Shown piece by piece: positions 1 to 64,000 of a DNA stretch of 64,000 nucleotides (position 1 is its first letter; each line of letters opens with the position of its first letter). The DNA comes from Luteitalea sp. TBR-22 (lineage in GTDB: Bacteria > Acidobacteriota > Vicinamibacteria > Vicinamibacterales > Vicinamibacteraceae), in the NCBI RefSeq assembly GCF_016865485.1, contig NZ_AP024452.1:2068501-2132500 (forward strand). The letters run 5' to 3'. Position numbers and translations under genes: made by a program. The notes under the pieces were generated by a model. It saw only the letters and a list, made by a program, of their open reading frames with translations, searched no databases and was not told the DNA's origin.

Positions 1-1
1 G

Positions 2-682
2 GACATGCCCGTGGCGCGCACCCTCGAGGCCGGCGCCCGCGGGCACGCATCGCGGGGCAGCTGGAGCGTCGCCGCATTTGCCACGCAGGTGCGTGACGAC
101 CTGATCTTCGTCAGCAGCGGACGTCTCCGCGGCACCGGTCACTTCGAGAACGTCGCGCGGACCCGGCGGCACGGCATCGAGGCGGCCGGCGACTGGCGCA
201 TCGCCGGGCTCACCGTGTCGGGCAGTTATGCATGGCAGGCGGCCACCTACGGCGCCGACCTGCTCGTCCCCAGCGCCCTGCATCCGGACGCCGACGGCGG
301 CGCGTTGCCCGTCGAGGAGGGCGACACGCTGCCTGGTGTGCCGCGGCACGTCGGGCGGGCGATGCTCGCCGCGCGCCCCGTGGCCGCCCTCGACCTCGGC
401 GTGCAGTGGCGCGCCCAGTCGAGCCAGATGCTGCGCGGTGACGAGGGCAACCGGCTCGCCCCGGTCCCCGGGTTCATGACGGTGGATGCGCAGGCCCGGT
501 GGCGTCTCGGGCGGCGGCTTTCGCTGGTGGCCCAGCTCGTGAACGTGTTCGACGCCGAGTACGCCACCTTCGGCACGCTGGGCGATGCCGGGATTCTCGA
601 CGAGCCCTACGACGACGAGTTCCGGTTCGTCAGTCCTGGCGCGCCGCGGGCCGCGTGGGTCGGCCTCGAGGCGCGTTTCTGA
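2..682 (+). CDS. TonB-dependent receptor, C-terminal part (cut by window edge)
   Basis: This is the last ~226 residues of an outer-membrane TonB-dependent receptor; the plug and most of the barrel lie before the window. The visible part alternates short amphipathic strands with loops. It has the family's late-barrel block (QLVNVFDAEYATFG, near residue 175) and ends GLEARF, with the terminal aromatic residue expected of an outer-membrane barrel inserted by BAM. The reading frame is open to the first base, so the ATG at 5 is probably internal. It converges on the next receptor gene with only four bases between the stops. The substrate cannot be judged from this fragment. Confidence 0.85.
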   Translation, partial: DMPVARTLEAGARGHASRGSWSVAAFATQVRDDLIFVSSGRLRGTGHFENVARTRRHGIEAAGDWRIAGLTVSGSYAWQAATYGADLLVPSALHPDADGGALPVEEGDTLPGVPRHVGRAMLAARPVAALDLGVQWRAQSSQMLRGDEGNRLAPVPGFMTVDAQARWRLGRRLSLVAQLVNVFDAEYATFGTLGDAGILDEPYDDEFRFVSPGAPRAAWVGLEARF

Positions 683-686
683 GCGC

Positions 687-2678
687 TCACAACCCGAGCG
701 TGATCCGGAGCGAGAAGGTGCGGCCGTCCTGGCCGATGAGTTCCTGGCGGAACTCCGCGCCGACGGGGTCGGCGTAGGAGACGTCGAACAGGTTGTAGAC
801 CGAGGCGGCGATGGACCCGCGCAGCCCGCGCGGCGTGACGCGGAACGTGAGGTTGGTCAGCGCATACGCGTCGGCGATCGCCCCGAGGTCCGAGTGACGC
901 TCCCCGACGTACTGCCAGTCGAGCGCCAGTGTCGCCCGCCGCGTCACGATGGGACTCTCGAGCCGGAACAGGCCGAGCATCCCCGGCGAGTTCGACAGCC
1001 GTTCGTGCGTGGTGCCATCGTCGGTGTCCTGGGCGACGACGCTGCCGCGCAGGAGCACACCGTTGACCCACCGGCGTTCGGCCTCGAACTCCGCCCCCAC
1101 CGCGTGGGCCGAGGACGCGTTGGCGTAGGTGGCCGAATCGCCGATCGCCACCTGGGAGATCAGCTTCTCGATCCGCGTCACGTACACCGAGGTCGACAGC
1201 CGGAGTCGTCCACCCACGTAGCGCTCGGCGACGACCTCGCCGGTGCGCAACGTTTCCGGCTTCAGGGCAGGATTGGCGACGAAATCCTCCTGCGTGTAGA
1301 AGCGCTCGTAGGCGTTCGGCGCGCGGTATGCCCCGCCGTACAGGAACTTCAACGAGGTGTCGGCATCCGGCCGGACGATGAGGCCGAGCCGCGGATGGGC
1401 GCTCCAGCCGTCGAGGCTCCAGTAGTCGGCGCGTGCCCCGAGCACGGCGCTCACCTTCTCGCCGAGGCGCACCTCGTCCTGCACGTAGACACCGAGCTGC
1501 CGCGATCGATGGTTGTCCTCCTCCGGTCCGGCGCCCCGGTCGATCAACTGCATCTGCCGGAGATGCTCACGATACTCGGAGCCGAACGTCAGGCGGTGCC
1601 GTGGCGACAGCCGTCGCGAGGCGGTGAGCTCGCCCACGAGCCAGTCACCGCCGGAGTACTCCGCGTAGGTGTCTTCCTCGCCGACGTAGGTCCCCTCGTA
1701 GCGCATGTGGTCGTAGAAGCCGCGCACCGTCAGGTTGGTCGTGCCGACGTCGCCGCGCCAGGTCGCGCCGAACCAGGCGCGCCTGTCGATGGTCTGCGAG
1801 GCGGGCTCGCTGAGCGCCGTACCCCACGCGCCGGTCGGGAGGTGCTTCTCGCGCTCGACCATCGTGCCCTCCAGCGCCAGGCGTCCCAGACGCACGCTGG
1901 CCAGCAGCGAGCTCGCGCGGTCGCCGTCGGCGCCGACGCTGATGCCGGGGCCGGTGACCGGATCGTCGTATTCCGGATAGTGGAGCGTGCTGGCGCCATC
2001 ACTGGTCAGGTGCGATGCCGACAGCAGCAGGTCGTGGCCGCGCTCGTCGGAGGCGCCGAAGGAACCGCGGGCCCGCCAGGTGCCGAGGCTTGCGCTCTCG
2101 AGGCTGCCTTCGACGCCACCGAGTGCGGCGCCCTTCTTGAGGATCACGTCCACGACGGCGAAGAAGGCGCTGGTGCCGTAGAGCGCCGATCCGGGGCCCC
2201 TGATGATCTCGATGCGATCGACAAGTTGAATGTCGATGGGGAAGTCGGTGCCGAGGCCGACCGCATCGAACACGTTGTCGTTCAGCCGGTGTCCGTTCAC
2301 CAGGAACAGCACGCGGTTGTTGTAGTCGGTGGGGCGGCCGAAGCCCCGGGCGCCCAGGTAGGCGTAGTTCCGGTCGTAGGTGACGTAGAAGCCGCGCTGG
2401 GCGCGGAGCACCTCGGCGAGGGTGCGCCAGCCGTACGTCGCGATCTCATGGGCCGTGACCACCGTGACCGACGAGGGCGCCTCGGTGACCAGCTGCTCGC
2501 GCTTGGCCGCCCCGGAGACGGTGTCGACCTTGATGGTCATCAGCTCCTCGAGGGACTGCCCGGTCAGCGCCGTGTCCGGCGGGGAGGGCGAGGCGGCAGG
2601 AGGCGACTGGGCCAGCACCGGGGCGGCAGCGAGCCAGAGAGCGACGAGGAGAGGGGAGGGGCGCAGCATGGCAATCAC
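687..2678 (-). CDS. TonB-dependent receptor, full length
   Basis: A ~660-residue outer-membrane receptor with a signal peptide ending near AAPVLAQ. The plug domain (about residues 45-170) contains TEAPSSVTVVTAHEI, the RGFGRPTDYNNRVLFLVNG block and DRIEIIRGPGSALYG. A 22-strand-type barrel follows and the protein ends FSLRITLGL. The plug resembles vitamin B12/siderophore receptors, but the substrate is unknown. The GTG at 2678 overlaps the yfiR-like stop codon (GTGA), so the two are probably translationally coupled; an ATG three codons later (2669) is an alternative start. With the YfiR protein and the divergent kinase it forms a likely signalling cassette. Confidence 0.9.
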   Translation of the reverse strand: MIAMLRPSPLLVALWLAAAPVLAQSPPAASPSPPDTALTGQSLEELMTIKVDTVSGAAKREQLVTEAPSSVTVVTAHEIATYGWRTLAEVLRAQRGFYVTYDRNYAYLGARGFGRPTDYNNRVLFLVNGHRLNDNVFDAVGLGTDFPIDIQLVDRIEIIRGPGSALYGTSAFFAVVDVILKKGAALGGVEGSLESASLGTWRARGSFGASDERGHDLLLSASHLTSDGASTLHYPEYDDPVTGPGISVGADGDRASSLLASVRLGRLALEGTMVEREKHLPTGAWGTALSEPASQTIDRRAWFGATWRGDVGTTNLTVRGFYDHMRYEGTYVGEEDTYAEYSGGDWLVGELTASRRLSPRHRLTFGSEYREHLRQMQLIDRGAGPEEDNHRSRQLGVYVQDEVRLGEKVSAVLGARADYWSLDGWSAHPRLGLIVRPDADTSLKFLYGGAYRAPNAYERFYTQEDFVANPALKPETLRTGEVVAERYVGGRLRLSTSVYVTRIEKLISQVAIGDSATYANASSAHAVGAEFEAERRWVNGVLLRGSVVAQDTDDGTTHERLSNSPGMLGLFRLESPIVTRRATLALDWQYVGERHSDLGAIADAYALTNLTFRVTPRGLRGSIAASVYNLFDVSYADPVGAEFRQELIGQDGRTFSLRITLGL

Positions 2679-3238
2679 CCGACGATGCGAGCGAGACGAA
2701 GGAGATGGGAACTGAGCGTGATGCCGGCGCGTGCGGCGGCGCCGGTGTTGGCATCGAAGCGGATGCGATCGCCGTCGACGTAGACGCCGATCACCAGGCC
2801 GGCCTGGCCCATGCCCTCGCCTTCGCCGATGGTCAGCACGCCCTTGGGCTCGACCGCCCGCACCAGGGCTGGCGCGGAGGCACGCTGGGAGGCGGCCAGG
2901 ACGACGACCGGGGGTGGCGAGGCCGGCAGGAGCGTGAGCGAGGGCACCCCCGAGACGCCGAGCGCGCGGCCATCGACGCGCTGACCGACCGATGCCTCAC
3001 GGAGCGCGTCGGCAAGGGCCGCATCGCCCACCACCACGATGGCGAGCGCGGCGGTCGGGTCGGCGGGCCCCGTGGTCCGCCAGGTCACCAGCCGGAGCAT
3101 CCGGACGATCATCTCGGCCTTCAGCTGTCGTTCGCCGACCTGATGCGCGCCAGCGGCCAGCGTGGCGCAAGCCAGCACGGCCGCAACGAGCGCCGACCGG
3201 AGCGTCGAGCAGGCAGGGGAGCCGGAGGACAGGGGCAT
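2675..3238 (-). CDS. YfiR family (DUF4154) periplasmic protein
   Basis: A 187-residue exported protein with an N-terminal hydrophobic signal (LVAAVLACATLAAGAHQ). The domain matches YfiR/DUF4154: an early KAEMIVRMLRLVTW helix, then a Rossmann-like core with repeated hydrophobic strands, and a closing block where residues such as FDAN and LSSHLLRLARIV recur in the family. YfiR is the periplasmic repressor of the diguanylate cyclase YfiN in Pseudomonas; here the likely partner is the kinase encoded divergently at 3364. I chose the ATG at 3238 because it directly precedes the signal peptide; the frame is open to 3355. It is coupled to the TonB receptor by a 4-bp overlap. Confidence 0.8.
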   Translation of the reverse strand: MPLSSGSPACSTLRSALVAAVLACATLAAGAHQVGERQLKAEMIVRMLRLVTWRTTGPADPTAALAIVVVGDAALADALREASVGQRVDGRALGVSGVPSLTLLPASPPPVVVLAASQRASAPALVRAVEPKGVLTIGEGEGMGQAGLVIGVYVDGDRIRFDANTGAAARAGITLSSHLLRLARIVG

Positions 3239-3363
3239 CAGGAAGCCGGGGGCACCGGGTCCTCCTACCAATCGGCCGTCCCCGTCGGCTTCGCCAGCAC
3301 GGTGGCCGGGTTCACGCGGGTGACCCATAGCGCCGATACACGGGACAACGGGCACTCCCGCTG

Positions 3364-5736
3364 ATGCGTCTTCGCCTGTCCCTTCGTCATCGCCTCACGC
3401 TGGCGCTCATCGCCGCCAGCGCCTGCGGCCTCGCCCTCACGGGGGCGGGGCTGGTGGCCTATGACACGCGGACGGCCCGCGTCCAGCTGGCGCACGAACT
3501 CGAAGGCGTCACCCGGCTGGTGGCCATCAACAGCGACGCCGCCCTGACGTTCGGCGACGTCGACGCCGCGCAGGCGACCCTCTCCTCCTTCTCGGCGCGC
3601 GACGATGTGCTGTCGGCGGCCCTGTATCGGCGCGACGGCGTCCTGCTCACCCAATATCGCGCTCAGGGCGCGGCCGCGCCGCCGAGCACCGCCCCGGCTC
3701 CGGGCACCGCGTTCTCGGGCAGCACGATCCAGGTCGCGCGCGACATCTGCAACGAGGGAGGCTGTGTCGGCCGGCTGGTCGTCGTCGCCGACCTGCGCGA
3801 ACTCGAGGCCCGGCTGCTCGGCATGCTGGCCATCTTCGGCGGCGTGTTCGCGGTGTCGCTCGCCGTGGCCTGGGGGCTGGGGGCGCTGCTGCAGCGGCCG
3901 CTGGTGCTGCCGCTCCGGCAGCTGTCTGATGCCGCGGCCGAGGTGAGCCGGTCGCGGCGCTTCGACGTGGCGCTGCCGGCGGTGAACCGGACCGACGAGA
4001 TCGGCGTGCTGGTGACCGCGTTCAACGACATGCTGCGCGAGATCGGCTCGCTGTACGGCGAGTTGCAGCACCATCGCGAGAGCCTCGAGCAGACCGTCTT
4101 GCTGCGCACCGCCGAACTGCGCGAGGCCAAGGAGCGCGCCGAAGCGGCCAACCGGTACAAGAGCGAGTTCCTGGCCAACATGAGCCACGAGATCCGGACG
4201 CCGATGAACGGCGTGCTGGGCATGACCGAGCTCGCCCTCGAGACCGGACTGGAGCCCTTGCAGCGCGACTACGTCGAGACCATCCGGCGGTCGGCCGAGT
4301 CGCTCCTCTCGGTGATCGACGACGTGCTCGACTTCTCGAAGATCGAGGCGGGACGACTCGACGTCGAGGTGGTGCCGTTCTCGCTGCCCGCCGCCATCGA
4401 CGACGCGCTGGGGGCCCTGGCCGTGCGTGCCCACCAGCGTGGGCTCGACCTGGTGTGCGATCCGGCGCCGGGGTTGCCCGAGCACGTACTCGGCGACCAG
4501 GGGCGGCTGCGCCAGGTGCTCATCAACCTGCTCGGCAACGCGATCAAGTTCACGCTGACCGGGTCGGTCCAGCTGCACGTGAAGCTGGGCACCTCGCCCG
4601 ATGGCGACGCGCGCCTGTGTTTCGCGGTGAAGGACACTGGTGTCGGCATCCCCGCCGAGCGGCAGCAGGCGATCTTCGAGGCGTTCACGCAGGCCGACGG
4701 ATCGACGACCCGGGTCTTCGGCGGCACCGGCCTCGGCCTGACGATCTCGGCCCGGCTCGTCGCGCTGATGGGCGGCACCCTGACCGTGTCGAGCGTCGTC
4801 GGGCAGGGCAGCACGTTCGCCTTCGACCTGCCGCTGCTGGTGGCGCCTGGCGTCCCGCTGGCGTCCGACCTGCCCTCGGGCACCCTGGCGTCGCAGGCGG
4901 TTGTGGTGATCGAGGCCCACCCGGCCTCGCGCGACGTGCTGCGTCGGTGGCTGTCGGGCTGGGGCGCCCAGGTCCGCGCCTGCGCCCACGTCGACGAGGC
5001 CCTGGCGCACCTGCGCACCGCCGACGCCGTCTTCGCCGACTGCACTGCGATCGAGGATCCACGCCTGCAGCGGCTCTCGCTCGGGCCACGCATGCCGACG
5101 ATCGTCGCCATGCTCAGCACCGCGGAGTCGCCGCGCTCGGCCGGCCTGGCCCCCACCAGCACCCTCGTGAAGCCCCTCCGCCGCACGGCAGTGGCAGCCA
5201 TCGCGGCTGCGGCGCTCGGGACGACACGCAGGCCCGCCGCCGAGGCGCCCGTGGGCGGGGACGGTCCGGCGGCGCCCCTTCCAGAGGCGCCCGTCCCGGC
5301 GGCGCAGCTGGCACGGCCGCGACAGGTGGTGCCGGCGCTCGTCCGGGTGCTGGTGGCCGAGGACAACCCGGTCAACCAGCGGGTCGTGCAAGGCATGCTC
5401 CGGGCCAGCCAGTGCGAGGTGGTGCTGGCCAGCAACGGGCGCGAGGCGGTCGAGGCGTGGCAGCGCGGCATCTTCGACGTGGTGTTCATGGACGTGCAGA
5501 TGCCGGAGATGGACGGGTTCGAGGCCGTCGCGGCCATCCGCGCCGCTGAAGCGGCGTCGCAGCGGCTCCGGGTGCCGATCGTCGCCCTCACCGCGCACGC
5601 CATGGCCGGGGACGCCGAGCGCTGTCTCGCTGCCGGCATGGACGGCTACCTCTCCAAGCCGCTCCGCCGGACCGCCCTCGAGGACGAACTGCGCCGCCTC
5701 GGCGTCCTGAAGGACCGGCTCGAGCAATCGGCGTAG
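3364..5736 (+). CDS. Hybrid sensor histidine kinase with periplasmic sensor and two receiver regions
   Basis: A 790-residue inner-membrane kinase. One TM segment (about 10-32) is followed by a ~120-residue periplasmic domain that looks like CHASE8, the type found in YfiN-like proteins, then a second TM (about 152-175) and HAMP. A coiled linker leads to HisKA with H275 in MSHEIRTP, then HATPase with [17 protein letters not shown] and GGTGLGL. A middle receiver-like region (about 505-620) is degenerate. The C-terminal receiver is intact, with D710 in [11 protein letters not shown] and K765 in SKP. No DNA-binding partner is adjacent. It is divergent from the YfiR/TonB operon, which suggests control by periplasmic YfiR. 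Confidence 0.88.
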
Positions 5737-5765
5737 GGCGCGTCGTTCGGGTATCGTGGATGTCG

Positions 5766-6116
5766 ATGAACCTGCTGACCTCCCTCGAGGCCCTCGAGGC
5801 CCTGCTCGCCCAGTCGCACCGTGGTCCCATCCTCCTGTTCAAGCACAGCGAGACCTGCGGGCTGTCCCTGCAGGCGCACGAGGAAGTCTCGGCCCTGGTG
5901 GCCGACGCGGCCTTCGGCGTGCCGGTCCACCTGGTGTCGGTGCAGCGCAGCCGTCCGGTGAGCGAGGCCATCGCCGCGCGACTCGGCGTGCGTCACCAGT
6001 CGCCGCAGATGCTCCTCGTGCTCGACGGCGCGGTCGCCTGGCACACGTCGCACCTGGCCATCACCGCCGACGCCGTGCGCGCCGCGGTGTCGCGCCTCCC
6101 CGTCGCCACCCGCTGA
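5766..6116 (+). CDS. ytxJ: YtxJ-like bacillithiol-system redox protein
   Basis: A ~116-residue cytosolic thioredoxin-fold protein of the YtxJ family, predicted to act on bacillithiol mixed disulfides. The diagnostic pattern is present: ILLFKHSETCGLS with a single active-site cysteine, then VHLVSVQRSRPVSEAIAARLGV, HQSPQMLLV and WHTSHL. A TATCGT box (5752-5757) lies eight bases before the ATG at 5766, so I prefer that start over the ATG at 5760, and the transcript may be leaderless. It stands alone between the kinase and the esterase operon. Its presence suggests that this organism makes bacillithiol. Confidence 0.85.
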   Translation: MNLLTSLEALEALLAQSHRGPILLFKHSETCGLSLQAHEEVSALVADAAFGVPVHLVSVQRSRPVSEAIAARLGVRHQSPQMLLVLDGAVAWHTSHLAITADAVRAAVSRLPVATR

Positions 6117-6172
6117 TCGTCGGGACCCCGCGGCCCGCGCGACGAGCGTAGAATGCGCCGCGAGGTTCCCCA

Positions 6173-7759
6173 ATGCGTCCATCCCGGTCCCACCGCGCGC
6201 GCGTCGGCGCGTTCGTCCTCGCGATCCTCGCCCTCGTCGTCGCGCCGCGGGCCCGCGACCAGGTGTCGCCGGCCCCGGTGAAGACCACCGGTGGCCTGGT
6301 GGCTGGCACGACGGCCAGCGTGCCCGGCGTCACCGCGTTCCTCGGCATCCCGTACGCTGCCCCGCCGGTCGGGGCCCTGCGCTGGCGGGAACCGCAGCCG
6401 GCGCCCGCCTGGACCGGCGTCCGGCAGGCCACCGAATTCGGCACCAGCTGCATGCAGGCGCAGCCTGGTTCGCGCCTGCCGTGGACCGAGGAGTACATGA
6501 CGCAGAACGCGGTGGGCGAGGACTGCCTGAACCTCAACGTGTGGAGGCCGGCGGGGCGCGCGGCGCGGCCGCGCGCCGTGATGGTCTGGATCTACGGCGG
6601 CGGCTTCAACGAGGGGTCGAGCGCCGTCGCGGTGTACGACGGCGCCGCGCTGGCGGCCCGCGGCGTGGTGGTCGTGAGCCTGAACTATCGGGTAGGCGTG
6701 CTCGGCGGCCTCGCGCATCCCGAGCTGACGGCCGAGTCGCCGCACAAGGTGTCGGGCAACTACGGCATCCTCGATCAGGTCGCGGCGCTGCGGTGGGTGC
6801 GCGACAACATCGCGGCCTTCGGTGGTGATCCGGCCAACGTGACGATCTTCGGCCAGTCGGCCGGCGGGGTCTCGGTGGCGATGCTGATGCGGTCGCCGCT
6901 GGCCCGCGGGCTGTTCGTGCGCGCCATCGGCATGGCGGGGCCGGGCCTGATCGGCGCCTCCGGCCCGGGGCGCGGCGGCACGCTCGCCGAGCGCGAAGCC
7001 GCCGGCGTGAAGTTCGCGCAGGCGCAGGGCGCGAGCAGCCTCGCGGAGTTGCGGGCGCTGCCGGCCACCACCTTCATCGCCCCGGCGGTCAGCAAGGGCA
7101 ACGCGGTGCCGCCGGCGTGGCCCCTCATCGATGGCCACGTGATCGCCACCGAGGCGCCGGCGTCGCAGGTGCCCGTGATGGTGGGCTTCACGGCCGACGA
7201 CATCGGGACCAACGGCGGCGGCCTGGGCGGACCGCCGCCGCAGCCGAGCCTGGCGGCGTGGCGGGCCGACGCCGAGAAGGCCTGGGGACCGCAGGCGGCG
7301 GCGTTCCTGGCGTTGTACCCGGCGGCCACCGACGCCGACGTCCCGGCCGCGCGCAAGGCCGCCGGCCGCGACCGCACCCGCGTGACGATGGACCGGTGGG
7401 CCGCGTCGCAGGTGCAGGCGAGTCGCACCGTGTACACCTACTACTTCGATCGCGTGACGCCGTGGCCGGAGCACCCGGAGTTCGGCGCCCACCACACGTC
7501 CGAGGTGCCTTACGTGTTCGGGACCGTCGGCCGCGGCAAGCGCGCCTGGGAGCCGGTCGACCGCATCGTGTCGGATCGCATGGCCAGCTACTTCGTCAAC
7601 TTCGCCAGGACGGGCGACCCCAACGGCGCCGGCCTGCCGCGCTGGCCGGCGTGGGCACCGGGCGCGCACGTCACGATGCGTCTCGGCGAGGCCCCCGGGC
7701 CGATGCCGGTGGCGACCCCCGAGCGGCGCGCGTTCCTCGAGCAGGGGCTGCGGCCATGA
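6173..7759 (+). CDS. Type-B carboxylesterase/lipase, exported
   Basis: A 528-residue alpha/beta-hydrolase of the cholinesterase/type-B carboxylesterase family with an N-terminal hydrophobic export signal. Family marks are FLGIPYAAPPVGALRWREPQ, EDCLNLNVWRP, an oxyanion hole YGGGFNEGSS and the nucleophile elbow FGQSAGG with Ser229; the elbow has Gln where most members have Glu. The catalytic His is probably in FGAHHTSEVPYVFG. The substrate is an unknown ester. The stop overlaps the next start (ATGA), beginning a four-gene coupled run that ends with uppP. A TAGAAT box at 6149-6154 could be its -10 element. Confidence 0.9.
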   Translation: MRPSRSHRARVGAFVLAILALVVAPRARDQVSPAPVKTTGGLVAGTTASVPGVTAFLGIPYAAPPVGALRWREPQPAPAWTGVRQATEFGTSCMQAQPGSRLPWTEEYMTQNAVGEDCLNLNVWRPAGRAARPRAVMVWIYGGGFNEGSSAVAVYDGAALAARGVVVVSLNYRVGVLGGLAHPELTAESPHKVSGNYGILDQVAALRWVRDNIAAFGGDPANVTIFGQSAGGVSVAMLMRSPLARGLFVRAIGMAGPGLIGASGPGRGGTLAEREAAGVKFAQAQGASSLAELRALPATTFIAPAVSKGNAVPPAWPLIDGHVIATEAPASQVPVMVGFTADDIGTNGGGLGGPPPQPSLAAWRADAEKAWGPQAAAFLALYPAATDADVPAARKAAGRDRTRVTMDRWAASQVQASRTVYTYYFDRVTPWPEHPEFGAHHTSEVPYVFGTVGRGKRAWEPVDRIVSDRMASYFVNFARTGDPNGAGLPRWPAWAPGAHVTMRLGEAPGPMPVATPERRAFLEQGLRP

Positions 7760-8721
7760 GACGACGCGAGGCACTCCAGTTGCCCCTGGCGGTCCTGGCG
7801 GCGGCGTGCGCCGGTGCCCGGCCGGTCGCTGCCCAACCCGCGCCGGCCGCCGGTGCCGCGCCTGCCGACCTCTGGACGCTCGGAATGTTCGCGGGGCCCT
7901 CGCCCTTCGCGCTGGCCCCGCTGGCCGGGGCCACGCAGCCCATCCTGCGCGGCGCCGACGTCACCGACATGCCCGACCTCCGCATCGACACGGTCGCCCA
8001 CCCGAACCTGGTGATCGCCGGCGACCGGCACTGGCTGTTCTTCACGGCCAAGGACCTGTCGGTCAACAAGGGGGGCATCGGGCTGGCAGAGAGCCGCGAC
8101 GGGCGGGTGTGGCGCTTCCGCCGCACCGTCATCCGCGAGTCGTTCGTGCTCTCCGACCCCTACGTCTTCGAGTGGCAGGGCACCTGGTACATGGTGCCCG
8201 AGGCGTACACGGGGACCACCGTGCGCCTCTATCGCGCAACGGCGTTTCCGGACCGGTGGGAGTTCGTGCGCGACCTCCTCGCGGGCGACGCCGACACGCA
8301 CTTCATCAGCCCGACCCTGCTGCGCCACGAGGGGCGCTGGTACCTGTTCACCTCGCCGCCGGGTAACGACACGCTCCGCCTGTTCCACGCCGACGATCTC
8401 GCCGGGCCGTTCGTCGAGCACCCGCGCAGCCCCGTCGTGGTGAAGGACGCGCACCTGGCACGGCCGGCCGGGCGGCCCTTCGTGCACGACGGCGCGCTGT
8501 ATCGCGTCGCACAGGACTGCGTGCCCACGTACGGCCGCGCCGTGCGTGCCTGCCGCATCACCACGCTGTCGTCGACGGCCTACGCCGAGACGCCGGTCAG
8601 CGCCCCCTTGATCGAGGCCAACGGCGACGGTTGGATGCGCAAGGCGGCCCACCACGTCGACGCGCATCGTCGTCCCGACGGCACGTGGATCGCGGCGGTC
8701 GACGCCCTCGGCGCGCCGTGA
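7756..8721 (+). CDS. Exported beta-propeller protein resembling GIPC transferase N-terminal / GH43-like domain
   Basis: A 321-residue secreted protein. A Tat-like start (MRRREALQLPLAVLAAAC) is followed by repeated propeller blades with motifs such as HPNLVIAGDRHWLFF, SDPYVFEWQGTWYMVPE, ISPTLLRHEGRWYLFTS and LRLFHADDLAGPF. These resemble the N-terminal five-bladed propeller of glucosamine inositolphosphorylceramide transferases, and the fold is shared with GH43/GH32 enzymes. No transferase domain follows, so it may bind or trim a sugar polymer. Its start overlaps the esterase stop (ATGA) and its stop overlaps the next GTG (GTGA). Product chemistry is unknown. Confidence 0.7.
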   Translation: MRRREALQLPLAVLAAACAGARPVAAQPAPAAGAAPADLWTLGMFAGPSPFALAPLAGATQPILRGADVTDMPDLRIDTVAHPNLVIAGDRHWLFFTAKDLSVNKGGIGLAESRDGRVWRFRRTVIRESFVLSDPYVFEWQGTWYMVPEAYTGTTVRLYRATAFPDRWEFVRDLLAGDADTHFISPTLLRHEGRWYLFTSPPGNDTLRLFHADDLAGPFVEHPRSPVVVKDAHLARPAGRPFVHDGALYRVAQDCVPTYGRAVRACRITTLSSTAYAETPVSAPLIEANGDGWMRKAAHHVDAHRRPDGTWIAAVDALGAP

Positions 8722-9557
8722 TCCGGGTGGCCCTGCCGCGTGCGGCGATGGGTGGTGCGCTCGCCACGGTCCTGGGCGCCAGCGCAGGCGTGCTGCTGGC
8801 CCAGGCGGACGTGCCGACGTACCAGGCCCGGCGCGTCGAGGAACCGGTCCGCATCGACGGCCGCCTCGACGAACCTGCCTGGGCGCTGGCGCCGCGCGTC
8901 GGCGCGTTCCGGTTGATCACCGATCCGGCCCGCCCACCCGCGTATCCGACCGACGCCGCGGTGCTGTGGGACGACACGCACCTCTACGTCGCGTTCGCCT
9001 CGTCGGGCCGCGAGGCGTGGGGCCGGTACACCGAGCGCGACGCGCGCCTGTGGGAGGAGGAAGTGGTCGAGGTGTTCCTCGATCCCGATGGCGACGGGCG
9101 GCAGTACGCCGAGATCGAGGTGAGCCCGCACAACGTCGTCGTCGACCTCCTGATCGCGGAGCCGCGGGCCGGCGGACCCGAGGCGCGCCGCTGGGACGTC
9201 GCCGGCCTGCAGACCGCGATCGCGCGCCACGCCGACGGCTGGGTCGCCGAGATGGCCATCCCGTGGGCGGCGCTCGGCGGCGCCGGCGTCTCGGCCGCAC
9301 CGGCGATCGGCGACACGTGGCGCGTCGGCCTCTACCGCATCACGCGGCCCGGCGGCGTGGAGAAGGCGGCGCGCATCGACGCGCTGGTGGAGGAGCGACG
9401 GGCGGCGGCAGAGGACCGCCGGGCCGCCATCGACGCGACCCTGCGGCAATTGCGCGCCGACGACGAGTACGCGGCGTGGTCGCCGACGCAGGCCGACCGG
9501 GGCTTTCACGACCCGGAACGCTTCGGGCGCCTCGTGTTCGCGGCGCGCGTGCGATGA
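8718..9557 (+). CDS. CBM9-like (carbohydrate-binding family 9-like) exported protein
   Basis: A 279-residue protein that starts at a GTG overlapping the previous stop. A signal peptide (about residues 1-30) precedes the CBM9-like fold. The typical opening IDGRLDEPAWALAP is followed by YPTDAAVLWDDTHLYVAF, EEEVVEVFLDPDGDGRQYAEIEVSP and WVAEMAIPWAAL, ending with HDPERFGRLVF. Such domains bind sugars or modified cell-wall polymers, and no catalytic domain is visible. Position in the esterase-propeller-CBM9-uppP run suggests a role at the cell envelope. A hydrophilic insert near residues 220-245, rich in Ala, Arg and Glu, is unusual for the fold. Confidence 0.8.
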   Translation: MIRVALPRAAMGGALATVLGASAGVLLAQADVPTYQARRVEEPVRIDGRLDEPAWALAPRVGAFRLITDPARPPAYPTDAAVLWDDTHLYVAFASSGREAWGRYTERDARLWEEEVVEVFLDPDGDGRQYAEIEVSPHNVVVDLLIAEPRAGGPEARRWDVAGLQTAIARHADGWVAEMAIPWAALGGAGVSAAPAIGDTWRVGLYRITRPGGVEKAARIDALVEERRAAAEDRRAAIDATLRQLRADDEYAAWSPTQADRGFHDPERFGRLVFAARVR

Positions 9558-9566
9558 TCTCGTCCC

Positions 9567-10373
9567 GTGCACGCCTGGCAAGCTCTCGTCCTCGGCCTCG
9601 TCGAAGGCCTCACGGAATACCTTCCGGTCAGCTCGACGGGACACCTGCTCGTGACGCAGCGCCTGCTGGGGATCGAGGCCAGCGAGGCGGCCAACGCGTT
9701 CGCCGTGTTCATCCAGGGCGGCGCCATCCTCGCCGTGCTGGTGCTGTACTGGCGCCGCATCGTCTCGATGCTGCTCGGCGTCATCGGTCGTGATCCGGCG
9801 GGCCTGCGGCTGGCCCTCGCGGTGGCCGTGGCGTTCCTGCCCTTCGCCATCGCCGGCTTCCTGTTCGACGACCTGATCGAGGGCTACCTGTTCGGCGCGC
9901 TACCCGTCGCGGTGGCGTGGGCGGTCGGCGGCCTGGTCATCCTGTACGTGTCGCCGCGCCTGGCGCCCGGCGGCGCCGCGCTCGACCACGTGCCGCTGCG
10001 GGCGGCACTGGTCATCGGGCTGTGCCAGTGCGCGGCCCTGTGGCCGGGCGTGAGCCGCAGCTTCGCCACCATCCTCGGGGCCATCGCCGCCGGCCTGTCG
10101 CTGGCCGCGGCGGTCGAGTTCTCGTTCCTGCTCGGGTTGCTGACGCTCGGCGTCGCCACGGCCTACAAACTGCTCGACGGCGGCGAGGCGATGGTGCAGG
10201 CCTACGGCGTGAGCGCGATGGCCCTCGGCTTCCTGGCCGCCTGGGTGTCGGCCATGCTGTCGGTCGTCTGGATGGTCAACTGGCTGCAACGGCGTCCGCT
10301 CGCCGTCTTCGGCTGGTGGCGCATCGCCGCGGCCGCGGTGGTCGTTGCCCTGGTGGCCACCGGGCGGCTCTAG
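9567..10373 (+). CDS. uppP: Undecaprenyl-diphosphatase
   Basis: A 268-residue, multi-spanning inner-membrane enzyme that recycles undecaprenyl pyrophosphate to undecaprenyl phosphate for peptidoglycan and polysaccharide export. It also gives bacitracin tolerance. Two family signatures are clear: EGLTEYLPVSSTGHL at residues 13-27, and the second signature region around WPGVSRSFATILGAIAAGLS. Length is normal for BacA/UppP. The start is a GTG at 9567, nine bases after the CBM9-like gene, so it belongs to the same run. Linking envelope-carbohydrate genes with lipid-carrier recycling makes sense, but a direct functional tie is inference. Confidence 0.95.
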   Translation: MHAWQALVLGLVEGLTEYLPVSSTGHLLVTQRLLGIEASEAANAFAVFIQGGAILAVLVLYWRRIVSMLLGVIGRDPAGLRLALAVAVAFLPFAIAGFLFDDLIEGYLFGALPVAVAWAVGGLVILYVSPRLAPGGAALDHVPLRAALVIGLCQCAALWPGVSRSFATILGAIAAGLSLAAAVEFSFLLGLLTLGVATAYKLLDGGEAMVQAYGVSAMALGFLAAWVSAMLSVVWMVNWLQRRPLAVFGWWRIAAAAVVVALVATGRL

Positions 10374-10433
10374 CCGACGCGGGCGTCCGAGGGCAGCGCG
10401 ACCAGCGCGAACAGGCTCCACGTTTCTTCGTGC

Positions 10434-10439
10434 TACACT
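10434..10439 (+). promoter_or_regulatory. Putative -10 box of the vapBC-type pair
   Basis: TACACT inside TGCTACACT, an extended -10 form, ends seven bases before the GTG start at 10447. At that distance transcription would begin at or next to the start codon. I see no good -35 element. The same TGCTAC arrangement occurs before two other genes in this window. Confidence 0.45.
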
Positions 10440-10446
10440 GTTTTTC

Positions 10447-10692
10447 GTGGCCGAGACCCAGAACATCACTCTCAGCCTGCCGCGTGACCTGCTTCGCCAG
10501 ATCAAGCGCGTGGCCGCGGACCGCGACACGTCGGTGTCGGCCATCATGACCGAGGCCCTGACTCGCGTCGCCGAGCACGATCGTCGCTACGCCGCGGCCC
10601 GTCGGCGGGCACGTGTCGCGATGAAGGGCGCCCGCTCGCTCGGGACGGGCGGTCGCGCGTCGTGGACGCGCGACGACCTGCATGAGCGCTGA
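10447..10692 (+). CDS. Ribbon-helix-helix antitoxin (CopG/VapB type)
   Basis: An 81-residue protein with a ribbon-helix-helix fold: a strand ITLSLPRDLLRQIKRVA, then helix DTSVSAIMTEALTRVAEHD, followed by a basic tail. Such proteins dimerise, bind the promoter of their own operon and neutralise the toxin through the C-terminus. The GTG at 10447 is the only start that fits the domain. It overlaps the PIN toxin gene by 11 bases, the usual antitoxin-first order. A -10-like box sits just upstream, probably inside the autorepression site. Confidence 0.82.
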   Translation: MAETQNITLSLPRDLLRQIKRVAADRDTSVSAIMTEALTRVAEHDRRYAAARRRARVAMKGARSLGTGGRASWTRDDLHER

Positions 10693-11110
10693 CCGACCCG
10701 CCGAGTTCGTCGACGCCAACATCCTGGTGTACGCCTTCGACGCCTCGGCCGGGGCGAAGCAGGTCGCGGCGGCTCGCCTCCTCGATCGGCTCTGGGACAC
10801 CGAGGAGGGGCGCCTCAGCGTCCAGGTGCTCCAGGAATTCTTCGTCACCGTGACGAGCAAGGTGGCCGCGCCGCTCTCGATCGACGAGGCCGAGGAGCGC
10901 GTGCGCGAGTTCGCGGCGTGGCAGGTGTTCGCGCCGACCGCCGCGGACGTGCTGGGGGCGATCGCGCTGCAGCGGACGACGCAGTATTCCTTCTGGGACG
11001 CGATGATCCTGCACGCGGCGGCCGAGTCTGGATGCGGCGTCTGCTGGAGCGAAGACCTCCGCGCTGGTCAGGTCGTGCGCGGCGTGGAAGTTAAGAATCC
11101 GTTCGCCTGA
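10682..11110 (+). CDS. PIN-domain ribonuclease toxin (VapC type)
   Basis: A 142-residue PIN-domain protein, predicted to be a Mg-dependent RNase toxin. The acidic site residues can be placed: D11 in FVDANILVYAFD, E52 in QEFF, D106 in WDAMIL and D125 in SEDL. Its ATG lies inside the antitoxin gene, so translation is coupled. VapC toxins usually cut tRNA or rRNA, but the target here is unknown. The QEFFVTVTSKVA segment is typical of a large PIN subgroup annotated only as PIN-domain protein. Confidence 0.88.
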   Translation: MSADRPAEFVDANILVYAFDASAGAKQVAAARLLDRLWDTEEGRLSVQVLQEFFVTVTSKVAAPLSIDEAEERVREFAAWQVFAPTAADVLGAIALQRTTQYSFWDAMILHAAAESGCGVCWSEDLRAGQVVRGVEVKNPFA

Positions 11111-11262
11111 ACGAGCGACTGTCGCGGGCCCGTCTCGACGTCCCCGACCGGCACCTCGGTCGAACGTGCCCGAGATCATGCCGGCGTGGCGGAGGCCACG
11201 CGATGTGAGCGGCCATCGGCACGGCTGGGCCGAGGATCTCAACGGCCGTAGCGCGTCGGTGC

Positions 11263-11268
11263 TACCAT
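11263..11268 (+). promoter_or_regulatory. Putative -10 box of the peroxiredoxin gene
   Basis: TACCAT within GTGCTACCAT ends six bases before the ATG at 11275. As at 10434, this predicts a leaderless or near-leaderless mRNA. The 164-base gap upstream (11111-11274) shows no other gene. Confidence 0.4.
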
Positions 11269-11274
11269 CCCCGC

Positions 11275-11862
11275 ATGTCCAGACTCCTGTCCCTCTGCCT
11301 TGTGGCGTGCCTGTGCGCGTCGCCCGCGGCAGCACAGGCGCCAACCCCGGCAGCGGCACCCGCCCCTGCACCGCAGTACTCGGCAGACCTGAAGGTGGGC
11401 GACATGGCGCCCGACTTCTCGCTGCCGGGATCCGACGGCAAGACGCACAAGCTGTCGGAACTCCGGGGGAAGACCGTCGTGCTCGCCTGGTTCCCGAAGG
11501 CCTTCACCGGTGGTTGAACGGCCGAATGCAAGTCGCTCCGTGAGAGCGGCCCGATCCTGAAGACCTACGACATCACGTACTTCATGGCGAGCGTCGACAG
11601 CCTTGAAGACAACACGAAGTTCGCCCAGATGCACGAGGCGGACTTCCCGATCCTCGCCGACCCGTCCAAGGCGACGGCGATGAAGTACGGCGTCATCCGC
11701 ACCGACCGTCCGCCCGAACAGCAGTTCGCGGCGCGCTGGACCTTCTACATCGGTCCCGACGGGAAGATCCTGGACATCGACCGGCAGCCGAACACGGCGA
11801 CGGCGGGGCAGGTGATGATCGCGAAGCTCGACGCGCTCGGCATCAAGAAGAAGGCGCAGTAA
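11275..11862 (+). CDS. Selenocysteine-containing peroxiredoxin (BCP/PrxQ-like), in-frame TGA read as Sec
   Basis: A 195-residue exported thiol/selenol peroxidase, provided the TGA at 11515-11517 is read through. After a signal peptide (to AAAQA) and a Pro/Ala linker comes the AhpC/TSA fold: [47 protein letters not shown], then the family's later blocks [17 protein letters not shown] and [17 protein letters not shown]. The TGA sits exactly where the family has its peroxidatic cysteine (TGGCT), giving Sec81 and a possible resolving Cys85. The frame is intact on both sides with normal codon use. A hairpin follows at 11532-11550. A nonsense mutation is the alternative. No sel genes lie in the window. 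Confidence 0.82.
11532..11550 (+). promoter_or_regulatory. Candidate bacterial SECIS element
   Basis: A stem of seven pairs (GTCGCTC 11532-11538 with GAGCGGC 11544-11550, one U-G pair) closes a five-base loop CGTGA. The loop starts 21 bases after the UGA, and one of its first two bases is G. These features agree with published rules for bacterial SECIS elements (loop about 16-37 bases from UGA, G near the loop start). SelB binding is predicted, not shown. Confidence 0.6.
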
Positions 11863-11929
11863 GTCGCTCGTCGGCGACGGGAGGTGGCGGCGTCCTGCCC
11901 GTCCCGTCGTCACCCTCCTGAGGATTCGC

Positions 11930-12988
11930 ATGCACGTCTCGTTCAAGTCAGTGTTGGCGCTCGCCGTGGTGGGCGTCGCCGCGGTCGTGGGCCTGTCGGC
12001 CCAGCAACAGCAGCCCTACGTGGGGCGATGGAACATCACGCCCACTGGCCCTGACGCCCGTGGGGTGTACTTCCTCGACGTCAAGGAGGTCGATGGACAG
12101 CTGCAGGCGCTGTTCCTCGATCGCGGCGGCCATGCCACGCCCGTGTCGTGGATCAAGGTCGTCGACGGCGAGTTGCAGTGGCAGTACGGGGGCGGCGCCG
12201 AGAAGTTGCCCAAGCCGGCGTGCGGGCCGCTGTACCGGGCGAAGCTCGAGGGCGGCAAGCTGATCGGCAGCCACGAGACACCTGGCACGCCTTGCCCGCT
12301 GCCGCCGGGCGCGACCCCTCGGCCGCAGCCCGCGCCCCGGACGGTCAACTGGGTGGGCGTGCGGCAGCCGCAGTTCCCGCCGTCCAACGCCAATGGCGCG
12401 CACACCTACGGCAAGCCGGTGGTCATCGTCGGCGCCGGCGTCGGCAAGGAGACGTGGGCCGGCCTCGGCGACGGCACCCCCAACTCCTGCGTCGATCGCT
12501 GGACGATTGCCGACGGCGTGATGACCAACGGCGTCCCCGAGCGCGGCGAGCGCTCGACGTGCAACCCGCACACGAAGGAGAAGTTCAAGGACTTCAAGGT
12601 GAACTTCGAGTTCAACCTCGGGGCCGGCCAGAACAGCGGCATCTACCTGCGCGGGCGCTACGAGCTGCAGTTGATGCTGAACCCCGAGGGGCGCACCACC
12701 AGCTACCCGGGGCTGCTCATGGACATCTACGGCTGGAAGCGCGCCGACGTCTACGCCGGCAACCCGCCGGGAGAGTGGCAGATCCTCGAGGCGGTCGTCG
12801 TCGGCAACCGCGTGACCGCGGTGCTCAACGGCAAGAAGGTGCACGACAACGCGCTGCTGCCGGCGATCACCGGCGGCGCGATGGACGCCGACGAACTCGC
12901 GCCCGGCCCCATCATGGTGCAGGGCGACCACTCGAAGGTCGCGATCCGCAAGCTGGTCGTGACGCCGATCGTCAAGCCCGGCACCTAG
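11930..12988 (+). CDS. DUF1080 (3-keto-disaccharide hydrolase type) exported protein
   Basis: A 352-residue secreted protein with a clear signal peptide (LALAVVGVAAVVGLSAQ). The first ~120 residues form an unassigned beta-rich region (WNITPTGPDARGVYFLDV). The C-terminal half is a DUF1080 jelly roll: WTIADGVMTNG, FKDFKVNFEFNL, NSGIYLRGRYELQL, EWQILEAVVVGNRVTAVLNGKKV and IMVQGDHSKVAIRKLVV. Members act on 3-keto-glycosides or bind polysaccharides and are abundant in Acidobacteriota and Planctomycetes. It stands alone, in convergent orientation to the molybdopterin gene. Confidence 0.88.
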   Translation: MHVSFKSVLALAVVGVAAVVGLSAQQQQPYVGRWNITPTGPDARGVYFLDVKEVDGQLQALFLDRGGHATPVSWIKVVDGELQWQYGGGAEKLPKPACGPLYRAKLEGGKLIGSHETPGTPCPLPPGATPRPQPAPRTVNWVGVRQPQFPPSNANGAHTYGKPVVIVGAGVGKETWAGLGDGTPNSCVDRWTIADGVMTNGVPERGERSTCNPHTKEKFKDFKVNFEFNLGAGQNSGIYLRGRYELQLMLNPEGRTTSYPGLLMDIYGWKRADVYAGNPPGEWQILEAVVVGNRVTAVLNGKKVHDNALLPAITGGAMDADELAPGPIMVQGDHSKVAIRKLVVTPIVKPGT

Positions 12989-13005
12989 CAGGGCTCGATC
13001 AGTAG

Positions 13006-13064
13006 CCGTCGCGCTCGCGCGACGGTCAGTGATGATTCACTGGGCGTCGGGCGAGCCCGACGCC
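13006..13064. repeat. REP-like palindromic element (three hairpins) between convergent genes
   Basis: Three back-to-back hairpins fill the gap between convergent stops: CCGTCGCG/CGCGACGG (13006-13025), CAGTGA/TCACTG (13027-13042) and GGCGTCGGG/CCCGACGCC (13043-13064). Similar text occurs at 33551-33604. It may act as a bidirectional terminator. Confidence 0.6.
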
Positions 13065-15130
13065 TACACCGTTCCGCGGCCCGGCCACAACGGCAGCGAC
13101 CGGCGCCGCTCGCCGGTCGCCAACGCGATTGCCGCGGCCACGGCCGGCGCCGTCAGCGTGATCGACGACTCGCCGGCGCCCGCCGGCTCGATGTCGCGCC
13201 TGTCGATCACCTGCACGTCCATCTGCGGCATGTCGCTGAAGCGGGGCACCCGGTAGCCCGAGAGCCGCCGGGTCAGCTGCGCCGTGCCGTCGAAGGCAAC
13301 CGCTTCCCACAGGGCGCCCCCGATGCCCTGGATCAGCGCGCCCGTCATCTGGTTCTGCAGCGCGTCCGGGTTGAGCGCCGCGCCGAAGTCGCCGGTGGCC
13401 ACCATGCGCGTGACGTGCGGCGCGCCCTTGCGCATCTCGACCTCCACGCACAGCGCCAGGCGCGCGTCCTTCTCGATCGTGCAGCTCAGGCCGACGCCGC
13501 GGCCAGCCGTGCCGGCCCGGCCCTTCGAGTCCCAGCCGAAGCGGCGCGTCGTCTCCTCGATCACGGCCCGCAGCCGCGCGTCGCTGACATGGCGCAGGCG
13601 GAAGGCCTTCGGGTCGACGCCGAGGTCGGCGGCCCACGCGTCCATCGTCGATTCACGCGCGAAGGCGTTGGCGACGGCGGCCAGCGAACGGTAGCTGCCC
13701 TGGCGCACGTCGGACTGCGTGCGCGCAAAGCCGATCCAGTGGTGGGGCACGTCGTACGGCCAGCGCAGGCCCGCCGCGCCGCTGTTGAAGTTGGTGAACT
13801 TCACCGCGACGAGCCGGCCGTCGGCGCCGACGCCGCTCTCGACGTCGAGCACGCCCGCCGGTCGCGTGTAGCTGCAGGTGAACTCTTCCTCGCGCGTCCA
13901 CGCGACCCGCACCGGCACACCGGCGAGGCGCGCCAGGCGCGCCGCCTCGACCTCGCATTCGCCCCGTTGCTTGCCGCCGAACGCGCCGCCGGCCCCGGTC
14001 ACCACGATGCGCACCTGCGACTCGGGCACGCCACAGGCGCGCGCCACCTCCTGGCGCACCAGGAACGGCGCCTGGGCGCCAGACTGCACCGTCACGCGAT
14101 TGCCGTCCCACGTCGCAATCGCCGCGCGTGGCTCGAGCGGCACGTGGGCGATGGGCGCGAGGCCGTAGCTGTCGGTTCGCGTGCGCACCGCGCCGCGCAG
14201 CGCGGCATCGACGTCGCCCTGCCGGAACAGCGGCGGGTAGCGCGCCTCGGGCTGCTCGACGGGGGCGTTCGCCGTCTTCCGGAACAGCGCCGGCCAGTCC
14301 GCCTGTGGCGTCAGCGGCGTGGGTGTCCACGTGGCGCGGACGAGCGCGGCGGCCCGCCGCGCCCGCCCTGGCTCCGGGCTCACGGCGGCGACCAGATCAC
14401 CATCACGCAGGATGCGCACGCCGTCGACGGTCTCCGCGGCGCTGGTGTCGAGCGAGGCCAGTGTCGCCTTGTGGTGCGGGCTGCGGACGATGACGGCGTG
14501 CTGCATGCCGGCGACGCGAAGATCGGTGGGGTAGTCGCGCGTCCCGGTGACGATCGCGCGGCCGTCCAGGCGACGGACGGACTGGCCGAGGACGCGCCAG
14601 TCCGCGGGAGGCGTGAGCGCGTCCGAACCGCCGGTCTGCCTGGCGCGCACGGCGGCCGCGGCCCGACGGATCACCGGCACGGTCTGCGGCGTGGTCAGGC
14701 TTGCCCACGTGCCGCCGTCGTCGGGGCAGAGATCGGTGTCGCCCATCACCAGCTCGACGCGATCGACGGTGACGCCGAGTTCTTCGGCGAAGGCCTGGGT
14801 GAGGAGCGCGCGGGCCCCCTGGCCCATGTCCACCTTGCCGGTGAACGCGCGATACCTGCCGTCGGGCGCTACCTGGACGCGCACCGGCACGTCGCGTCCC
14901 TGCGCGCGCACCGACACCAGGAAGAGCAGGCCGCCGCCGAGCGCGAGGAACGCCCGCCGGTCGAGCCCCGACACGGCGGGGGCGGGTTCGACCTGCCTTG
15001 TTACTCCGGTGCCCGGCAACCGGTGCCCGGTGACCGGCTCCTCCTGGAGCAGCTCGAAGATCTCGTACCGCTCCGGCTCGAGCTCGCGCTCGAAGCGTGC
15101 CTTGTATGCCTGCCGTGGATCATCGGTCAT
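13064..15130 (-). CDS. Xanthine dehydrogenase family molybdopterin-binding subunit (isoquinoline oxidoreductase beta-like)
   Basis: A ~688-residue large subunit of a molybdenum hydroxylase. A Tat-like signal (LDRRAFLALGGGLLFLVS) starts near residue 60, after an N-terminal stretch YKARFERELEPERYEIFELL. Cofactor-domain marks include GKVDMGQGARALLTQAFAEELG, GGTWASLTTPQTV, GAGGAFGGKQRGECEVEAARLA and the closing GAGESSITLTAPAVAAAIA, which carries the catalytic Glu. The ATG at 15130 is preferred because it opens the N-terminal block. The usual [2Fe-2S] subunit is not beside it, so electrons must leave through a partner elsewhere. A heptamer run interrupts the N-terminal region (15006-15040). Confidence 0.85.
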   Translation of the reverse strand: MTDDPRQAYKARFERELEPERYEIFELLQEEPVTGHRLPGTGVTRQVEPAPAVSGLDRRAFLALGGGLLFLVSVRAQGRDVPVRVQVAPDGRYRAFTGKVDMGQGARALLTQAFAEELGVTVDRVELVMGDTDLCPDDGGTWASLTTPQTVPVIRRAAAAVRARQTGGSDALTPPADWRVLGQSVRRLDGRAIVTGTRDYPTDLRVAGMQHAVIVRSPHHKATLASLDTSAAETVDGVRILRDGDLVAAVSPEPGRARRAAALVRATWTPTPLTPQADWPALFRKTANAPVEQPEARYPPLFRQGDVDAALRGAVRTRTDSYGLAPIAHVPLEPRAAIATWDGNRVTVQSGAQAPFLVRQEVARACGVPESQVRIVVTGAGGAFGGKQRGECEVEAARLARLAGVPVRVAWTREEEFTCSYTRPAGVLDVESGVGADGRLVAVKFTNFNSGAAGLRWPYDVPHHWIGFARTQSDVRQGSYRSLAAVANAFARESTMDAWAADLGVDPKAFRLRHVSDARLRAVIEETTRRFGWDSKGRAGTAGRGVGLSCTIEKDARLALCVEVEMRKGAPHVTRMVATGDFGAALNPDALQNQMTGALIQGIGGALWEAVAFDGTAQLTRRLSGYRVPRFSDMPQMDVQVIDRRDIEPAGAGESSITLTAPAVAAAIALATGERRRSLPLWPGRGTV
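15006..15040. repeat. Heptanucleotide tandem run inside the molybdopterin-subunit gene
   Basis: Five consecutive 7-base units of the form CCGGNNN on the + strand (CCGGTGC, CCGGCAA, CCGGTGC, CCGGTGA, CCGGCTC). They encode a low-complexity stretch between the acidic N-terminal block and the Tat signal. They resemble the arrays at 52134, 53796 and 54886. Confidence 0.6.
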
Positions 15131-15198
15131 CGCGGGGTCCCGGCTTCCGAGCATAGCGCGAGGCGCGTCGATGCCCTCATGACACAATCGACGTCGCC

Positions 15199-15879
15199 AT
15201 GCACGTCCTCGTGATTGAAGACGACCCGAAGGTGGGCAAGGCGTTGAAGGCCGGCCTCGAACTCGAGGGCTGCACGGCGGTGGTGTCCCGCACCGGGGAG
15301 GATGGCTACTTCCGCGCGACCACCGAGGGGTTCGACGTCGTGATTCTCGACCTCGGCTTGCCGGGTCGCTCGGGCATGGAGGTGCTGGCCAGTGTCCGCG
15401 CCCGCGGCATCACGACGCCGGTGCTGATCCTGACTGCACGCGACACGCTCGAGGATCGGGTGCAGGGGCTCGATGCCGGCGCCGACGATTTCCTGGCCAA
15501 GCCGTTTGCTTTTGCCGAACTGCTGGCGCGGCTGCGCGCCCTGCGCCGCCGGGGGAGCGGCGAGGACCGACATCATCTCCGCATCACCGACCTCGAGATC
15601 GACCTGCTGGCGCGCACCGTGGCGCGCGGTGGCGTTCCCATCGATCTCACGGCCCGCGAGTTCGAACTGCTGGCGTACCTGGTGCGCCACCATGGCCAGA
15701 TCGTCTCGCGGGAGATGCTGGCCCGCGAGGTGTGGAAGGAACCCTCGCGCGGCACTCCGCTCGACAACGTGATCGACGTGCACATCACGCACCTGCGCAA
15801 GAAGGTCGATCGTGACGAAAGCGCACGCCTGATCCACACGGTGCGTGGCGTCGGCTTTCTCGTCAGGAGTGGCGGGTGA
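15199..15879 (+). CDS. OmpR/PhoB-family response regulator
   Basis: A 226-residue DNA-binding regulator. The receiver has acidic residues E7, D8 and D9, the phosphoacceptor D51 (VVILDLGLPGRSG), T79 and K101 (LAKPF). The C-terminal winged helix (about 128-222) has IDLTAREFELLAYLVRHHG and VDVHITHLRKKV-like blocks of the PhoB type. Its stop overlaps the kinase start (GTGA). It is divergent from the molybdopterin gene. Because the pair ends just before the decaheme cytochrome genes and direct repeats with an 11-base period lie in that gap, those genes are the likely target. Confidence 0.93.
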   Translation: MHVLVIEDDPKVGKALKAGLELEGCTAVVSRTGEDGYFRATTEGFDVVILDLGLPGRSGMEVLASVRARGITTPVLILTARDTLEDRVQGLDAGADDFLAKPFAFAELLARLRALRRRGSGEDRHHLRITDLEIDLLARTVARGGVPIDLTAREFELLAYLVRHHGQIVSREMLAREVWKEPSRGTPLDNVIDVHITHLRKKVDRDESARLIHTVRGVGFLVRSGG

Positions 15880-17264
15880 GGACACCGACGCTCCGCACCC
15901 GGCTGACCATCTGGTTCGCCGCCTCGCTCCTGCTGATCCTCGCGCCGTGCTTCGGGGCGCTGCTGTGGGTCGAGTGGCGAACCATGCGCGAGGCGCTCGA
16001 CCACCACCTCCGGGAAGACCTCGAGGTGGCCGCGGAGATGATCGTGCCCGCCGGCGCCGCCGTGACGTGGCGGACTCCGTCCGATCGGGATCTGGGCTAC
16101 GACGGCGCGCGCCAGCGCTGGGTGGAGGTCTACGGGGCGCAGGGAGAGTCGCTCTACCTGCGAGGGCTGCCGGCGTGGAACCCGGCCATCCCGGCGTCGA
16201 TGCCGCTGCCCCACGCCGCGGCGGCGGGACTGCAGACCATCAGGACGCCGGCGGGCGCGCACGTGCGTGTGCTTTCCGTTTCGCGAACGCTGGAGGGGCG
16301 TCGGATCTGGCTCCGCGTCGCACGCACGGAGGACCCCCTGCGACAGGACTTCCGGCGCCTGCTGCTTCTGTTTGCCGGAGGAGTCCCGCTGGCCGTGCTG
16401 GTCGCGGCAACCGCCGGGTACGTGATCTCGGGCTGGATGCTGACGCCGCTGGCACGGATGGCCGACCAGGCCCGGGTCATCAGCGCCGACCGGTTGTCGG
16501 AGCGCCTGCCCATCGAGAACCCCACCGACGAACTCGGCATGCTCGCCGTGGTCTTCAACGACACGTTCTCGAGGCTCGAGGCGTCCTTCGCACACCTGAA
16601 ACGTTTCACCGCGGATGCCTCGCACGAGTTGCGGACGCCACTCACCGCGCTGAAGAGCGTGGGCGAGGTCGGCCTGCGGGAATCGATGACCCCGGCGGAG
16701 TACCGCGAGGTGATCGGCAGCATGCTCGAGGAGGCCGATCGGCTTGCCGCTCTTGTGGACACCCTGCTGACGCTGTCGCGGTGGGAGAGCGGTCGAACGC
16801 GGCCGAGCTTCTCGGCCCTCGATCTGGCCGAGGTCGCCCGCGAGGTCGTCGAGCGGATCGGAATCCTGGCCGAGGACGGCGGGGTCGCGATAGACGTCGA
16901 CCTGCCTGCCCCGCTGCCGGCCCTCGCCGACCCCTCGATGGTGCGGCAGGCCATCCTGAACGTCCTCGACAATGCCATCAAGTTCACGCCCGCGGGACGA
17001 CGCATCCGTGTCTGGGGCGAGACGACCGGTGGCGTGAGCCGCGTGGTCGTGGACGACGAAGGGCCGGGCATCCCCGTGGAGGAACGGAGCCGCGTGCTCG
17101 ACCGTTTCTATCGCGTCACCACGGACGGCACCTCGCACGTCCCGGGGACGGGGTTGGGCCTCTCCATCGTTCACCGCGCGATCGTCATCAACCACGGTCG
17201 CTTCCTGCTCACCGAGTCGCCGACGAAGGGGACGCGCGCGGTGCTGGAACTGCCGCGCCCTTGA
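15876..17264 (+). CDS. Sensor histidine kinase (OmpR-type partner, CusS/QseC-like layout)
   Basis: A 462-residue inner-membrane kinase. TM1 is at about 12-32 and TM2 at about 168-190, with a ~135-residue periplasmic domain between them, then HAMP (LTPLARMADQARVISADRLSERLP) and HisKA with H250 in ASHELRTPLTALK. The ATPase domain has VLDNAIKFTP, DDEGPGIP and GTGLGLSIV. It starts at a GTG overlapping the regulator stop. The periplasmic domain has no feature that names a ligand; metal-efflux kinases share this layout, but the neighbours here are cytochrome genes. Confidence 0.92.
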   Translation: MRTPTLRTRLTIWFAASLLLILAPCFGALLWVEWRTMREALDHHLREDLEVAAEMIVPAGAAVTWRTPSDRDLGYDGARQRWVEVYGAQGESLYLRGLPAWNPAIPASMPLPHAAAAGLQTIRTPAGAHVRVLSVSRTLEGRRIWLRVARTEDPLRQDFRRLLLLFAGGVPLAVLVAATAGYVISGWMLTPLARMADQARVISADRLSERLPIENPTDELGMLAVVFNDTFSRLEASFAHLKRFTADASHELRTPLTALKSVGEVGLRESMTPAEYREVIGSMLEEADRLAALVDTLLTLSRWESGRTRPSFSALDLAEVAREVVERIGILAEDGGVAIDVDLPAPLPALADPSMVRQAILNVLDNAIKFTPAGRRIRVWGETTGGVSRVVVDDEGPGIPVEERSRVLDRFYRVTTDGTSHVPGTGLGLSIVHRAIVINHGRFLLTESPTKGTRAVLELPRP

Positions 17265-17300
17265 TCTGCCGGATTGCCGGCATTGTCCTGCCTTAACGAA

Positions 17301-17319
17301 TCTTCAGGAACTCTTCAGG
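17301..17319 (+). promoter_or_regulatory. Putative response-regulator binding site (TCTTCAGG direct repeat)
   Basis: TCTTCAGG occurs at 17301-17308 and again at 17312-17319, a period of 11 bases. A weaker half-site TTAACGAA lies at 17293-17300. Direct repeats one helical turn apart are the usual binding pattern of OmpR/PhoB regulators. The site sits about 100 bases before the decaheme cytochrome gene. Confidence 0.5.
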
Positions 17320-17421
17320 CGCCAGAGCTGCCGGATTTCCGATACTTCGGGTGACGTCCTGGGACGGCGCGTCCGCGCATCGCGGACGGGCCAAGCCCCA
17401 TACGCGCAGGAGTCATCCGTC

Positions 17422-18336
17422 ATGAAGCGTCATCGCTGGATCTGGCTCGCTGCCTTCACCTGGCTGATCTCCGTCGCCGTCGGTATGCAGGTGCCAGAGG
17501 CGGCCAAGCCCAAGAAGGCGCTCGACTGGACCAAGGTCAACCCGAAGTTCGCAGGCGCCACCTTCGTCAACGACGACGCGACGTGCCAGTCCTGCCACGA
17601 AGACCCCATGAAGTCCTTCGCCCACACCCGGCACGCGAAGGCCTTCGCCCTCGATCCGGCGAAGGGCAACTGCGAGAGCTGCCACGGCCCGCGCAGCGCG
17701 CACGTCGCCGATCCCACCGCCGAGCTGAAGATGGACCCGGCCGCCTCGGCTACCTCGGGCGTGTGCCTGCAGTGCCATGAGGGTGCCACGCGCATGGCCT
17801 GGAAGGCCGGCGTGCACCAGGCCAACGGCGTCGGCTGCATCTCGTGCCACGACCCGATGGAACAGAAGAGCGAGAAGGGGCTGCTCATCAAGGCGTCGGC
17901 CAACGACACCTGCTTCAGCTGCCACCAGGAGGTGAGGGCCGAGGGCAACAAGATGTCGCACCACCCGGTGCGCGAGGGCCGCATGGACTGCGCCTCGTGT
18001 CACGACGTGCACGGCGCCAACGACGCGTTGCTCAAGAAGCCGACGCTCAACGACACCTGCTTCACGTGCCACGCGGAGAAGCGCGGGCCGTTCCTGTGGG
18101 AGCACGCGCCGGTCCGCGAGAGCTGCGCCACCTGCCATACCCCTCACGGGTCGAATCAGCGGAACCTGCTCACGGCGAAGGATCCGTTTCTGTGCCTGAC
18201 CTGCCACTCGTACGGCGGGCACATCAACCTGCCTCGCTACAACCGCGTGAGCAACCCCTACGGCAGCGGCTGCTCCAACTGCCACACGAGCGTCCACGGA
18301 TCCAATCACCCGTCGGGCCCGAAGCTCACCCGCTAG
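17422..18336 (+). CDS. DmsE/MtrA-family decaheme c-type cytochrome
   Basis: A 304-residue periplasmic cytochrome with a signal anchor/peptide (WIWLAAFTWLISVAVG). It has exactly ten CxxCH heme sites, from CQSCH near residue 55 to CSNCH near residue 287, with the pairing of distal histidines seen in MtrA/DmsE. Such proteins sit inside an MtrB barrel and pass electrons across the outer membrane to or from minerals, DMSO or other outside partners. The next gene, nine bases later, encodes that barrel. No outer-surface MtrC/OmcA cytochrome follows. The TCTTCAGG repeats upstream suggest control by the neighbouring two-component pair. Confidence 0.92.
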   Translation: MKRHRWIWLAAFTWLISVAVGMQVPEAAKPKKALDWTKVNPKFAGATFVNDDATCQSCHEDPMKSFAHTRHAKAFALDPAKGNCESCHGPRSAHVADPTAELKMDPAASATSGVCLQCHEGATRMAWKAGVHQANGVGCISCHDPMEQKSEKGLLIKASANDTCFSCHQEVRAEGNKMSHHPVREGRMDCASCHDVHGANDALLKKPTLNDTCFTCHAEKRGPFLWEHAPVRESCATCHTPHGSNQRNLLTAKDPFLCLTCHSYGGHINLPRYNRVSNPYGSGCSNCHTSVHGSNHPSGPKLTR

Positions 18337-18345
18337 GAGGCGGCC

Positions 18346-20811
18346 ATGACCAGGACATCCATCATCCTCGCCCTGCTGATCGCCTCTCCGGCGATCGCGC
18401 AGCAATCCCAGACGCCCGCACCGGCGGCACCGGGGGCCGCGCCCACCGTCATCTCCGGCAGCGTGACCGGCGGCGGGCTGGCCGTCGACAACGACACGAA
18501 CTCGGCGGCGTTCACCCAGTACCGCGATCTCGAGGACAGCGTGTTCCTGTCGCACCTGCGGTTCAACGCGTGGAGCCAGAGCAAGGGCCTCGACTTCACC
18601 GTCGGCGGGGTGAACATCGGCCGCGACGACACGACGCTCGGGGTCGGGCTGTCGCGCCCCGGTGCATGGCGCGTGTCCTTCGACTTCGTGGGCACGCCGC
18701 ACGTCTACAGCAACAAGGCGGTCTCGGCCTACACCGAGAGCTCGCCGGGCGTACTCACCGCGCCGGCGACCATCCCGATCACGTTCAAGAAACTGGCGAC
18801 CTCGGCCGCCGACACGGCGGGCGTGCTGGCCAGCGACGAACTCATTCGGCAGTACCAGGCGCAGTACCTGCGGCCGATCGGGCTCGAGACGCAGAACGAC
18901 AACTACACGTTCCGCTTCGGCTGGTTCGCCTCGGACCTGCTCAAGCTCTCGGCCACCTACGACCGGTGGGACAAGAGCGGCGCGAAGTCGACGTTCGGCC
19001 CCATCGGCGATCGCCCACCCCGGACGCTGAACGTCCAGCTCGCAGAACCGGTGGACTACGTGACCGGTGACCTCACGCTCGCCGCCGAGCACCAGGGCGC
19101 GGGGTACGTGGTGCGCGGCGAGTACCTGTACTCGGACTTCGAGAACAACATCGACACATTGCGCTGGCAGAACCTCTACACGACCGCGGCGCCCGGTGCC
19201 GACTACGACACATGGGATCGCCTCGTCGCCACGTCCGGCGCGCGGCCGCTGCCGCCCGACAACCGCTACCACAACGCGACCGCCTCCGGCGCCGTCGATC
19301 TCCCCGCCGAGAGCCGTCTCAGCGTGTCGGGCTCCTTCGGTCGCATGGAGCAGAACCAGGGACTCCTGCCCTACGCCGTGCACAACGGCGCCCTCGCCGT
19401 GCAGACGCTGCCGCGCGCCAACGCCGAGGCGCTGATGCACACGCGCTACTTCACTGCCGACTACGCGATCGCGCCGGTGTCGCGGCTGCAGGTGCGCGCC
19501 TTCGCGCGCAGCTACACCCTCGACAACGACACGCCGATGTCCAACTGGCAGTACATCACGTCGGACACGTCCAACCTGAACGGTACGGCCTCCTACGTCA
19601 ACAAGCGGGTGAACCTTCCCTACGGGTGGGACCGCCAACACGGCGGTGTGGAGGCGACCTACCGACTCGGGTTCTGGCGCAGCAGTCTGCAGGCGGCCTA
19701 CGAGCGCGAGAACATCGATCGCACCTACCGCGAAGCCGACACCACCGAGGACGTGCTCCGTGCGTCGATCCGGCTGCGTCCCGCGCGGTGGATGACGGTG
19801 ACCGGGCGGATGCTCCGCGGCGATCGCGACGGCAGCGAGTACGAGTACCACGTGCCCGCCGAGGGCTACTGGTACGCGCCGGCCGACGCCAACGACAACA
19901 ACAACCCGCAGTTCACGTTCGACAACCACCCCGACATGCGCCGGTACGACGTGATCGATCGCCTGCGGCGGCAGTACGACGTCACCGTGAACGCGACGGC
20001 CGGCGAGGTGGCCGGCGTCACGGCCTACGTGCGCTACCGCGGGGACGACTTCGACAGCGACGTGCACCCCATCCAGCCGCTGCTGAAGACCGGCGTCGGC
20101 GAACTGTCGGCGACGACGCCAGGCATCCAGCTCGGCCTGCTCGAGGACAACCGCCTCCGGTACGGCGTGGACGTGTTCTACCAGCCGACGCCGCGCGCCA
20201 CGTTCAACGCCTTCCTCAACTACGACGTCGGTACGCAAGCGCAGCGATCGCTGGAGTTCAACGAGAACAACAAGGCCAACCCCAGCGCCATCAACACGGC
20301 GGTGCTCGGCCCGTGGACACGCCCCTCGAGCATCTGGTCGGCCGACATGGACGACCGCACCTGGAGTGGTGGTGCCGGGTTCGTGTTCCACCTCGTGCCC
20401 GACCGCGTCCTCCTCAGCGGCGACTACACCGTCTCGCTCGCGGACGTGGACATCGCCTACGACGGCTTCGGTGAGGTCAGCTTCGACGGGACGCCGTTTC
20501 CGCCGAACCACGAGTTCTTCTTCACCGATCCCTCGGCCATCTCCGAGGACCTCCATGCCGTGAACGTGCGGCTCGAGGTGCCCGTCAAGGCCGTGTGGCT
20601 GGTGGTCGGTTACGGGTACGAACGCTATCGGCTCGCCGACTGGCAGCAGGGAGCCGAGGGGCCGTGGGTGGAACAGGTCGGGGCGGACACGCTGCTGCGT
20701 GACACCTCGCGGTCGTTCCAGTGGGGCAATCGCCTGTTCAACTTGGGCACGTACCTGGCGCCCAGCTACAACGCGCACCTGGCGTTCGTGGGCCTGCGGT
20801 ACCGCTTCTGA
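18346..20811 (+). CDS. MtrB/PioB-family decaheme-associated outer-membrane barrel
   Basis: An 821-residue outer-membrane protein with a signal peptide (ILALLIASPAIAQQ). Beta-strand repeats run through the whole length and the protein ends HLAFVGLRYRF, with the terminal Phe of BAM substrates. MtrB-family blocks near the start (ISGSVTGGGLAVDNDTNSAAFTQYRDLED as overall pattern, then VGGVNIGRDD) support the call. It sheathes the decaheme cytochrome encoded just upstream. No cysteine occurs anywhere, so the N-terminal CxxC needed by Shewanella MtrB is absent, which is usual for PioB-like and DMSO-type versions. Confidence 0.88.
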   Translation: MTRTSIILALLIASPAIAQQSQTPAPAAPGAAPTVISGSVTGGGLAVDNDTNSAAFTQYRDLEDSVFLSHLRFNAWSQSKGLDFTVGGVNIGRDDTTLGVGLSRPGAWRVSFDFVGTPHVYSNKAVSAYTESSPGVLTAPATIPITFKKLATSAADTAGVLASDELIRQYQAQYLRPIGLETQNDNYTFRFGWFASDLLKLSATYDRWDKSGAKSTFGPIGDRPPRTLNVQLAEPVDYVTGDLTLAAEHQGAGYVVRGEYLYSDFENNIDTLRWQNLYTTAAPGADYDTWDRLVATSGARPLPPDNRYHNATASGAVDLPAESRLSVSGSFGRMEQNQGLLPYAVHNGALAVQTLPRANAEALMHTRYFTADYAIAPVSRLQVRAFARSYTLDNDTPMSNWQYITSDTSNLNGTASYVNKRVNLPYGWDRQHGGVEATYRLGFWRSSLQAAYERENIDRTYREADTTEDVLRASIRLRPARWMTVTGRMLRGDRDGSEYEYHVPAEGYWYAPADANDNNNPQFTFDNHPDMRRYDVIDRLRRQYDVTVNATAGEVAGVTAYVRYRGDDFDSDVHPIQPLLKTGVGELSATTPGIQLGLLEDNRLRYGVDVFYQPTPRATFNAFLNYDVGTQAQRSLEFNENNKANPSAINTAVLGPWTRPSSIWSADMDDRTWSGGAGFVFHLVPDRVLLSGDYTVSLADVDIAYDGFGEVSFDGTPFPPNHEFFFTDPSAISEDLHAVNVRLEVPVKAVWLVVGYGYERYRLADWQQGAEGPWVEQVGADTLLRDTSRSFQWGNRLFNLGTYLAPSYNAHLAFVGLRYRF

Positions 20812-20936
20812 ACAGCACGGAAGGGCCCGGCGCCGCGGGCGCGTGCGCGTCGGTCCCGAGGCGTGTCGGGACGCCTCCATTGGCGTTCCGGCGCGCCGCC
20901 TCGTCGCGCCGGGCGTCCCGCCCCCGGCGGGTGCCA

Positions 20937-21760
20937 CTACTTCGGGGTGATCGGCGTGCCGTCGCGCAGTTCGTCGGTGGCGCGCCGCATCGCCTGCCCC
21001 CAGCGCTCCGACCACGTCGGCGTAATCGCCCTCTCGGGAGACCACCTCGAGGTCCACCCAGCTCGCCCTGCCGCGCGCGACCCTGATGATCGAACACGCG
21101 CGCCGTCGTCCGGAGGACGGCCGTCGCGGGCACGCGCCACTGTTCCCGCCCCGCGCGTCCTGGCCACGTGACGTCGGCATAGAGGCCGGGAGACGTCCGG
21201 GTGCAGCGATGCCGCCGTGGCTGCGCCGCGCTGGACGAGTGCGCAGACGCCGGGCACCGGGACGCGCATCGAACGCACCGAGGCGATGGGCAGCATCCCG
21301 GCCAGCCTGGCGCCGGCGGCCATCAGGATGGCGCGTAGCCGCGTGCGTGCTCCGAGCGTCCCGCGCCAGCAGTTCGGGGTGCGATCGACTGGCCGCCTCG
21401 GGGGCCGGCCCCACACGCTGGTGGCACAGTGCCTCGGCGGCCGGGGGGCGGAGATAGGCGGCACGGTGCCGGGTGGCAGCAGCATGCCGAACACGTTGTT
21501 GGTCGTCGCCCGGTTGACCTGCGCCATCGCCTGGGCGCGGGCATCGCCGCGCTGCCAGCCAGTGCCGATTCGGCCGCCGCGCCCTCACGGGCGGCGCCTG
21601 CCGCGGCCACGTCGGGGGCGCCCGCTGCGACTGCGGCGATCAGGTCGGGGAGGGTGAGGGACGGAGCCTGCGCCGCGGCGCGCGGCGCGTCTCCGACGAC
21701 CAACCCGAGGCAGATCAGGTCTGCCCCGGCAGCCCTCTGGAGCGGGCGGCTGGGCAGCAC
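20937..21760 (-). pseudogene. Decayed TolC-family efflux gene, possibly fused to a second gene remnant
   Basis: No intact gene lies between 20812 and 21809. On the - strand, from 21760, a signal-like start and [20 protein letters not shown] match the beginning of TolC-family proteins. After a frameshift near 21540 the family block [16 protein letters not shown] appears, and then similarity fades. Near the 3' end VDLEVVSREGDYADVV is in one frame and ERWGQAMRRATDELRDGTP in another, ending at 20937. At least two frameshifts are therefore present. The 3' part may come from a different gene, joined by deletion. An efflux operon may once have stood here. Confidence 0.55.
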
Positions 21761-21809
21761 CGCGCTACTCTACGTGACGCGCCGCGCGCCGGCAACGCGG
21801 AGGGCCGTC

Positions 21810-23159
21810 ATGCCGCGAGCGGCGCTGGGCGCACCAACCCCGGGAGACCGAGTGTTCCGCAGCCTTTACGTCCAGGTCCTCATCGGCATCGCCCTCGGCG
21901 TGTTGCTCGGCGCCGTCCGGCCCGAACTCGCCGCGGAGATGAAGCCGCTCGGCGACGCCTTCATCAAGCTGGTCAAGATGCTGATCGCGCCGATCGTCTT
22001 CACGACGGTGGTCGTCGGGATCGGCCAGATGGGCGCGATGAAGGACGTGGGCCGGGTCGGCCTGCGCGCCCTCGTGTACTTCGAGGTCGTCTCCACCATC
22101 GCGCTGGTCGTGGGCCTGATCGTCGTGTTCCTGGTGAAGCCGGGCGTCGGCATGCACGTCGATCCGTCGACACTCGACACGAAGGCCGTGAGCGCGTACA
22201 CCTCGGGAGCTGCGCACACGGGCGCCGTCGACTTCCTGCTCAACATCATCCCCGACAGCGTGGTCGGCGCCTTCGCCCGGGGCGACATCCTCCAGGTGCT
22301 GCTGTTCTCGGTGCTCTTCGGCCTGGCGATGCTGCACCTGCAGCCGGGCAGCGCGGTGCTCGTCAACATCCTCGAGGCCTTCGCGCACGGGTTGTTCGCC
22401 GTCGTCGGCATCGTGATGCGCCTGGCGCCGGTGGGCGCGTTCGGGGCGATGGCGTTCACCATCGGCAAGTACGGCCTCGGCACGCTGCTCTCGCTCGGCA
22501 AGCTGATGGCCGCGGTCTACATCACGTGCCTGCTGTTCGTGCTCGTGGTGCTCGGCGCTATCGTCTGGGCGTGCGGCTTCAGCATCATCAAGCTCATTCG
22601 CTACATCCGCGAGGAACTGCTGATCGTGCTGGGCACGTCCTCGTCGGAGTCGGCGTTGCCGCGGGTGATGGCGAAGATGGAGCGCCTCGGGTGCTCGAAG
22701 TCGGTCGTCGGCCTGGTGGTGCCGACCGGCTACTCTTTCAACCTCGACGGCACGGCCATCTACATGACGATGGCGGCGGTGTTCGTGGCGCAGGCGACCG
22801 ACGTGTCGCTGTCATTGCGCGACACCGTGTCGATCCTCGGACTGTTGCTCGTCACCTCGAAGGGCGCGGCGGGCGTGACGGGCAGCGGCTTCATCACCCT
22901 GGCAGCGACGCTGGCCGCGGTGCCCACCATTCCCGTGGCCGGACTCACGCTGCTGCTCGGCGTCGACCGTTTCATGTCCGAGGCGCGCGCGCTGACCAAC
23001 CTCGTGGGCAACGTCGTGGCGACCCTTGTCGTCGCCAGGTGGGATGGCGCGCTCGACGTGGCCCGCGCCCATCGCATCCTCGACGGCCACGAGACCGTCG
23101 CCGACCAGGCCATCCTCGCCGCGCCGATGCCGGGCCCCCACGAAGCCGAGATGGAATGA
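21810..23159 (+). CDS. dctA: Dicarboxylate/amino acid:cation symporter (DctA-like)
   Basis: A 449-residue inner-membrane symporter of the DAACS (glutamate transporter) family, taking up C4-dicarboxylates or acidic amino acids with Na+ or H+. Signatures include [21 protein letters not shown], the serine-rich hairpin [27 protein letters not shown] in TM7, and [13 protein letters not shown] in HP2. The ATG at 21810 adds a short N-terminal tail; a GTG at 21852, just before [11 protein letters not shown], is an equally good start. It is the first intact gene after the decayed region and converges on the lactonase gene. Confidence 0.93.
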
Positions 23160-23162
23160 AGG

Positions 23163-23227
23163 GGTAGGGCGCGGTCTCCGACCGCGCCGTTATCGATGAA
23201 CGGCGGGGTGGGACACCCCGCCCTACC
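23163..23227. repeat. REP-like palindromic element after dctA
   Basis: A 9-base outer inverted repeat (GGTAGGGCG 23163-23171 and CGCCCTACC 23219-23227) encloses two strong hairpins: GGCGCGGT/ACCGCGCC (23168-23188) and GGCGGGGTG/CACCCCGCC (23202-23222). The first stem is identical to one at 48353-48373. It lies between convergent genes. Confidence 0.65.
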
Positions 23228-23246
23228 TGAATCCTCACCCGTTCGT

Positions 23247-23272
23247 GGGCGTCGACGTTCACGTCGACGCCC
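23247..23272. terminator. Perfect 12-base inverted repeat, likely bidirectional terminator
   Basis: GGGCGTCGACGT (23247-23258) pairs with ACGTCGACGCCC (23261-23272) with only two bases between them. It lies just before the lactonase stop (23277) and after the dctA stop, where both genes need termination. No T-run follows. The GGCGTCGAC core also appears in the 24-base tandem repeat at 33624. Confidence 0.5.
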
Positions 23273-23276
23273 CAGA

Positions 23277-24536
23277 TCAGGACCCGACGATGCCCGGGAA
23301 GGCGAGAGCCGACGGGCTGCCGACCGGCGTGTACTGTCCGGTGAAGGTCAGCCGACCCGTCTGCCTGTCCACGCGGAACGTCGTCACGTGGTCGGCGCGC
23401 TGGTTGCAGCAGTAGAGGAAATCGCCACCGGGTGCGATGGTGAAGCTGCGCGGGTAGTCGCCGCGCGTCCATTCCTCGCTGACCCACGTGAGCCCGCCCT
23501 CGTCACCGATCGCGAAGATGGCGAGGCTGTCGTGCAGGCGATTGGCGCCGTACAGGAAGCGTCCGTCCGGCGACACGGCGATCCCCGACGTGAAGTTGCT
23601 CCCCGCGTAGCCGGCCGGCAGCGTCGGCACCGTCTGGCGCGGCGTGAGCTTCCCGACGACGCCGTCGTAGTCGAACCGCACGATCGTCGAGCCCTCTTCC
23701 TGAATCGAATAGAGCCAACGCCCGTTCGGATGGAAGGCGAGGTGGCGTGGTCCGTCGCCCGGCGGCACGGCGACCGAAGGCTCTGCGGCGGGGCTGAGCG
23801 TGCCGGTCGCAGCGTCGAACGCCCACACGAAGATCCTGTCGAGCCCGAGGTCGGGCGCGAGCACGAACCGGCCGGTGGGGTCCGGCACGATCTGGTGCGC
23901 GTGCGGCGCGTCGTGGCCGCTGATCGCGAAGCTGCCGGGAGGCGCGCTCGCCGCGGCCTTCGGGCCGAGGGGGCCTGTCGTCTTCTTCACGTCCGTGGCG
24001 GGACCGAGGCGACCATCGGGCAACACCGGCAACACGGCCACCGATCCGCCGCCGTAGTTGGCCACCAACAGGTGGCGACCCGACGGATGCAGCCGTGCGT
24101 ACGTCGGTCCGAGTCCGCCGGAGGGCACGGTGTTCAGCCGCGTCAGCCGGCCGGTCGCCGGATCGACGGCGAACGCGCTGACCGTCCCCGATGAGCCGCC
24201 CTCCACGCTCGCCGACGCGTCGGTGCTGTACAGGCGCGTGCCGCTGGCATCGAACACGAGCGCGCTGGGACTCGTGTCGTGATCGGTGACGCCCATCGGC
24301 GTGAGCGCGCCGCTCGCGCGGTCGACGCGGAACACGTGGATGCCGCGGCCGTTGGCCTGCCCGGCGCCGGGCGACCCGCTGTAGGTGCCCACGTAGGCGA
24401 AGAGCGGCGTCTGGGCCTGCGTGCCCTGTGCGGCCAGCGAGCGCGCGCCTGCCGAGAAGACCGCGAGCCCGAGGGCGCGTCGGGCGAACGACCGGCGGGT
24501 GAGCGTGCTGGTGGTGAGGCTGCAGGGAGCGCCCAT
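23277..24536 (-). CDS. Lactonase family protein (6-phosphogluconolactonase-type seven-bladed propeller), exported
   Basis: A 419-residue protein with a Tat signal (TRRSFARRALGLAVF). The rest is a seven-bladed propeller of the lactonase (YbhE/Pgl-like) family. Repeats read like GIHVFRVDRASGALTPMG, PSALVFDASGTRLYSTD, GPTYARLHPSGRHLLVANYGGG, HAHQIVPDPTGRFVLAPDLGLDRI and GPRHLAFHPNGRWLYSIQEEGSTI. The conserved His/Glu/Arg positions of the family pocket appear to be kept. Because of the export signal it probably acts on an extracytoplasmic lactone, not in the pentose-phosphate pathway. The ATG at 24536 directly precedes the signal. Confidence 0.87.
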   Translation of the reverse strand: MGAPCSLTTSTLTRRSFARRALGLAVFSAGARSLAAQGTQAQTPLFAYVGTYSGSPGAGQANGRGIHVFRVDRASGALTPMGVTDHDTSPSALVFDASGTRLYSTDASASVEGGSSGTVSAFAVDPATGRLTRLNTVPSGGLGPTYARLHPSGRHLLVANYGGGSVAVLPVLPDGRLGPATDVKKTTGPLGPKAAASAPPGSFAISGHDAPHAHQIVPDPTGRFVLAPDLGLDRIFVWAFDAATGTLSPAAEPSVAVPPGDGPRHLAFHPNGRWLYSIQEEGSTIVRFDYDGVVGKLTPRQTVPTLPAGYAGSNFTSGIAVSPDGRFLYGANRLHDSLAIFAIGDEGGLTWVSEEWTRGDYPRSFTIAPGGDFLYCCNQRADHVTTFRVDRQTGRLTFTGQYTPVGSPSALAFPGIVGS

Positions 24537-24646
24537 GGTGGCGGCATCATGCGCGGCGGGCGACAGGTGGTCAATAGCCGAGCGTCTGCCCCCAGCGCAG
24601 GAACGGCCACTGCAGCGCCGGCTGAGACGCGTCGATTCACTGAAGC

Positions 24647-25210
24647 ATGGGAATGCCTCGCCAAACGGCGCCCCTGCTGGTCGCACTCCTGCTGGGCGCG
24701 GGATGCGCTGGCCGCGGCTCGAACGCACGGCCTGCGGTGGTCGGCCCCGAGGTGCGTGAGCAGCGCCTGATGGAGGCGGCCGGACGAGCGGAGCACGAGG
24801 GCCGGCATGCCGCCGCCCTCGAGACGTACCTGCAGGTGGCGGGCTCGTCGGCGCGTGTCGACGTCTCACGTGAGGCCTATCTGCGCGCCGGCTTGCTTCG
24901 CCTCGGCGGTGATTCGGGAGCGCGCGACGTCGTCGAGGCGGCGCGCCTGCTGCGGGAGAGTCGGGCCGGGTTCCAGGACGCACAAGAGCCACTGATCCTG
25001 ACCGCGACCCTGGTGCTGCTCGATCGCCTTGCGAAGGTCGAACAGGATGCCGCCGCCGCGGCCGCCCTCGCGGCCCGCGATGCCGCGCGCCGCGATGACG
25101 ACGCGAGGGAGCTGCGTCGCACCGTCGCGATGCTGCGACACCAACTGGAGAAGCGGGACGAAGCCCTGCGCAAGGCCGCGGCAGCGGCGGTCGGGCCCCG
25201 AACTCCGTGA
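24647..25210 (+). CDS. Small lipoprotein with helical repeat and C-terminal coiled coil
   Basis: A 187-residue predicted lipoprotein: the lipobox LLGAGC places the acylated Cys near residue 20. A helical, TPR-like stretch (AALETYLQVAG, then REAYLRAGLLRLGGD) leads to a coiled-coil tail (ELRRTVAMLRHQLEKRDEALRKA). The layout resembles QseG/YfhG-type lipoproteins that modulate a sensor kinase, and a kinase gene follows, but in the opposite orientation with stops one base apart. I do not recognise a family with certainty. Confidence 0.6.
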   Translation: MGMPRQTAPLLVALLLGAGCAGRGSNARPAVVGPEVREQRLMEAAGRAEHEGRHAAALETYLQVAGSSARVDVSREAYLRAGLLRLGGDSGARDVVEAARLLRESRAGFQDAQEPLILTATLVLLDRLAKVEQDAAAAAALAARDAARRDDDARELRRTVAMLRHQLEKRDEALRKAAAAAVGPRTP

Positions 25211-25211
25211 G

Positions 25212-26759
25212 TCACGCACTCAAGCGGGTCTGCGGGGGCGTCTGATCGAGCGCCGCGAAGAGGGCAACGGCCTCTTCGAAGTCGTTCGAGGCTGGATCAG
25301 CAGCGCCGGCCCGCTCGAGGTCCGGCAGCGTCAGCACGAAGGTGGTGCCGACGCCCTCGTCGGACGTCACCGTGAGGTCGCCGCCGAGCAACTGTGCAAA
25401 TTGCCGCGAGATGGCCAGGCCCAGGCCGGAGCCGCCATAGCGCTGCAGGATGTCGCTGCTGGCCTGGACGTAGGGGGCGAACACCGTCGCCGCGGCCTGC
25501 TGGCTCATGCCGATTCCGGTGTCGGTGACCGCGAGGACGACCCCGCCGCCGTCCGTCCGCCCGTCGATCTCCACGCCGATCGTGCCGCGGGTGGTGAACT
25601 TGCAGGCATTGCCGAGCAGGTTCAGCAGGATGTGTCTCACCTTGGCCGGATCGGTGGTCAGCGTGCCCTGCCAGCGGGCGGTGACCACGAGCGTGTTGCC
25701 CTGCTGTTCCAGCAGCGGGCGGAGCGTGTCGGCGAGTTCGTCCACCAGGGCCGCGGGTTCGAGCGCGCCGAGGGCCACCGGCATCCGACCAGCCTCCAGG
25801 CGGGCGTAGTCGAGCAGCTCGCCGACCATGCCGAGCAGCACCCGGGCGCCGCGCCGCAGGTGCACGAGGTCGGCCATGCTGGTCGCCAGGCCGGCCTGCT
25901 GCACGTCCGACTCGATCATGTCGGCGTATCCGAGGATGGCGGTCAACGGCGTCTTGAGATCGTGCGCCAGGCTGGTCAGGAAGGTGCTCTTGATGGCGCT
26001 GGCCTCCTCGGCCCGGCGCCGGGCTTCGTGCGTCTCGGCGATCGCCCGTTCGAGCGCGACCGCCATGTCGTTGAAGGTGGCGGCGGCGCGGGCGAACTCG
26101 TCCCGCCCGTGACCGACCGGCAACCGGAAGGCGTAGTCGCCGGCGGCCACGTGCCTGGAGGCGGTGTCGAGCCGCCTGAAGCCGGCAGCCAGCGTCACCG
26201 ACAGGGTGATGACGATGCAGGAGCCGACCACGAGCCCGCAGCCCAGCAGCGCCATCGTCGTCGCATCGGCGGCATCCAGCGCCGCGCCGAACCGGCGGGC
26301 GTCCTCGTCTGCGGCACGTCGCTCCGCCTTGCGCCAGGCGAGCAGCGCATCGAGCATCGCGGTCGGTGGCGCGACGCCCTCGCGCGCGTCACCCGCCTGC
26401 ACGCCAGCCAGCGTGCCGTGCCATGCCGAGAGGAGCGCCGTCGCCTCGCGGCCGAATGGACGCCCGGCCGGGGACTCGCCCGCCTCGCGCACCTGCCCCT
26501 CCAGCGCCACGAGCCGGGCCCGCATCACCTCTATCTGCGCGGGTGAGGCCGAGACTTCCCGCAGGACGCTGAGCTCACGCCACCGCAGTTGCACCTCGCG
26601 CTCGATCGAGAGCAGTCGTTCGAGGCGCGCCTGACCCGCCTGCACGGCAGCCAGCGCCAGCCGCGTGCGTTCCCGGGCCCGGCTCGACAGGACGGTGCTG
26701 GCGCCGGAGAGCAGCAGCAGGGCAGCCACGCTCGCGATGAGCTTCCGGCGAACGGTCAT
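25212..26759 (-). CDS. Orphan sensor histidine kinase with HAMP domain
   Basis: A ~515-residue inner-membrane kinase. TM1 is at about 7-24, then a ~140-residue mostly helical periplasmic region (RARERTRLALAAVQ and following, four-helix-like), TM2 at about 168-192 and HAMP (FRRLDTASRHVAAGDYAFRLP). HisKA has H266 in SLAHDLKTPLTAILG. The ATPase domain carries LLNLLGNACKFT, DTGIGM and GGSGLGLAIS. No response regulator is adjacent. The helical sensor resembles those of QseE/GlrK-type kinases, which work with a lipoprotein such as the one encoded convergently. The start is the ATG at 26759. Confidence 0.88.
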   Translation of the reverse strand: MTVRRKLIASVAALLLLSGASTVLSSRARERTRLALAAVQAGQARLERLLSIEREVQLRWRELSVLREVSASPAQIEVMRARLVALEGQVREAGESPAGRPFGREATALLSAWHGTLAGVQAGDAREGVAPPTAMLDALLAWRKAERRAADEDARRFGAALDAADATTMALLGCGLVVGSCIVITLSVTLAAGFRRLDTASRHVAAGDYAFRLPVGHGRDEFARAAATFNDMAVALERAIAETHEARRRAEEASAIKSTFLTSLAHDLKTPLTAILGYADMIESDVQQAGLATSMADLVHLRRGARVLLGMVGELLDYARLEAGRMPVALGALEPAALVDELADTLRPLLEQQGNTLVVTARWQGTLTTDPAKVRHILLNLLGNACKFTTRGTIGVEIDGRTDGGGVVLAVTDTGIGMSQQAAATVFAPYVQASSDILQRYGGSGLGLAISRQFAQLLGGDLTVTSDEGVGTTFVLTLPDLERAGAADPASNDFEEAVALFAALDQTPPQTRLSA

Positions 26760-27046
26760 TCGACACGTCAATCGGCTGGCCGCGAGGGCGCCTTGAACGC
26801 ACCCGGACCGCGGGTCGATCCGGGTGCTGGAGCGGGTCGCCGAGGACGGCGTCGTCAGTCACGGTGAGGTCGACGCTGGCCTTCGGAGCCTGTCGGATGC
26901 CATCAGGCCGGGCAGGGGAATAATCACCCCTTGTGCCGGAAATCCGGCGCCTCCGCCGCTCGCACCTACCCGCACATCCGGCCCCGCGTGCGTACCCAGC
27001 CCGGTCGTCGACGGTACGCTTTCTGCAAAGGTCACGGCTGGTCGGC

Positions 27047-27403
27047 ATGACTCGCCTTCTCGCCCTCGTCCTCGCCTGCCTCTTCGCCGTCGCTCCCGCA
27101 GCCGACGCGCTCTGCAAGGCGTCGTGTACGCCCGGGCGGCTGGCCGTCGCCTCGTGCCACGAGATGGCGCCGACGACAACTGGCGGGCGGCTCACCCCGG
27201 AGAAGCGCTGTCGGGTGGACGTGGTGCTCGCCGCGCCACCGACCGACGCCCGTCGTGACGGGCCTGCACCGACCCTCGGCACCACCGCTGTCCTCACCTC
27301 GCCGACGCCGGTCCACGGCAGTGTGGCCCTGAACCGTGCGCCGCGTCGGGTCCGACCCAAGGCGACCCAGGCCTTCCCCCGCTGCATCGTCCTCAGGATC
27401 TGA
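27047..27403 (+). CDS. Small secreted Cys/His-containing protein ahead of cusCBA (putative metal-binding)
   Basis: A 118-residue protein with a signal peptide (LLALVLACLFAVAPAADA). The mature part starts with a CKASC motif followed by SCHEM, and further cysteines lie near residues 60 and 112. Cys, His and Met close together suggest metal binding, which fits its place about 110 bases before the cusC-type gene in the same direction. I recognise no named family. The gap 26760-27046 between this gene and the divergent kinase holds no other gene. Confidence 0.55.
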   Translation: MTRLLALVLACLFAVAPAADALCKASCTPGRLAVASCHEMAPTTTGGRLTPEKRCRVDVVLAAPPTDARRDGPAPTLGTTAVLTSPTPVHGSVALNRAPRRVRPKATQAFPRCIVLRI

Positions 27404-27511
27404 ATCACCGCAGGCGACAGCCACGGGTTGCAGGCCCCCTGCGACCCTGGCCAGTTCCTCGATCGGTCGCCGACCGATCGGCGCGCTGATTCGTTCATCC
27501 GAGGTCGTCCC

Positions 27512-28783
27512 ATGTTCGTTGCACGTCGCCTGGCGTGCGCGGTGCTCGCGGCGTGGTCGCTCGCCGCCACTGCCACCGCCCAGTTCGTTGCTCCTGCCTC
27601 AGAGCGGTTGTCGCTCGAGGTACTCGTCCAGCAGGTGCTCGACGCCCATCCCGAGATGGTCGTCGCGGAGGACCGTCACGCTGCCGCGCTCGAGCGTCCG
27701 GCGCAGGAGCGCGCCTTGCCCGACCCGATGGTGTCCACCGGCTACTCGTCGACGGGCCGGCCATGGCCCGGCGCCGGCCTCGGGACCGATCCGAACGCCG
27801 GCTTCGGCGTGATGGTGTCGCAGGCGCTGCCGTATCCGGGCAAGCGCGACGCCCGTGCCGAGGTGATGCGGCGCGAAGCCGCGGTGGAGCGCGTCGAGCT
27901 CGATGCGGCGCGGCTCTCGCTCACCGCCCGCGCCACGCAGGCCTACGTCCGCCTCGCTGCCGCCTGGCAACTCGACGCGGTGCTGCGCGCCAACGAGGAC
28001 CTGCTCTCGACGCTCGTGAAGGTGAGCGAGGCCAGGTACGCCGTCGGCCAGGCTGCGCAACAGGACGTGATCCGTGCGCAGACGCAGGTGAGCCTCATCG
28101 CCCTGCAGCGCGCGCGGGTGCAGCGAGAGCGCCGGACCCGCGAGGGCGAGCTGAACGCGCTGCGGGGGCGGGCGGCGGACGCCCCGGTGGCCCGACCCGT
28201 CGACCTCGAGCCGCGCCTGTGGACCGCAACGGTGGACGGGCTCGTGCAGGCCGCGTCGAGCGTCTCGCCGATGGTGCGCCGCGACCAGCTGATGGCCGCC
28301 CGCACCGAGGCCGCCCTCGACGTCGCACGGCGCGAGGGGCGTCCCGACTTCGCCGTCTCGGCCGGCTACACCTTCATGGGCTCGATGCCCGACATGTTCG
28401 AGGCGCGGTTCGACGTGGTGGTGCCGCTGCAGAAGGCGCGACGCCGGGCGATGGTCGCCGAGCGCGAGCGCAGCCTCGACGCCGAGCGGCACGCGCTCGA
28501 GGCGACGCGTCGCACCCTGCAGGGGCGCATCCAGGAGGACTGGCAGATGGGCGCAACGGCGGCCGAACTCGCCACGCTCTATCGCGACGCCGTGCTCCCG
28601 CAGGCGCGCCTCGCGCTCGAGTCGTCGATCGCCAGCTACCAGACCGGCGGCGTCGACTTCCTGAGCGTGCTCACCAACTTCGGGTCGGTCCTCGAATACG
28701 AGATGAGCTACGTCGAGCAGCTCGCCGACCTCCACCTGGCCGCCAGCCGTCTCGAGGAGATGACGGCCACGCCGCTCCGCTGA
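27512..28783 (+). CDS. cusC: TolC-family outer-membrane factor (CusC/CzcC-like)
   Basis: A 423-residue outer-membrane channel of a tripartite heavy-metal efflux pump. A signal peptide ends near ATATAQF. The two TolC repeats are visible: LSLEVLVQQVLDAHPEMVVAE with PDPMVSTGYSS in the first, long helices with QDVIRAQTQVSLIALQRARVQRER, then PDFAVSAGYTFMGSM in the second. It ends EYEMSYVEQLADLHLAASRLEEMT. The ATG at 27512 directly precedes the signal peptide; the frame is open upstream. The adaptor gene follows after seven bases, so cusCBA is one operon. Confidence 0.85.
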   Translation: MFVARRLACAVLAAWSLAATATAQFVAPASERLSLEVLVQQVLDAHPEMVVAEDRHAAALERPAQERALPDPMVSTGYSSTGRPWPGAGLGTDPNAGFGVMVSQALPYPGKRDARAEVMRREAAVERVELDAARLSLTARATQAYVRLAAAWQLDAVLRANEDLLSTLVKVSEARYAVGQAAQQDVIRAQTQVSLIALQRARVQRERRTREGELNALRGRAADAPVARPVDLEPRLWTATVDGLVQAASSVSPMVRRDQLMAARTEAALDVARREGRPDFAVSAGYTFMGSMPDMFEARFDVVVPLQKARRRAMVAERERSLDAERHALEATRRTLQGRIQEDWQMGATAAELATLYRDAVLPQARLALESSIASYQTGGVDFLSVLTNFGSVLEYEMSYVEQLADLHLAASRLEEMTATPLR

Positions 28784-28790
28784 GGCCGCC

Positions 28791-30242
28791 ATGCGAGTCC
28801 TGAAAGTCCTGCTCGTCCTCGTGCTCCTCGCCGTCGCGTTCGGTGGGGGCTACCTGCTTCGCGTGAAGCGCGACGCGGCGCCCGCCGCGCCCGCGCAACG
28901 GAAGGTCCTGTACTACGTCGACCCGATGCACCCGGCGTACCGCTCCGACAAGCCCGGCATCGCACCCGACTGCGGCATGGCGCTCGAGCCCGTGTACGCC
29001 GACGATCGTCCGACTGCACCGGCCGACGGGCGCACGGTGCGGTTCTACCGCGATCCCGGCGATCCCACCTACACGTCCACCACGCCGGGCACCAACCCGG
29101 CGAGCGGGCGCGTCCTCGAGCCCGTGTACGCCGAGGCGCCGGAAGGCCAGTCGCACGCGGGCGCCATCCGCATCCCGGCCGACCGCCAGCAGCTCGCCGG
29201 CGTGACCTGGGCGACCGTCGAGGCCACCGATCTCGGGCGCACCCTCCGCACGGTCGGCAAGGTGACCTACGACGAGACGAAGGTGCAGCACGTGCACGCG
29301 CGCGTCGACGGCTTCGTCGAGCAGGTGCTGGTGGACTTCACCGGGCAGCAGGTGCGCCGCGGCCAGCCGATGCTCACCATCTACAGTCCGGAACTGCTCG
29401 CCTCGCAGGAGGAACTGCTGCTGGCGCGCCGCGCCCGCGAGGTCATGCAGAACAGTCCGCTCGGCTCCGGCGCCGCGCAGGGCGAGGCGCTGTTTGCGGC
29501 CGCCCGCCGTCGCCTGCAGTTGTGGAACCTCACCGAGGCGCAGATCGACCAGGTGCTCGCGTCGGGGCAGCCGATCCGCGCCGTCACGCTGTACGCGCCC
29601 GCCGGTGGCTTCGTGCTCGCCCGCAACGCCTTCCCGAACCAGCGCGTCACCTCCGAGAGCGACCTCTACACGCTGGCCGACCTCTCGACCGTCTGGATCA
29701 TGGCCGACCTGTACGAGGCCGACCTCGCGGCCGTGCGGGCCGGGGCCCCGGCCCGCGTCATCCTGCCCTATGGCGCCGGCACGACCTCCATCTCGGCGAC
29801 CGCCGCCTACGTGCAGCCGGCCGTCGACCCGACCACGCGCACGTTGAAGGTGCGGCTCGAGGCACGCAACCCCGGCATGCGTCTGCGGCCGGAGATGTTC
29901 GTGGACGTCGAGTTCCCGCTCGCCGGCGGGCGCCGCCTGACCGTGCCGGCCGACGCGGTGCTCAACTCAGGCGAACGACAGGTGGTGTTCGTCGACCTCG
30001 GCGACGGCTGGCTCACGCCGCGGCCCGTGCAGGTCGGCGAGCGCGCTGGCGACCGGCTCGTCGTCCTCGACGGCCTGGTCGAGGGCGAGAAGGTCGTGGC
30101 GTCGGGCACGTTCCTGATCGACGCCGAGAGCCAGTTGCGGTCGGCCGGCCTCGCCCCGGCGCGCACCGCGCCGGCCCGCAGCACGCCCGAGTCCCCCAGG
30201 CCCGCCGCCGCGCCCGCCGGCCACGAGCACCGCCATGATTGA
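28791..30242 (+). CDS. cusB: RND efflux periplasmic adaptor with N-terminal heavy-metal-binding domains (CusB-like)
   Basis: A 483-residue membrane-fusion protein anchored by an N-terminal TM (VLLVLVLLAVAFGGGYLL). Two heavy-metal-binding-type modules follow. The first (YYVDPMHPAYRSDKPGIAP then DCGMALEPVY) is near-consensus. The second (FYRDPGDPTYTSTTPGTNP then ASGRVLEPVY) has lost its Met, His and Cys ligands. The barrel-sandwich adaptor core begins at VEATDLGRTLRTVGKVTYDE, with helical hairpin, beta-barrel (LYTLADLSTVWIMADLYE) and membrane-proximal parts. It hands Cu(I)/Ag(I) to the pump. The 3' end overlaps cusA by eight bases. Confidence 0.88.
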   Translation: MRVLKVLLVLVLLAVAFGGGYLLRVKRDAAPAAPAQRKVLYYVDPMHPAYRSDKPGIAPDCGMALEPVYADDRPTAPADGRTVRFYRDPGDPTYTSTTPGTNPASGRVLEPVYAEAPEGQSHAGAIRIPADRQQLAGVTWATVEATDLGRTLRTVGKVTYDETKVQHVHARVDGFVEQVLVDFTGQQVRRGQPMLTIYSPELLASQEELLLARRAREVMQNSPLGSGAAQGEALFAAARRRLQLWNLTEAQIDQVLASGQPIRAVTLYAPAGGFVLARNAFPNQRVTSESDLYTLADLSTVWIMADLYEADLAAVRAGAPARVILPYGAGTTSISATAAYVQPAVDPTTRTLKVRLEARNPGMRLRPEMFVDVEFPLAGGRRLTVPADAVLNSGERQVVFVDLGDGWLTPRPVQVGERAGDRLVVLDGLVEGEKVVASGTFLIDAESQLRSAGLAPARTAPARSTPESPRPAAAPAGHEHRHD

Positions 30243-33200
30243 CCGCATCATCGAGTGGTCGGCGCGCAACCGCATCGCCGTGTTCCTCGCCGTCGCCATC
30301 GCGACGGCCGCGGGCGTGTGGTCGATGCGGACGATCCCGCTCGACGCCATCCCCGACCTGAGCGACACGCAGGTCATCGTCTACTCCCGGTGGGACCGCA
30401 GCCCCGACATCCTCGAGGACCAGGTCACCTACCCGATCGTGACGGCGATGCTCGGCGCGCCGCGCGTCAAGGCCGTCCGCGGCTTCTCCGACTTCGGCTT
30501 CTCGTACGTCTACATCGTGTTCGAGGAAGGCACCGACATCTACTGGGCGCGCACCCGCACGCTCGAGTACCTGTCGTCGGTGTTGCCGCGGCTGCCCGAG
30601 GGCGTCCGCACCGAACTGGGACCCGATGCGACCGGCGTCGGCTGGATCTTCCAGTACGCGCTCGTCGACCACTCCGGCACGCACTCGCTGGCCGACCTCC
30701 GCTCCTACCAGGACTGGTATCTCCGCTACTACCTGAAGGCCGTGCCGGGTGTCGCCGAGGTCGCGCCGATCGGCGGCTTCGTGCGGCAGTACCAGGTGCA
30801 GGTCGACCCCAACCGCCTGCGCGCCTACGGCATCCCCATCGACAAGGTGGTGCAGGTCGTGCGGAGCGGCAACAACGACGTCGGCGGACGCCTGATCGAG
30901 ATGGCGGGCGCCGAGTACATGGTGCGCGGCCGCGGCTACGCCCGTTCGACGGAGGACCTCGGCAACATCGTGCTCGCGACCAACGAGCGCGGCGTCCCGG
31001 TGCGCGTCCGCGACGTCGGCGAGGTGACCCTCGGCCCCGACCTGCGGCGCGGTGTCGCCGACCTCGACGGCCGCGGCGACGTCGTCGGCGGCATCGTCGT
31101 CATGCGGCAGGGCGAGAACGCGCTCGCCGTGATCGATCGCGTCAAGGCGAAGCTGGCGGAGGTGAAGGGCAGCCTGCCGCCCGGCGTCGAAGTGGTCACC
31201 ACCTACGACCGGTCCGGCCTGATCACGCATTCGATCGAGACGCTCACCGGCACGCTGGTCGAGGAACTGGCCATCGTCTCGCTCGTGATCCTCGTGTTCC
31301 TTTGGCACCTGCCGAGCGCGCTGATTCCCATCATCACCATCCCGGTGGCGATCGTCATCGCCTTCGTGCCGATGCGGCTGATGGGCCTGAGCTCCAACAT
31401 CATGTCGCTCGGCGGCATCGCCATCGCCGTCGGCGCGATGGTCGACGCGGCGATCGTGGTGGTGGAGCAGACCCACAAGAAACTCGAGGAGTGGGACCGC
31501 ACTGGCCGGGTGCAGGACTACCGGCGCGTGGTCATCGACGCGGTCAAGGAGGTCGGCGGCCCGAGCTTCTTCGCGTTGCTGGTCATCGCCGTCTCGTTCC
31601 TGCCGGTGCTCACCCTCGAGGCGCAGGAAGGGCGGCTGTTCAAGCCGCTGGCGTACACGAAGAACCTCGCGATGGTCGTCGCCGCCGTGCTCGCCATCAC
31701 CCTCGACCCGGCGATGCGGCTGATGTTCACGCACACCCGCACGCTCTCGTTCCGGCCGGCCTGGCTGGCGCGCGCCGCCAACGCGGTGTTGATCGGCAAG
31801 ATCCACGCCGAGGAACGCCACCCGATCAGCAGAGTCCTGATCCGCGCCTACGAGCCGGCGTGCGCGTGGGCCCTGCGATGGAAGTGGGCGGTCATCGGCG
31901 GCGCCATCGCCCTGATGGCGGCCACGGTGCCGGTCTACCAGAAGCTCGGCTCCGAGTTCATGCCGCCCCTCGACGAGGGCGCACTGTTGTACATGCCTTC
32001 GACGCTGCCGGGGCTGTCGGTCACGCAGGCGCAGCAACTGCTCCGCACGCAGGGGCAGGTGATCCGCCAGTTCCCGGAGGTCGAGCGGGTGTTCGGCAAG
32101 GCCGGGCGAGCGGAGACCTCCACCGACCCGGCGCCGTTCTCGATGATGGAGACGGTGATCACGCTCAAGCCCCATGACCAGTGGCGGCGCGTCCCGACCT
32201 GGTACGACGACTGGGCGCCGTCGTGGTTGCGGCCAGCGCTCGGGCGCATCACCAGCGACAGGATCTCGACCGACCAGCTGGTCGCCGAGCTGAACGACGC
32301 GCTGCGGATCCCCGGCGTCACCAATGCCTGGACGATGCCGATCAAGGCCCGGGTGGACATGCTGACCACCGGCGTCCGCACCCCGGTCGGCGTGAAGATC
32401 CGGGGCGCCGACATCCGCGAGATCGAGCGGCTCGGCACCCGCATCGAGGCCGTGCTGCCGTCGGTGCGCGGCACGCGCAGCGCCTTCGCCGAGCGCACGT
32501 CCGGCGGCTACTTCGTCGACTTCGTGTGGAAGCGCGACGAGCTCGCGCGGTACGGGCTGTCGATCGACGACGCGCAGATGGTGGTGATGTCGGCGGTCGG
32601 CGGCGACACGGTGACCACCACCGTGGAGGGCCGCGAGCGGTATCCGGTCAACGTGCGCTACTTCCGCGACTACCGGAGCGACCTCGACCGCCTGAAGCGC
32701 GTGCTCGTGCCGGCGATGGGCGGACAGGCGCAGGTGCCCCTCTCGCAGTTCGCCGACGTGCGGCTCGTGTCGGGCCCCGCGATGCTGCGCAACGAGGACG
32801 GCATGCTCAGCGGGTACGTGTACGTCGACGTCGCCGACCGCGACGTCGGCAGCTACGTCGAGGAGGCCCGTCGCGTGGTGGCCGCCCAGGTGCCGCTGCC
32901 GGCCGGGTACACGATCGAATGGAGCGGCCAGTACGAGGCCATGCAGCGCGTGAAGGAGCGCCTGCGGATCGTGGTGCCGATCACCCTCGCGCTGGTCATC
33001 GGCCTGCTCTACCTCAACACGCGGGCGATCGGCCGCACGGTCCTGATCCTGCTCGCCGTCCCGTTCTCCGCGGTCGGCGCCATCTGGCTCCTGTACCTGC
33101 TCGGCTACAACATGAGCGTCGGCGTGTGGGTGGGCCTCATCGCGCTGCTCGGCGTCGACGCCGAGACGGGCGTCTTCATGCTCCTGTACCTCGACCTGTC

Positions 33201-33525
33201 CCACGAGGAGGCGAGGCGCGAGGGTCGGTTGCGATCCCTGGCCGACCTGCGCGTCGCGGTGCTCCACGGGGCTGTCAAGCGGATTCGGCCGAAGTTCATG
33301 ACCGTGGCGACCATGGTGATGGGGTTGCTGCCGATCATGTGGTCGACAGGGGCGGGCGCCGACGTGATGAAGCGCATCGCGGCGCCGATGCTCGGCGGCA
33401 TCCTCACGTCGTTCCTGCTGGAGCTGCTCGTGTATCCGGCGATCTACGAAGCGTGGAAGGGGCGGGCCCTGAGGCGTGAGCTGAGGACGCAGGTCGTTCC
33501 CATGGATGGGCCTGTGGACGCCTGA
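30235..33525 (+). CDS. cusA: Heavy-metal RND efflux pump (CusA-like, Cu/Ag)
   Basis: A 1,096-residue, 12-TM inner-membrane proton antiporter. Family blocks include PLDAIPDLSDTQVIVYSRW, EDQVTYPI, GFSDFGFSYVYIVFEEGTDIYWA and AIAVGAMVDAAIVVVEQTHK. The three methionines that bind Cu(I)/Ag(I) in E. coli CusA appear conserved by local alignment: LLYMPSTLPGLS, PFSMMETVITLKP and DMLTTGVRTPVGVKI. That argues for a monovalent-metal rather than a Zn/Co/Ni pump. It completes the cusCBA operon; no regulator gene is adjacent. Confidence 0.93.
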   Translation: MIDRIIEWSARNRIAVFLAVAIATAAGVWSMRTIPLDAIPDLSDTQVIVYSRWDRSPDILEDQVTYPIVTAMLGAPRVKAVRGFSDFGFSYVYIVFEEGTDIYWARTRTLEYLSSVLPRLPEGVRTELGPDATGVGWIFQYALVDHSGTHSLADLRSYQDWYLRYYLKAVPGVAEVAPIGGFVRQYQVQVDPNRLRAYGIPIDKVVQVVRSGNNDVGGRLIEMAGAEYMVRGRGYARSTEDLGNIVLATNERGVPVRVRDVGEVTLGPDLRRGVADLDGRGDVVGGIVVMRQGENALAVIDRVKAKLAEVKGSLPPGVEVVTTYDRSGLITHSIETLTGTLVEELAIVSLVILVFLWHLPSALIPIITIPVAIVIAFVPMRLMGLSSNIMSLGGIAIAVGAMVDAAIVVVEQTHKKLEEWDRTGRVQDYRRVVIDAVKEVGGPSFFALLVIAVSFLPVLTLEAQEGRLFKPLAYTKNLAMVVAAVLAITLDPAMRLMFTHTRTLSFRPAWLARAANAVLIGKIHAEERHPISRVLIRAYEPACAWALRWKWAVIGGAIALMAATVPVYQKLGSEFMPPLDEGALLYMPSTLPGLSVTQAQQLLRTQGQVIRQFPEVERVFGKAGRAETSTDPAPFSMMETVITLKPHDQWRRVPTWYDDWAPSWLRPALGRITSDRISTDQLVAELNDALRIPGVTNAWTMPIKARVDMLTTGVRTPVGVKIRGADIREIERLGTRIEAVLPSVRGTRSAFAERTSGGYFVDFVWKRDELARYGLSIDDAQMVVMSAVGGDTVTTTVEGRERYPVNVRYFRDYRSDLDRLKRVLVPAMGGQAQVPLSQFADVRLVSGPAMLRNEDGMLSGYVYVDVADRDVGSYVEEARRVVAAQVPLPAGYTIEWSGQYEAMQRVKERLRIVVPITLALVIGLLYLNTRAIGRTVLILLAVPFSAVGAIWLLYLLGYNMSVGVWVGLIALLGVDAETGVFMLLYLDLSHEEARREGRLRSLADLRVAVLHGAVKRIRPKFMTVATMVMGLLPIMWSTGAGADVMKRIAAPMLGGILTSFLLELLVYPAIYEAWKGRALRRELRTQVVPMDGPVDA

Positions 33526-33550
33526 CGGCCGGACGGTGCGGGGGGCGCGC

Positions 33551-33604
33551 TGGCGCGACGGTCCGCGATGGTTCGCTGCGCGTCGGGCAAGCCCGACGCC
33601 TACC
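33551..33604. repeat. REP-like element after cusA
   Basis: GCGTCGGG (33580-33587) and CCCGACGC (33592-33599) form a hairpin preceded by GCGCGACGGTC and GATGGTTC. Order and text match the element at 13006-13064, where the middle part reads GATGATTC. It probably ends the cus transcript. Confidence 0.55.
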
Positions 33605-33623
33605 CTGCCAGCGGAGCTCCCGT

Positions 33624-33743
33624 GTGGGCATCGACCTGAACCAGGCCGTGGGCGTCGACCTGAGCCAGGCCGTGGACGTCGACCTGAACCAGCCCGTGGG
33701 CGTCGACCTGAACCAGGCCGCGGGCGTCGACCTTCAGGTCGAC
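33624..33743 (+). repeat. 24-base tandem repeat (five units)
   Basis: Five direct 24-base units, consensus GTGGGCGTCGACCTGAACCA plus GGCC, start at 33624, 33648, 33672, 33696 and 33720. The first four differ at one or two positions; the fifth diverges into an inverted repeat (GGCGTCGACC and GGTCGACG). The gap 33526-33777 holds no gene. A 24-base period keeps any frame open, but I see no start codon or Shine-Dalgarno site to support translation. Confidence 0.75.
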
Positions 33744-33764
33744 GCGCCGAACGCCAAGTCGGCG

Positions 33765-33770
33765 TAAGAT
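33765..33770 (+). promoter_or_regulatory. Putative -10 box of the DUF1592 gene
   Basis: TAAGAT ends seven bases before the ATG at 33778. It overlaps another in-frame ATG at 33769, which argues that 33778 is the true start and that the mRNA is leaderless. Confidence 0.4.
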
Positions 33771-33777
33771 GCGCGGC

Positions 33778-36165
33778 ATGCCCTTGCCCGACGTGCGCCG
33801 GGCCGCCGCCGCGGCCGGCGTCGCGCTGCTCGCGGCCGGCAGCCTCCGGTTGACGGCGGACGCGCCACCCTCGTCGCGCCCGGTCGCGCCGGCCAATGCC
33901 GGCACCGCCGCCTTCGTGCAGGAGTACTGCCTCGACTGTCACGACGGCTCTGCGAAGAAGGGCGGGCTGGCGCTCGATGCGCTGTTGCCCGACGACGTCG
34001 CCGCGCATGCCGGGGCGTGGGAGAAGGTGGTGCGGCGGCTGCGCACGCGCCAGATGCCGCCGGTTGGTGAGCCGCGGCCCGACGAGGCCACCTACGACGC
34101 CCTCGTCGCCCAGCTCGAGGCGACGCTCGACGCTGCCGCGGCGCGCCGGCCCCACCCGGGCCGCACCGCCTCGATTCGCCGGCTCACGCGCACCGAGTAC
34201 CGCAACGTGATCCGCGACCTGCTGGCCGTGGAGGTCGACGTCGAGTCCCTGCTGCCCGCCGACGAGGCCAGCTACGGGTTCGACACGGTCACGACCGGCG
34301 AGCTCTCGCCGACGCTGCTCGAGCGATACGTCGCGGCGGCGGAGAAGATCAGCCGGCTCGCCGTCGGACGGGCCGGTCGCGCGCCGGCCGGCGAGACGTT
34401 CCGCTTGCCGGCCGACCTCACGCAGGAAGAGCAGGTCGACGGCTTGCCGCCAGGCACGCGGGGAGGCGGGCGGTTCACCTATACGTTCCCGCGCGATGGC
34501 GAGTACGAGTTCCAGATCCGGCTGCGCCGCGATCGCGACGAGAAGATCGAGGGCCTCACCGAGCCGCACCAACTCGAGGTGCTGCTGGATCGACAACGCG
34601 TGACGCTGTTCGACGTGGCGCCAGTGCCCCCCGCCCGTGGCAGCGCGCCGGCGCGCGAGGCCGATGCGCACCTCACCATCCGCGTCCCGGTGACGGCCGG
34701 CCCGCACGTCATCGGGGTGACGTTCCTCAAGAAGCCGTCGGCGCTGGCCGAGACCCTGCGCCAGCCCTACCAGGCGCGCTTCAACTCCTACCGGCATCCG
34801 CGCCTGCAGCCCGCGATCTTCTCGGTGTCGGTCGTCGGACCGCATGGCGTGAGTGCGCCCGGCGACACGCCGAGCCGGCGACGGCTCTTCGTGGCCCAGC
34901 CGGCCGGCCCGGCACAGGAGGCATCGGCGGCCCGGCGAATCCTCGCGACGCTGCTGCGCCGCGCCTGGCGGCGCCCGGTGGTCGAGGCCGACCTGCAACG
35001 ATCGCTGGCCCTGTTCCGGCAAGGCCGCGACGAGGGCGGTGACTTCGACGCCGGGATCGAGATGGCTCTCGCCGGCGTGCTGGTGAGCCCGGAGTTCCTG
35101 TTCCGCGTCGAGCGCGACCCGGCCGGGCTGGCGCCCGGCACCCCGTACCGGGTGAGCGGCCTGGCGCTTGCGTCGCGCCTCTCGTTCTTCCTGTGGAGCA
35201 GCATCCCGGACGACGAGCTCCTGGCGCGCGGCACGGACGGGTCGCTGCGCGAGCCGCGCGTCTTCGAGCAGCAGGTCCGCCGCATGCTGGCCGATCCGCG
35301 GGCCCGCGCGCTGGTCGGCAACTTCGCCGCGCAGTGGCTGCACCTGCGCAACCTCGAGGCGATGACGCCCGACATGCGGCTGTTCCCCGACTTCGACGAC
35401 AACCTCCGGCAGGCCTTCCGGGAGGAGACCGAGCGCTTCGTGGACAGCGTGCGCGTCGAGGACCGCAGCGTCCTCGACCTGCTCCGCGCCGACTACACAT
35501 TCCTGAACGAGCGCCTGGCCAGGCACTACGGACTCCCGCACGTGTACGGGCCGCGCTTCCGTCGCGTGTCGCTCGACCCTGCGAGCGGGCGCGGCGGGCT
35601 CCTGCGTCATGGCAGCGTGCTCACCGTCACCTCGTATGCGACGCGGACCTCGCCCGTGCTGCGCGGCAAGTGGGTGCTCGACACGCTGCTCGGCATCCCG
35701 CCGCCTCCGCCGCCTCCCGACGTGCCGGCGCTGGAGGACAACACCGTGGACGGTCGGCTGTCGGTGCGTGGCCGGCTCGCCGAGCACCGGCGCAACAAGG
35801 CGTGCGCGCGGTGCCACGATCAGATCGACCCGGTGGGCCTGTCGCTCGAGCGCTTCGACGCCGTCGGACGCCGGCGCGCGCGCGAGGACGGCGTGGAGAT
35901 CGACGTGTCGGGCGGGTTGCCCGACGGCAGCCGCTTCACCGACGTCGCCGGCCTCGAGGCGGCGCTGCTCGCCCGCCCCGAGCTGTTCGTGCACACGTTC
36001 ACCGAGAAGCTGCTCACCTACGCGAGCGGCCGTGGGGTGGAACCCCTCGACGCGCCGGCGGTGCGCGCCATCGTGCGCGAGGCGCGGCCCGGCCGCTACC
36101 GCTTCTCGGACCTCGTGCTCGGGGTCGCCAGGAGCCAGCCGTTCCAGATGAGGATGTCGCGATGA
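33778..36165 (+). CDS. DUF1592-type planctomycete-style cytochrome c multidomain protein
   Basis: A ~795-residue exported protein. After a signal peptide comes a mono-heme cytochrome-type site (YCLDCHDG, near residue 50). The domain series known from Planctomycetes/Acidobacteriota then follows: DUF1587 (IRRLTRTEYRNVIRDLLAVEVD), a carbohydrate-binding-like DUF1595 region, DUF1592 (LASRLSFFLWSSIPDDELL with WLHLRNLE), DUF1588 (YTFLNERLARHYGLP then HGSVLTVTSYATRTSPVLRGKWV) and DUF1585 (a second CARCHD heme site, IDPVGLSLERFDAVG). The biochemical role is unknown. It always pairs with DUF1552, and here the two overlap by ATGA. Confidence 0.92.
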   Translation: MPLPDVRRAAAAAGVALLAAGSLRLTADAPPSSRPVAPANAGTAAFVQEYCLDCHDGSAKKGGLALDALLPDDVAAHAGAWEKVVRRLRTRQMPPVGEPRPDEATYDALVAQLEATLDAAAARRPHPGRTASIRRLTRTEYRNVIRDLLAVEVDVESLLPADEASYGFDTVTTGELSPTLLERYVAAAEKISRLAVGRAGRAPAGETFRLPADLTQEEQVDGLPPGTRGGGRFTYTFPRDGEYEFQIRLRRDRDEKIEGLTEPHQLEVLLDRQRVTLFDVAPVPPARGSAPAREADAHLTIRVPVTAGPHVIGVTFLKKPSALAETLRQPYQARFNSYRHPRLQPAIFSVSVVGPHGVSAPGDTPSRRRLFVAQPAGPAQEASAARRILATLLRRAWRRPVVEADLQRSLALFRQGRDEGGDFDAGIEMALAGVLVSPEFLFRVERDPAGLAPGTPYRVSGLALASRLSFFLWSSIPDDELLARGTDGSLREPRVFEQQVRRMLADPRARALVGNFAAQWLHLRNLEAMTPDMRLFPDFDDNLRQAFREETERFVDSVRVEDRSVLDLLRADYTFLNERLARHYGLPHVYGPRFRRVSLDPASGRGGLLRHGSVLTVTSYATRTSPVLRGKWVLDTLLGIPPPPPPPDVPALEDNTVDGRLSVRGRLAEHRRNKACARCHDQIDPVGLSLERFDAVGRRRAREDGVEIDVSGGLPDGSRFTDVAGLEAALLARPELFVHTFTEKLLTYASGRGVEPLDAPAVRAIVREARPGRYRFSDLVLGVARSQPFQMRMSR

Positions 36166-37496
36166 TCATCACCAAGAAGGCCCTGCCGCGGCGCACGTTC
36201 CTGCGGGGGCTCGGCGCCACCGTGTCGCTGCCGCTGCTCGATGCGATGGTGCCGGCGCTGACGGCCACGGCCCGGACGCCGGCCCGGCAGGTGCGCCGGC
36301 TCGGCTTCGTGTACATGCCGATGGGCTGCGACCTGGCGCGGTGGACGCCGACCGGCGAGGGCCGCATCAGCGCGTTCTCGCCGACGCTGCAGTCGCTGGC
36401 GCCGGTGGCCGACCAGCTCACGGTGCTGTCGCACCTCGAGCTCAAGAACGCATATCCCGGCACGCACGCGACGTCGAACGCGGCGTTCCTCAGCGCGGCG
36501 CGCGCCAAGTGGACCGAGAGCACCGACTACTACCTGGGCGTCACCGCCGACCAGGTGGCCGCGCAGCAGATGGGTCGCGACACGCTCCTGCCCTCGCTCG
36601 AGCTCTCGATGGACCTGCTGCAGACGGTGGGGCAGTGCGACAACGGCTACGCGTGCGTGTACCAGAACAACCTGTCGTGGTCCTCGCCGACGACGCCGCT
36701 GCCGGCCGAGGCGCACCCGCGGCTGGTGTTCGAGCGCCTCTTCGGCGAGGGCGGCACGCCGGCCGACCGTCAGGCGGCACTGCGTCGCCGCGCCAGCCTG
36801 CTCGACGCCGTGCGGGAGGACATGACGCGCCTGGAGCGCAGCCTCGGCGCCGAGGACCGCATCCGCGTCGGGCAGTACCTCGACACGGTGCGCGAGGTCG
36901 AGCGGCGCATCCAGAAGGCCGAGACGCAGACGCGAGACGCGCCGCTGCCCGACCTGGATCGCCCGGCCGGCGTACCCGCCTCGTATGCCGAGCACGCGAC
37001 GCTGATGTTCGACCTGCAGGTGCTGGCGCTGCAGGGCGACGTGACGCGCGTGACCACCTTCCAGCTCGCGCGCGAGACGAGCAACCGGACCTACAACGAG
37101 ATCGGCGTGCCCGATCCCCACCATCCGCTCACGCACCACGGCAACGACCCCGAGAAGGTCGCCCGGATGGCGAAGATCAACGCGTTCCACGTGTCGTTGT
37201 TCGCGAAGTTCCTCGAGAAACTGCAGGCGACGCCGGAGGGCGACGGCACGCTCCTCGATCACTCGCTGTACCTGTACGGCAGTGGCATGGGCGATCCCAA
37301 CATCCACAACCACATCGACCTGCCGATCTTGGTCGCTGGCGGTGGGCGCAATCCCGGCGGCGGCGCGCGTCACATCCGGTACGCGGAGCCGACGCCGCTG
37401 GCCAACCTTCACCTGACGCTGCTCGCGCGAGCGGGCGTGCGCCTCGACGCGTTCGCCGACAGCCGTGGCCACGTCGACGAGCTGCTGTCGCTCTGA
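36162..37496 (+). CDS. DUF1552 exported protein (partner of DUF1592 protein)
   Basis: A 444-residue Tat substrate (PRRTFLRGLGATVSLPLLDAM). The family pattern runs through the whole length: RLGFVYMPMGCDLARWTP, SHLELKNAYPGTHATSNAAFLS, PSLELSMD, CVYQNNLSWSS, PRLVFERLFGEGG, DPHHPLTHHGNDPEKV and LYGSGMGDPNIHNH. The fold is sulfatase-like in many predictions, but no activity is proven. The start overlaps the DUF1592 stop (ATGA), so the two proteins are made together, probably as an envelope complex. Confidence 0.92.
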   Translation: MIITKKALPRRTFLRGLGATVSLPLLDAMVPALTATARTPARQVRRLGFVYMPMGCDLARWTPTGEGRISAFSPTLQSLAPVADQLTVLSHLELKNAYPGTHATSNAAFLSAARAKWTESTDYYLGVTADQVAAQQMGRDTLLPSLELSMDLLQTVGQCDNGYACVYQNNLSWSSPTTPLPAEAHPRLVFERLFGEGGTPADRQAALRRRASLLDAVREDMTRLERSLGAEDRIRVGQYLDTVREVERRIQKAETQTRDAPLPDLDRPAGVPASYAEHATLMFDLQVLALQGDVTRVTTFQLARETSNRTYNEIGVPDPHHPLTHHGNDPEKVARMAKINAFHVSLFAKFLEKLQATPEGDGTLLDHSLYLYGSGMGDPNIHNHIDLPILVAGGGRNPGGGARHIRYAEPTPLANLHLTLLARAGVRLDAFADSRGHVDELLSL

Positions 37497-37500
37497 TCGC

Positions 37501-39003
37501 ATGGCCTCGCGCCCCTGCCGTCGACTCGTGCTCCCGGTGCTGCTGGCGCTCTGGGGCGCACTCGCCGCGGCGAGCGGGCCGGAACCGCGCGTCGCCGACG
37601 CGGCCGAGCGGGCGGCCTGGGCGGAGGTGCGGGAACTGCTCGCCCGTCGGGCGCCGGTGACCGTGCCGCAGGTCGACGGCATGACGGCCCTGCACTGGGC
37701 CGTGCACCACGACGAGGTCGGCGTCGTCGAGGGCCTGCTGCGCGCCGGCGCCGACGTGCGTGCGTCGACCCGGTACGGCGTGACGCCGCTGTCGTTGGCG
37801 TGCACCAACGGGAGCGCGCCGATCGCCCGCCTGTTGCTCGAGGCCGGCGCCGGGCCGAACGATGCCTTGCCCGGCGGGGAGACGCCGCTGATGACGGCGG
37901 CACGCGCCGGCGCGACCGACGTCGTCGCGTTGCTGCTGGCCCGCGGCGCCAACGTCGGGGCGCGCGACGAGCGGCGCGGGCAGGACGCGCTCATGTGGGC
38001 GGCCGCCGAAGGCCATGCCGACGTCGTCGCCGAGCTCGTGAAGGCGGGCGCCGACGTGCACGGTCGCGCGCCGTCGGGGTTCACGCCCCTGCTGTTCGCG
38101 GCGCGCGAAGGACGGCTCGAGGCGGTGCGCGCGCTGCTGAAGGCCGGCGCGCGCGTCGACGACGTCGTTCCCCCCGATGGCCCCGGCCCTCGTCGTCGGG
38201 GCTACGGCGGGGTCCCGCCGGCGGGGACGACGCCGTTGCTGATCGCGGTGCGCAACGGACATCTCGACGTCGCCGCGGCGTTGCTCGAGGCCGGCGCCAA
38301 CGCGGCAGCGGACGGCACGGGGTACACCGCGCTCCACGCGATCACCGTGCTGCGCAAGCCGGGCGTCGGCGACAACGATCCAGCGCCCGAGGGATCCGGG
38401 ACGCTCGACAGCCTCGACCTCGTGACGCGACTGGTGGCCGCCGGCGCCGACGTGAACGCGCGGATGACGCGCCGCGTCAACCTGAACAACACGCGGCTCG
38501 ACGAGCGCGGCGCCACGCCCTTCCTGCTCGCGGCCCTGACCGCCGACGTGCCGCTGATGAAGCGCCTGCTGGCGGTCGGCGCCGACCCCACCGCCACCAC
38601 CGCGGACGGCTCGACCGCCCTCATGCTCGCGGCGGGACTCGCGACGCGGTCGCCGGGCGAGGACGCCGGTACGGAGGCCGAGGTCGTGGAGGCGCTGCAG
38701 TTCCTGCTCGATCTGGGCGCGGATCCGAACGCCGTGGACAGGCACGGCGAGACGGCGATGCACGCCGCCGCCTACAAGAACCTGCCGAAGGCCGTGAAGC
38801 TGCTGGCGTCGCGCGGCGCCCGAATCGACGTGTGGAACCGCCCCGACGAGTTCGGCTGGACGCCCCTGGCGATTGCCGTCGGCTATCGCTTCGGCAACTT
38901 CAAGCCATCGCCGGAGACCGAGGCCGCCGTTCGCGAGGTGATGATCGCCGCCGGTGTCACGCCACCGGCGGTGGTCAAGGCGAAGCTGCAGGAAGTGTAC
39001 TAG
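37501..39003 (+). CDS. Exported ankyrin-repeat protein
   Basis: A 500-residue protein with a signal peptide (LVLPVLLALWGALAAASG). About nine ankyrin repeats follow (for example GMTALHWAVHHDEVGVVEGLLRAGADV as pattern, then GETPLMTAARAGATDVVALL, DALMWAAAEGHADVVAELV and GFTPLLFAAREGRLEAVRAL). A Gly/Pro-rich insert lies near residue 225 and a longer interruption near residue 300. It begins four bases after DUF1552, and ankyrin genes often accompany the DUF1592/DUF1552 pair, so it is probably a third member of that cassette. Its last 29 bases overlap the convergent glycosyltransferase gene. Confidence 0.9.
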   Translation: MASRPCRRLVLPVLLALWGALAAASGPEPRVADAAERAAWAEVRELLARRAPVTVPQVDGMTALHWAVHHDEVGVVEGLLRAGADVRASTRYGVTPLSLACTNGSAPIARLLLEAGAGPNDALPGGETPLMTAARAGATDVVALLLARGANVGARDERRGQDALMWAAAEGHADVVAELVKAGADVHGRAPSGFTPLLFAAREGRLEAVRALLKAGARVDDVVPPDGPGPRRRGYGGVPPAGTTPLLIAVRNGHLDVAAALLEAGANAAADGTGYTALHAITVLRKPGVGDNDPAPEGSGTLDSLDLVTRLVAAGADVNARMTRRVNLNNTRLDERGATPFLLAALTADVPLMKRLLAVGADPTATTADGSTALMLAAGLATRSPGEDAGTEAEVVEALQFLLDLGADPNAVDRHGETAMHAAAYKNLPKAVKLLASRGARIDVWNRPDEFGWTPLAIAVGYRFGNFKPSPETEAAVREVMIAAGVTPPAVVKAKLQEVY

Positions 39004-40252
39004 CCAGGGCCTCCATCTCGGCGACGGCGCGGTCCTCGCGGACGTCGCGGGCGATGACCTCGGCCATCCGGCGTGCCGCCTCGCGAAAGCCACCTTCCTC
39101 GAGCAGGCGACGCAGGTCGCTGGCGATGCGTTGCGTCGACGCACGCGGCGACGTCACCAGTCCGGCCCCGCACGCTTCCACCCGTGCCCCGTTGTCCTTC
39201 TGGTCGCGGCCGAACGGCATCACCAGCACGGGCAGGCCGTGCGCGAGCGACTTGAGCACCGTGCCGTGTCCGCCGTGGCACACGACCGCGGAGGCATGAG
39301 GCAGCACCGACGCGTGCCGCGCGGACGCCACCAGGCGCACGTTCGGCGGCGGTGCCCACGAGGGCGCGGCGAGGCTGCCGAGCGTCGCGAGCCCACGCAC
39401 CGGCAGCGCGCCGAGCGCCTCGACGATCCGGCGGAAGGCCTCGTCTTGTCGCTGGTACGTGGATCCGAGCGAGACGAGTACCAGCGGCTCCCCGGCGTCG
39501 TCGGGCCATGGCGAGCTCCATGGCTCTGGCCACGACGGATCGTCGAGCTGCGGCCCCACGTAGCGCACGTGCGCAGGCAGCCCGCTCGGCACGAAGTCGT
39601 ATTCGCGGCTCGTCAGGACCAGCGCGCGGGGCAGGCGCAGCAACTGCTCGAACACGAAAGCCACGGGAGGCAGGCCCAGCGCCACGCGGGCTTCGTTCAG
39701 CGGAGGCAGGCCGAAGGCGAACACGCGGCGGGCGAGCCCGAGCATCACGGCATCCCTGGCGCGCCCCAGCACGCTCCGCGCCGGCTTCAGTCCGAACCCG
39801 AGCGGCGTGAAGCCCTCGACGGGGGCATGGAACGGGTAGTGGAACAGCGTCGCGGCCGGCAGCCTGGAGCGCTCGGCGGCGGCCATGGCCCCGAACAGCA
39901 GGCAGTCGACCGCGAGCGCCTGCGGGGTGGTGCGATCGATCGCGTCGAGCACGTCGCGCGCGTACCGGGAGGCCGGGCCGAACATCACCTGCTCGCCGAT
40001 GCGGCGCAGTTGCGCCGGAGGCGACGAGGGCTCCCAGTCGCGAACGGTGTCGGCGGCGCGATCGCGCATGTTGTGCTGCGGTGCGCACGTCCACGTCAGG
40101 AACCGACAGCCGGCCGACTCGACCGCATCGGCGAGTACGCGGTCGGCGAGCACGTGGACCGTGTGCCCGCGGCCCGCCAGGCGCCGCGCGATGGCGAGCT
40201 GCGCGGGGACGTTGCCGCCGCCGTCGACGAGGGTGAACAGGAAGGTGCTCAA
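38975..40252 (-). CDS. GT1-family glycosyltransferase (UDP-glucosyltransferase / macrolide GT type)
   Basis: A ~425-residue cytosolic glycosyltransferase with the GT-B fold. The N-terminal domain starts FLFTLVDGGGNVPAQLAIARRLAGRGHTVHVLA. The C-terminal domain has VLVSLGSTYQRQDEAF and the donor site CHGGHGTVLKSLAHGLPVLVMP then GRDQKDNGARVE, typical of UDP-sugar enzymes acting on lipophilic small molecules. Translation starts at a TTG whose last bases form the TetR stop (TTGA), so it is coupled to that regulator. The acceptor is unknown; detoxification by glycosylation is plausible. Its 3' end overlaps the ankyrin gene by 29 bases. Confidence 0.87.
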   Translation of the reverse strand: MSTFLFTLVDGGGNVPAQLAIARRLAGRGHTVHVLADRVLADAVESAGCRFLTWTCAPQHNMRDRAADTVRDWEPSSPPAQLRRIGEQVMFGPASRYARDVLDAIDRTTPQALAVDCLLFGAMAAAERSRLPAATLFHYPFHAPVEGFTPLGFGLKPARSVLGRARDAVMLGLARRVFAFGLPPLNEARVALGLPPVAFVFEQLLRLPRALVLTSREYDFVPSGLPAHVRYVGPQLDDPSWPEPWSSPWPDDAGEPLVLVSLGSTYQRQDEAFRRIVEALGALPVRGLATLGSLAAPSWAPPPNVRLVASARHASVLPHASAVVCHGGHGTVLKSLAHGLPVLVMPFGRDQKDNGARVEACGAGLVTSPRASTQRIASDLRRLLEEGGFREAARRMAEVIARDVREDRAVAEMEALASTLPAASP

Positions 40253-40863
40253 TTGGCGCTCCGGAAGGTGGCGAGCACGGCCTCGACGTGGTCGACGAGC
40301 CGCGCCGTGGTGGCACGACGGCCGAGGCCGAGGTCGCGCCGGTACAGCTTCCACAGGTAGAAGTCGGTGGTGCCGAACAGCAGCAGGACGCGCCGCTCGC
40401 GCTCGGCGCGCCGGAGCCCGGCCAGCACCGACCCGAACGTCGCCTCCACCCAGCGGCGGTGCATGGCGCGCGCCTCGACGTACCGCGCGCGGATGAGAGG
40501 CTGGTGATCCTCCTGCACGAGCCCGTTCCACGCGAGATCCCCCATCGCCTCGTAGCTGGCCACCAGCGTGCCTACGGCGCCGGCGACGTCGTCGGTCGCC
40601 GCCACCTTCCGGCTCCGCTCGACCTGCGCGGCGAAGCGGGAGGAGGCCTCCTGGAAGAGGCGTTCCTTCGAGCCGCAGCGCCGCAGCACCGTCTGCAGCG
40701 TCACGCCGGCGCCCTCGGCCACCGCCTGCAGCGTGACCTCCGCGAAGGGTCGGGTCCGGAACAGCGCCGTGGCGGCCTCGTGGATGCGGTCCAGCGTGCG
40801 CTCGGCCGCTTCGGCGCGGGCGCCCATCCGGTAGGGACGACGGGGCGGTGGCGGGGGCCTCAT
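40249..40863 (-). CDS. TetR/AcrR-family repressor
   Basis: A 204-residue regulator. The N-terminal helix-turn-helix (RIHEAATALFRTRPFAEVTLQAVAEGAGVTLQTVLRRCGSKERLF) is standard TetR; the C-terminal ligand domain is unassigned. The stop overlaps the glycosyltransferase start, so it probably controls its own operon. A palindrome just upstream of the start (40869-40883) is the likely operator. The Pro-rich N-terminal tail before MGARAEAAERTLD could mean the true start is the ATG at 40827. Confidence 0.9.
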   Translation of the reverse strand: MRPPPPPRRPYRMGARAEAAERTLDRIHEAATALFRTRPFAEVTLQAVAEGAGVTLQTVLRRCGSKERLFQEASSRFAAQVERSRKVAATDDVAGAVGTLVASYEAMGDLAWNGLVQEDHQPLIRARYVEARAMHRRWVEATFGSVLAGLRRAERERRVLLLFGTTDFYLWKLYRRDLGLGRRATTARLVDHVEAVLATFRSAN

Positions 40864-40868
40864 TTGAC

Positions 40869-40883
40869 GTTAGTCAGGCTAAC
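40869..40883. promoter_or_regulatory. Palindromic TetR-type operator
   Basis: GTTAG (40869-40873) and CTAAC (40879-40883) flank a five-base centre. The site is close to typical TetR-family operators (TTAGTNNNNCTAA-like). It lies six bases before the TetR ATG and overlaps a TAACGT box on the - strand, so binding should block transcription of the repressor/glycosyltransferase operon. Confidence 0.6.
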
Positions 40884-40985
40884 TCGAAAACGAGGGCCTC
40901 GGCAAGCAGCCGCGGCGAGCCACCTGAAGACCCCATGGCACGCCATCCCTACCAAATCGCCGGCGATGCTGGCACGATGTGCCGC

Positions 40986-42275
40986 ATGCGTTCATGGCTG
41001 ATGGCCGTCGCCCTCGTGGCGACACTCGGGGCGGCGACGCCCGCACGGGCCGAGATGCGCGCGGGCGTGGCCCGCGTCGACATCACGCCTGCGGGCTCGA
41101 TGACGATGTACGGGTATGCCAACCGGAAGTGCGGGCCGTCCAACGGCGTGCACGACCCGCTGCAGGCCAAGGCGCTCGTCATCGAGTCGGGCGGCGAGGC
41201 GATGGCCATCGTCACGCTCGACCTCGGCAGCATGGTGTCCGAGCGCCTGCACCAGCAGGTGGCCGAGCGGTTCGGCATCCGCACCTTGCTGCTCTCGGCG
41301 TCGCACACGCACTCGGCGCCGGCCTTCCTGCCGTTCGGCAGCGCGCCGGTCAGCAACGCCGCCGCCCTGGCCTATCGTGACGAAGTCGAAGCCAGGGTGC
41401 TCGACGCCGTGGGCCGCGCGAAGGCTGCGCTGGCGCCGGCGCGGCTGCAGGTGGCGCGGGGATCGCTGCAACTGGGCTACAACCGCCTGCTGCCGCGCGA
41501 CGACGGTCGATCGCGCGCGCTGTTCGACAACCTCGAGCGCGTCCCGTACGGACCTGTCGATCCCGAGTTCGTGCTGTTGCGGGTCGACGGGATGGACGGA
41601 CAGCCGCGCGCGGTGCTCGTCCACTACGCGGTCCACGCCGTGGTGCTCGGCCCCACCAATTGCAGGTACTCGGCGGACTACCCGGGAGTCCTGCAGGCGA
41701 CCGCGGAGGCCGGCCTCCCGGGCGCACAGGTGATGTTCGTGCAGGGCGGCGCGGGCGACATCAATCCGCTCTTCATGGCACGGTCGGGCGACGAAGCCCG
41801 GGATTTCGCGGTCGTCGAGGCGATGGGCAAGCTGCTGGGCGAGGCCGTGGTGCGTGCGTCGGCGGGTGCCACGCCGGTGCCGGCCGGGCGCGAGGGCATC
41901 GCGGTGCGGCGCGAGGTGGTCACCGTGAAGGACCGGTGGGACCCCACGCAGACGCTGGACATCGGCATCGCGACGGTGCTGCTCAACGGCACGATCGGGA
42001 TTGCCGCGTGGCCGGGGGAGGTCATGCACCGACTGCAGCGCGACTGGAAGGCCCGCGCCGAGGTGCCGGTGCCGCTGTTCTACGGCTACACGCACAGCGG
42101 CGCCGGCACCTGGGCCGGGTACGTGCCGGACCTGCGATCGGCCGCGCACGGTGGCTACGGCGCCGACGCCAGCACCCGCGTCGAGATCGGGACCGGCGAG
42201 CGGTTGCTCGAGCGGCACCTGATCAACCTGTACGACCTGCAGGGGATGTGGAAGGACGCGCAGGGCAAGCCGTAG
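40986..42275 (+). CDS. Neutral/alkaline non-lysosomal ceramidase-like enzyme, exported
   Basis: A 429-residue exported protein (signal MRSWLMAVALVATLGAATPARA) matching the N-terminal catalytic domain of neutral ceramidases. The start of the domain reads GVARVDITPAGSMTMYGYA, followed by VTLDLGSM, the zinc-ligand-type block SASHTHSAPAF, FVQGGAGDINPLF and FYGYTHSGAGTWAGYV. True neutral ceramidases are ~650 residues with a C-terminal domain that is missing here, so the substrate may be another amide. Acidobacterial versions are usually this shorter form. An ATG nine bases upstream (40977) is also possible. Confidence 0.8.
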   Translation: MRSWLMAVALVATLGAATPARAEMRAGVARVDITPAGSMTMYGYANRKCGPSNGVHDPLQAKALVIESGGEAMAIVTLDLGSMVSERLHQQVAERFGIRTLLLSASHTHSAPAFLPFGSAPVSNAAALAYRDEVEARVLDAVGRAKAALAPARLQVARGSLQLGYNRLLPRDDGRSRALFDNLERVPYGPVDPEFVLLRVDGMDGQPRAVLVHYAVHAVVLGPTNCRYSADYPGVLQATAEAGLPGAQVMFVQGGAGDINPLFMARSGDEARDFAVVEAMGKLLGEAVVRASAGATPVPAGREGIAVRREVVTVKDRWDPTQTLDIGIATVLLNGTIGIAAWPGEVMHRLQRDWKARAEVPVPLFYGYTHSGAGTWAGYVPDLRSAAHGGYGADASTRVEIGTGERLLERHLINLYDLQGMWKDAQGKP

Positions 42276-42367
42276 CGGCGCCGGCGGGCTCGAGGCACAG
42301 CCGGAACGCACGCGCCTTGGGAGGCGCGGGCATGAGCCGGAGCCTTGAGCCGTATGCCGTTGCCTGC

Positions 42368-42373
42368 TACCGT
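42368..42373 (+). promoter_or_regulatory. Putative -10 box of the TPR protein gene
   Basis: TACCGT inside CTGCTACCGT ends five bases before the ATG at 42379. This is the same TGCTAC-type arrangement found at 10434 and 11263. Confidence 0.35.
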
Positions 42374-42378
42374 GCGGC

Positions 42379-43068
42379 ATGGCCGTCGACGATTGGGAAA
42401 TCTCGGCCTTACAGAAAGGCTGGGGTGGAGCCAGGCCTGCACCTGGGCGAGCCATCGCCCTGGGCGGCGTGCTCGCCGCACTCTGGGGGGCAGCCGCCGC
42501 AATGGTGCGGGCCTCTCACCTGCGAGGGCGTCAGGCCGACGCGGTCGCGCAGCGTTCGGCCAAGGCGACCCGCACGACGGCCGTCCCCGATGACCGCGTG
42601 CAGGAGATCCGGGCGGCACAGGATCTTCTCCGCCGCGGCTTCCCCGATGAGGCCGCGTCTCGATTGCAACTGGTCGTGGAGCGCTTCCCCGACCCCGGGC
42701 CGGCGCTCCCGCTGCTGGCGCGCGCCGAGTTTGCGCGCGGCCGCGTCGCCGAGGCGTTCGTCGCGGCGGGTCGGGCGCTCGCGCGACAGCCGGACGATCG
42801 TGCCACCGCACGGCTGCGGGCCCTGTCGGCGGAGGTGCTGTCATTCGGTCCGGAGCAGCCGCGCTCGGCGCGGCAGGGGCGCCGCGCCCACTTGCGGGCC
42901 CTGCTGCAGCGTGCACGGGCCTCGCTCGTCAAGTGCCAGGCTGCCGATCCGTCGCTGGTCGCCGCGATCGACGGGTGGTTGCGTGCCGCCGCGGCCGACG
43001 AGGACCTCGGGCGCGGAGCGCCACCGGCAGCGGCGACGCGCGTCGATGGTGGCGGTGCGGCCGAGTGA
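42379..43068 (+). CDS. TPR-like membrane-anchored hypothetical protein
   Basis: A 229-residue protein with a single TM near residues 26-44 (AIALGGVLAALWGAAAAMV). A helical repeat region follows (VQEIRAAQDLLRRGFPDEAASRLQLVVERFPDPGPALPLLARAEFARGRVAEAFVAA as overall pattern), consistent with two or three TPRs. The tail is Ala/Arg-rich. No catalytic motif is visible. It stands alone between the ceramidase-like and crystallin-like genes. Confidence 0.6.
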   Translation: MAVDDWEISALQKGWGGARPAPGRAIALGGVLAALWGAAAAMVRASHLRGRQADAVAQRSAKATRTTAVPDDRVQEIRAAQDLLRRGFPDEAASRLQLVVERFPDPGPALPLLARAEFARGRVAEAFVAAGRALARQPDDRATARLRALSAEVLSFGPEQPRSARQGRRAHLRALLQRARASLVKCQAADPSLVAAIDGWLRAAAADEDLGRGAPPAAATRVDGGGAAE

Positions 43069-43155
43069 GCGAGCCGCAGCGCCTGCTGCGGCTCGACGTG
43101 TCATCGGCGTGTGAGGGGGGGCGTGGTGGTGGACGGGGTTTGTCCCCGGTCCGCG

Positions 43156-43908
43156 CTAGAAGCCCTTGCTGCGTCCCTCGGGCGTGTCGCGCAGGGCGTC
43201 CTCCAACTGTCGTTGCGACCAGTTGTTCTTCATCACCTCGTTGATCCAGGGCCGCGCGGCCGGGTCCGGATCGCGCCGCAATACGCGCTGGTACGCCTGT
43301 CGGACCATGCGTTCTGCCTGTTCGTACGTGTAGCGCCCGCCGTTGTGCGAGCTCGATCCGTACGAACCGCCGCCGTACGCGCCGCCCCAGCCCTGGTGCG
43401 ATAAGCCGTAGCCGCCGTGATAGCTGCTGCCGTACCCGCCGTTGTCATAGTCGGGCGGCCTCGACGGGGGGCGAGAGCCGTACCCGCCGCTCCCGCCGTA
43501 CCCGTACGAGCCGCCGCCGTACGCGCCGCCCCAGGACCCGCCGCCCCCGCCGCGGCGATCCACGACGAACGACGAGATGCGGTCGTTGAAGCCGGCATCG
43601 CGCAGGTCGCGGATGCTGCTCGCGAAGCGGCGGGACTCGCCCCGCAGGTCGTTGGAGCGGAAGACCGTGACCTCGACGTACCCGAACAGGCGGATCGACG
43701 AGATCTCGTCGTTGGTGCCCGGCGGGACACGGCCCGCCAGTTCGCCGACGGGCGCGCAGAAGTAGCGGCCCATGTAGTTGATGTCCTCGTAGAAGCACGC
43801 ACCCGCCGAGGGGAGCGGCGCGCGGCCCCAGGCGTACTGTGCCGACGCCGGTGCCACGGGAGCCAGCGTGAGGGCGATCGCCGACGCGAGGCGAATCAGG
43901 CGGCTCAT
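43156..43908 (-). CDS. Exported beta/gamma-crystallin-like protein with Gly/Tyr-rich linker
   Basis: A 250-residue secreted protein. After a signal peptide (IALTLAPVAPASAQ) comes a beta/gamma-crystallin or streptomycete metalloproteinase-inhibitor type domain (about 35-110): ACFYEDINYMGRYFCAPVG, then NDEISSIRLFGYVEVTVF and FNDRISSFVV. A ~100-residue Gly/Ser/Tyr-rich stretch follows. The C-terminal helical module (AERMVRQAYQRVLRRDPDPA then SQRQLEDALRDTPEGR) looks like a DUF4214-type domain. Crystallin folds often bind Ca2+. The start overlaps the upstream lipoprotein stop (ATGA). Confidence 0.75.
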   Translation of the reverse strand: MSRLIRLASAIALTLAPVAPASAQYAWGRAPLPSAGACFYEDINYMGRYFCAPVGELAGRVPPGTNDEISSIRLFGYVEVTVFRSNDLRGESRRFASSIRDLRDAGFNDRISSFVVDRRGGGGGSWGGAYGGGSYGYGGSGGYGSRPPSRPPDYDNGGYGSSYHGGYGLSHQGWGGAYGGGSYGSSSHNGGRYTYEQAERMVRQAYQRVLRRDPDPAARPWINEVMKNNWSQRQLEDALRDTPEGRSKGF

Positions 43909-44477
43909 GGCTTCGCGACGGGCTGCGCGGCGTCGGTGGCCGCAGGGGCAGGCGGGGCAGCGGGCACGCCGGGCGCGTTGTCGATGTCGTGCGACACGCG
44001 CCACTTGCCGTCCTCGCCCTTCACGTAGACGACGAGGTACCGTCCCTCGGTCGTGGTCGGTGGGGCACCGGCCTTGGGCGTGACCGTCACCGAGTACCGG
44101 CCGCGGTCGAGGCCGACGGCGCCGAGCGTGCGGGTCTCGTCGGGCGTCAGGGTGGCCTTCACCATGACCTGCGCGAACATCGCCTCGAGGCTCGCGACGA
44201 TCGCGTCGCGGCCCTTCAGGCTCGGCTGGTGGTTCGGCTCCGAGACCGCGTTCTCGGTGTACAACTGCCCGATCGCCGCGGCGTCACCGGCCGCGTAGGC
44301 CGCCATGAACCCTTCGCGGGCGGCCTTGATGGCGGCGAGGTCGGCGGGAGCGTCGAGCGCCGGCCGGGAGTCGGCGGCGGGCGGGGGAGGGGCGGCCGGG
44401 GCACACCCGGTCGTGGCGAGCGCGCCGAGCAGCAGGGCGGCGGCAAGGGATGTCGGTCTCAGCATGAGCTGGATCAT
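43905..44477 (-). CDS. DUF4440/SnoaL-like (NTF2-fold) lipoprotein
   Basis: A 190-residue protein with a lipobox (ALATTGC). The NTF2-like fold (about 50-160) has IKAAREGFMAAYAAGDAAAIGQLYTENAV, GRDAIVASLEAMF and GRYLVVYVKGEDGKWRVSHDIDN, typical of DUF4440 proteins. The tail is Pro/Ala-rich. NTF2-like domains serve as enzymes or ligand binders, and the role here is unknown. Its stop overlaps the crystallin-like gene start, so the two are co-expressed at the cell surface. Confidence 0.82.
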   Translation of the reverse strand: MIQLMLRPTSLAAALLLGALATTGCAPAAPPPPAADSRPALDAPADLAAIKAAREGFMAAYAAGDAAAIGQLYTENAVSEPNHQPSLKGRDAIVASLEAMFAQVMVKATLTPDETRTLGAVGLDRGRYSVTVTPKAGAPPTTTEGRYLVVYVKGEDGKWRVSHDIDNAPGVPAAPPAPAATDAAQPVAKP

Positions 44478-44601
44478 GCCGCCCGCGTCTGGCGTTGGCT
44501 ATCCGAAAGCCGACAATCGTCGGCCGGAGGCGCTACCATCCGCGAGACATGTCAGCAATCGGATGCCGCAGCGCCATGGCGCGGCAGGGAGGACGCGTGC
44601 A

Positions 44602-45564
44602 GTGACCACGATCGGGTGGGGCATCATCGGCTGCGGCGACGTGACGGAAGTGAAGAGCGGGCCCGGGTTCCAGAAGGCGGAGGGCTCCGCGCTGGTCGCC
44701 GTGATGCGGCGGACCGCGCACCTCGCCGAGGACTACGCGCGGCGGCACGGCGTGCCCCGGTGGTACGGCGATGCCGAGGCGCTCGTCTCCGACCCCGAGG
44801 TCGATGCGGTGTACGTCGCCACTCCACCTGACGGCCACCTGCCGTACACGCGCCTGGCCGCGGCCCACCGCAAGCCCGTGTACGTCGAGAAGCCCATGGC
44901 CCGCACGCACGGCGAGTGCGTCGCCATGATCGAGGCGTGTCGTGACGCAGGCGTCCCGCTCTTCACGGCCTACTACCGTCGCGCCCTGCCACGCTTCCTG
45001 AAGGTCAAGGCGCTCCTCGAGGAGGGCGCGATCGGCGCGCCGCGCGCCGTGGCCATCCAGCTGTCGCGGCGACACGTGACGACGGAGGGCGCCCCGCCCT
45101 GGCGGGTCGTGCCCGAGATCGCGGGCGGCGGGCTGTTCGTGGATCTCGCCTCGCACACGCTCGACCTGCTCGACTTCCTGCTCGGGCCCATCTCCGGCGT
45201 CACGGGCGGGGCGGCCAACCAGGGCGGGCACTACGCCGCCGAAGACATCGTGGCGGCCTCGCTCGTCTTCGACTCGGGCGTGCGCGGCAGCGGCCTGTGG
45301 TGCTTCACGGCCGACCACGATGCCGACCGCGTCGAGATCCTCGGGACCAGCGGCCGGATCACTTTCTCGACCTTCGACGACGTGCCGGTGGTGCTGACCA
45401 GGGCGATGGCGCAGGAGGCGTTCGCGATTCCTCACCCCGCGCACGTCCAGCAGCCGCTCATCCAGGCCGTCGTGAATGACCTGCGTGGCCTGGGCGCCTG
45501 CCCGAGCACCGGGGAGAGCGGCGCCCGCGCGTCGTGGGTGATGGACCGGTTGCTGCGGCCTTGA
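44602..45564 (+). CDS. Gfo/Idh/MocA-family NAD(P)-dependent oxidoreductase
   Basis: A 320-residue cytosolic dehydrogenase. The Rossmann start is TIGWGIIGCGDVTEVKSGPGF. Conserved family residues include DAVYVATPPDGHLPYT and the substrate-domain EKPMARTHGECVAMIE with the EKP lysine, then AGGGLFVDLASHTLDLLDFL. The GTG at 44602 follows a GGAGG site at a good distance. An ATG at 44563 would add 13 residues. Substrates are usually sugars, inositols or related polyols. Confidence 0.88.
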   Translation: MTTIGWGIIGCGDVTEVKSGPGFQKAEGSALVAVMRRTAHLAEDYARRHGVPRWYGDAEALVSDPEVDAVYVATPPDGHLPYTRLAAAHRKPVYVEKPMARTHGECVAMIEACRDAGVPLFTAYYRRALPRFLKVKALLEEGAIGAPRAVAIQLSRRHVTTEGAPPWRVVPEIAGGGLFVDLASHTLDLLDFLLGPISGVTGGAANQGGHYAAEDIVAASLVFDSGVRGSGLWCFTADHDADRVEILGTSGRITFSTFDDVPVVLTRAMAQEAFAIPHPAHVQQPLIQAVVNDLRGLGACPSTGESGARASWVMDRLLRP

Positions 45565-45726
45565 CCGTCGGCGCGAGCCGCCGGGGGCACTGCTCGACGC
45601 GCAGCACCAGCAAGGTCAGCAGGTTCCGACCTCGGCGAGCGCACGGCGCGCAACGTGCCGGCAGGGTTCCGGCGTACTGTGTGTGACGTCATGCCAACGC
45701 GCCCGCGGGCGCCGGAGGAACCTCGG

Positions 45727-46524
45727 ATGAGCCGTATCAGCCGTGTCGCTCGTTGTGTGGTCCTGGGACTCTGCCTGCTGTCGCCCTCGCTGGCGGTCGG
45801 CCAGGCGGTGCAGGATCCGCCCAAGCCCTTCGAGCCCGTCAGTGGTCAGGCGGGCAAGGACGTCGTGTGGGTGCCGACGCCCCAGTCCACGGTCGATGCG
45901 ATGCTCGACCTGGCCAGGCTGACGCCGCAGGACCACCTCGTCGACCTCGGCTCCGGCAACGGCATCACCGTGATCACCGCGGCCAGGCGTGGCGCCACCG
46001 CGACCGGCGTCGAGTTCAACCCGGACATGGTGGCGCTCGCGCGTCGCAAGGCCGAGGAGGCCGGCGTCTCGGCCCGCGCGACGTTCGTGCAGGGCGACCT
46101 GTTCGAGGCCGACCTCTCCAAAGCGACGGTCATCACGCTCTTCCTGCTGCCGGAAATCAACATGAAGCTGCGCCCGAAGCTGCTCGACCTGCCGCCGGGT
46201 ACGCGGGTCGTCTCCAACTCCTTCGACATGGAGGACTGGGAGCCCGACGTCCGGACCACGGTGCCCGAGTGCACGTCGTGGTGCACGGCGATGGCGTGGG
46301 TCGTCCCGGCCAAGGTGGGAGGCACCTGGCGGATGGGGAAGGAAACACTGACCCTGTCGCAGTCCTTCCAGAACGTCACCGGCACGCTGGGCGCCGTCCC
46401 GGTGACCGCTGGCAAACTGGCGGGGGCGGTCCTCACCTTCACCGCAGGCGGGCGTACGTACACGGGGCGGGTCGAGGGCGATCGACTGGCAGGCGATGGC
46501 TGGTCGGCCACCCGCGTGCCCTGA
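45727..46524 (+). CDS. SAM-dependent methyltransferase homologue with a signal peptide
   Basis: A 265-residue protein. The N-terminus (RISRVARCVVLGLCLLSPSLAVGQA) looks like a cleavable signal peptide. The rest matches class I methyltransferases of the FAM173/ATPSCKMT-like group: WVPTPQSTVDAMLDLARLTPQDHLVDLGSGNG as overall pattern, TGVEFNPDMVALARRKAEEAG, and TVITLFLLPEINMKLRPKLL. The start at 45727 gives the signal peptide, while the frame is open further upstream. Exported forms are known in soil bacteria, but free SAM is not expected in the periplasm, so the activity is uncertain. Confidence 0.82.
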   Translation: MSRISRVARCVVLGLCLLSPSLAVGQAVQDPPKPFEPVSGQAGKDVVWVPTPQSTVDAMLDLARLTPQDHLVDLGSGNGITVITAARRGATATGVEFNPDMVALARRKAEEAGVSARATFVQGDLFEADLSKATVITLFLLPEINMKLRPKLLDLPPGTRVVSNSFDMEDWEPDVRTTVPECTSWCTAMAWVVPAKVGGTWRMGKETLTLSQSFQNVTGTLGAVPVTAGKLAGAVLTFTAGGRTYTGRVEGDRLAGDGWSATRVP

Positions 46525-46605
46525 GGCCCGAGGGCCCGTGCTGCACCGGATTCACAGTCGCGGTGAGGGCGGCGCACTGTCGCCCACCGCTGATGTCTTT
46601 CCACC

Positions 46606-47658
46606 ATGACTCCAGCCCGAACACACGACATCGGCGTCGCCCTGCTCGGCTTCGGCTTCGCGGGGCGGATCTTCCACGCGCCGTTCATCGCCACCACGCC
46701 GGGGCTCGCACTCCGGATGATCGCGTCGAGCCGCCGCGACGAGATCGCGGCGGCCTATCCCGGCGTGCGGGTGTCGCAATCCGCCGAGGACGCGCTGGCG
46801 TCCCCCGACGTCGACCTCGTCGTCGTGGCCACCACCAACGAGACGCATGCCCCGTTTGCCCAGGCCGCCATGCGGGCGGGCAAGCACGTGGTGGTCGACA
46901 AGCCGTTCACCCTGACGCTCGACGAGGCCCGGCGTGTCGTCGCCACCGCCGAGGAGACGCGTCGCCTCCTCGCGGTCTTCCAGAACCGCCGATGGGACAG
47001 CGACTTCGCCGGCGTGCGCGCGGCGATCGCGGCGGGCGCGATCGGCGAGGTCACCGAGCTGTGGTCGGAGATCGCCCGGTGGCGTCCCGAGGTGCGCGAC
47101 CGCTGGCGGGAACGTCCAGGGCCAGGCGCGGGGCTGTGGTTCGATCTCGGGCCGCACCTGATCGACCAGGCGCTGGAGTTGTTCGGCCTGCCTGATGCCG
47201 TGCACGCGGCCATCCGCCCGCTGCGACCGGGTGCCACCGTGGACGACTGGTTCCACGTGCGGCTGGTCTACGCCTCACGCGAGGTGTGGCTCACGTCGAG
47301 CATGCTGGCCGCCGACCCGACGCCGCGCTTCGTCGTGCGCGGCACGACCGGCACCATCGTGAAGCAGGGGATGGATCCCCAGGAGCGCGCGCTCATGGCC
47401 GGCCAACGGCCGGGCGAGAGTGACTGGGGCCACGACCCGGACCCGGTCTTCGTGTACCGAGAGGGCCGCGAGCCGGAACGGCGCCCGGCCCCGCCGGGCC
47501 ACTACGGCCACTTCTACGCCCGGATGCGCGACGCCATCCGCGAGGGCGCCGCGCCGCCTGTGACGGCGAGGCGTGCGCTGGAGGTGATGGCGGTGACGAT
47601 GGCCGGCTTCGCGTCGGCATCGTCTGGTGAAGCCGCGCCCGTGTCCGGAACGGTGTGA
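46606..47658 (+). CDS. YdgJ-like oxidoreductase (scyllo-inositol dehydrogenase family)
   Basis: A 350-residue Gfo/Idh/MocA enzyme close to E. coli YdgJ, an NADP-dependent scyllo-inositol dehydrogenase. Shared blocks include LLGFGFAGRIFHAPFIATTPGL, DLVVVATTNETH, AGKHVVVDKPFTLTLDEAR, FQNRRWDSDF, PEVRDRWRERPGPG then LWFDLGPHLIDQALELFGLP, and the late GMDPQERAL. No other inositol genes are nearby. It probably reduces a keto-inositol or related sugar. Confidence 0.88.
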   Translation: MTPARTHDIGVALLGFGFAGRIFHAPFIATTPGLALRMIASSRRDEIAAAYPGVRVSQSAEDALASPDVDLVVVATTNETHAPFAQAAMRAGKHVVVDKPFTLTLDEARRVVATAEETRRLLAVFQNRRWDSDFAGVRAAIAAGAIGEVTELWSEIARWRPEVRDRWRERPGPGAGLWFDLGPHLIDQALELFGLPDAVHAAIRPLRPGATVDDWFHVRLVYASREVWLTSSMLAADPTPRFVVRGTTGTIVKQGMDPQERALMAGQRPGESDWGHDPDPVFVYREGREPERRPAPPGHYGHFYARMRDAIREGAAPPVTARRALEVMAVTMAGFASASSGEAAPVSGTV

Positions 47659-47762
47659 CTAAAGTCGACCATCGAGGAGACAAACAAGCGGGGCGTGTGT
47701 GCTGATGCGGTGGCCTCGCCTATCCTTGGGTGGCGACATTCTTGCACCGATTTCGGGGCAGA

Positions 47763-48341
47763 ATGACACACATGCCCATCGCTTCCATCCGTAGAATCGC
47801 TGCCGGTCTGGCCCTGGCCCTGGGCCTGACGCTCGCGAGCAGCACCCAGGCGGCCGCCGCCGTCGTGTACGACTTCAGCCTCCCCGCCAACGGCGACGTC
47901 GGCGCCGTGCGCATCGTGCTCACGACGTCGGACTTCATCACGCCGTCGGACCTGGACATCTTTCCGCTGACCGCTGCCCAGATCGCGGTCAGCTCCGACG
48001 ACGTGGTCGACAAGACCCAATCGGTGATTGGCGTCGACATCGAGCCCGACGTGACCTTGTTCGGCATCAACCTGCGCGGCCCCGGCGGTCTTCTGCTGCT
48101 GTTCACTGAGGACTACCCGGCGGACTTCTTCATCTTCGAGCGGACTCCGACACAGACGGGCACCTTCACGTCGGTCTCCGGAATCGTCGTGAGTGACGAC
48201 GAACTGGAGACGCGCGCGCCGACCGCGACCCTCGTGGTCAGCGGCACCCCGGACGTGCCCGAGCCGGCGAGCCTCACGCTGCTCGGCGCTGCCGCCGCAG
48301 GGCTGATCGCCCGTCGCCGGCGCCAGACGCGGCGGTCCTGA
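47763..48341 (+). CDS. PEP-CTERM sorted extracellular protein
   Basis: A ~192-residue secreted protein. The signal peptide is near the start (IAAGLALALGLTLASSTQAAAA). The C-terminus carries a full PEP-CTERM tag: VPEPASLTLLGAAAAGLIARRRRQ, that is the PEP motif, a TM and a basic tail, for processing by exosortase. The middle is a beta-rich, unassigned region. Such proteins are exported with exopolysaccharide; no exosortase gene lies in the window. An ATG at 47772 is an alternative start. Confidence 0.87.
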   Translation: MTHMPIASIRRIAAGLALALGLTLASSTQAAAAVVYDFSLPANGDVGAVRIVLTTSDFITPSDLDIFPLTAAQIAVSSDDVVDKTQSVIGVDIEPDVTLFGINLRGPGGLLLLFTEDYPADFFIFERTPTQTGTFTSVSGIVVSDDELETRAPTATLVVSGTPDVPEPASLTLLGAAAAGLIARRRRQTRRS

Positions 48342-48352
48342 GTCGCAGCCAG

Positions 48353-48409
48353 GGCGCGGTACCTCACCGCGCCGATCTCGTCCAGCGGCGGCGTGGCCAC
48401 ACGCCGCCG
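48353..48409. repeat. REP-like element between PEP-CTERM and ThuA genes
   Basis: Two hairpins: GGCGCGGT/ACCGCGCC (48353-48373) and CGGCGGCGTG/CACGCCGCCG (48386-48409). The first stem is identical to that at 23168-23188, with a different loop. The position is between convergent genes, so it may be a terminator. Confidence 0.6.
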
Positions 48410-48459
48410 CCCTTCGCCCTCGCCGCCATCCTCATGGCCAGCCGCGCGGCGCCCAGCCC

Positions 48460-51400
48460 CTAGTTCTTCACTTTCATGACGCCGTTCATCAGGCGCCAGT
48501 GGCCCGGGAACGTGCACACGTACGGGTAGTCGCCGGCCTGTGCTGGGGCGCGGAACTGCACCGTGATCGTCTGTCCGGGATTGACGATCGGCGTCGAGAA
48601 GAGCACCAGCGAGGTCTGTGGCACGTAACTCTGGGCCAACGCGTCGCCCGTCGTGAGCATCTGGTCGGCCGCGCCACCGAGCTGGGCCAGCGAGTCGGCG
48701 GCGCCCAGGATGAAGTTGTGCTGCATCACGTCGGGGTTGGTGAACACCAGCTGCACGAGCTGTCCGGGCGCCACCGTGAACTCCGCGCGATCGAACTTCA
48801 TCTGTCCCGGGATCACCGTGAGCGCCACGGTCACGTCGGGTCGGGGCAACGCGGCAGCGGGCGGCGCGGTCCGTGCCGCTGCCGCCGTCGCGGCGGCCAG
48901 GTGTGCCGGGAGTTCGCCGGCCCTGGCGTAGAGCGACACGGCGTTGGTCTGGCGTTCGACCCGGTGCCTCCAGGTGCCCGCCAGCGACTGGCGCGCGCCG
49001 GCCACCTCCAGGTACAGCAGGTCGGGCGTGCTGAGGAAGCCGCCGTCGCCGCGGTAGTTCTGGATGCGGAGGGTGAGGACGTTCGACCCGGCCTTCAGCG
49101 CTTCGGCGGGGACGGTGAAGACCGGCAGCGCCGCAGGGGCGGCCGGATCGCGCGGCGGTGCCGGCACGGCCTGGCCGTTGACCCAGACCTCCGCGGCCTG
49201 CCCGATGCGACCGAGGCTGAAGCGGACCGGGGCGCCTGCCGCCGCGTCGAACGTCCGCGTGAACCAGACGACGCCGTCGAAGTCGGCCAGGCCCTTCGAC
49301 TCCCAGCGGCCCGGAACCTCGATCTCCTTCCACGACGACGCCAGGCTGGCCGCCTCGGGCACGCGCCAGTCGGGGCGGTTGTTGCCCAGCCGCAGGGGCA
49401 GGGGTAACGCGGTCTCGGGCACGGCGTTCGGGTCGGCCTGGTAGAGCGGCAGCACGCGTGCGCGGTGACGATGCGCGGCCACGTACAGCGCGCGACTCAG
49501 CCAGCGATCCTTGAAGTTCTGCGCCTCGAGGCTGGCCGTGTAGATCGCCCTGGCGATCCCGTCCGACGAGGGCGCGTCGGCGAGCGCGAGGATCGCGGCC
49601 AGTCGCGTGTGCAGGTCGGGATCGCGCAGGAGCCCTGCATCGAGAATCGCCTGCGCGCCACCCGGGCGCGTGGCGAGCACGGTGGCCGCGGCCTTGCGCA
49701 CGCCGGCGGCCGGGTGCTTCAGCGCCGCCACCACTGCGCGCCCTGCGTCGCTGCCGACGTCGGTGATCGCGCCCAGGCCGTCCAGCGTCCACACCGCGTG
49801 CAACGCGGCGCCGTTCAGGCCAATCTCGTCCACCGACGTGTTGCGGGTCAGCGCAATCAGCGCCGGGACGACATCCGTCGCGCCGCGCTCGACGAGCATC
49901 CGCTGCGCGTGCAGGCGCCACAGCATGTTGTCGGAGGACAGGCCCGCCACCAGCGAGGCCGGCAGCGACGCCGACAGCCGCGGCATCGTCGGGCGGCTGC
50001 CCGCCTTCGGCACGATCCGGTAGATGCGCCCGTGGTGCCGGTCGCGCATCGACGTCTCGTACGCATTGCCTGGACCGTTGCTGTACCCGGGCGGCGTCGG
50101 GTTGTGCTGGGCGATGAAGTTGTACCAGTCGGCCACCCACACGGCCCCGTCCGGACCCACCTGCGCGTGCACCGGGGCGACCCACTCCTCGGCGCCGGCC
50201 ATCAGGTTGTAGCCGTCGCGCGTCACGAACCCCGCGCCGTCCTTCTCGATCACGCCCTGGCCGACGATGTGCGCCGTCGGCTCGGTGATGAAGGCGATGC
50301 GGTTCCAGTACGCCTTCGGGAACCGGCGCGCGGTGTACAGCTGGTGCCCGGCCGCCGCCGTGTAGCCGCCGTGCACGTCCACCTGCCGGATGTAGGGCGT
50401 GATGAAGTGCGCGTTGTAGAACTGCGCCAGGCTCTGGTAGCCGGGTCCGCTCACCGGACGGCCCCCGGTGCCCAGTCCCTCGACGCCGTCGAAGTAGCGG
50501 TTCGGGATCGCCACGTAGAAGCTCGGGTCGTTGTTGGCCGTCGATCCGAACACGTCGAACGTCTCCGAGAAGCCCAGGCCCCACGTGTTGTTGGTCGACC
50601 CGGTCACGAACTCGAAGCCCGATCCGTCGGGCCTGAACCGGAACACGCCCATGCCGAACTGCATCGGCTTGCCGTTCATCTCGCCCTTGAAGCCGGCGTA
50701 GCCGACGGTGCCCCACACGTAGTTGTCGGGGCCGTACAGCAGGTTCGACGGGCCGGCGTGGCTGTCGCTGATGCCCCAGCCGGTGCTGAGGACGGTCTTC
50801 TTGTCGGCCTTGTCGTCGCCGTTGGTGTCCTCGAGCAGCAGCATGTGCGGCGCGGCGGCGACGATGACGCCCTTGCCGGTGAACACCAGGCTGGTGGCCA
50901 GGTTGAGACGATCGGCGAAGACGGTGAACTTGTCGGCGCGCCCGTCGCCGTTGGTGTCCTCGAGGATGCGGATGCGGTCGGCGCCAGGCTGGCCGTTCAG
51001 CACGAGGTTGGGATAGTCGATGGCCTCGATCACCCACAGCCGCCCCCGGGCGTCGAACTGGAACGTGATGGGCTTGACGATGTCGGGCTCGCGCGCGAAG
51101 AGCTGCAGGTCGAACTCCGCCGGCGTCGTGATGAACTTCATCGAGTCGGCCGGCGAGAACGGCATCTGGTACTTCGGGGCCGGATCGCGCTTCTCGTAGT
51201 TGGGCACGTTGAAGCCGTCGAGGTAGGTGACCTCAGGCATCTTCAGCGCCTGCCACGCCTTGCGTGCCTGGTCCGAGACGGCCCACGTGGTGGCGCGCTC
51301 GACCAGCACCTGGAAGCCAGGGTTCCGCCACGTGCGCTCGTCGTGGCCGAACGCGGTGTAGAACACGCGGCCCTTGCCCTGCGTGCGCACCCAGGTGTAC

Positions 51401-52086
51401 GGCTCACGCCCCTTGTCGTCGACCCGCTCCATCAGCACCGTGCGGTCGACCGGGTTGTGCCGCGTGTGGACGTAGGTCTCGTCCCAGGTGGTGAACGGCG
51501 CCAGGCCGCTCATGATCGGGTGGTCGGGGGCGACGATCTCCGCCGTGAAGTCACCGGTGCCGTGGGTGCTGAACTGCCCGCCGATCATCGGGATGTAGCG
51601 CGGCGCCTTCGTGAACATGAACGAGGCGCAATGCAGCGCGATCAGGCCCTTGCCGCCCTCGACGAACGACACCAGCGCCTGTTCCTGCGCCTCGGTGATG
51701 TCGGTGTGGTTGGCGTAGATCATGATCGCGTCGTAGTTGGCGAGCACCTCGGGCCGCAGCGCCTCCGCCGGCGTCGCCACGTGCGTGAGCTGGATGCCCT
51801 TGCGGGCCAGCGGCGCGGCCAGGATCGGCATCAGCGTCATCGACGGATGGTGCGTGCTCGTGTGGCCGAGGAAGAGCACACGGAGTGGGCGGCCTTCCGC
51901 CTTCGCGCGTTGCGCTACGGCGGACGAGTCGGCCGTGGGTCGCCGGCCTTCGGGGCGAGCGGCGCCCTGCCGAGCGGGCGCCGTGCCAGCGCGCGCGGGC
52001 GCCTGCCCGTGCGGGGCCGCCGTCGCGAGTACGACGGCCAGCGCGGCGATCAGCAGCGACGTGACACGCCAGGTGGTCGGTCTCAT
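48460..52086 (-). CDS. ThuA / PVC-type propeller / HEAT / cupredoxin multidomain exported protein
   Basis: A 1,208-residue exported protein. Order: signal peptide; ThuA glutamine-amidotransferase-like domain (about 65-275; [29 protein letters not shown]); a PVC-type membrane-bound dehydrogenase propeller (about 320-680; [34 protein letters not shown] as pattern); HEAT-like repeats (about 700-840); a beta-sandwich near 880-1000; and a cupredoxin domain at the end. The last has the type-1 copper ligands [15 protein letters not shown] and a Met in GVMKV. The mix suggests oxidation of a bound sugar with electron transfer through copper, which is inference. Its start overlaps an out-of-frame TGA (ATGA). 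Confidence 0.88.
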
Positions 52087-53062
52087 CGCGTGCGCCTTCC
52101 AGTGGCGCCGGCCGTGCGCGTGCCTTTCCGGCCCTTGCCGACCGCCGATGGCCGACTGCCGCGCTTCGATTCCCGACTCCCGACTCCCGACTCCCGACTC
52201 CCGACTCCCGACTCCCGACTCCCGACTCCCGTCCGAGCACCAGGTTCCTGAACCGCCGCGCCTGCGCCTCGATGCCCACCTCGGTGGCCAGCCGCTCGAT
52301 GCTCGAGGCGCCGAAGAAGCCGTCGATGCCCTGCGTGCGCTCGAGCACGTACGCCACGTCCTCGGGCTCGGCGATGGGGCCGCCGTGGCAGATCACGAAG
52401 ACGTCCTTGCGCACCGCTCGCGCCGCGTCGTGCATCGCCTGCACGCGGGCGGCCGCCTCGTCGAGCGTCAAGGCCGTCCGTGCGCCGATCGAACCCTTGG
52501 TGGTCAGGCCGAGGTGCGCGACCAGCACGTCGGCGCCGGCCGTCGCCATGTCTCGCGCCGTGTCGGGGTCGAACACGTACGGGCAGGTCAGCATGTCGAG
52601 CGCGCGGGCCTCGCGGATCATGTCCACCTCGAGGCCGTAGCTCATGCCCGTCTCCTCGAGGTTCTGGCGGAACGTGCCGTCGATCAGCCCGACGGTCGGG
52701 AAGTTCTGCACGCCGTCGAAGCCCATCGCCTTCAACTGCCGCAGGAATGCCGGCATGATGCGGAACGGGTCGGTGCCGCACACGCCGGCCAGCACCGCGA
52801 CGTCCTTCACGACCGGCAGCACCTCGCGCGCCATGTCGGTGACGATCGCGTTGGCGTCGCCATAGGGCAGCAGGCCCGCGAGGCTGCCGCGGCCGGCCAT
52901 CCTGAAGCGCCCGGAGTTGTAGATGATGATGAGGTCGACGCCGCCGCGCTCGGCGAACTTGGCCGAGATGCCGGTGCCGGCACCGGCGCCGATGATGGGT
53001 TGCCGCGCGGCGACCCGCGCCCGCAGGCGCCGCAGCATGGTCGATCTGTCGAGAAATGGCAT
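51551..53062 (-). CDS. Phosphoenolpyruvate-hydrolase-like TIM-barrel protein (Tm-1 C-terminal type) with read-through tail
   Basis: The first ~277 residues are a complete PEP_hydrolase-family TIM barrel: [35 protein letters not shown] as overall pattern, [76 protein letters not shown]. The family normally ends about here. The frame instead runs through the CGGGAGT array and 536 bases into the ThuA gene out of frame, giving a meaningless Arg/Ala-rich tail to 51551. An in-frame stop would be met at 52083 (ATGA) if the array were one unit longer. It lies 42 bases after the UPF0261 gene, its partner. Confidence 0.8.
52134..52231. repeat. Heptanucleotide array at the TIM-barrel/ThuA junction
   Basis: Read on the - strand, 14 consecutive 7-base units, 13 of them starting CGG: eight identical CGGGAGT (52231 to 52176), then CGGGAAT, CGAAGCG, CGGCAGT, CGGCCAT, CGGCGGT and CGGCAAG. 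No unit contains a stop codon in any frame. Identical units suggest recent slippage. Confidence 0.9.
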
Positions 53063-53104
53063 AGGAAGAGATGGGCAGGCGTCGGCCGTGGGCGACGCGT
53101 GTGG

Positions 53105-54391
53105 CTACCGCTGATGGTCGGACATGCGTGCGCGGAACTCCGCAACGAGGGCGTCGGCGAACGCGGCGTCGTTGATGTGGGCGTCGACCTCGATCACGCG
53201 GACACGCGGCGCGACGTGCTGGCGCAGCGCGTCGAAGAGCGCGGCGTCGGCCGCAGGATCGTGGAAGGGCTGCCCGGGCGCGTCGAGCGCGCTCACGCCG
53301 CGCAGCGGCAGCACCAGCGACGTCGGCCCCGTGGCGGCGTTGAGTTGTGTGGCGATGCGCGTGCCGATCGCCATGCACTCGTCGGGGGTGGTGCGCATCA
53401 GGGTGACCGTCGCGTTGTGGCGATACAGCAGGCGCTCGCGGAACTGCGGGGGCACCGTGTCGATGCCGCCGAAGTTCACCATGTCGCAGGCGCCCACCGA
53501 GACCACCTGCGGCACGCCGCGTCGTGCGGCGGCCGACAGCCGCGTCGGCCCCGCCGTCAGAACGCCGCCGACCACCTCGTCGCACCACTCGGTCGTGGTC
53601 ACGTCGAGCACGCCGGCGAAGTAGCCGTCGTCGATCAGGCCCTCCATCGCGCGCCCGCCCGACCCTGTCGCGTGGAACACCGTCACGTCGTACCCGGCGG
53701 CCTCGAGCGCGCCACGCGCCGCCGTCACGCACGGCGTCGTCACGCCGAACATCGTCGCAGCGACCAGCGGCCGGTGCCCGGGTGCCGCCGCGGCACTGCC
53801 GACCGCCGACTGCCGACTGCCGTCTTCCCGGGGTCCGGCGCCCGGGGCCCGGTGCCCGTTCTGTTCGACCATCCCGCACACCGCGCCGGCCGCGTTGGCC
53901 AGGATGCGGCGCGACAGCGGGTTGAGCCCGGCGATGTCGACCACCGAGTACATCAGCGTGACGTCCTTCACGTCGACGTAGGGCGCCGTGTTGCCGGAGG
54001 CCATGGTGGACACCATCACCTTGGGCACGCCGACCGGCAGCGTCCGCATCGCCGCCGTGATCATCGTGGTGCCGCCACCGCCGCCGAGGCCGAGCACGCC
54101 GTCGAACCGGCCCTCGGCGTACCAGGCGGGTACCAGCGCGCGGGCGCCGCGCAGCATGACGTCGACGGCCGCGCCACGGTCGGCGGTCGCGCGCAGGTCC
54201 GCGAGACTGCCGCCGCCAGCCTGCGCCACCACCTCGGCCGGCACGTCGGGGACGATGCGTGGCGCACCGAGGATCCCCAGGTCGACAAGCAGCGTGCGAT
54301 GGCCGCGCGCCGCGATCAGGTCGCGGACGAACGCGTACTCGTCGCCTTTGGTGTCGAGCGAGCCGAGCAGCAGGATGGTGCGCGGCGTCAC
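53105..54391 (-). CDS. Tm-1-like ATP-binding domain protein (UPF0261)
   Basis: A 428-residue protein of the UPF0261 family, the N-terminal half of the plant Tm-1 protein. Family blocks: ILLLGSLDTKGDEYAFVRDLI, LGLGGGGGTTMITAAMRTLPVG, VSTMASGNTAPYVDVKD, LVAATMFGVTTPCVTAAR, FHATGSGGRAMEGLI and GACDMVNFGG. A low-complexity insert of about 27 residues separates GMVEQNG from PLVAATMFG and is built from heptamers. The GTG start overlaps the cupin stop (GTGA). The next gene encodes the matching TIM barrel, so together they form a split Tm-1. The physiological substrate is unknown. Confidence 0.85.
   Translation of the reverse strand: MTPRTILLLGSLDTKGDEYAFVRDLIAARGHRTLLVDLGILGAPRIVPDVPAEVVAQAGGGSLADLRATADRGAAVDVMLRGARALVPAWYAEGRFDGVLGLGGGGGTTMITAAMRTLPVGVPKVMVSTMASGNTAPYVDVKDVTLMYSVVDIAGLNPLSRRILANAAGAVCGMVEQNGHRAPGAGPREDGSRQSAVGSAAAAPGHRPLVAATMFGVTTPCVTAARGALEAAGYDVTVFHATGSGGRAMEGLIDDGYFAGVLDVTTTEWCDEVVGGVLTAGPTRLSAAARRGVPQVVSVGACDMVNFGGIDTVPPQFRERLLYRHNATVTLMRTTPDECMAIGTRIATQLNAATGPTSLVLPLRGVSALDAPGQPFHDPAADAALFDALRQHVAPRVRVIEVDAHINDAAFADALVAEFRARMSDHQR
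53796..53857. repeat. Heptanucleotide array inside the UPF0261 gene
   Basis: On the coding strand at least nine consecutive 7-base units occur, including GGGCACC, GGGCCCC, GGGCGCC and GGACCCC, then CGGCAGT three times with one CGGCGGT. They encode an insert not expected in the family. The overall insert is near 84 bases, a multiple of both 7 and 3, so the frame is kept. Confidence 0.75.
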
Positions 54392-54807
54392 GGTCGCAGC
54401 GTGCTCCAGGGCGCCTCGCCCGACACGTCCACCAGCGGCGGCCCCTCGAAGATGGCCGGCGAGAGGATCGCCAGGAACACCAACGTCTCGTCCCCGGCAT
54501 TGTAGGTGCCGTGCACGACGTCCTTCGGGATGTGGGCGATGTCGCCGGCGCCGAGCAGCCGCCGCTCGCGGTCGACCCACTGCTCGGCGGTCCCCGACAC
54601 GACGTAGATGATCTCCTCCATGGCCGGATGGCGATGGAAGGCATGGCCGGTGCCGGGGGGCATCCGGACGCGTACCAGCAGCAGGTCGCGCGCGTCGGTG
54701 AGCCCGGGACGGCACAGCCACTCGTGCGGTCCCCACGGCAACTGCTCGACCTGCACGTCCGGTGCGGTCACGAAGCGCAGGGCGGCCACCGCCCCCGACT
54801 CGGTCAC
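54388..54807 (-). CDS. Cupin-domain protein
   Basis: A 139-residue single-domain cupin. Motif 1 is GTGHAFHRHPAMEEIIYVVSG with two His and a Glu metal ligand; motif 2 is GDIAHIPKDVVHGTYN with the last His. I chose the GTG at 54807 because a strong GGAGGAG site sits eight bases before it; the frame is open to 54870. It heads the operon cupin-UPF0261-TIM barrel-ThuA, with ATGA/GTGA-type coupling. The small barrel probably binds a sugar acid or aromatic metabolite linked to that pathway. Confidence 0.85.
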   Translation of the reverse strand: MTESGAVAALRFVTAPDVQVEQLPWGPHEWLCRPGLTDARDLLLVRVRMPPGTGHAFHRHPAMEEIIYVVSGTAEQWVDRERRLLGAGDIAHIPKDVVHGTYNAGDETLVFLAILSPAIFEGPPLVDVSGEAPWSTLRP

Positions 54808-54885
54808 GTTCGATCTCCTCCAGCGTCCAGCGAGGCCCTCACGTGTATCACAGGCGCGCATATACTGCACGGCACATTACAGACA

Positions 54886-54920
54886 CGGGCACCGTCGGCC
54901 GGGCACCGGGCACCGGGCGC
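54886..54920. repeat. Heptanucleotide run in the cupin/MFS intergenic region
   Basis: Five 7-base units on the + strand: CGGGCAC, CGTCGGC, CGGGCAC, CGGGCAC, CGGGCGC. It lies between the divergent cupin and MFS starts, where promoters are expected, so copy number could affect their spacing. Confidence 0.65.
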
Positions 54921-54978
54921 TCCAGGCCGCATCTGGGACGGACGACGACTGCGCAGGCGCGCGGGGGGACGAACGGGC

Positions 54979-56490
54979 ATGACGGAACGTGCGGGGCAAG
55001 GCGTCAATCGGACACGGCTGTTCTCGGGAATCTGCCTGGCGCTGATTCCCACGGGCGCGTCGTTCGCGCTGGTCAGCAACATCCTCGGCGCGTTGAAGCA
55101 GGACTTCCTGCTCACCAACTACCAGGTCGGGCTGATCGGCGGTGCAGCGCTGTGGGGCATGGCCATCTCGCTGCTGTTCTTCGGGCCCATGCTCGAGGGC
55201 TTCGGCCTGAAGAACGGCGCACGCGTCGGCTTTGCGTTCCACGTGACGGGACTCACGCTGATGATTGCCGCGGTCACCCAGGTCGGGTCGCCGTCGGGGT
55301 TCTGGATGCTGATGCTCGGCGCCGCCACCCTCGCCGTCGGCAACGGCATGATCGAGGTCACCGGCAACCCGCTGGTCGCCGCGTTGTTCCCCGAGGCCAA
55401 GACCACGCACCTGAACTGGTTCCACGCCTTCTTCCCGATCGGCATCGTCGCCGGCGGCATCGTCGGCTTCCTGCTGGCGACCTACGGCGGGAAGTTCGGT
55501 TACTGGCCGTATCAACTCGCGGTCATCTACCTGCCGATCGCGGTGTACGGCTCCCTGGTGCTGCCGCAGCAGTTCCCCGTCACCGAGAACACTGCGGCCG
55601 GTATCCCGGTGGGCGAGATGTTCCGGTACACGCTCACCAGCCCGCTCTTCCTGCTGCTGCTGGCGATGATGGCGATCACCACGTCGATCGAGCTCGGGCC
55701 GATGCGCTGGGTGCCGATGGTGCTCGAGGCCGTCGGCATGCACGGCATCCTCGTGCTGGTGTGGATCAGCGGCTGGATGGTGGTGCTGCGGCTGCTCGCC
55801 AGCCACTTCGTCGAGCGACTGGCGCCGACCGGCATGCTGCTGACCGCCGCCATCCTCACCGGCACGGGCCTGTTCTGCCTCAGCTTCGTGACCGGCCTGT
55901 GGTCGGCGCTGGCGGTGGCCACCCTGTACGCCTGGGGCATCGCGTTCTTCTTCCCGACGATGGTGGGCCTGGTCAGCGAGCGACTGCCGCGCACGGGCTC
56001 GCTCGGGATCGTGCTGACGGCCGGCATCGGCCTCGGCATGGCCGGGGCGGTCGGCGTGCCGTTGATCGGCAGCCTGGCCGACGGCTTCCTCGCCGAGGCG
56101 ATCGATCCGGCGCAGGCGCGGGCGGTGCTCACGCGTGCGGAGGCCAGCCTGCCGGCGCACATCGAGGCGGCCCGCCGGGAACCGGGCGGGGCGCGGGTGG
56201 CCGACGTGGAGGGCGCACTGGCGGCGACGCGGGCGGCACTGGCCTCGCTCGGCACGTCCGATCACGTCGAGGGCGACGCCACCGCCACGGCGCTGCGCGC
56301 CATCGTCGCGACGCAGGTGGCCGACCCCGTGGTGGCCGATGCGGCGGCGATCGTCACCCCGGCCGAGGCACGCGGAGGGCAGGCGTCCTTCCGGTATGTC
56401 GCGCCCGCCGCGCTCGTGCTGATCGCGGTGTTCGGGACGATGTACGTGAACGACCGACGACGCGGCGGATACCGCGCGGAGCGAATCTGA
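54979..56490 (+). CDS. MFS transporter with a long hydrophilic loop before the last TM
   Basis: A 503-residue inner-membrane transporter. Twelve TM segments fit the sequence, with MFS features such as GLIGGAALWGMAISLLFFGPMLEGFGLKNG and NGMIEVTGNPLVAALFPEAKTTHLNWFHAFFP, a pattern of sugar-type (FucP/GluP-like) symporters. A ~105-residue hydrophilic, Ala/Arg/Asp-rich segment (about 370-470) lies before the final TM (YVAPAALVLIAVFGTMYV). The ATG at 54979 follows a GGGGGAC site. It is divergent from the cupin/Tm-1/ThuA operon, so it may import the substrate used there. Confidence 0.87.
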   Translation: MTERAGQGVNRTRLFSGICLALIPTGASFALVSNILGALKQDFLLTNYQVGLIGGAALWGMAISLLFFGPMLEGFGLKNGARVGFAFHVTGLTLMIAAVTQVGSPSGFWMLMLGAATLAVGNGMIEVTGNPLVAALFPEAKTTHLNWFHAFFPIGIVAGGIVGFLLATYGGKFGYWPYQLAVIYLPIAVYGSLVLPQQFPVTENTAAGIPVGEMFRYTLTSPLFLLLLAMMAITTSIELGPMRWVPMVLEAVGMHGILVLVWISGWMVVLRLLASHFVERLAPTGMLLTAAILTGTGLFCLSFVTGLWSALAVATLYAWGIAFFFPTMVGLVSERLPRTGSLGIVLTAGIGLGMAGAVGVPLIGSLADGFLAEAIDPAQARAVLTRAEASLPAHIEAARREPGGARVADVEGALAATRAALASLGTSDHVEGDATATALRAIVATQVADPVVADAAAIVTPAEARGGQASFRYVAPAALVLIAVFGTMYVNDRRRGGYRAERI

Positions 56491-56497
56491 GAAGCCG

Positions 56498-57499
56498 ATG
56501 AATCCAGAGCCTGCGCAACAGATGTTCCAGTTGGTCTCCGGCGGGCTGGTGGCCCAGTCGATCAGCGTGGCTGCCGAACTCGGCATCGCCGACCTGCTCG
56601 CGCACGGCCCGAAGGCGACGGCGCACCTCGCGGCAACGGCGGGCGTCGATGCCGGGCGGCTGCATCGGCTCCTGCGGTTCCTGGCCAGCGTCGGTGTGTT
56701 CAGCGAGGATGCGCATGGCGCGTGGAGCCTGACGCCGATGGCCGACCTGCTGCGCACCGAGGCGCCGCAGTCGATGCGTGCGGGTGCCCGGATGCTCGGG
56801 CGGATGGCGGCGGCGTGGCCGCGGCTCGAGGAGACGGTGCGGACCGGGCAGTGCGCGTACACGCTGGCGTTCGGACGCCCGATATTCGAGGATCTCGCCC
56901 ACAAGCCCGAGGACGCCGCGATCTTCGACAGCGCCATGACCTCGTTCCACGGCGGCGAGACCGATGCGGTGCTGAACGCCTTCAGTTACGACGGCATCGG
57001 CGTCCTGGCCGACATCGGGTGCGGCATCGGCGCGATGATGGCGGCCACGCTCGGGCGGTACCCCGAGATGCGCGGCGTGCTCTTCGACCAGGCCCACGTC
57101 CTCGAGCGGACGGCAGCCCACGTGCAGGCCTCGGGCGTGGCCGACCGCTGCTCGCTCGTCGCTGGCAACTTCTTCGAGGAAGTGCCGCCGGGGGCCGACG
57201 CCTACACGATGCGCCACATCCTCCACGACTGGCACGACGACCGGTGCATCGCCATCCTGGGGGCCATCCGGAAGGCGATGCCCGAGCACGCACGCCTGCT
57301 GATCATCGAGACCGTCGTGCCCACCGGCAACGACCCCTCACCGTCGAAGCTGTTCGACATGTTCATGATGGCGTTGCCCGACGGCCTCGAGCGGACGGAG
57401 GCCCAGTTCCACACCATCCTCAACGCCTCGGGCTTCAGGCTGTCGGGCATCACCGACACCGCGTCGCCCGTGTCGGTGATCGAAGCGCGCCCGGTGTAG
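56498..57499 (+). CDS. SAM-dependent O-methyltransferase (hydroxyneurosporene/ASMT type)
   Basis: A 333-residue enzyme. The N-terminal dimerisation/winged-helix domain has QLVSGGLVAQSISVAAELGIADLLAHGP and a GVFSEDAHGAWSLTPMADLL block. The catalytic domain has ADIGCGIGAMMAATLGRYPEMRGVLFDQ, AGNFFEEVPPGADAYTMRHILHDWHDDRC and LLIIETVVP. The His of HDWHDD is the usual general base. It methylates a hydroxyl of an unknown small molecule. It starts seven bases after the MFS gene, so the two are probably co-transcribed. Confidence 0.88.
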   Translation: MNPEPAQQMFQLVSGGLVAQSISVAAELGIADLLAHGPKATAHLAATAGVDAGRLHRLLRFLASVGVFSEDAHGAWSLTPMADLLRTEAPQSMRAGARMLGRMAAAWPRLEETVRTGQCAYTLAFGRPIFEDLAHKPEDAAIFDSAMTSFHGGETDAVLNAFSYDGIGVLADIGCGIGAMMAATLGRYPEMRGVLFDQAHVLERTAAHVQASGVADRCSLVAGNFFEEVPPGADAYTMRHILHDWHDDRCIAILGAIRKAMPEHARLLIIETVVPTGNDPSPSKLFDMFMMALPDGLERTEAQFHTILNASGFRLSGITDTASPVSVIEARPV

Positions 57500-57506
57500 T
57501 GCTTTG

Positions 57507-57532
57507 GGTAGGGCCGGCTTTCCGAGCCGGCC
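57507..57532. repeat. Half REP-like element after the O-methyltransferase
   Basis: GGTAGGG leads into GGCCGGCT/AGCCGGCC (57512-57532, loop TTCCG). It matches the first half of the element at 23163. It lies between convergent genes and probably ends transcription. Confidence 0.5.
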
Positions 57533-57554
57533 GCCAGGCGCGCCGCGACAGCGG

Positions 57555-58025
57555 TCACCGCAGCCGCTTGCGGAAGGTCACCTTGGCGTCGCCGTCCTGG
57601 TAGTAGTCCCTGATGCGCGCCTCCTCCTCGTACCCGGCGCGACGATAGAACTCGCGGGTGCCGTCGAACGCCGCGTCGCTCGAGGTGTCGACGAGCAGCA
57701 GGCGATCGCCGCGAGCGGCCAGGGTCGCCTCCACGTGATCGAGAAGGGCGCGGCCGAGTCCGCGCCGCCGTTGGGACGCATGCACGGCGATCAGCAGCAG
57801 GTTGCAGGTGCCCGCGGTGAGCGGCTCGCGGACGCAGTACGCCACGGCGAGTGGCAGCGGTTCCGCGGTCGTGAGCCACAGGTCGTCGCCGCTGGTGCCC
57901 GCGATGTACGCCGCCAGCATGCCGTCGAGCATCTCCGACGGGAAGAGGGTGGTGGTCTCGATGACCGCCTTCAGGGCAGGCAGGTCGTCGGCGCGAACGG
58001 CGCGGAAAGTCATCGGGGCGTCCAT
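57555..58025 (-). CDS. GNAT-family N-acetyltransferase
   Basis: A 156-residue GNAT enzyme using acetyl-CoA. The core is CNLLLIAVHASQRRRGLGRALLDHVEATLAARGDRLLLVDTS as pattern, where QRRRGLGRAL is the pyrophosphate-binding motif A. It ends with TREFYRRAGYEEEARIRDYYQDGDAKVTFRKRL, typical of the family. The acceptor amine is unknown. It stands alone between the methyltransferase and the VPS10-like gene. Confidence 0.88.
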   Translation of the reverse strand: MDAPMTFRAVRADDLPALKAVIETTTLFPSEMLDGMLAAYIAGTSGDDLWLTTAEPLPLAVAYCVREPLTAGTCNLLLIAVHASQRRRGLGRALLDHVEATLAARGDRLLLVDTSSDAAFDGTREFYRRAGYEEEARIRDYYQDGDAKVTFRKRLR

Positions 58026-58079
58026 GGGAGTGGTTCGCTCCTAGGACGCCCCGTGCGGGCTCTTGGTGTCGGTGTCCGG

Positions 58080-61286
<3,207 letters not shown>

Positions 61287-61322
61287 GCGGCACCACGTGT
61301 ACCACAGCCGCGGCCGGCCACG

Positions 61323-62645
61323 TCAGGGCGTGCCGTCGCACGCGGCCAGGGGGGCCACGATCGCGAGGCGGTCGTCGGCGGTTCCGGCGGCGATCGGCCA
61401 GGGATCCAGGGGATGCACGGTTCGCAACGCCCCGGTGTCGGGCCGCGGGCGACGGGGAATGGCGACCGTCAGGGCCAGGGAGAACGGGCGCCCCTGCAGG
61501 ATCCGGAGTGAGATCACGCCCGTCTTCTCCGCCGAGGTCGACACGCCTCGCGCGCCATCCGACGCCAGCATCTCGCCGCTGACGAAGTCGGGAAGCGTGC
61601 CGTCCGCACACGTCACCGCCACCGTGATGGTGCGGGTGCCGAGCGGCGGCGGGAGCACGAAGGGTGCGGGCAACGCCGCGGCATGCCCCCGCCCCACGGT
61701 GATGCGGGTGGCCGTGTCGCGCGTCGGACCGCCATAGAAGGTGGGAGGGTAGGGCCGGTCGCCCGCCGATTCCCCTTCCGGATTGACGGCCAGGACGTAC
61801 TGCCCGGCGCGCAGGTCCCGGAACACGAACCGCCCCTCGGCATCCGTGTTGCGGCCATTGACGATGCCAGCGTCGCCCGACCATGGCATGTGCTGGCTGG
61901 GGTTCGTGGCCAGCAGGCGGATCGGGACGTCGCCGGCGGGACGGCCATCCGAGGTCACCAGTGTTCCCTCGATACGTCCCGCGTGGTCGACGTACACGTG
62001 CGTGTCCGCGCATGCCGCTGCGTCCGGGAGCGTCACCTCCGCCGGATCGGCCTTGAACTCCTCACCGGCGTCGGCGCGTACCTCATGCCGCCCCGGCGGC
62101 ACGTTCGGCAGCGTGAACCGACCCCATCCGTCCGTCTCGGTCACGATCGGCCCGCTTGGCAGATCAACCCACACACGGAGGCCGGGCAGGCGTTCCAGCG
62201 GTTCGCCCATGCCGGTGCGGACGATGTCGGTCATGCGTACCGTGCCGTAGATGTGGCCGGGCTTAGGGGGCATCTCCGGGTCCGGCTCTCCCGGCGCAAT
62301 CCACCTCGTGGGACCGCACAAACCAATCCAGTTGCTCTCGCCCGCACCGGTGAAGACCAGGTACCGCTGGCCGACCTCCAACCTGGCGCCGCACGTCGAG
62401 GTGTCGGTGCGGATGTCGACCGTTGCGGTGTTCACGCCCTTGTAGGCGCGCCTCACGGCCAGCCGCATGTGATGGGTGTCGCCTCGGGTCTCGGCGCTCA
62501 GGACCTCGCCGATGAAGACTACGTCGCGGGCGTAGGCCTCACACGGTGTGGTCGTGCCCGCGCACGAGCAGGCTTCGGCCGTTCGGGAACCTCCCGACAG
62601 GACGACCAGGAACGCGAGCAGGCCGGGAACGATGAGCAGGCGCAT
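61323..62645 (-). CDS. Exported protein with NTR/TIMP-like and carboxypeptidase-regulatory-like domains
   Basis: A 440-residue secreted protein. The signal peptide ends before ACSCAG, a Cys-rich start of netrin/TIMP-like domains: CSCAGTTTPCEAYARDVVFIGEV, then TSTCGARLEVGQRYLVFTGAG and CGPTRW. Carboxypeptidase-regulatory-like (CarboxypepD_reg) folds follow: ETDGWGRFTLPNVPPGRHEVRA near 190, and GTLVTSDGRPAGDVPIRLLA with NTDAEGRFVFRDLRAGQYVLAV near 245-310. The ATG at 62645 has an AAGGAG site. The role is probably surface binding. Confidence 0.78.
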   Translation of the reverse strand: MRLLIVPGLLAFLVVLSGGSRTAEACSCAGTTTPCEAYARDVVFIGEVLSAETRGDTHHMRLAVRRAYKGVNTATVDIRTDTSTCGARLEVGQRYLVFTGAGESNWIGLCGPTRWIAPGEPDPEMPPKPGHIYGTVRMTDIVRTGMGEPLERLPGLRVWVDLPSGPIVTETDGWGRFTLPNVPPGRHEVRADAGEEFKADPAEVTLPDAAACADTHVYVDHAGRIEGTLVTSDGRPAGDVPIRLLATNPSQHMPWSGDAGIVNGRNTDAEGRFVFRDLRAGQYVLAVNPEGESAGDRPYPPTFYGGPTRDTATRITVGRGHAAALPAPFVLPPPLGTRTITVAVTCADGTLPDFVSGEMLASDGARGVSTSAEKTGVISLRILQGRPFSLALTVAIPRRPRPDTGALRTVHPLDPWPIAAGTADDRLAIVAPLAACDGTP

Positions 62646-62694
62646 GCTCCTTGAACGCCGTTCTCCGGAGCAACGGACAACCCGGCCGTCGAGG

Positions 62695-62700
62695 TACCCT
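62695..62700 (+). promoter_or_regulatory. Putative -10 box of the TrmK-like gene
   Basis: TACCCT ends six bases before the ATG at 62707, again too close for a normal leader. No -35 element at a standard distance is visible. Confidence 0.3.
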
Positions 62701-62706
62701 CGACAG

Positions 62707-63204
62707 ATGTCCACGGCCACGGTGTCGCCCCGAATCGCGGCCATCGTGGACCTGATCGACCCGGCGCTGCCGGTGTGGGACCTGTGCTGCGACCGGGGCG
62801 TCATCGGCTGCGCCGTGCTCGACCGGTTTCCCGAGGCGGCGGTGATCTTCGTCGAGAAGCGTCCCCGCATCGTCGAGGCCCTCAGGGACGCCGTGGCCAA
62901 TCGTTCCGGTCGGCAGGGGCGCTACCGCGTCGTCTGCGACGACGTGCGACACATGCCCCTGCCTGACGCTCCCGCGAGCTTCGTGGTCGCTGGTGTTGGT
63001 ACGAACCTCATCTGCGAGTTCCTGGCGCGAGTGGCTCATCGCGACGGCGATCGGGTCGTCTGCAGCACCAGCCAGTCGCCCGACCGGTTCGAACGGCTGA
63101 CGGGCGAGGCCGGGTGGCGCGTCGTGGCCCGGCGCGACGTGGCGTCGAGGACCGGGAGGCAGACCGTGTGGGTGGTGGCACGGACCGACCACGCATCGGG
63201 CTAG
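62707..63204 (+). CDS. TrmK-like tRNA (adenine-N1)-methyltransferase family protein
   Basis: A 165-residue class I methyltransferase. The SAM site is VWDLCCDRGVIGCAVLDRFP, as in TrmK-type proteins (DxCxDHGxIG-like). Next come AVIFVEKRPRIVEALRDAV and an acidic DDVRHMPLPDAPASFVVAGVGTNLICEFLA. True TrmK (m1A22 in tRNA) has ~230 residues with a C-terminal coiled coil that is missing here, so it may be a shortened paralogue. The gene ends ten bases before the RidA-like gene. Confidence 0.72.
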   Translation: MSTATVSPRIAAIVDLIDPALPVWDLCCDRGVIGCAVLDRFPEAAVIFVEKRPRIVEALRDAVANRSGRQGRYRVVCDDVRHMPLPDAPASFVVAGVGTNLICEFLARVAHRDGDRVVCSTSQSPDRFERLTGEAGWRVVARRDVASRTGRQTVWVVARTDHASG

Positions 63205-63207
63205 ACT
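63202..63207 (+). promoter_or_regulatory. Putative -10 box of the RidA-like gene
   Basis: TAGACT ends seven bases before the ATG at 63215 and includes the stop codon of the previous gene. It fits the close-spaced pattern noted at several other starts. Confidence 0.35.
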
Positions 63208-63214
63208 GCGGTCG

Positions 63215-64000
63215 ATGCGCCAGTCAGCCCCGTCCTTCAACGCCGCCGCGACCCTGCTCGCAGTCGTCGCCGTCCTGTTCGCTACTCACGCGCGATCCCC
63301 GGTCGCCGCCCAGGGGCCGGCTCCGGCGCGCGGCTCGACGGATGCCGCCGGGATCGGCCGGCAGGCGATTGGCGGCGTCGCCGGGCGTGGATGGTCCTCG
63401 GCCGTCGTGGTGGGGCAAGGACAACTGGTCCATACCGCGACGTTCACGCCCGTCGACGGGCAGGGCCGCGTCGTGAGCGCCGACCCGGCCGCGCAGGCCA
63501 GTCGCGTGCTCGACGACCTCGATGTGGCGCTGAAGGCCGCCGGGTCGGGGCTGGCGCACCTGGCGCGCCTCCACGTCTACGTCGCCGACGCGTCGGTCAC
63601 GCCGGCCATCGACGCCGTACTGGCGAGGCGGTTCGCCGGTGCCGGGGCCCCGGCCCTCACGCTCGTCGAGTCGCAGATGCCGCGCGACGGTGTTCGTGTC
63701 GTGATGGATGCCATCGCGGTGACGGCGCGCCGAGCCCCCGATGGCCGCCCGGAACGCCTCGTCGTTCCGACACTCCCGACGCCGGTCGGCAATGCCGCGC
63801 ACCTGGCCGTGCAGCCCGCCGGCCCCTTCGTCATCGTGTCGGGTCGGGCGGCGCAGGGCGACTTCGAGGCCGCCGTGCGCGGCACGATGGAGCAACTGCG
63901 GGGCGACCTCGCCGCGGTGGGACTCGGCTTGGAGCACGCCGTGCAGGTCAAGGCGTTCCTCGGCGACATGACGCGGGTCGACGACCTCCGGCGCCTCGTC
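63215..64000 (+). CDS. Exported tandem RidA (YjgF/YER057c) family protein, 3' end beyond window
   Basis: The first 262 residues are visible and the frame runs off the window edge. A signal peptide (LLAVVAVLFATHARSPVAAQ) precedes a first RidA-type domain (about 55-170): GQLVHTATFTPVDGQGRVVSADPAAQASRVLDDLDVALKAAG as overall pattern, LHVYVADASVTPAIDAVLARRF and LTLVESQMPRDGVRVVMDAIA. A second copy begins near residue 205 (FVIVSGRAAQGDFEAAVRGTMEQLRGDLAAVGLGLEHAVQVKAFLGDM as pattern). Cytosolic RidA deaminates reactive enamines, and the exported tandem form has an unknown role. The Arg that anchors the carboxylate seems present only as a diverged position. Confidence 0.78.
   Translation, partial: MRQSAPSFNAAATLLAVVAVLFATHARSPVAAQGPAPARGSTDAAGIGRQAIGGVAGRGWSSAVVVGQGQLVHTATFTPVDGQGRVVSADPAAQASRVLDDLDVALKAAGSGLAHLARLHVYVADASVTPAIDAVLARRFAGAGAPALTLVESQMPRDGVRVVMDAIAVTARRAPDGRPERLVVPTLPTPVGNAAHLAVQPAGPFVIVSGRAAQGDFEAAVRGTMEQLRGDLAAVGLGLEHAVQVKAFLGDMTRVDDLRRLV

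Follow-up and report, generated by a model that had tools for sequence, protein, structure and literature searches.

A probable UGA-encoded selenocysteine in a predicted exported, BCP-like peroxiredoxin of Luteitalea sp. TBR-22

Selenocysteine (Sec)-containing peroxiredoxins are an established kind of selenoprotein, and the available excerpts of published surveys count 12 of them among 285 selenoproteins in 2006 (PMC1794560), 253 in the GOS set (PMC2398784), and 91 in 2016 (PMC5029168). For the Acidobacteria, three selenoprotein families are given by 2006 in the excerpt of the first of these surveys (PMC1794560). The Sec-containing peroxiredoxins are listed as COG1225 Bcp (PMC9312934) or as PF00578 (PMC13188914), in both cases by a TxxU motif only, and these excerpts mention neither a Cys at position +4 nor export. 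The term 'UxxxC' does not appear anywhere in PMC13188914 or PMC2398784, and the CxxxC example in the available part of PMC2757866 is Sco1. A search of the open-access literature, a scope within which an absence weighs little, returned nothing on selenoproteins of Luteitalea or on a selenoprotein of Candidatus Solibacter, nor a peroxiredoxin paper that pairs PrxU with acidaminophilum.

The window, i.e., the whole stretch of 64,000 nucleotides that was analysed, contains on its forward strand a frame of 195 codons (11275-11862) that is open on both sides of a single TGA at 11515-11517, corresponding to residue 81. An earlier note, made from the sequence alone, had described this frame, had placed the TGA exactly where the peroxiredoxin family has its catalytic Cys, and had stated that standard gene calling splits such genes. 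All three observations held: reading with table 11 divides the gene into two ORFs (11275-11517 and 11584-11862), the product contains an AhpC-TSA domain (PF00578; 102.7 bits vs. 26) as well as a Redoxin domain (76.2 bits), and the TGA falls in the peroxidatic Cys column. On basis of its frame, its domains, and its AlphaFold2 fold, the gene is read as encoding a BCP-like peroxiredoxin with one UGA translated as Sec. Its first codons (11275-11340) specify a probable signal peptide, consisting of a hydrophobic run and an Ala-rich AxA-like site; this assignment was made by eye from the aligned N-termini of the protein and its relatives, several of which share the hydrophobic N-terminus with an AxA-like end, and the peroxiredoxin is predicted to be exported. 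The ORF is halved in a table 11 list, and all NCBIfam models score below their cut-offs for the protein.

Homologues were pooled from the best 80 of at least 541 relatives (at least 594 candidate stretches) in a genome collection, 29 new loci from a search of the order, and the genome's own loci. A tblastn search over the pooled loci gave 113 family matches in addition to the BCP-like protein of the genome, and removal of identical 180-base contexts left 96 distinct homologues. The site codon among these 96, which derive from a pool that includes the best 80 of at least 541 relatives, is TGA in 78, TGC in 17, and TGT in one, without any codon other than TGA or Cys. The Cys-containing homologues align as the earlier note had predicted, with Cys at the site in 18 of the 96. 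All five genomes searched from the genus, including the own genome, contain the TGA form, and because of this recurrence at the same codon the TGA is not due to chance. Both forms can occur side by side: at locus L112, a copy with Cys (TQGCTLEC) is immediately followed by a tandem copy with Sec, the same pair is found in L031, and L105 carries two Sec copies. An unrooted tree of the 96 rows requires four Sec/Cys changes, of which the starred branches force only one.

Comparison with the described systems places the window's family among the Sec-peroxiredoxins, with which it shares Sec at the peroxidatic position in PxxxTxxU, an AhpC-TSA domain, and a downstream bSECIS, whereas it differs from the TxxU proteins of the reviews by its UxxxC motif and its predicted export. 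PrxU (NF040737), a type that presumably derives from Eubacterium acidaminophilum, is likewise a model for Sec peroxidases, in which the TGA takes the U position of the TxxU motif, and was rejected as the identity of the protein (43.1 bits vs. a cut-off of 270). TGA-bearing PrxU genes over the cut-off were detected in three of the 60 genomes searched (G031, G008, and G023; loci L136, L137, and L138), where they read TFVUATEV or TFVUPTEL and have no Cys at +4, unlike the window's family; G008 and G031 carry both PrxU and the UxxxC family. The earlier designation as BCP/PrxQ-like could be retained in part. The protein resembles these atypical two-Cys enzymes in fold, length, peroxidatic position, and the presence of a second Cys on the same helix, but the position of that Cys does not agree, as it is at +4, next to a Sec instead of a peroxidatic Cys, whereas it is at +5 in three BCP-type sequences, i.e., L018 of the own genome (CTKEAC), 2ywn, and 5epf. 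A further BCP-type protein, 5enu, has no second Cys near the site. Since its second Cys is at +4 and not at +5, the window's protein is not a canonical BCP/PrxQ. The curated equivalogs of this group scored below their cut-offs (NF006960, 73.6 vs. 140; NF053650, 61 vs. 260). Finally, AhpE of M. tuberculosis has the same fold and 29-31% identity, but its entries are titled one-Cys, whereas Cys at +4 is found in 96 of 96 distinct homologues of the window's family, and in 26 further copies that were read.

The active site was examined in 37 aligned sequences, comprising 36 family members and the genome's own BCP-like protein, and in an AlphaFold2 model with a mean pLDDT of 92.8, which adopts the BCP/AhpE/PrxQ fold. 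In the model, helix 79-90 has residue 81 close to its beginning and also carries Cys85 (codon at 11527-11529), the proposed resolving residue; in 87 of the 96 homologues, no further Cys was found in the scanned stretch, which extends from 40 codons upstream of the site to about 110 codons downstream of it (or as far as the stop codon). From fold and conservation we infer peroxidase chemistry and a Sec81-Cys85 bond, and the gene product is interpreted, with high confidence, as a thiol-dependent peroxidase with the BCP/PrxQ-AhpE fold, which is exported, acquires its peroxidatic Sec by SelB- and hairpin-dependent recoding, and is resolved through Sec81 and Cys85. In the proposed sequence of events, SelA would make Sec-tRNA-Sec with selenophosphate from SelD, SelB would carry the Sec-tRNA-Sec, and the loaded SelB would bind the hairpin 15-33 nt past the UGA, such that the UGA is recoded as Sec81, a step suggested by the machinery and the element. 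Sec81, near the N-end of its helix, would reduce a hydroperoxide and become a selenenic acid, which Cys85 would resolve by formation of the intramolecular bond, and a putative envelope dithiol reductant would regenerate the enzyme.

Two redox residues on one helix, an export-like N-terminus, and weak matches to NCBIfam ResA-like models would also suit a selenoprotein with another function, such as an envelope thiol-disulfide oxidoreductase or a peroxide sensor built around the UxxxC pair. This reading is considered improbable in view of the PxxxTxx(U/C) motif, in which none of the 37 rows deviates at P74 or T78 and which is accompanied by a nearly invariant R154, and of the nearest solved structures by fold, which are the peroxidases BCP, PrxQ, and AhpE. 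L173, a further family member outside the 37 rows, is without the motif Pro.

Translation of UGA as Sec, the central claim of the earlier note, depends on dedicated machinery, the absence of which from the complete genome had been named as its refutation. The genome, a single contig of 6,468,984 bases, contains all of the components: profile searches identified selA at 4591636-4593015 (489 bits vs. a cut-off of 267.9), selB at 3736730-3738598 (344.6 bits vs. 242.25), the product of which has the SelB winged-helix domains, and selD at 6457993-6458916 (336.2 bits vs. 125), as well as a tRNA-Sec at 5775755-5775846 (65.3 bits vs. a gathering threshold of 47) that is assigned anticodon tca by ARAGORN. 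The selD gene itself (locus L023, 2392-2430, reverse strand) has an in-frame TGA, in the N-terminal context AACAG-U-ASK, which brings the likely selenoprotein genes of this genome to at least two. A stable hairpin is predicted after the UGA of selD (-25.6 kcal/mol for 47 nt).

The distribution of the two forms was compared with that of the machinery in 60 genomes, the own genome included, using a membership threshold of 120 bits, which falls into a gap between successive scores (126.5 and 80.4). Members of the family were found in 52 of these genomes, representing 13 of the 15 sampled families of the order, and eight genomes had no member above 120 bits. The site codon could be read in all 52 family-holding genomes, 42 of which have the TGA form and 10 only the Cys form, with TGC in the family copies read from G005, G006, G007, G011, G015, G032, G044, G056, G057, and G059, and also in a second copy of G032. 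A selA or selB match accompanied the TGA form in all 42 genomes, compared to four of the 10 Cys-only genomes (Fisher p 1.0e-5), and with selA alone the corresponding numbers were 41 with and one without versus four with and six without (Fisher p 6.7e-5). The selA match was over the cut-off in 39 of the 42, with partial selA only in G035 and G042 (122 and 191 bits), and G047, an assembly of 780 contigs, had no selA match, a selB match of 335.3 bits, and no tRNA-Sec, its best match being a tRNA-Ser. In the six Cys-only genomes G015, G032, G044, G056, G057, and G059, a meaningful selA match was absent (E 4e-5 in G044, no match in the others), no selB exceeded the cut-off, and the best tRNA-Sec match was a tRNA-Ser. 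These six genomes span families f2, f5, and f10, all three of which also include genomes with both the TGA form and selA, and shared descent alone therefore does not explain the co-occurrence. The remaining four of the 10 Cys-only genomes (G005, G006, G007, and G011) do have selA and tRNA-Sec, so that the Cys form also occurs without loss of the machinery. The tRNA-Sec covariance search alone was non-discriminating, with 12 of 15 genomes over the cut-off; ARAGORN reported a tRNA-Sec in G001, G005, G006, G007, and G011, and a tRNA-Ser as the best match in all nine genomes, among them G047, that lack a genuine selA. Besides the family members, TGA-bearing redoxin-like matches of about 23-40% identity recur in the order, which suggests further Sec-containing redox proteins. 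One weak match (33%), far below the family, was seen in G010, which has no selA, and it contains one TGA and one TAA.

Downstream of the UGA, a bSECIS-like hairpin (11532-11550, forward strand) is formed by a stem of 11532-11538 with 11544-11550 (GUCGCUC/GAGCGGC; seven pairs, one of which is U.G) and a loop at 11539-11543 (CGUGA). It begins 14 nt past the UGA and occupies 15-33 nt after it, and its seven pairs, five-base loop with a G, and distance of 14 bases are as had been described. According to the excerpted rules, a bSECIS has a loop of 3-9 nt, a stem of 4-16 bp, a G in loop positions 1-2, a spacing of 16-37 nt, and an MFE of -7.5 or lower (PMC13188914). The hairpin agrees with each of these, with a loop of 5, a stem of 7, a G at loop position 2, a spacing of 21 nt, and a fold of -11.5 kcal/mol for 39 nt. 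The full seven pairs were found in 65 of the 78 Sec genes and in none of the 18 Cys genes, in which the maximum was six; the aligned stem was incomplete in 13 of the 78 Sec genes, eight of which had five or fewer of the seven pairs. Sec genes had a mean of 6.63 pairs vs. 3.39 under synonymous randomisation, a value reached by none of 2000 randomisations, and the Cys genes, too, paired above synonymous expectation (4.39 vs. 3.02, reached by 0 of 2000). The MFE of the region after the UGA, relative to synonymous shuffles, did not separate Sec and Cys genes (median z -0.55 and -0.69; p 0.61).

Covariation of the stem was assessed in 42 chosen sequences, 41 of which are distinct, against 500 shuffles. 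Three of the five measures exceeded the shuffles and were reached by none of the 500, i.e., paired cells (95.5% vs. 83.6%), cells changed on both sides (30 vs. 5.5), and the covariation score (0.355 vs. 0.130), and the element is thereby recognised as a covarying, SECIS-like hairpin. The number of pairs with a both-side change (4 vs. 2.8; as high in 107 of 500) and that of further pair types (9 vs. 7.7; as high in 128 of 500) were not above the shuffles. Pairing dropped to 33-65% when the partner was slid by 1-3 columns. The outermost pair, which joins two third-codon positions, occurs as all four Watson-Crick types (GC 24, CG 8, AU 7, and UA 1) with 16 both-side changes. Moreover, the Arg codon in the loop is CGT in 71 of the 76 Sec genes that encode Arg there, compared to only 9% of the Arg codons elsewhere in Sec and Cys genes (p 2e-50, with relatedness ignored).

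By comparative genomics the UGA-bearing peroxiredoxin is a selenoprotein, its Sec being assigned from the sel machinery, the Cys homologues, and the covarying hairpin. A changed code, a suppressor, or ordinary readthrough, by which the UGA would be read as Trp, Cys, or Arg without Sec, is very unlikely given the complete machinery and the second TGA gene, selD, the restriction of the TGA form among the 52 genomes to those with a selA or selB match, Cys as the sole alternative at the site (18 of 18), and the covariation of the hairpin. A pseudogene, or a sequencing error for TGC or TGT, would account for a stop codon that splits the frame, but it is still less credible, because the TGA recurs in homologues from many assemblies, the downstream protein and the hairpin are conserved, and third-position GC remains high after the TGA (0.94, vs. 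0.82 before it).

The Sec-peroxiredoxin reading has several implications. Bacteria of this acidobacterial order are, we assume, probably aerobic and live in oxygen-exposed soil. The family would tie the use of Sec to peroxide defence in 13 of the 15 sampled families, which contrasts with the statement in the excerpt of a 2026 review that selenoproteins are seldom kept by aerobic bacteria (PMC13188914), and this spread is the surprising part of the data. The UxxxC subfamily and its spread look undescribed in the open-access literature searched, and the family may already have been counted under Prx in earlier surveys. A broader proposal, in which a distinct exported UxxxC seleno-peroxidase subfamily extends across most sampled families, employs selenium for oxidant defence of the envelope, and takes the Cys form where the machinery is gone, is one that we hold to be evenly balanced. 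Sec and Cys forms occur naturally, sometimes within the same genome, as at L112, which would allow a direct measurement of the catalytic gain of Sec, and the UxxxC spacing offers a model in which to study the opening of peroxiredoxin helices for the resolving bond.

Four window proteins that flank the peroxiredoxin matched only their own locus when searched by tblastn against 135 loci with flanks of at most 2.5 kb. The adjoining upstream gene region (10345-11110, forward strand) encodes a ribbon-helix-helix protein and a PIN-domain protein, which likely constitute a toxin-antitoxin pair. Just downstream (11930-12988, forward strand) lies a gene for a protein with a 3-keto-disaccharide hydrolase domain (PF06439) and, by eye, a signal-like N-terminus, which had no match in the other loci of this search. 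Elsewhere in the window, the forward strand encodes a protein similar to the monothiol bacilliredoxin BrxC (5760-6116; PF11009, 102 bits), and a multihaem c-type cytochrome-like protein (17422-18336) in the translation of which many CxxCH motifs were recognised by eye.
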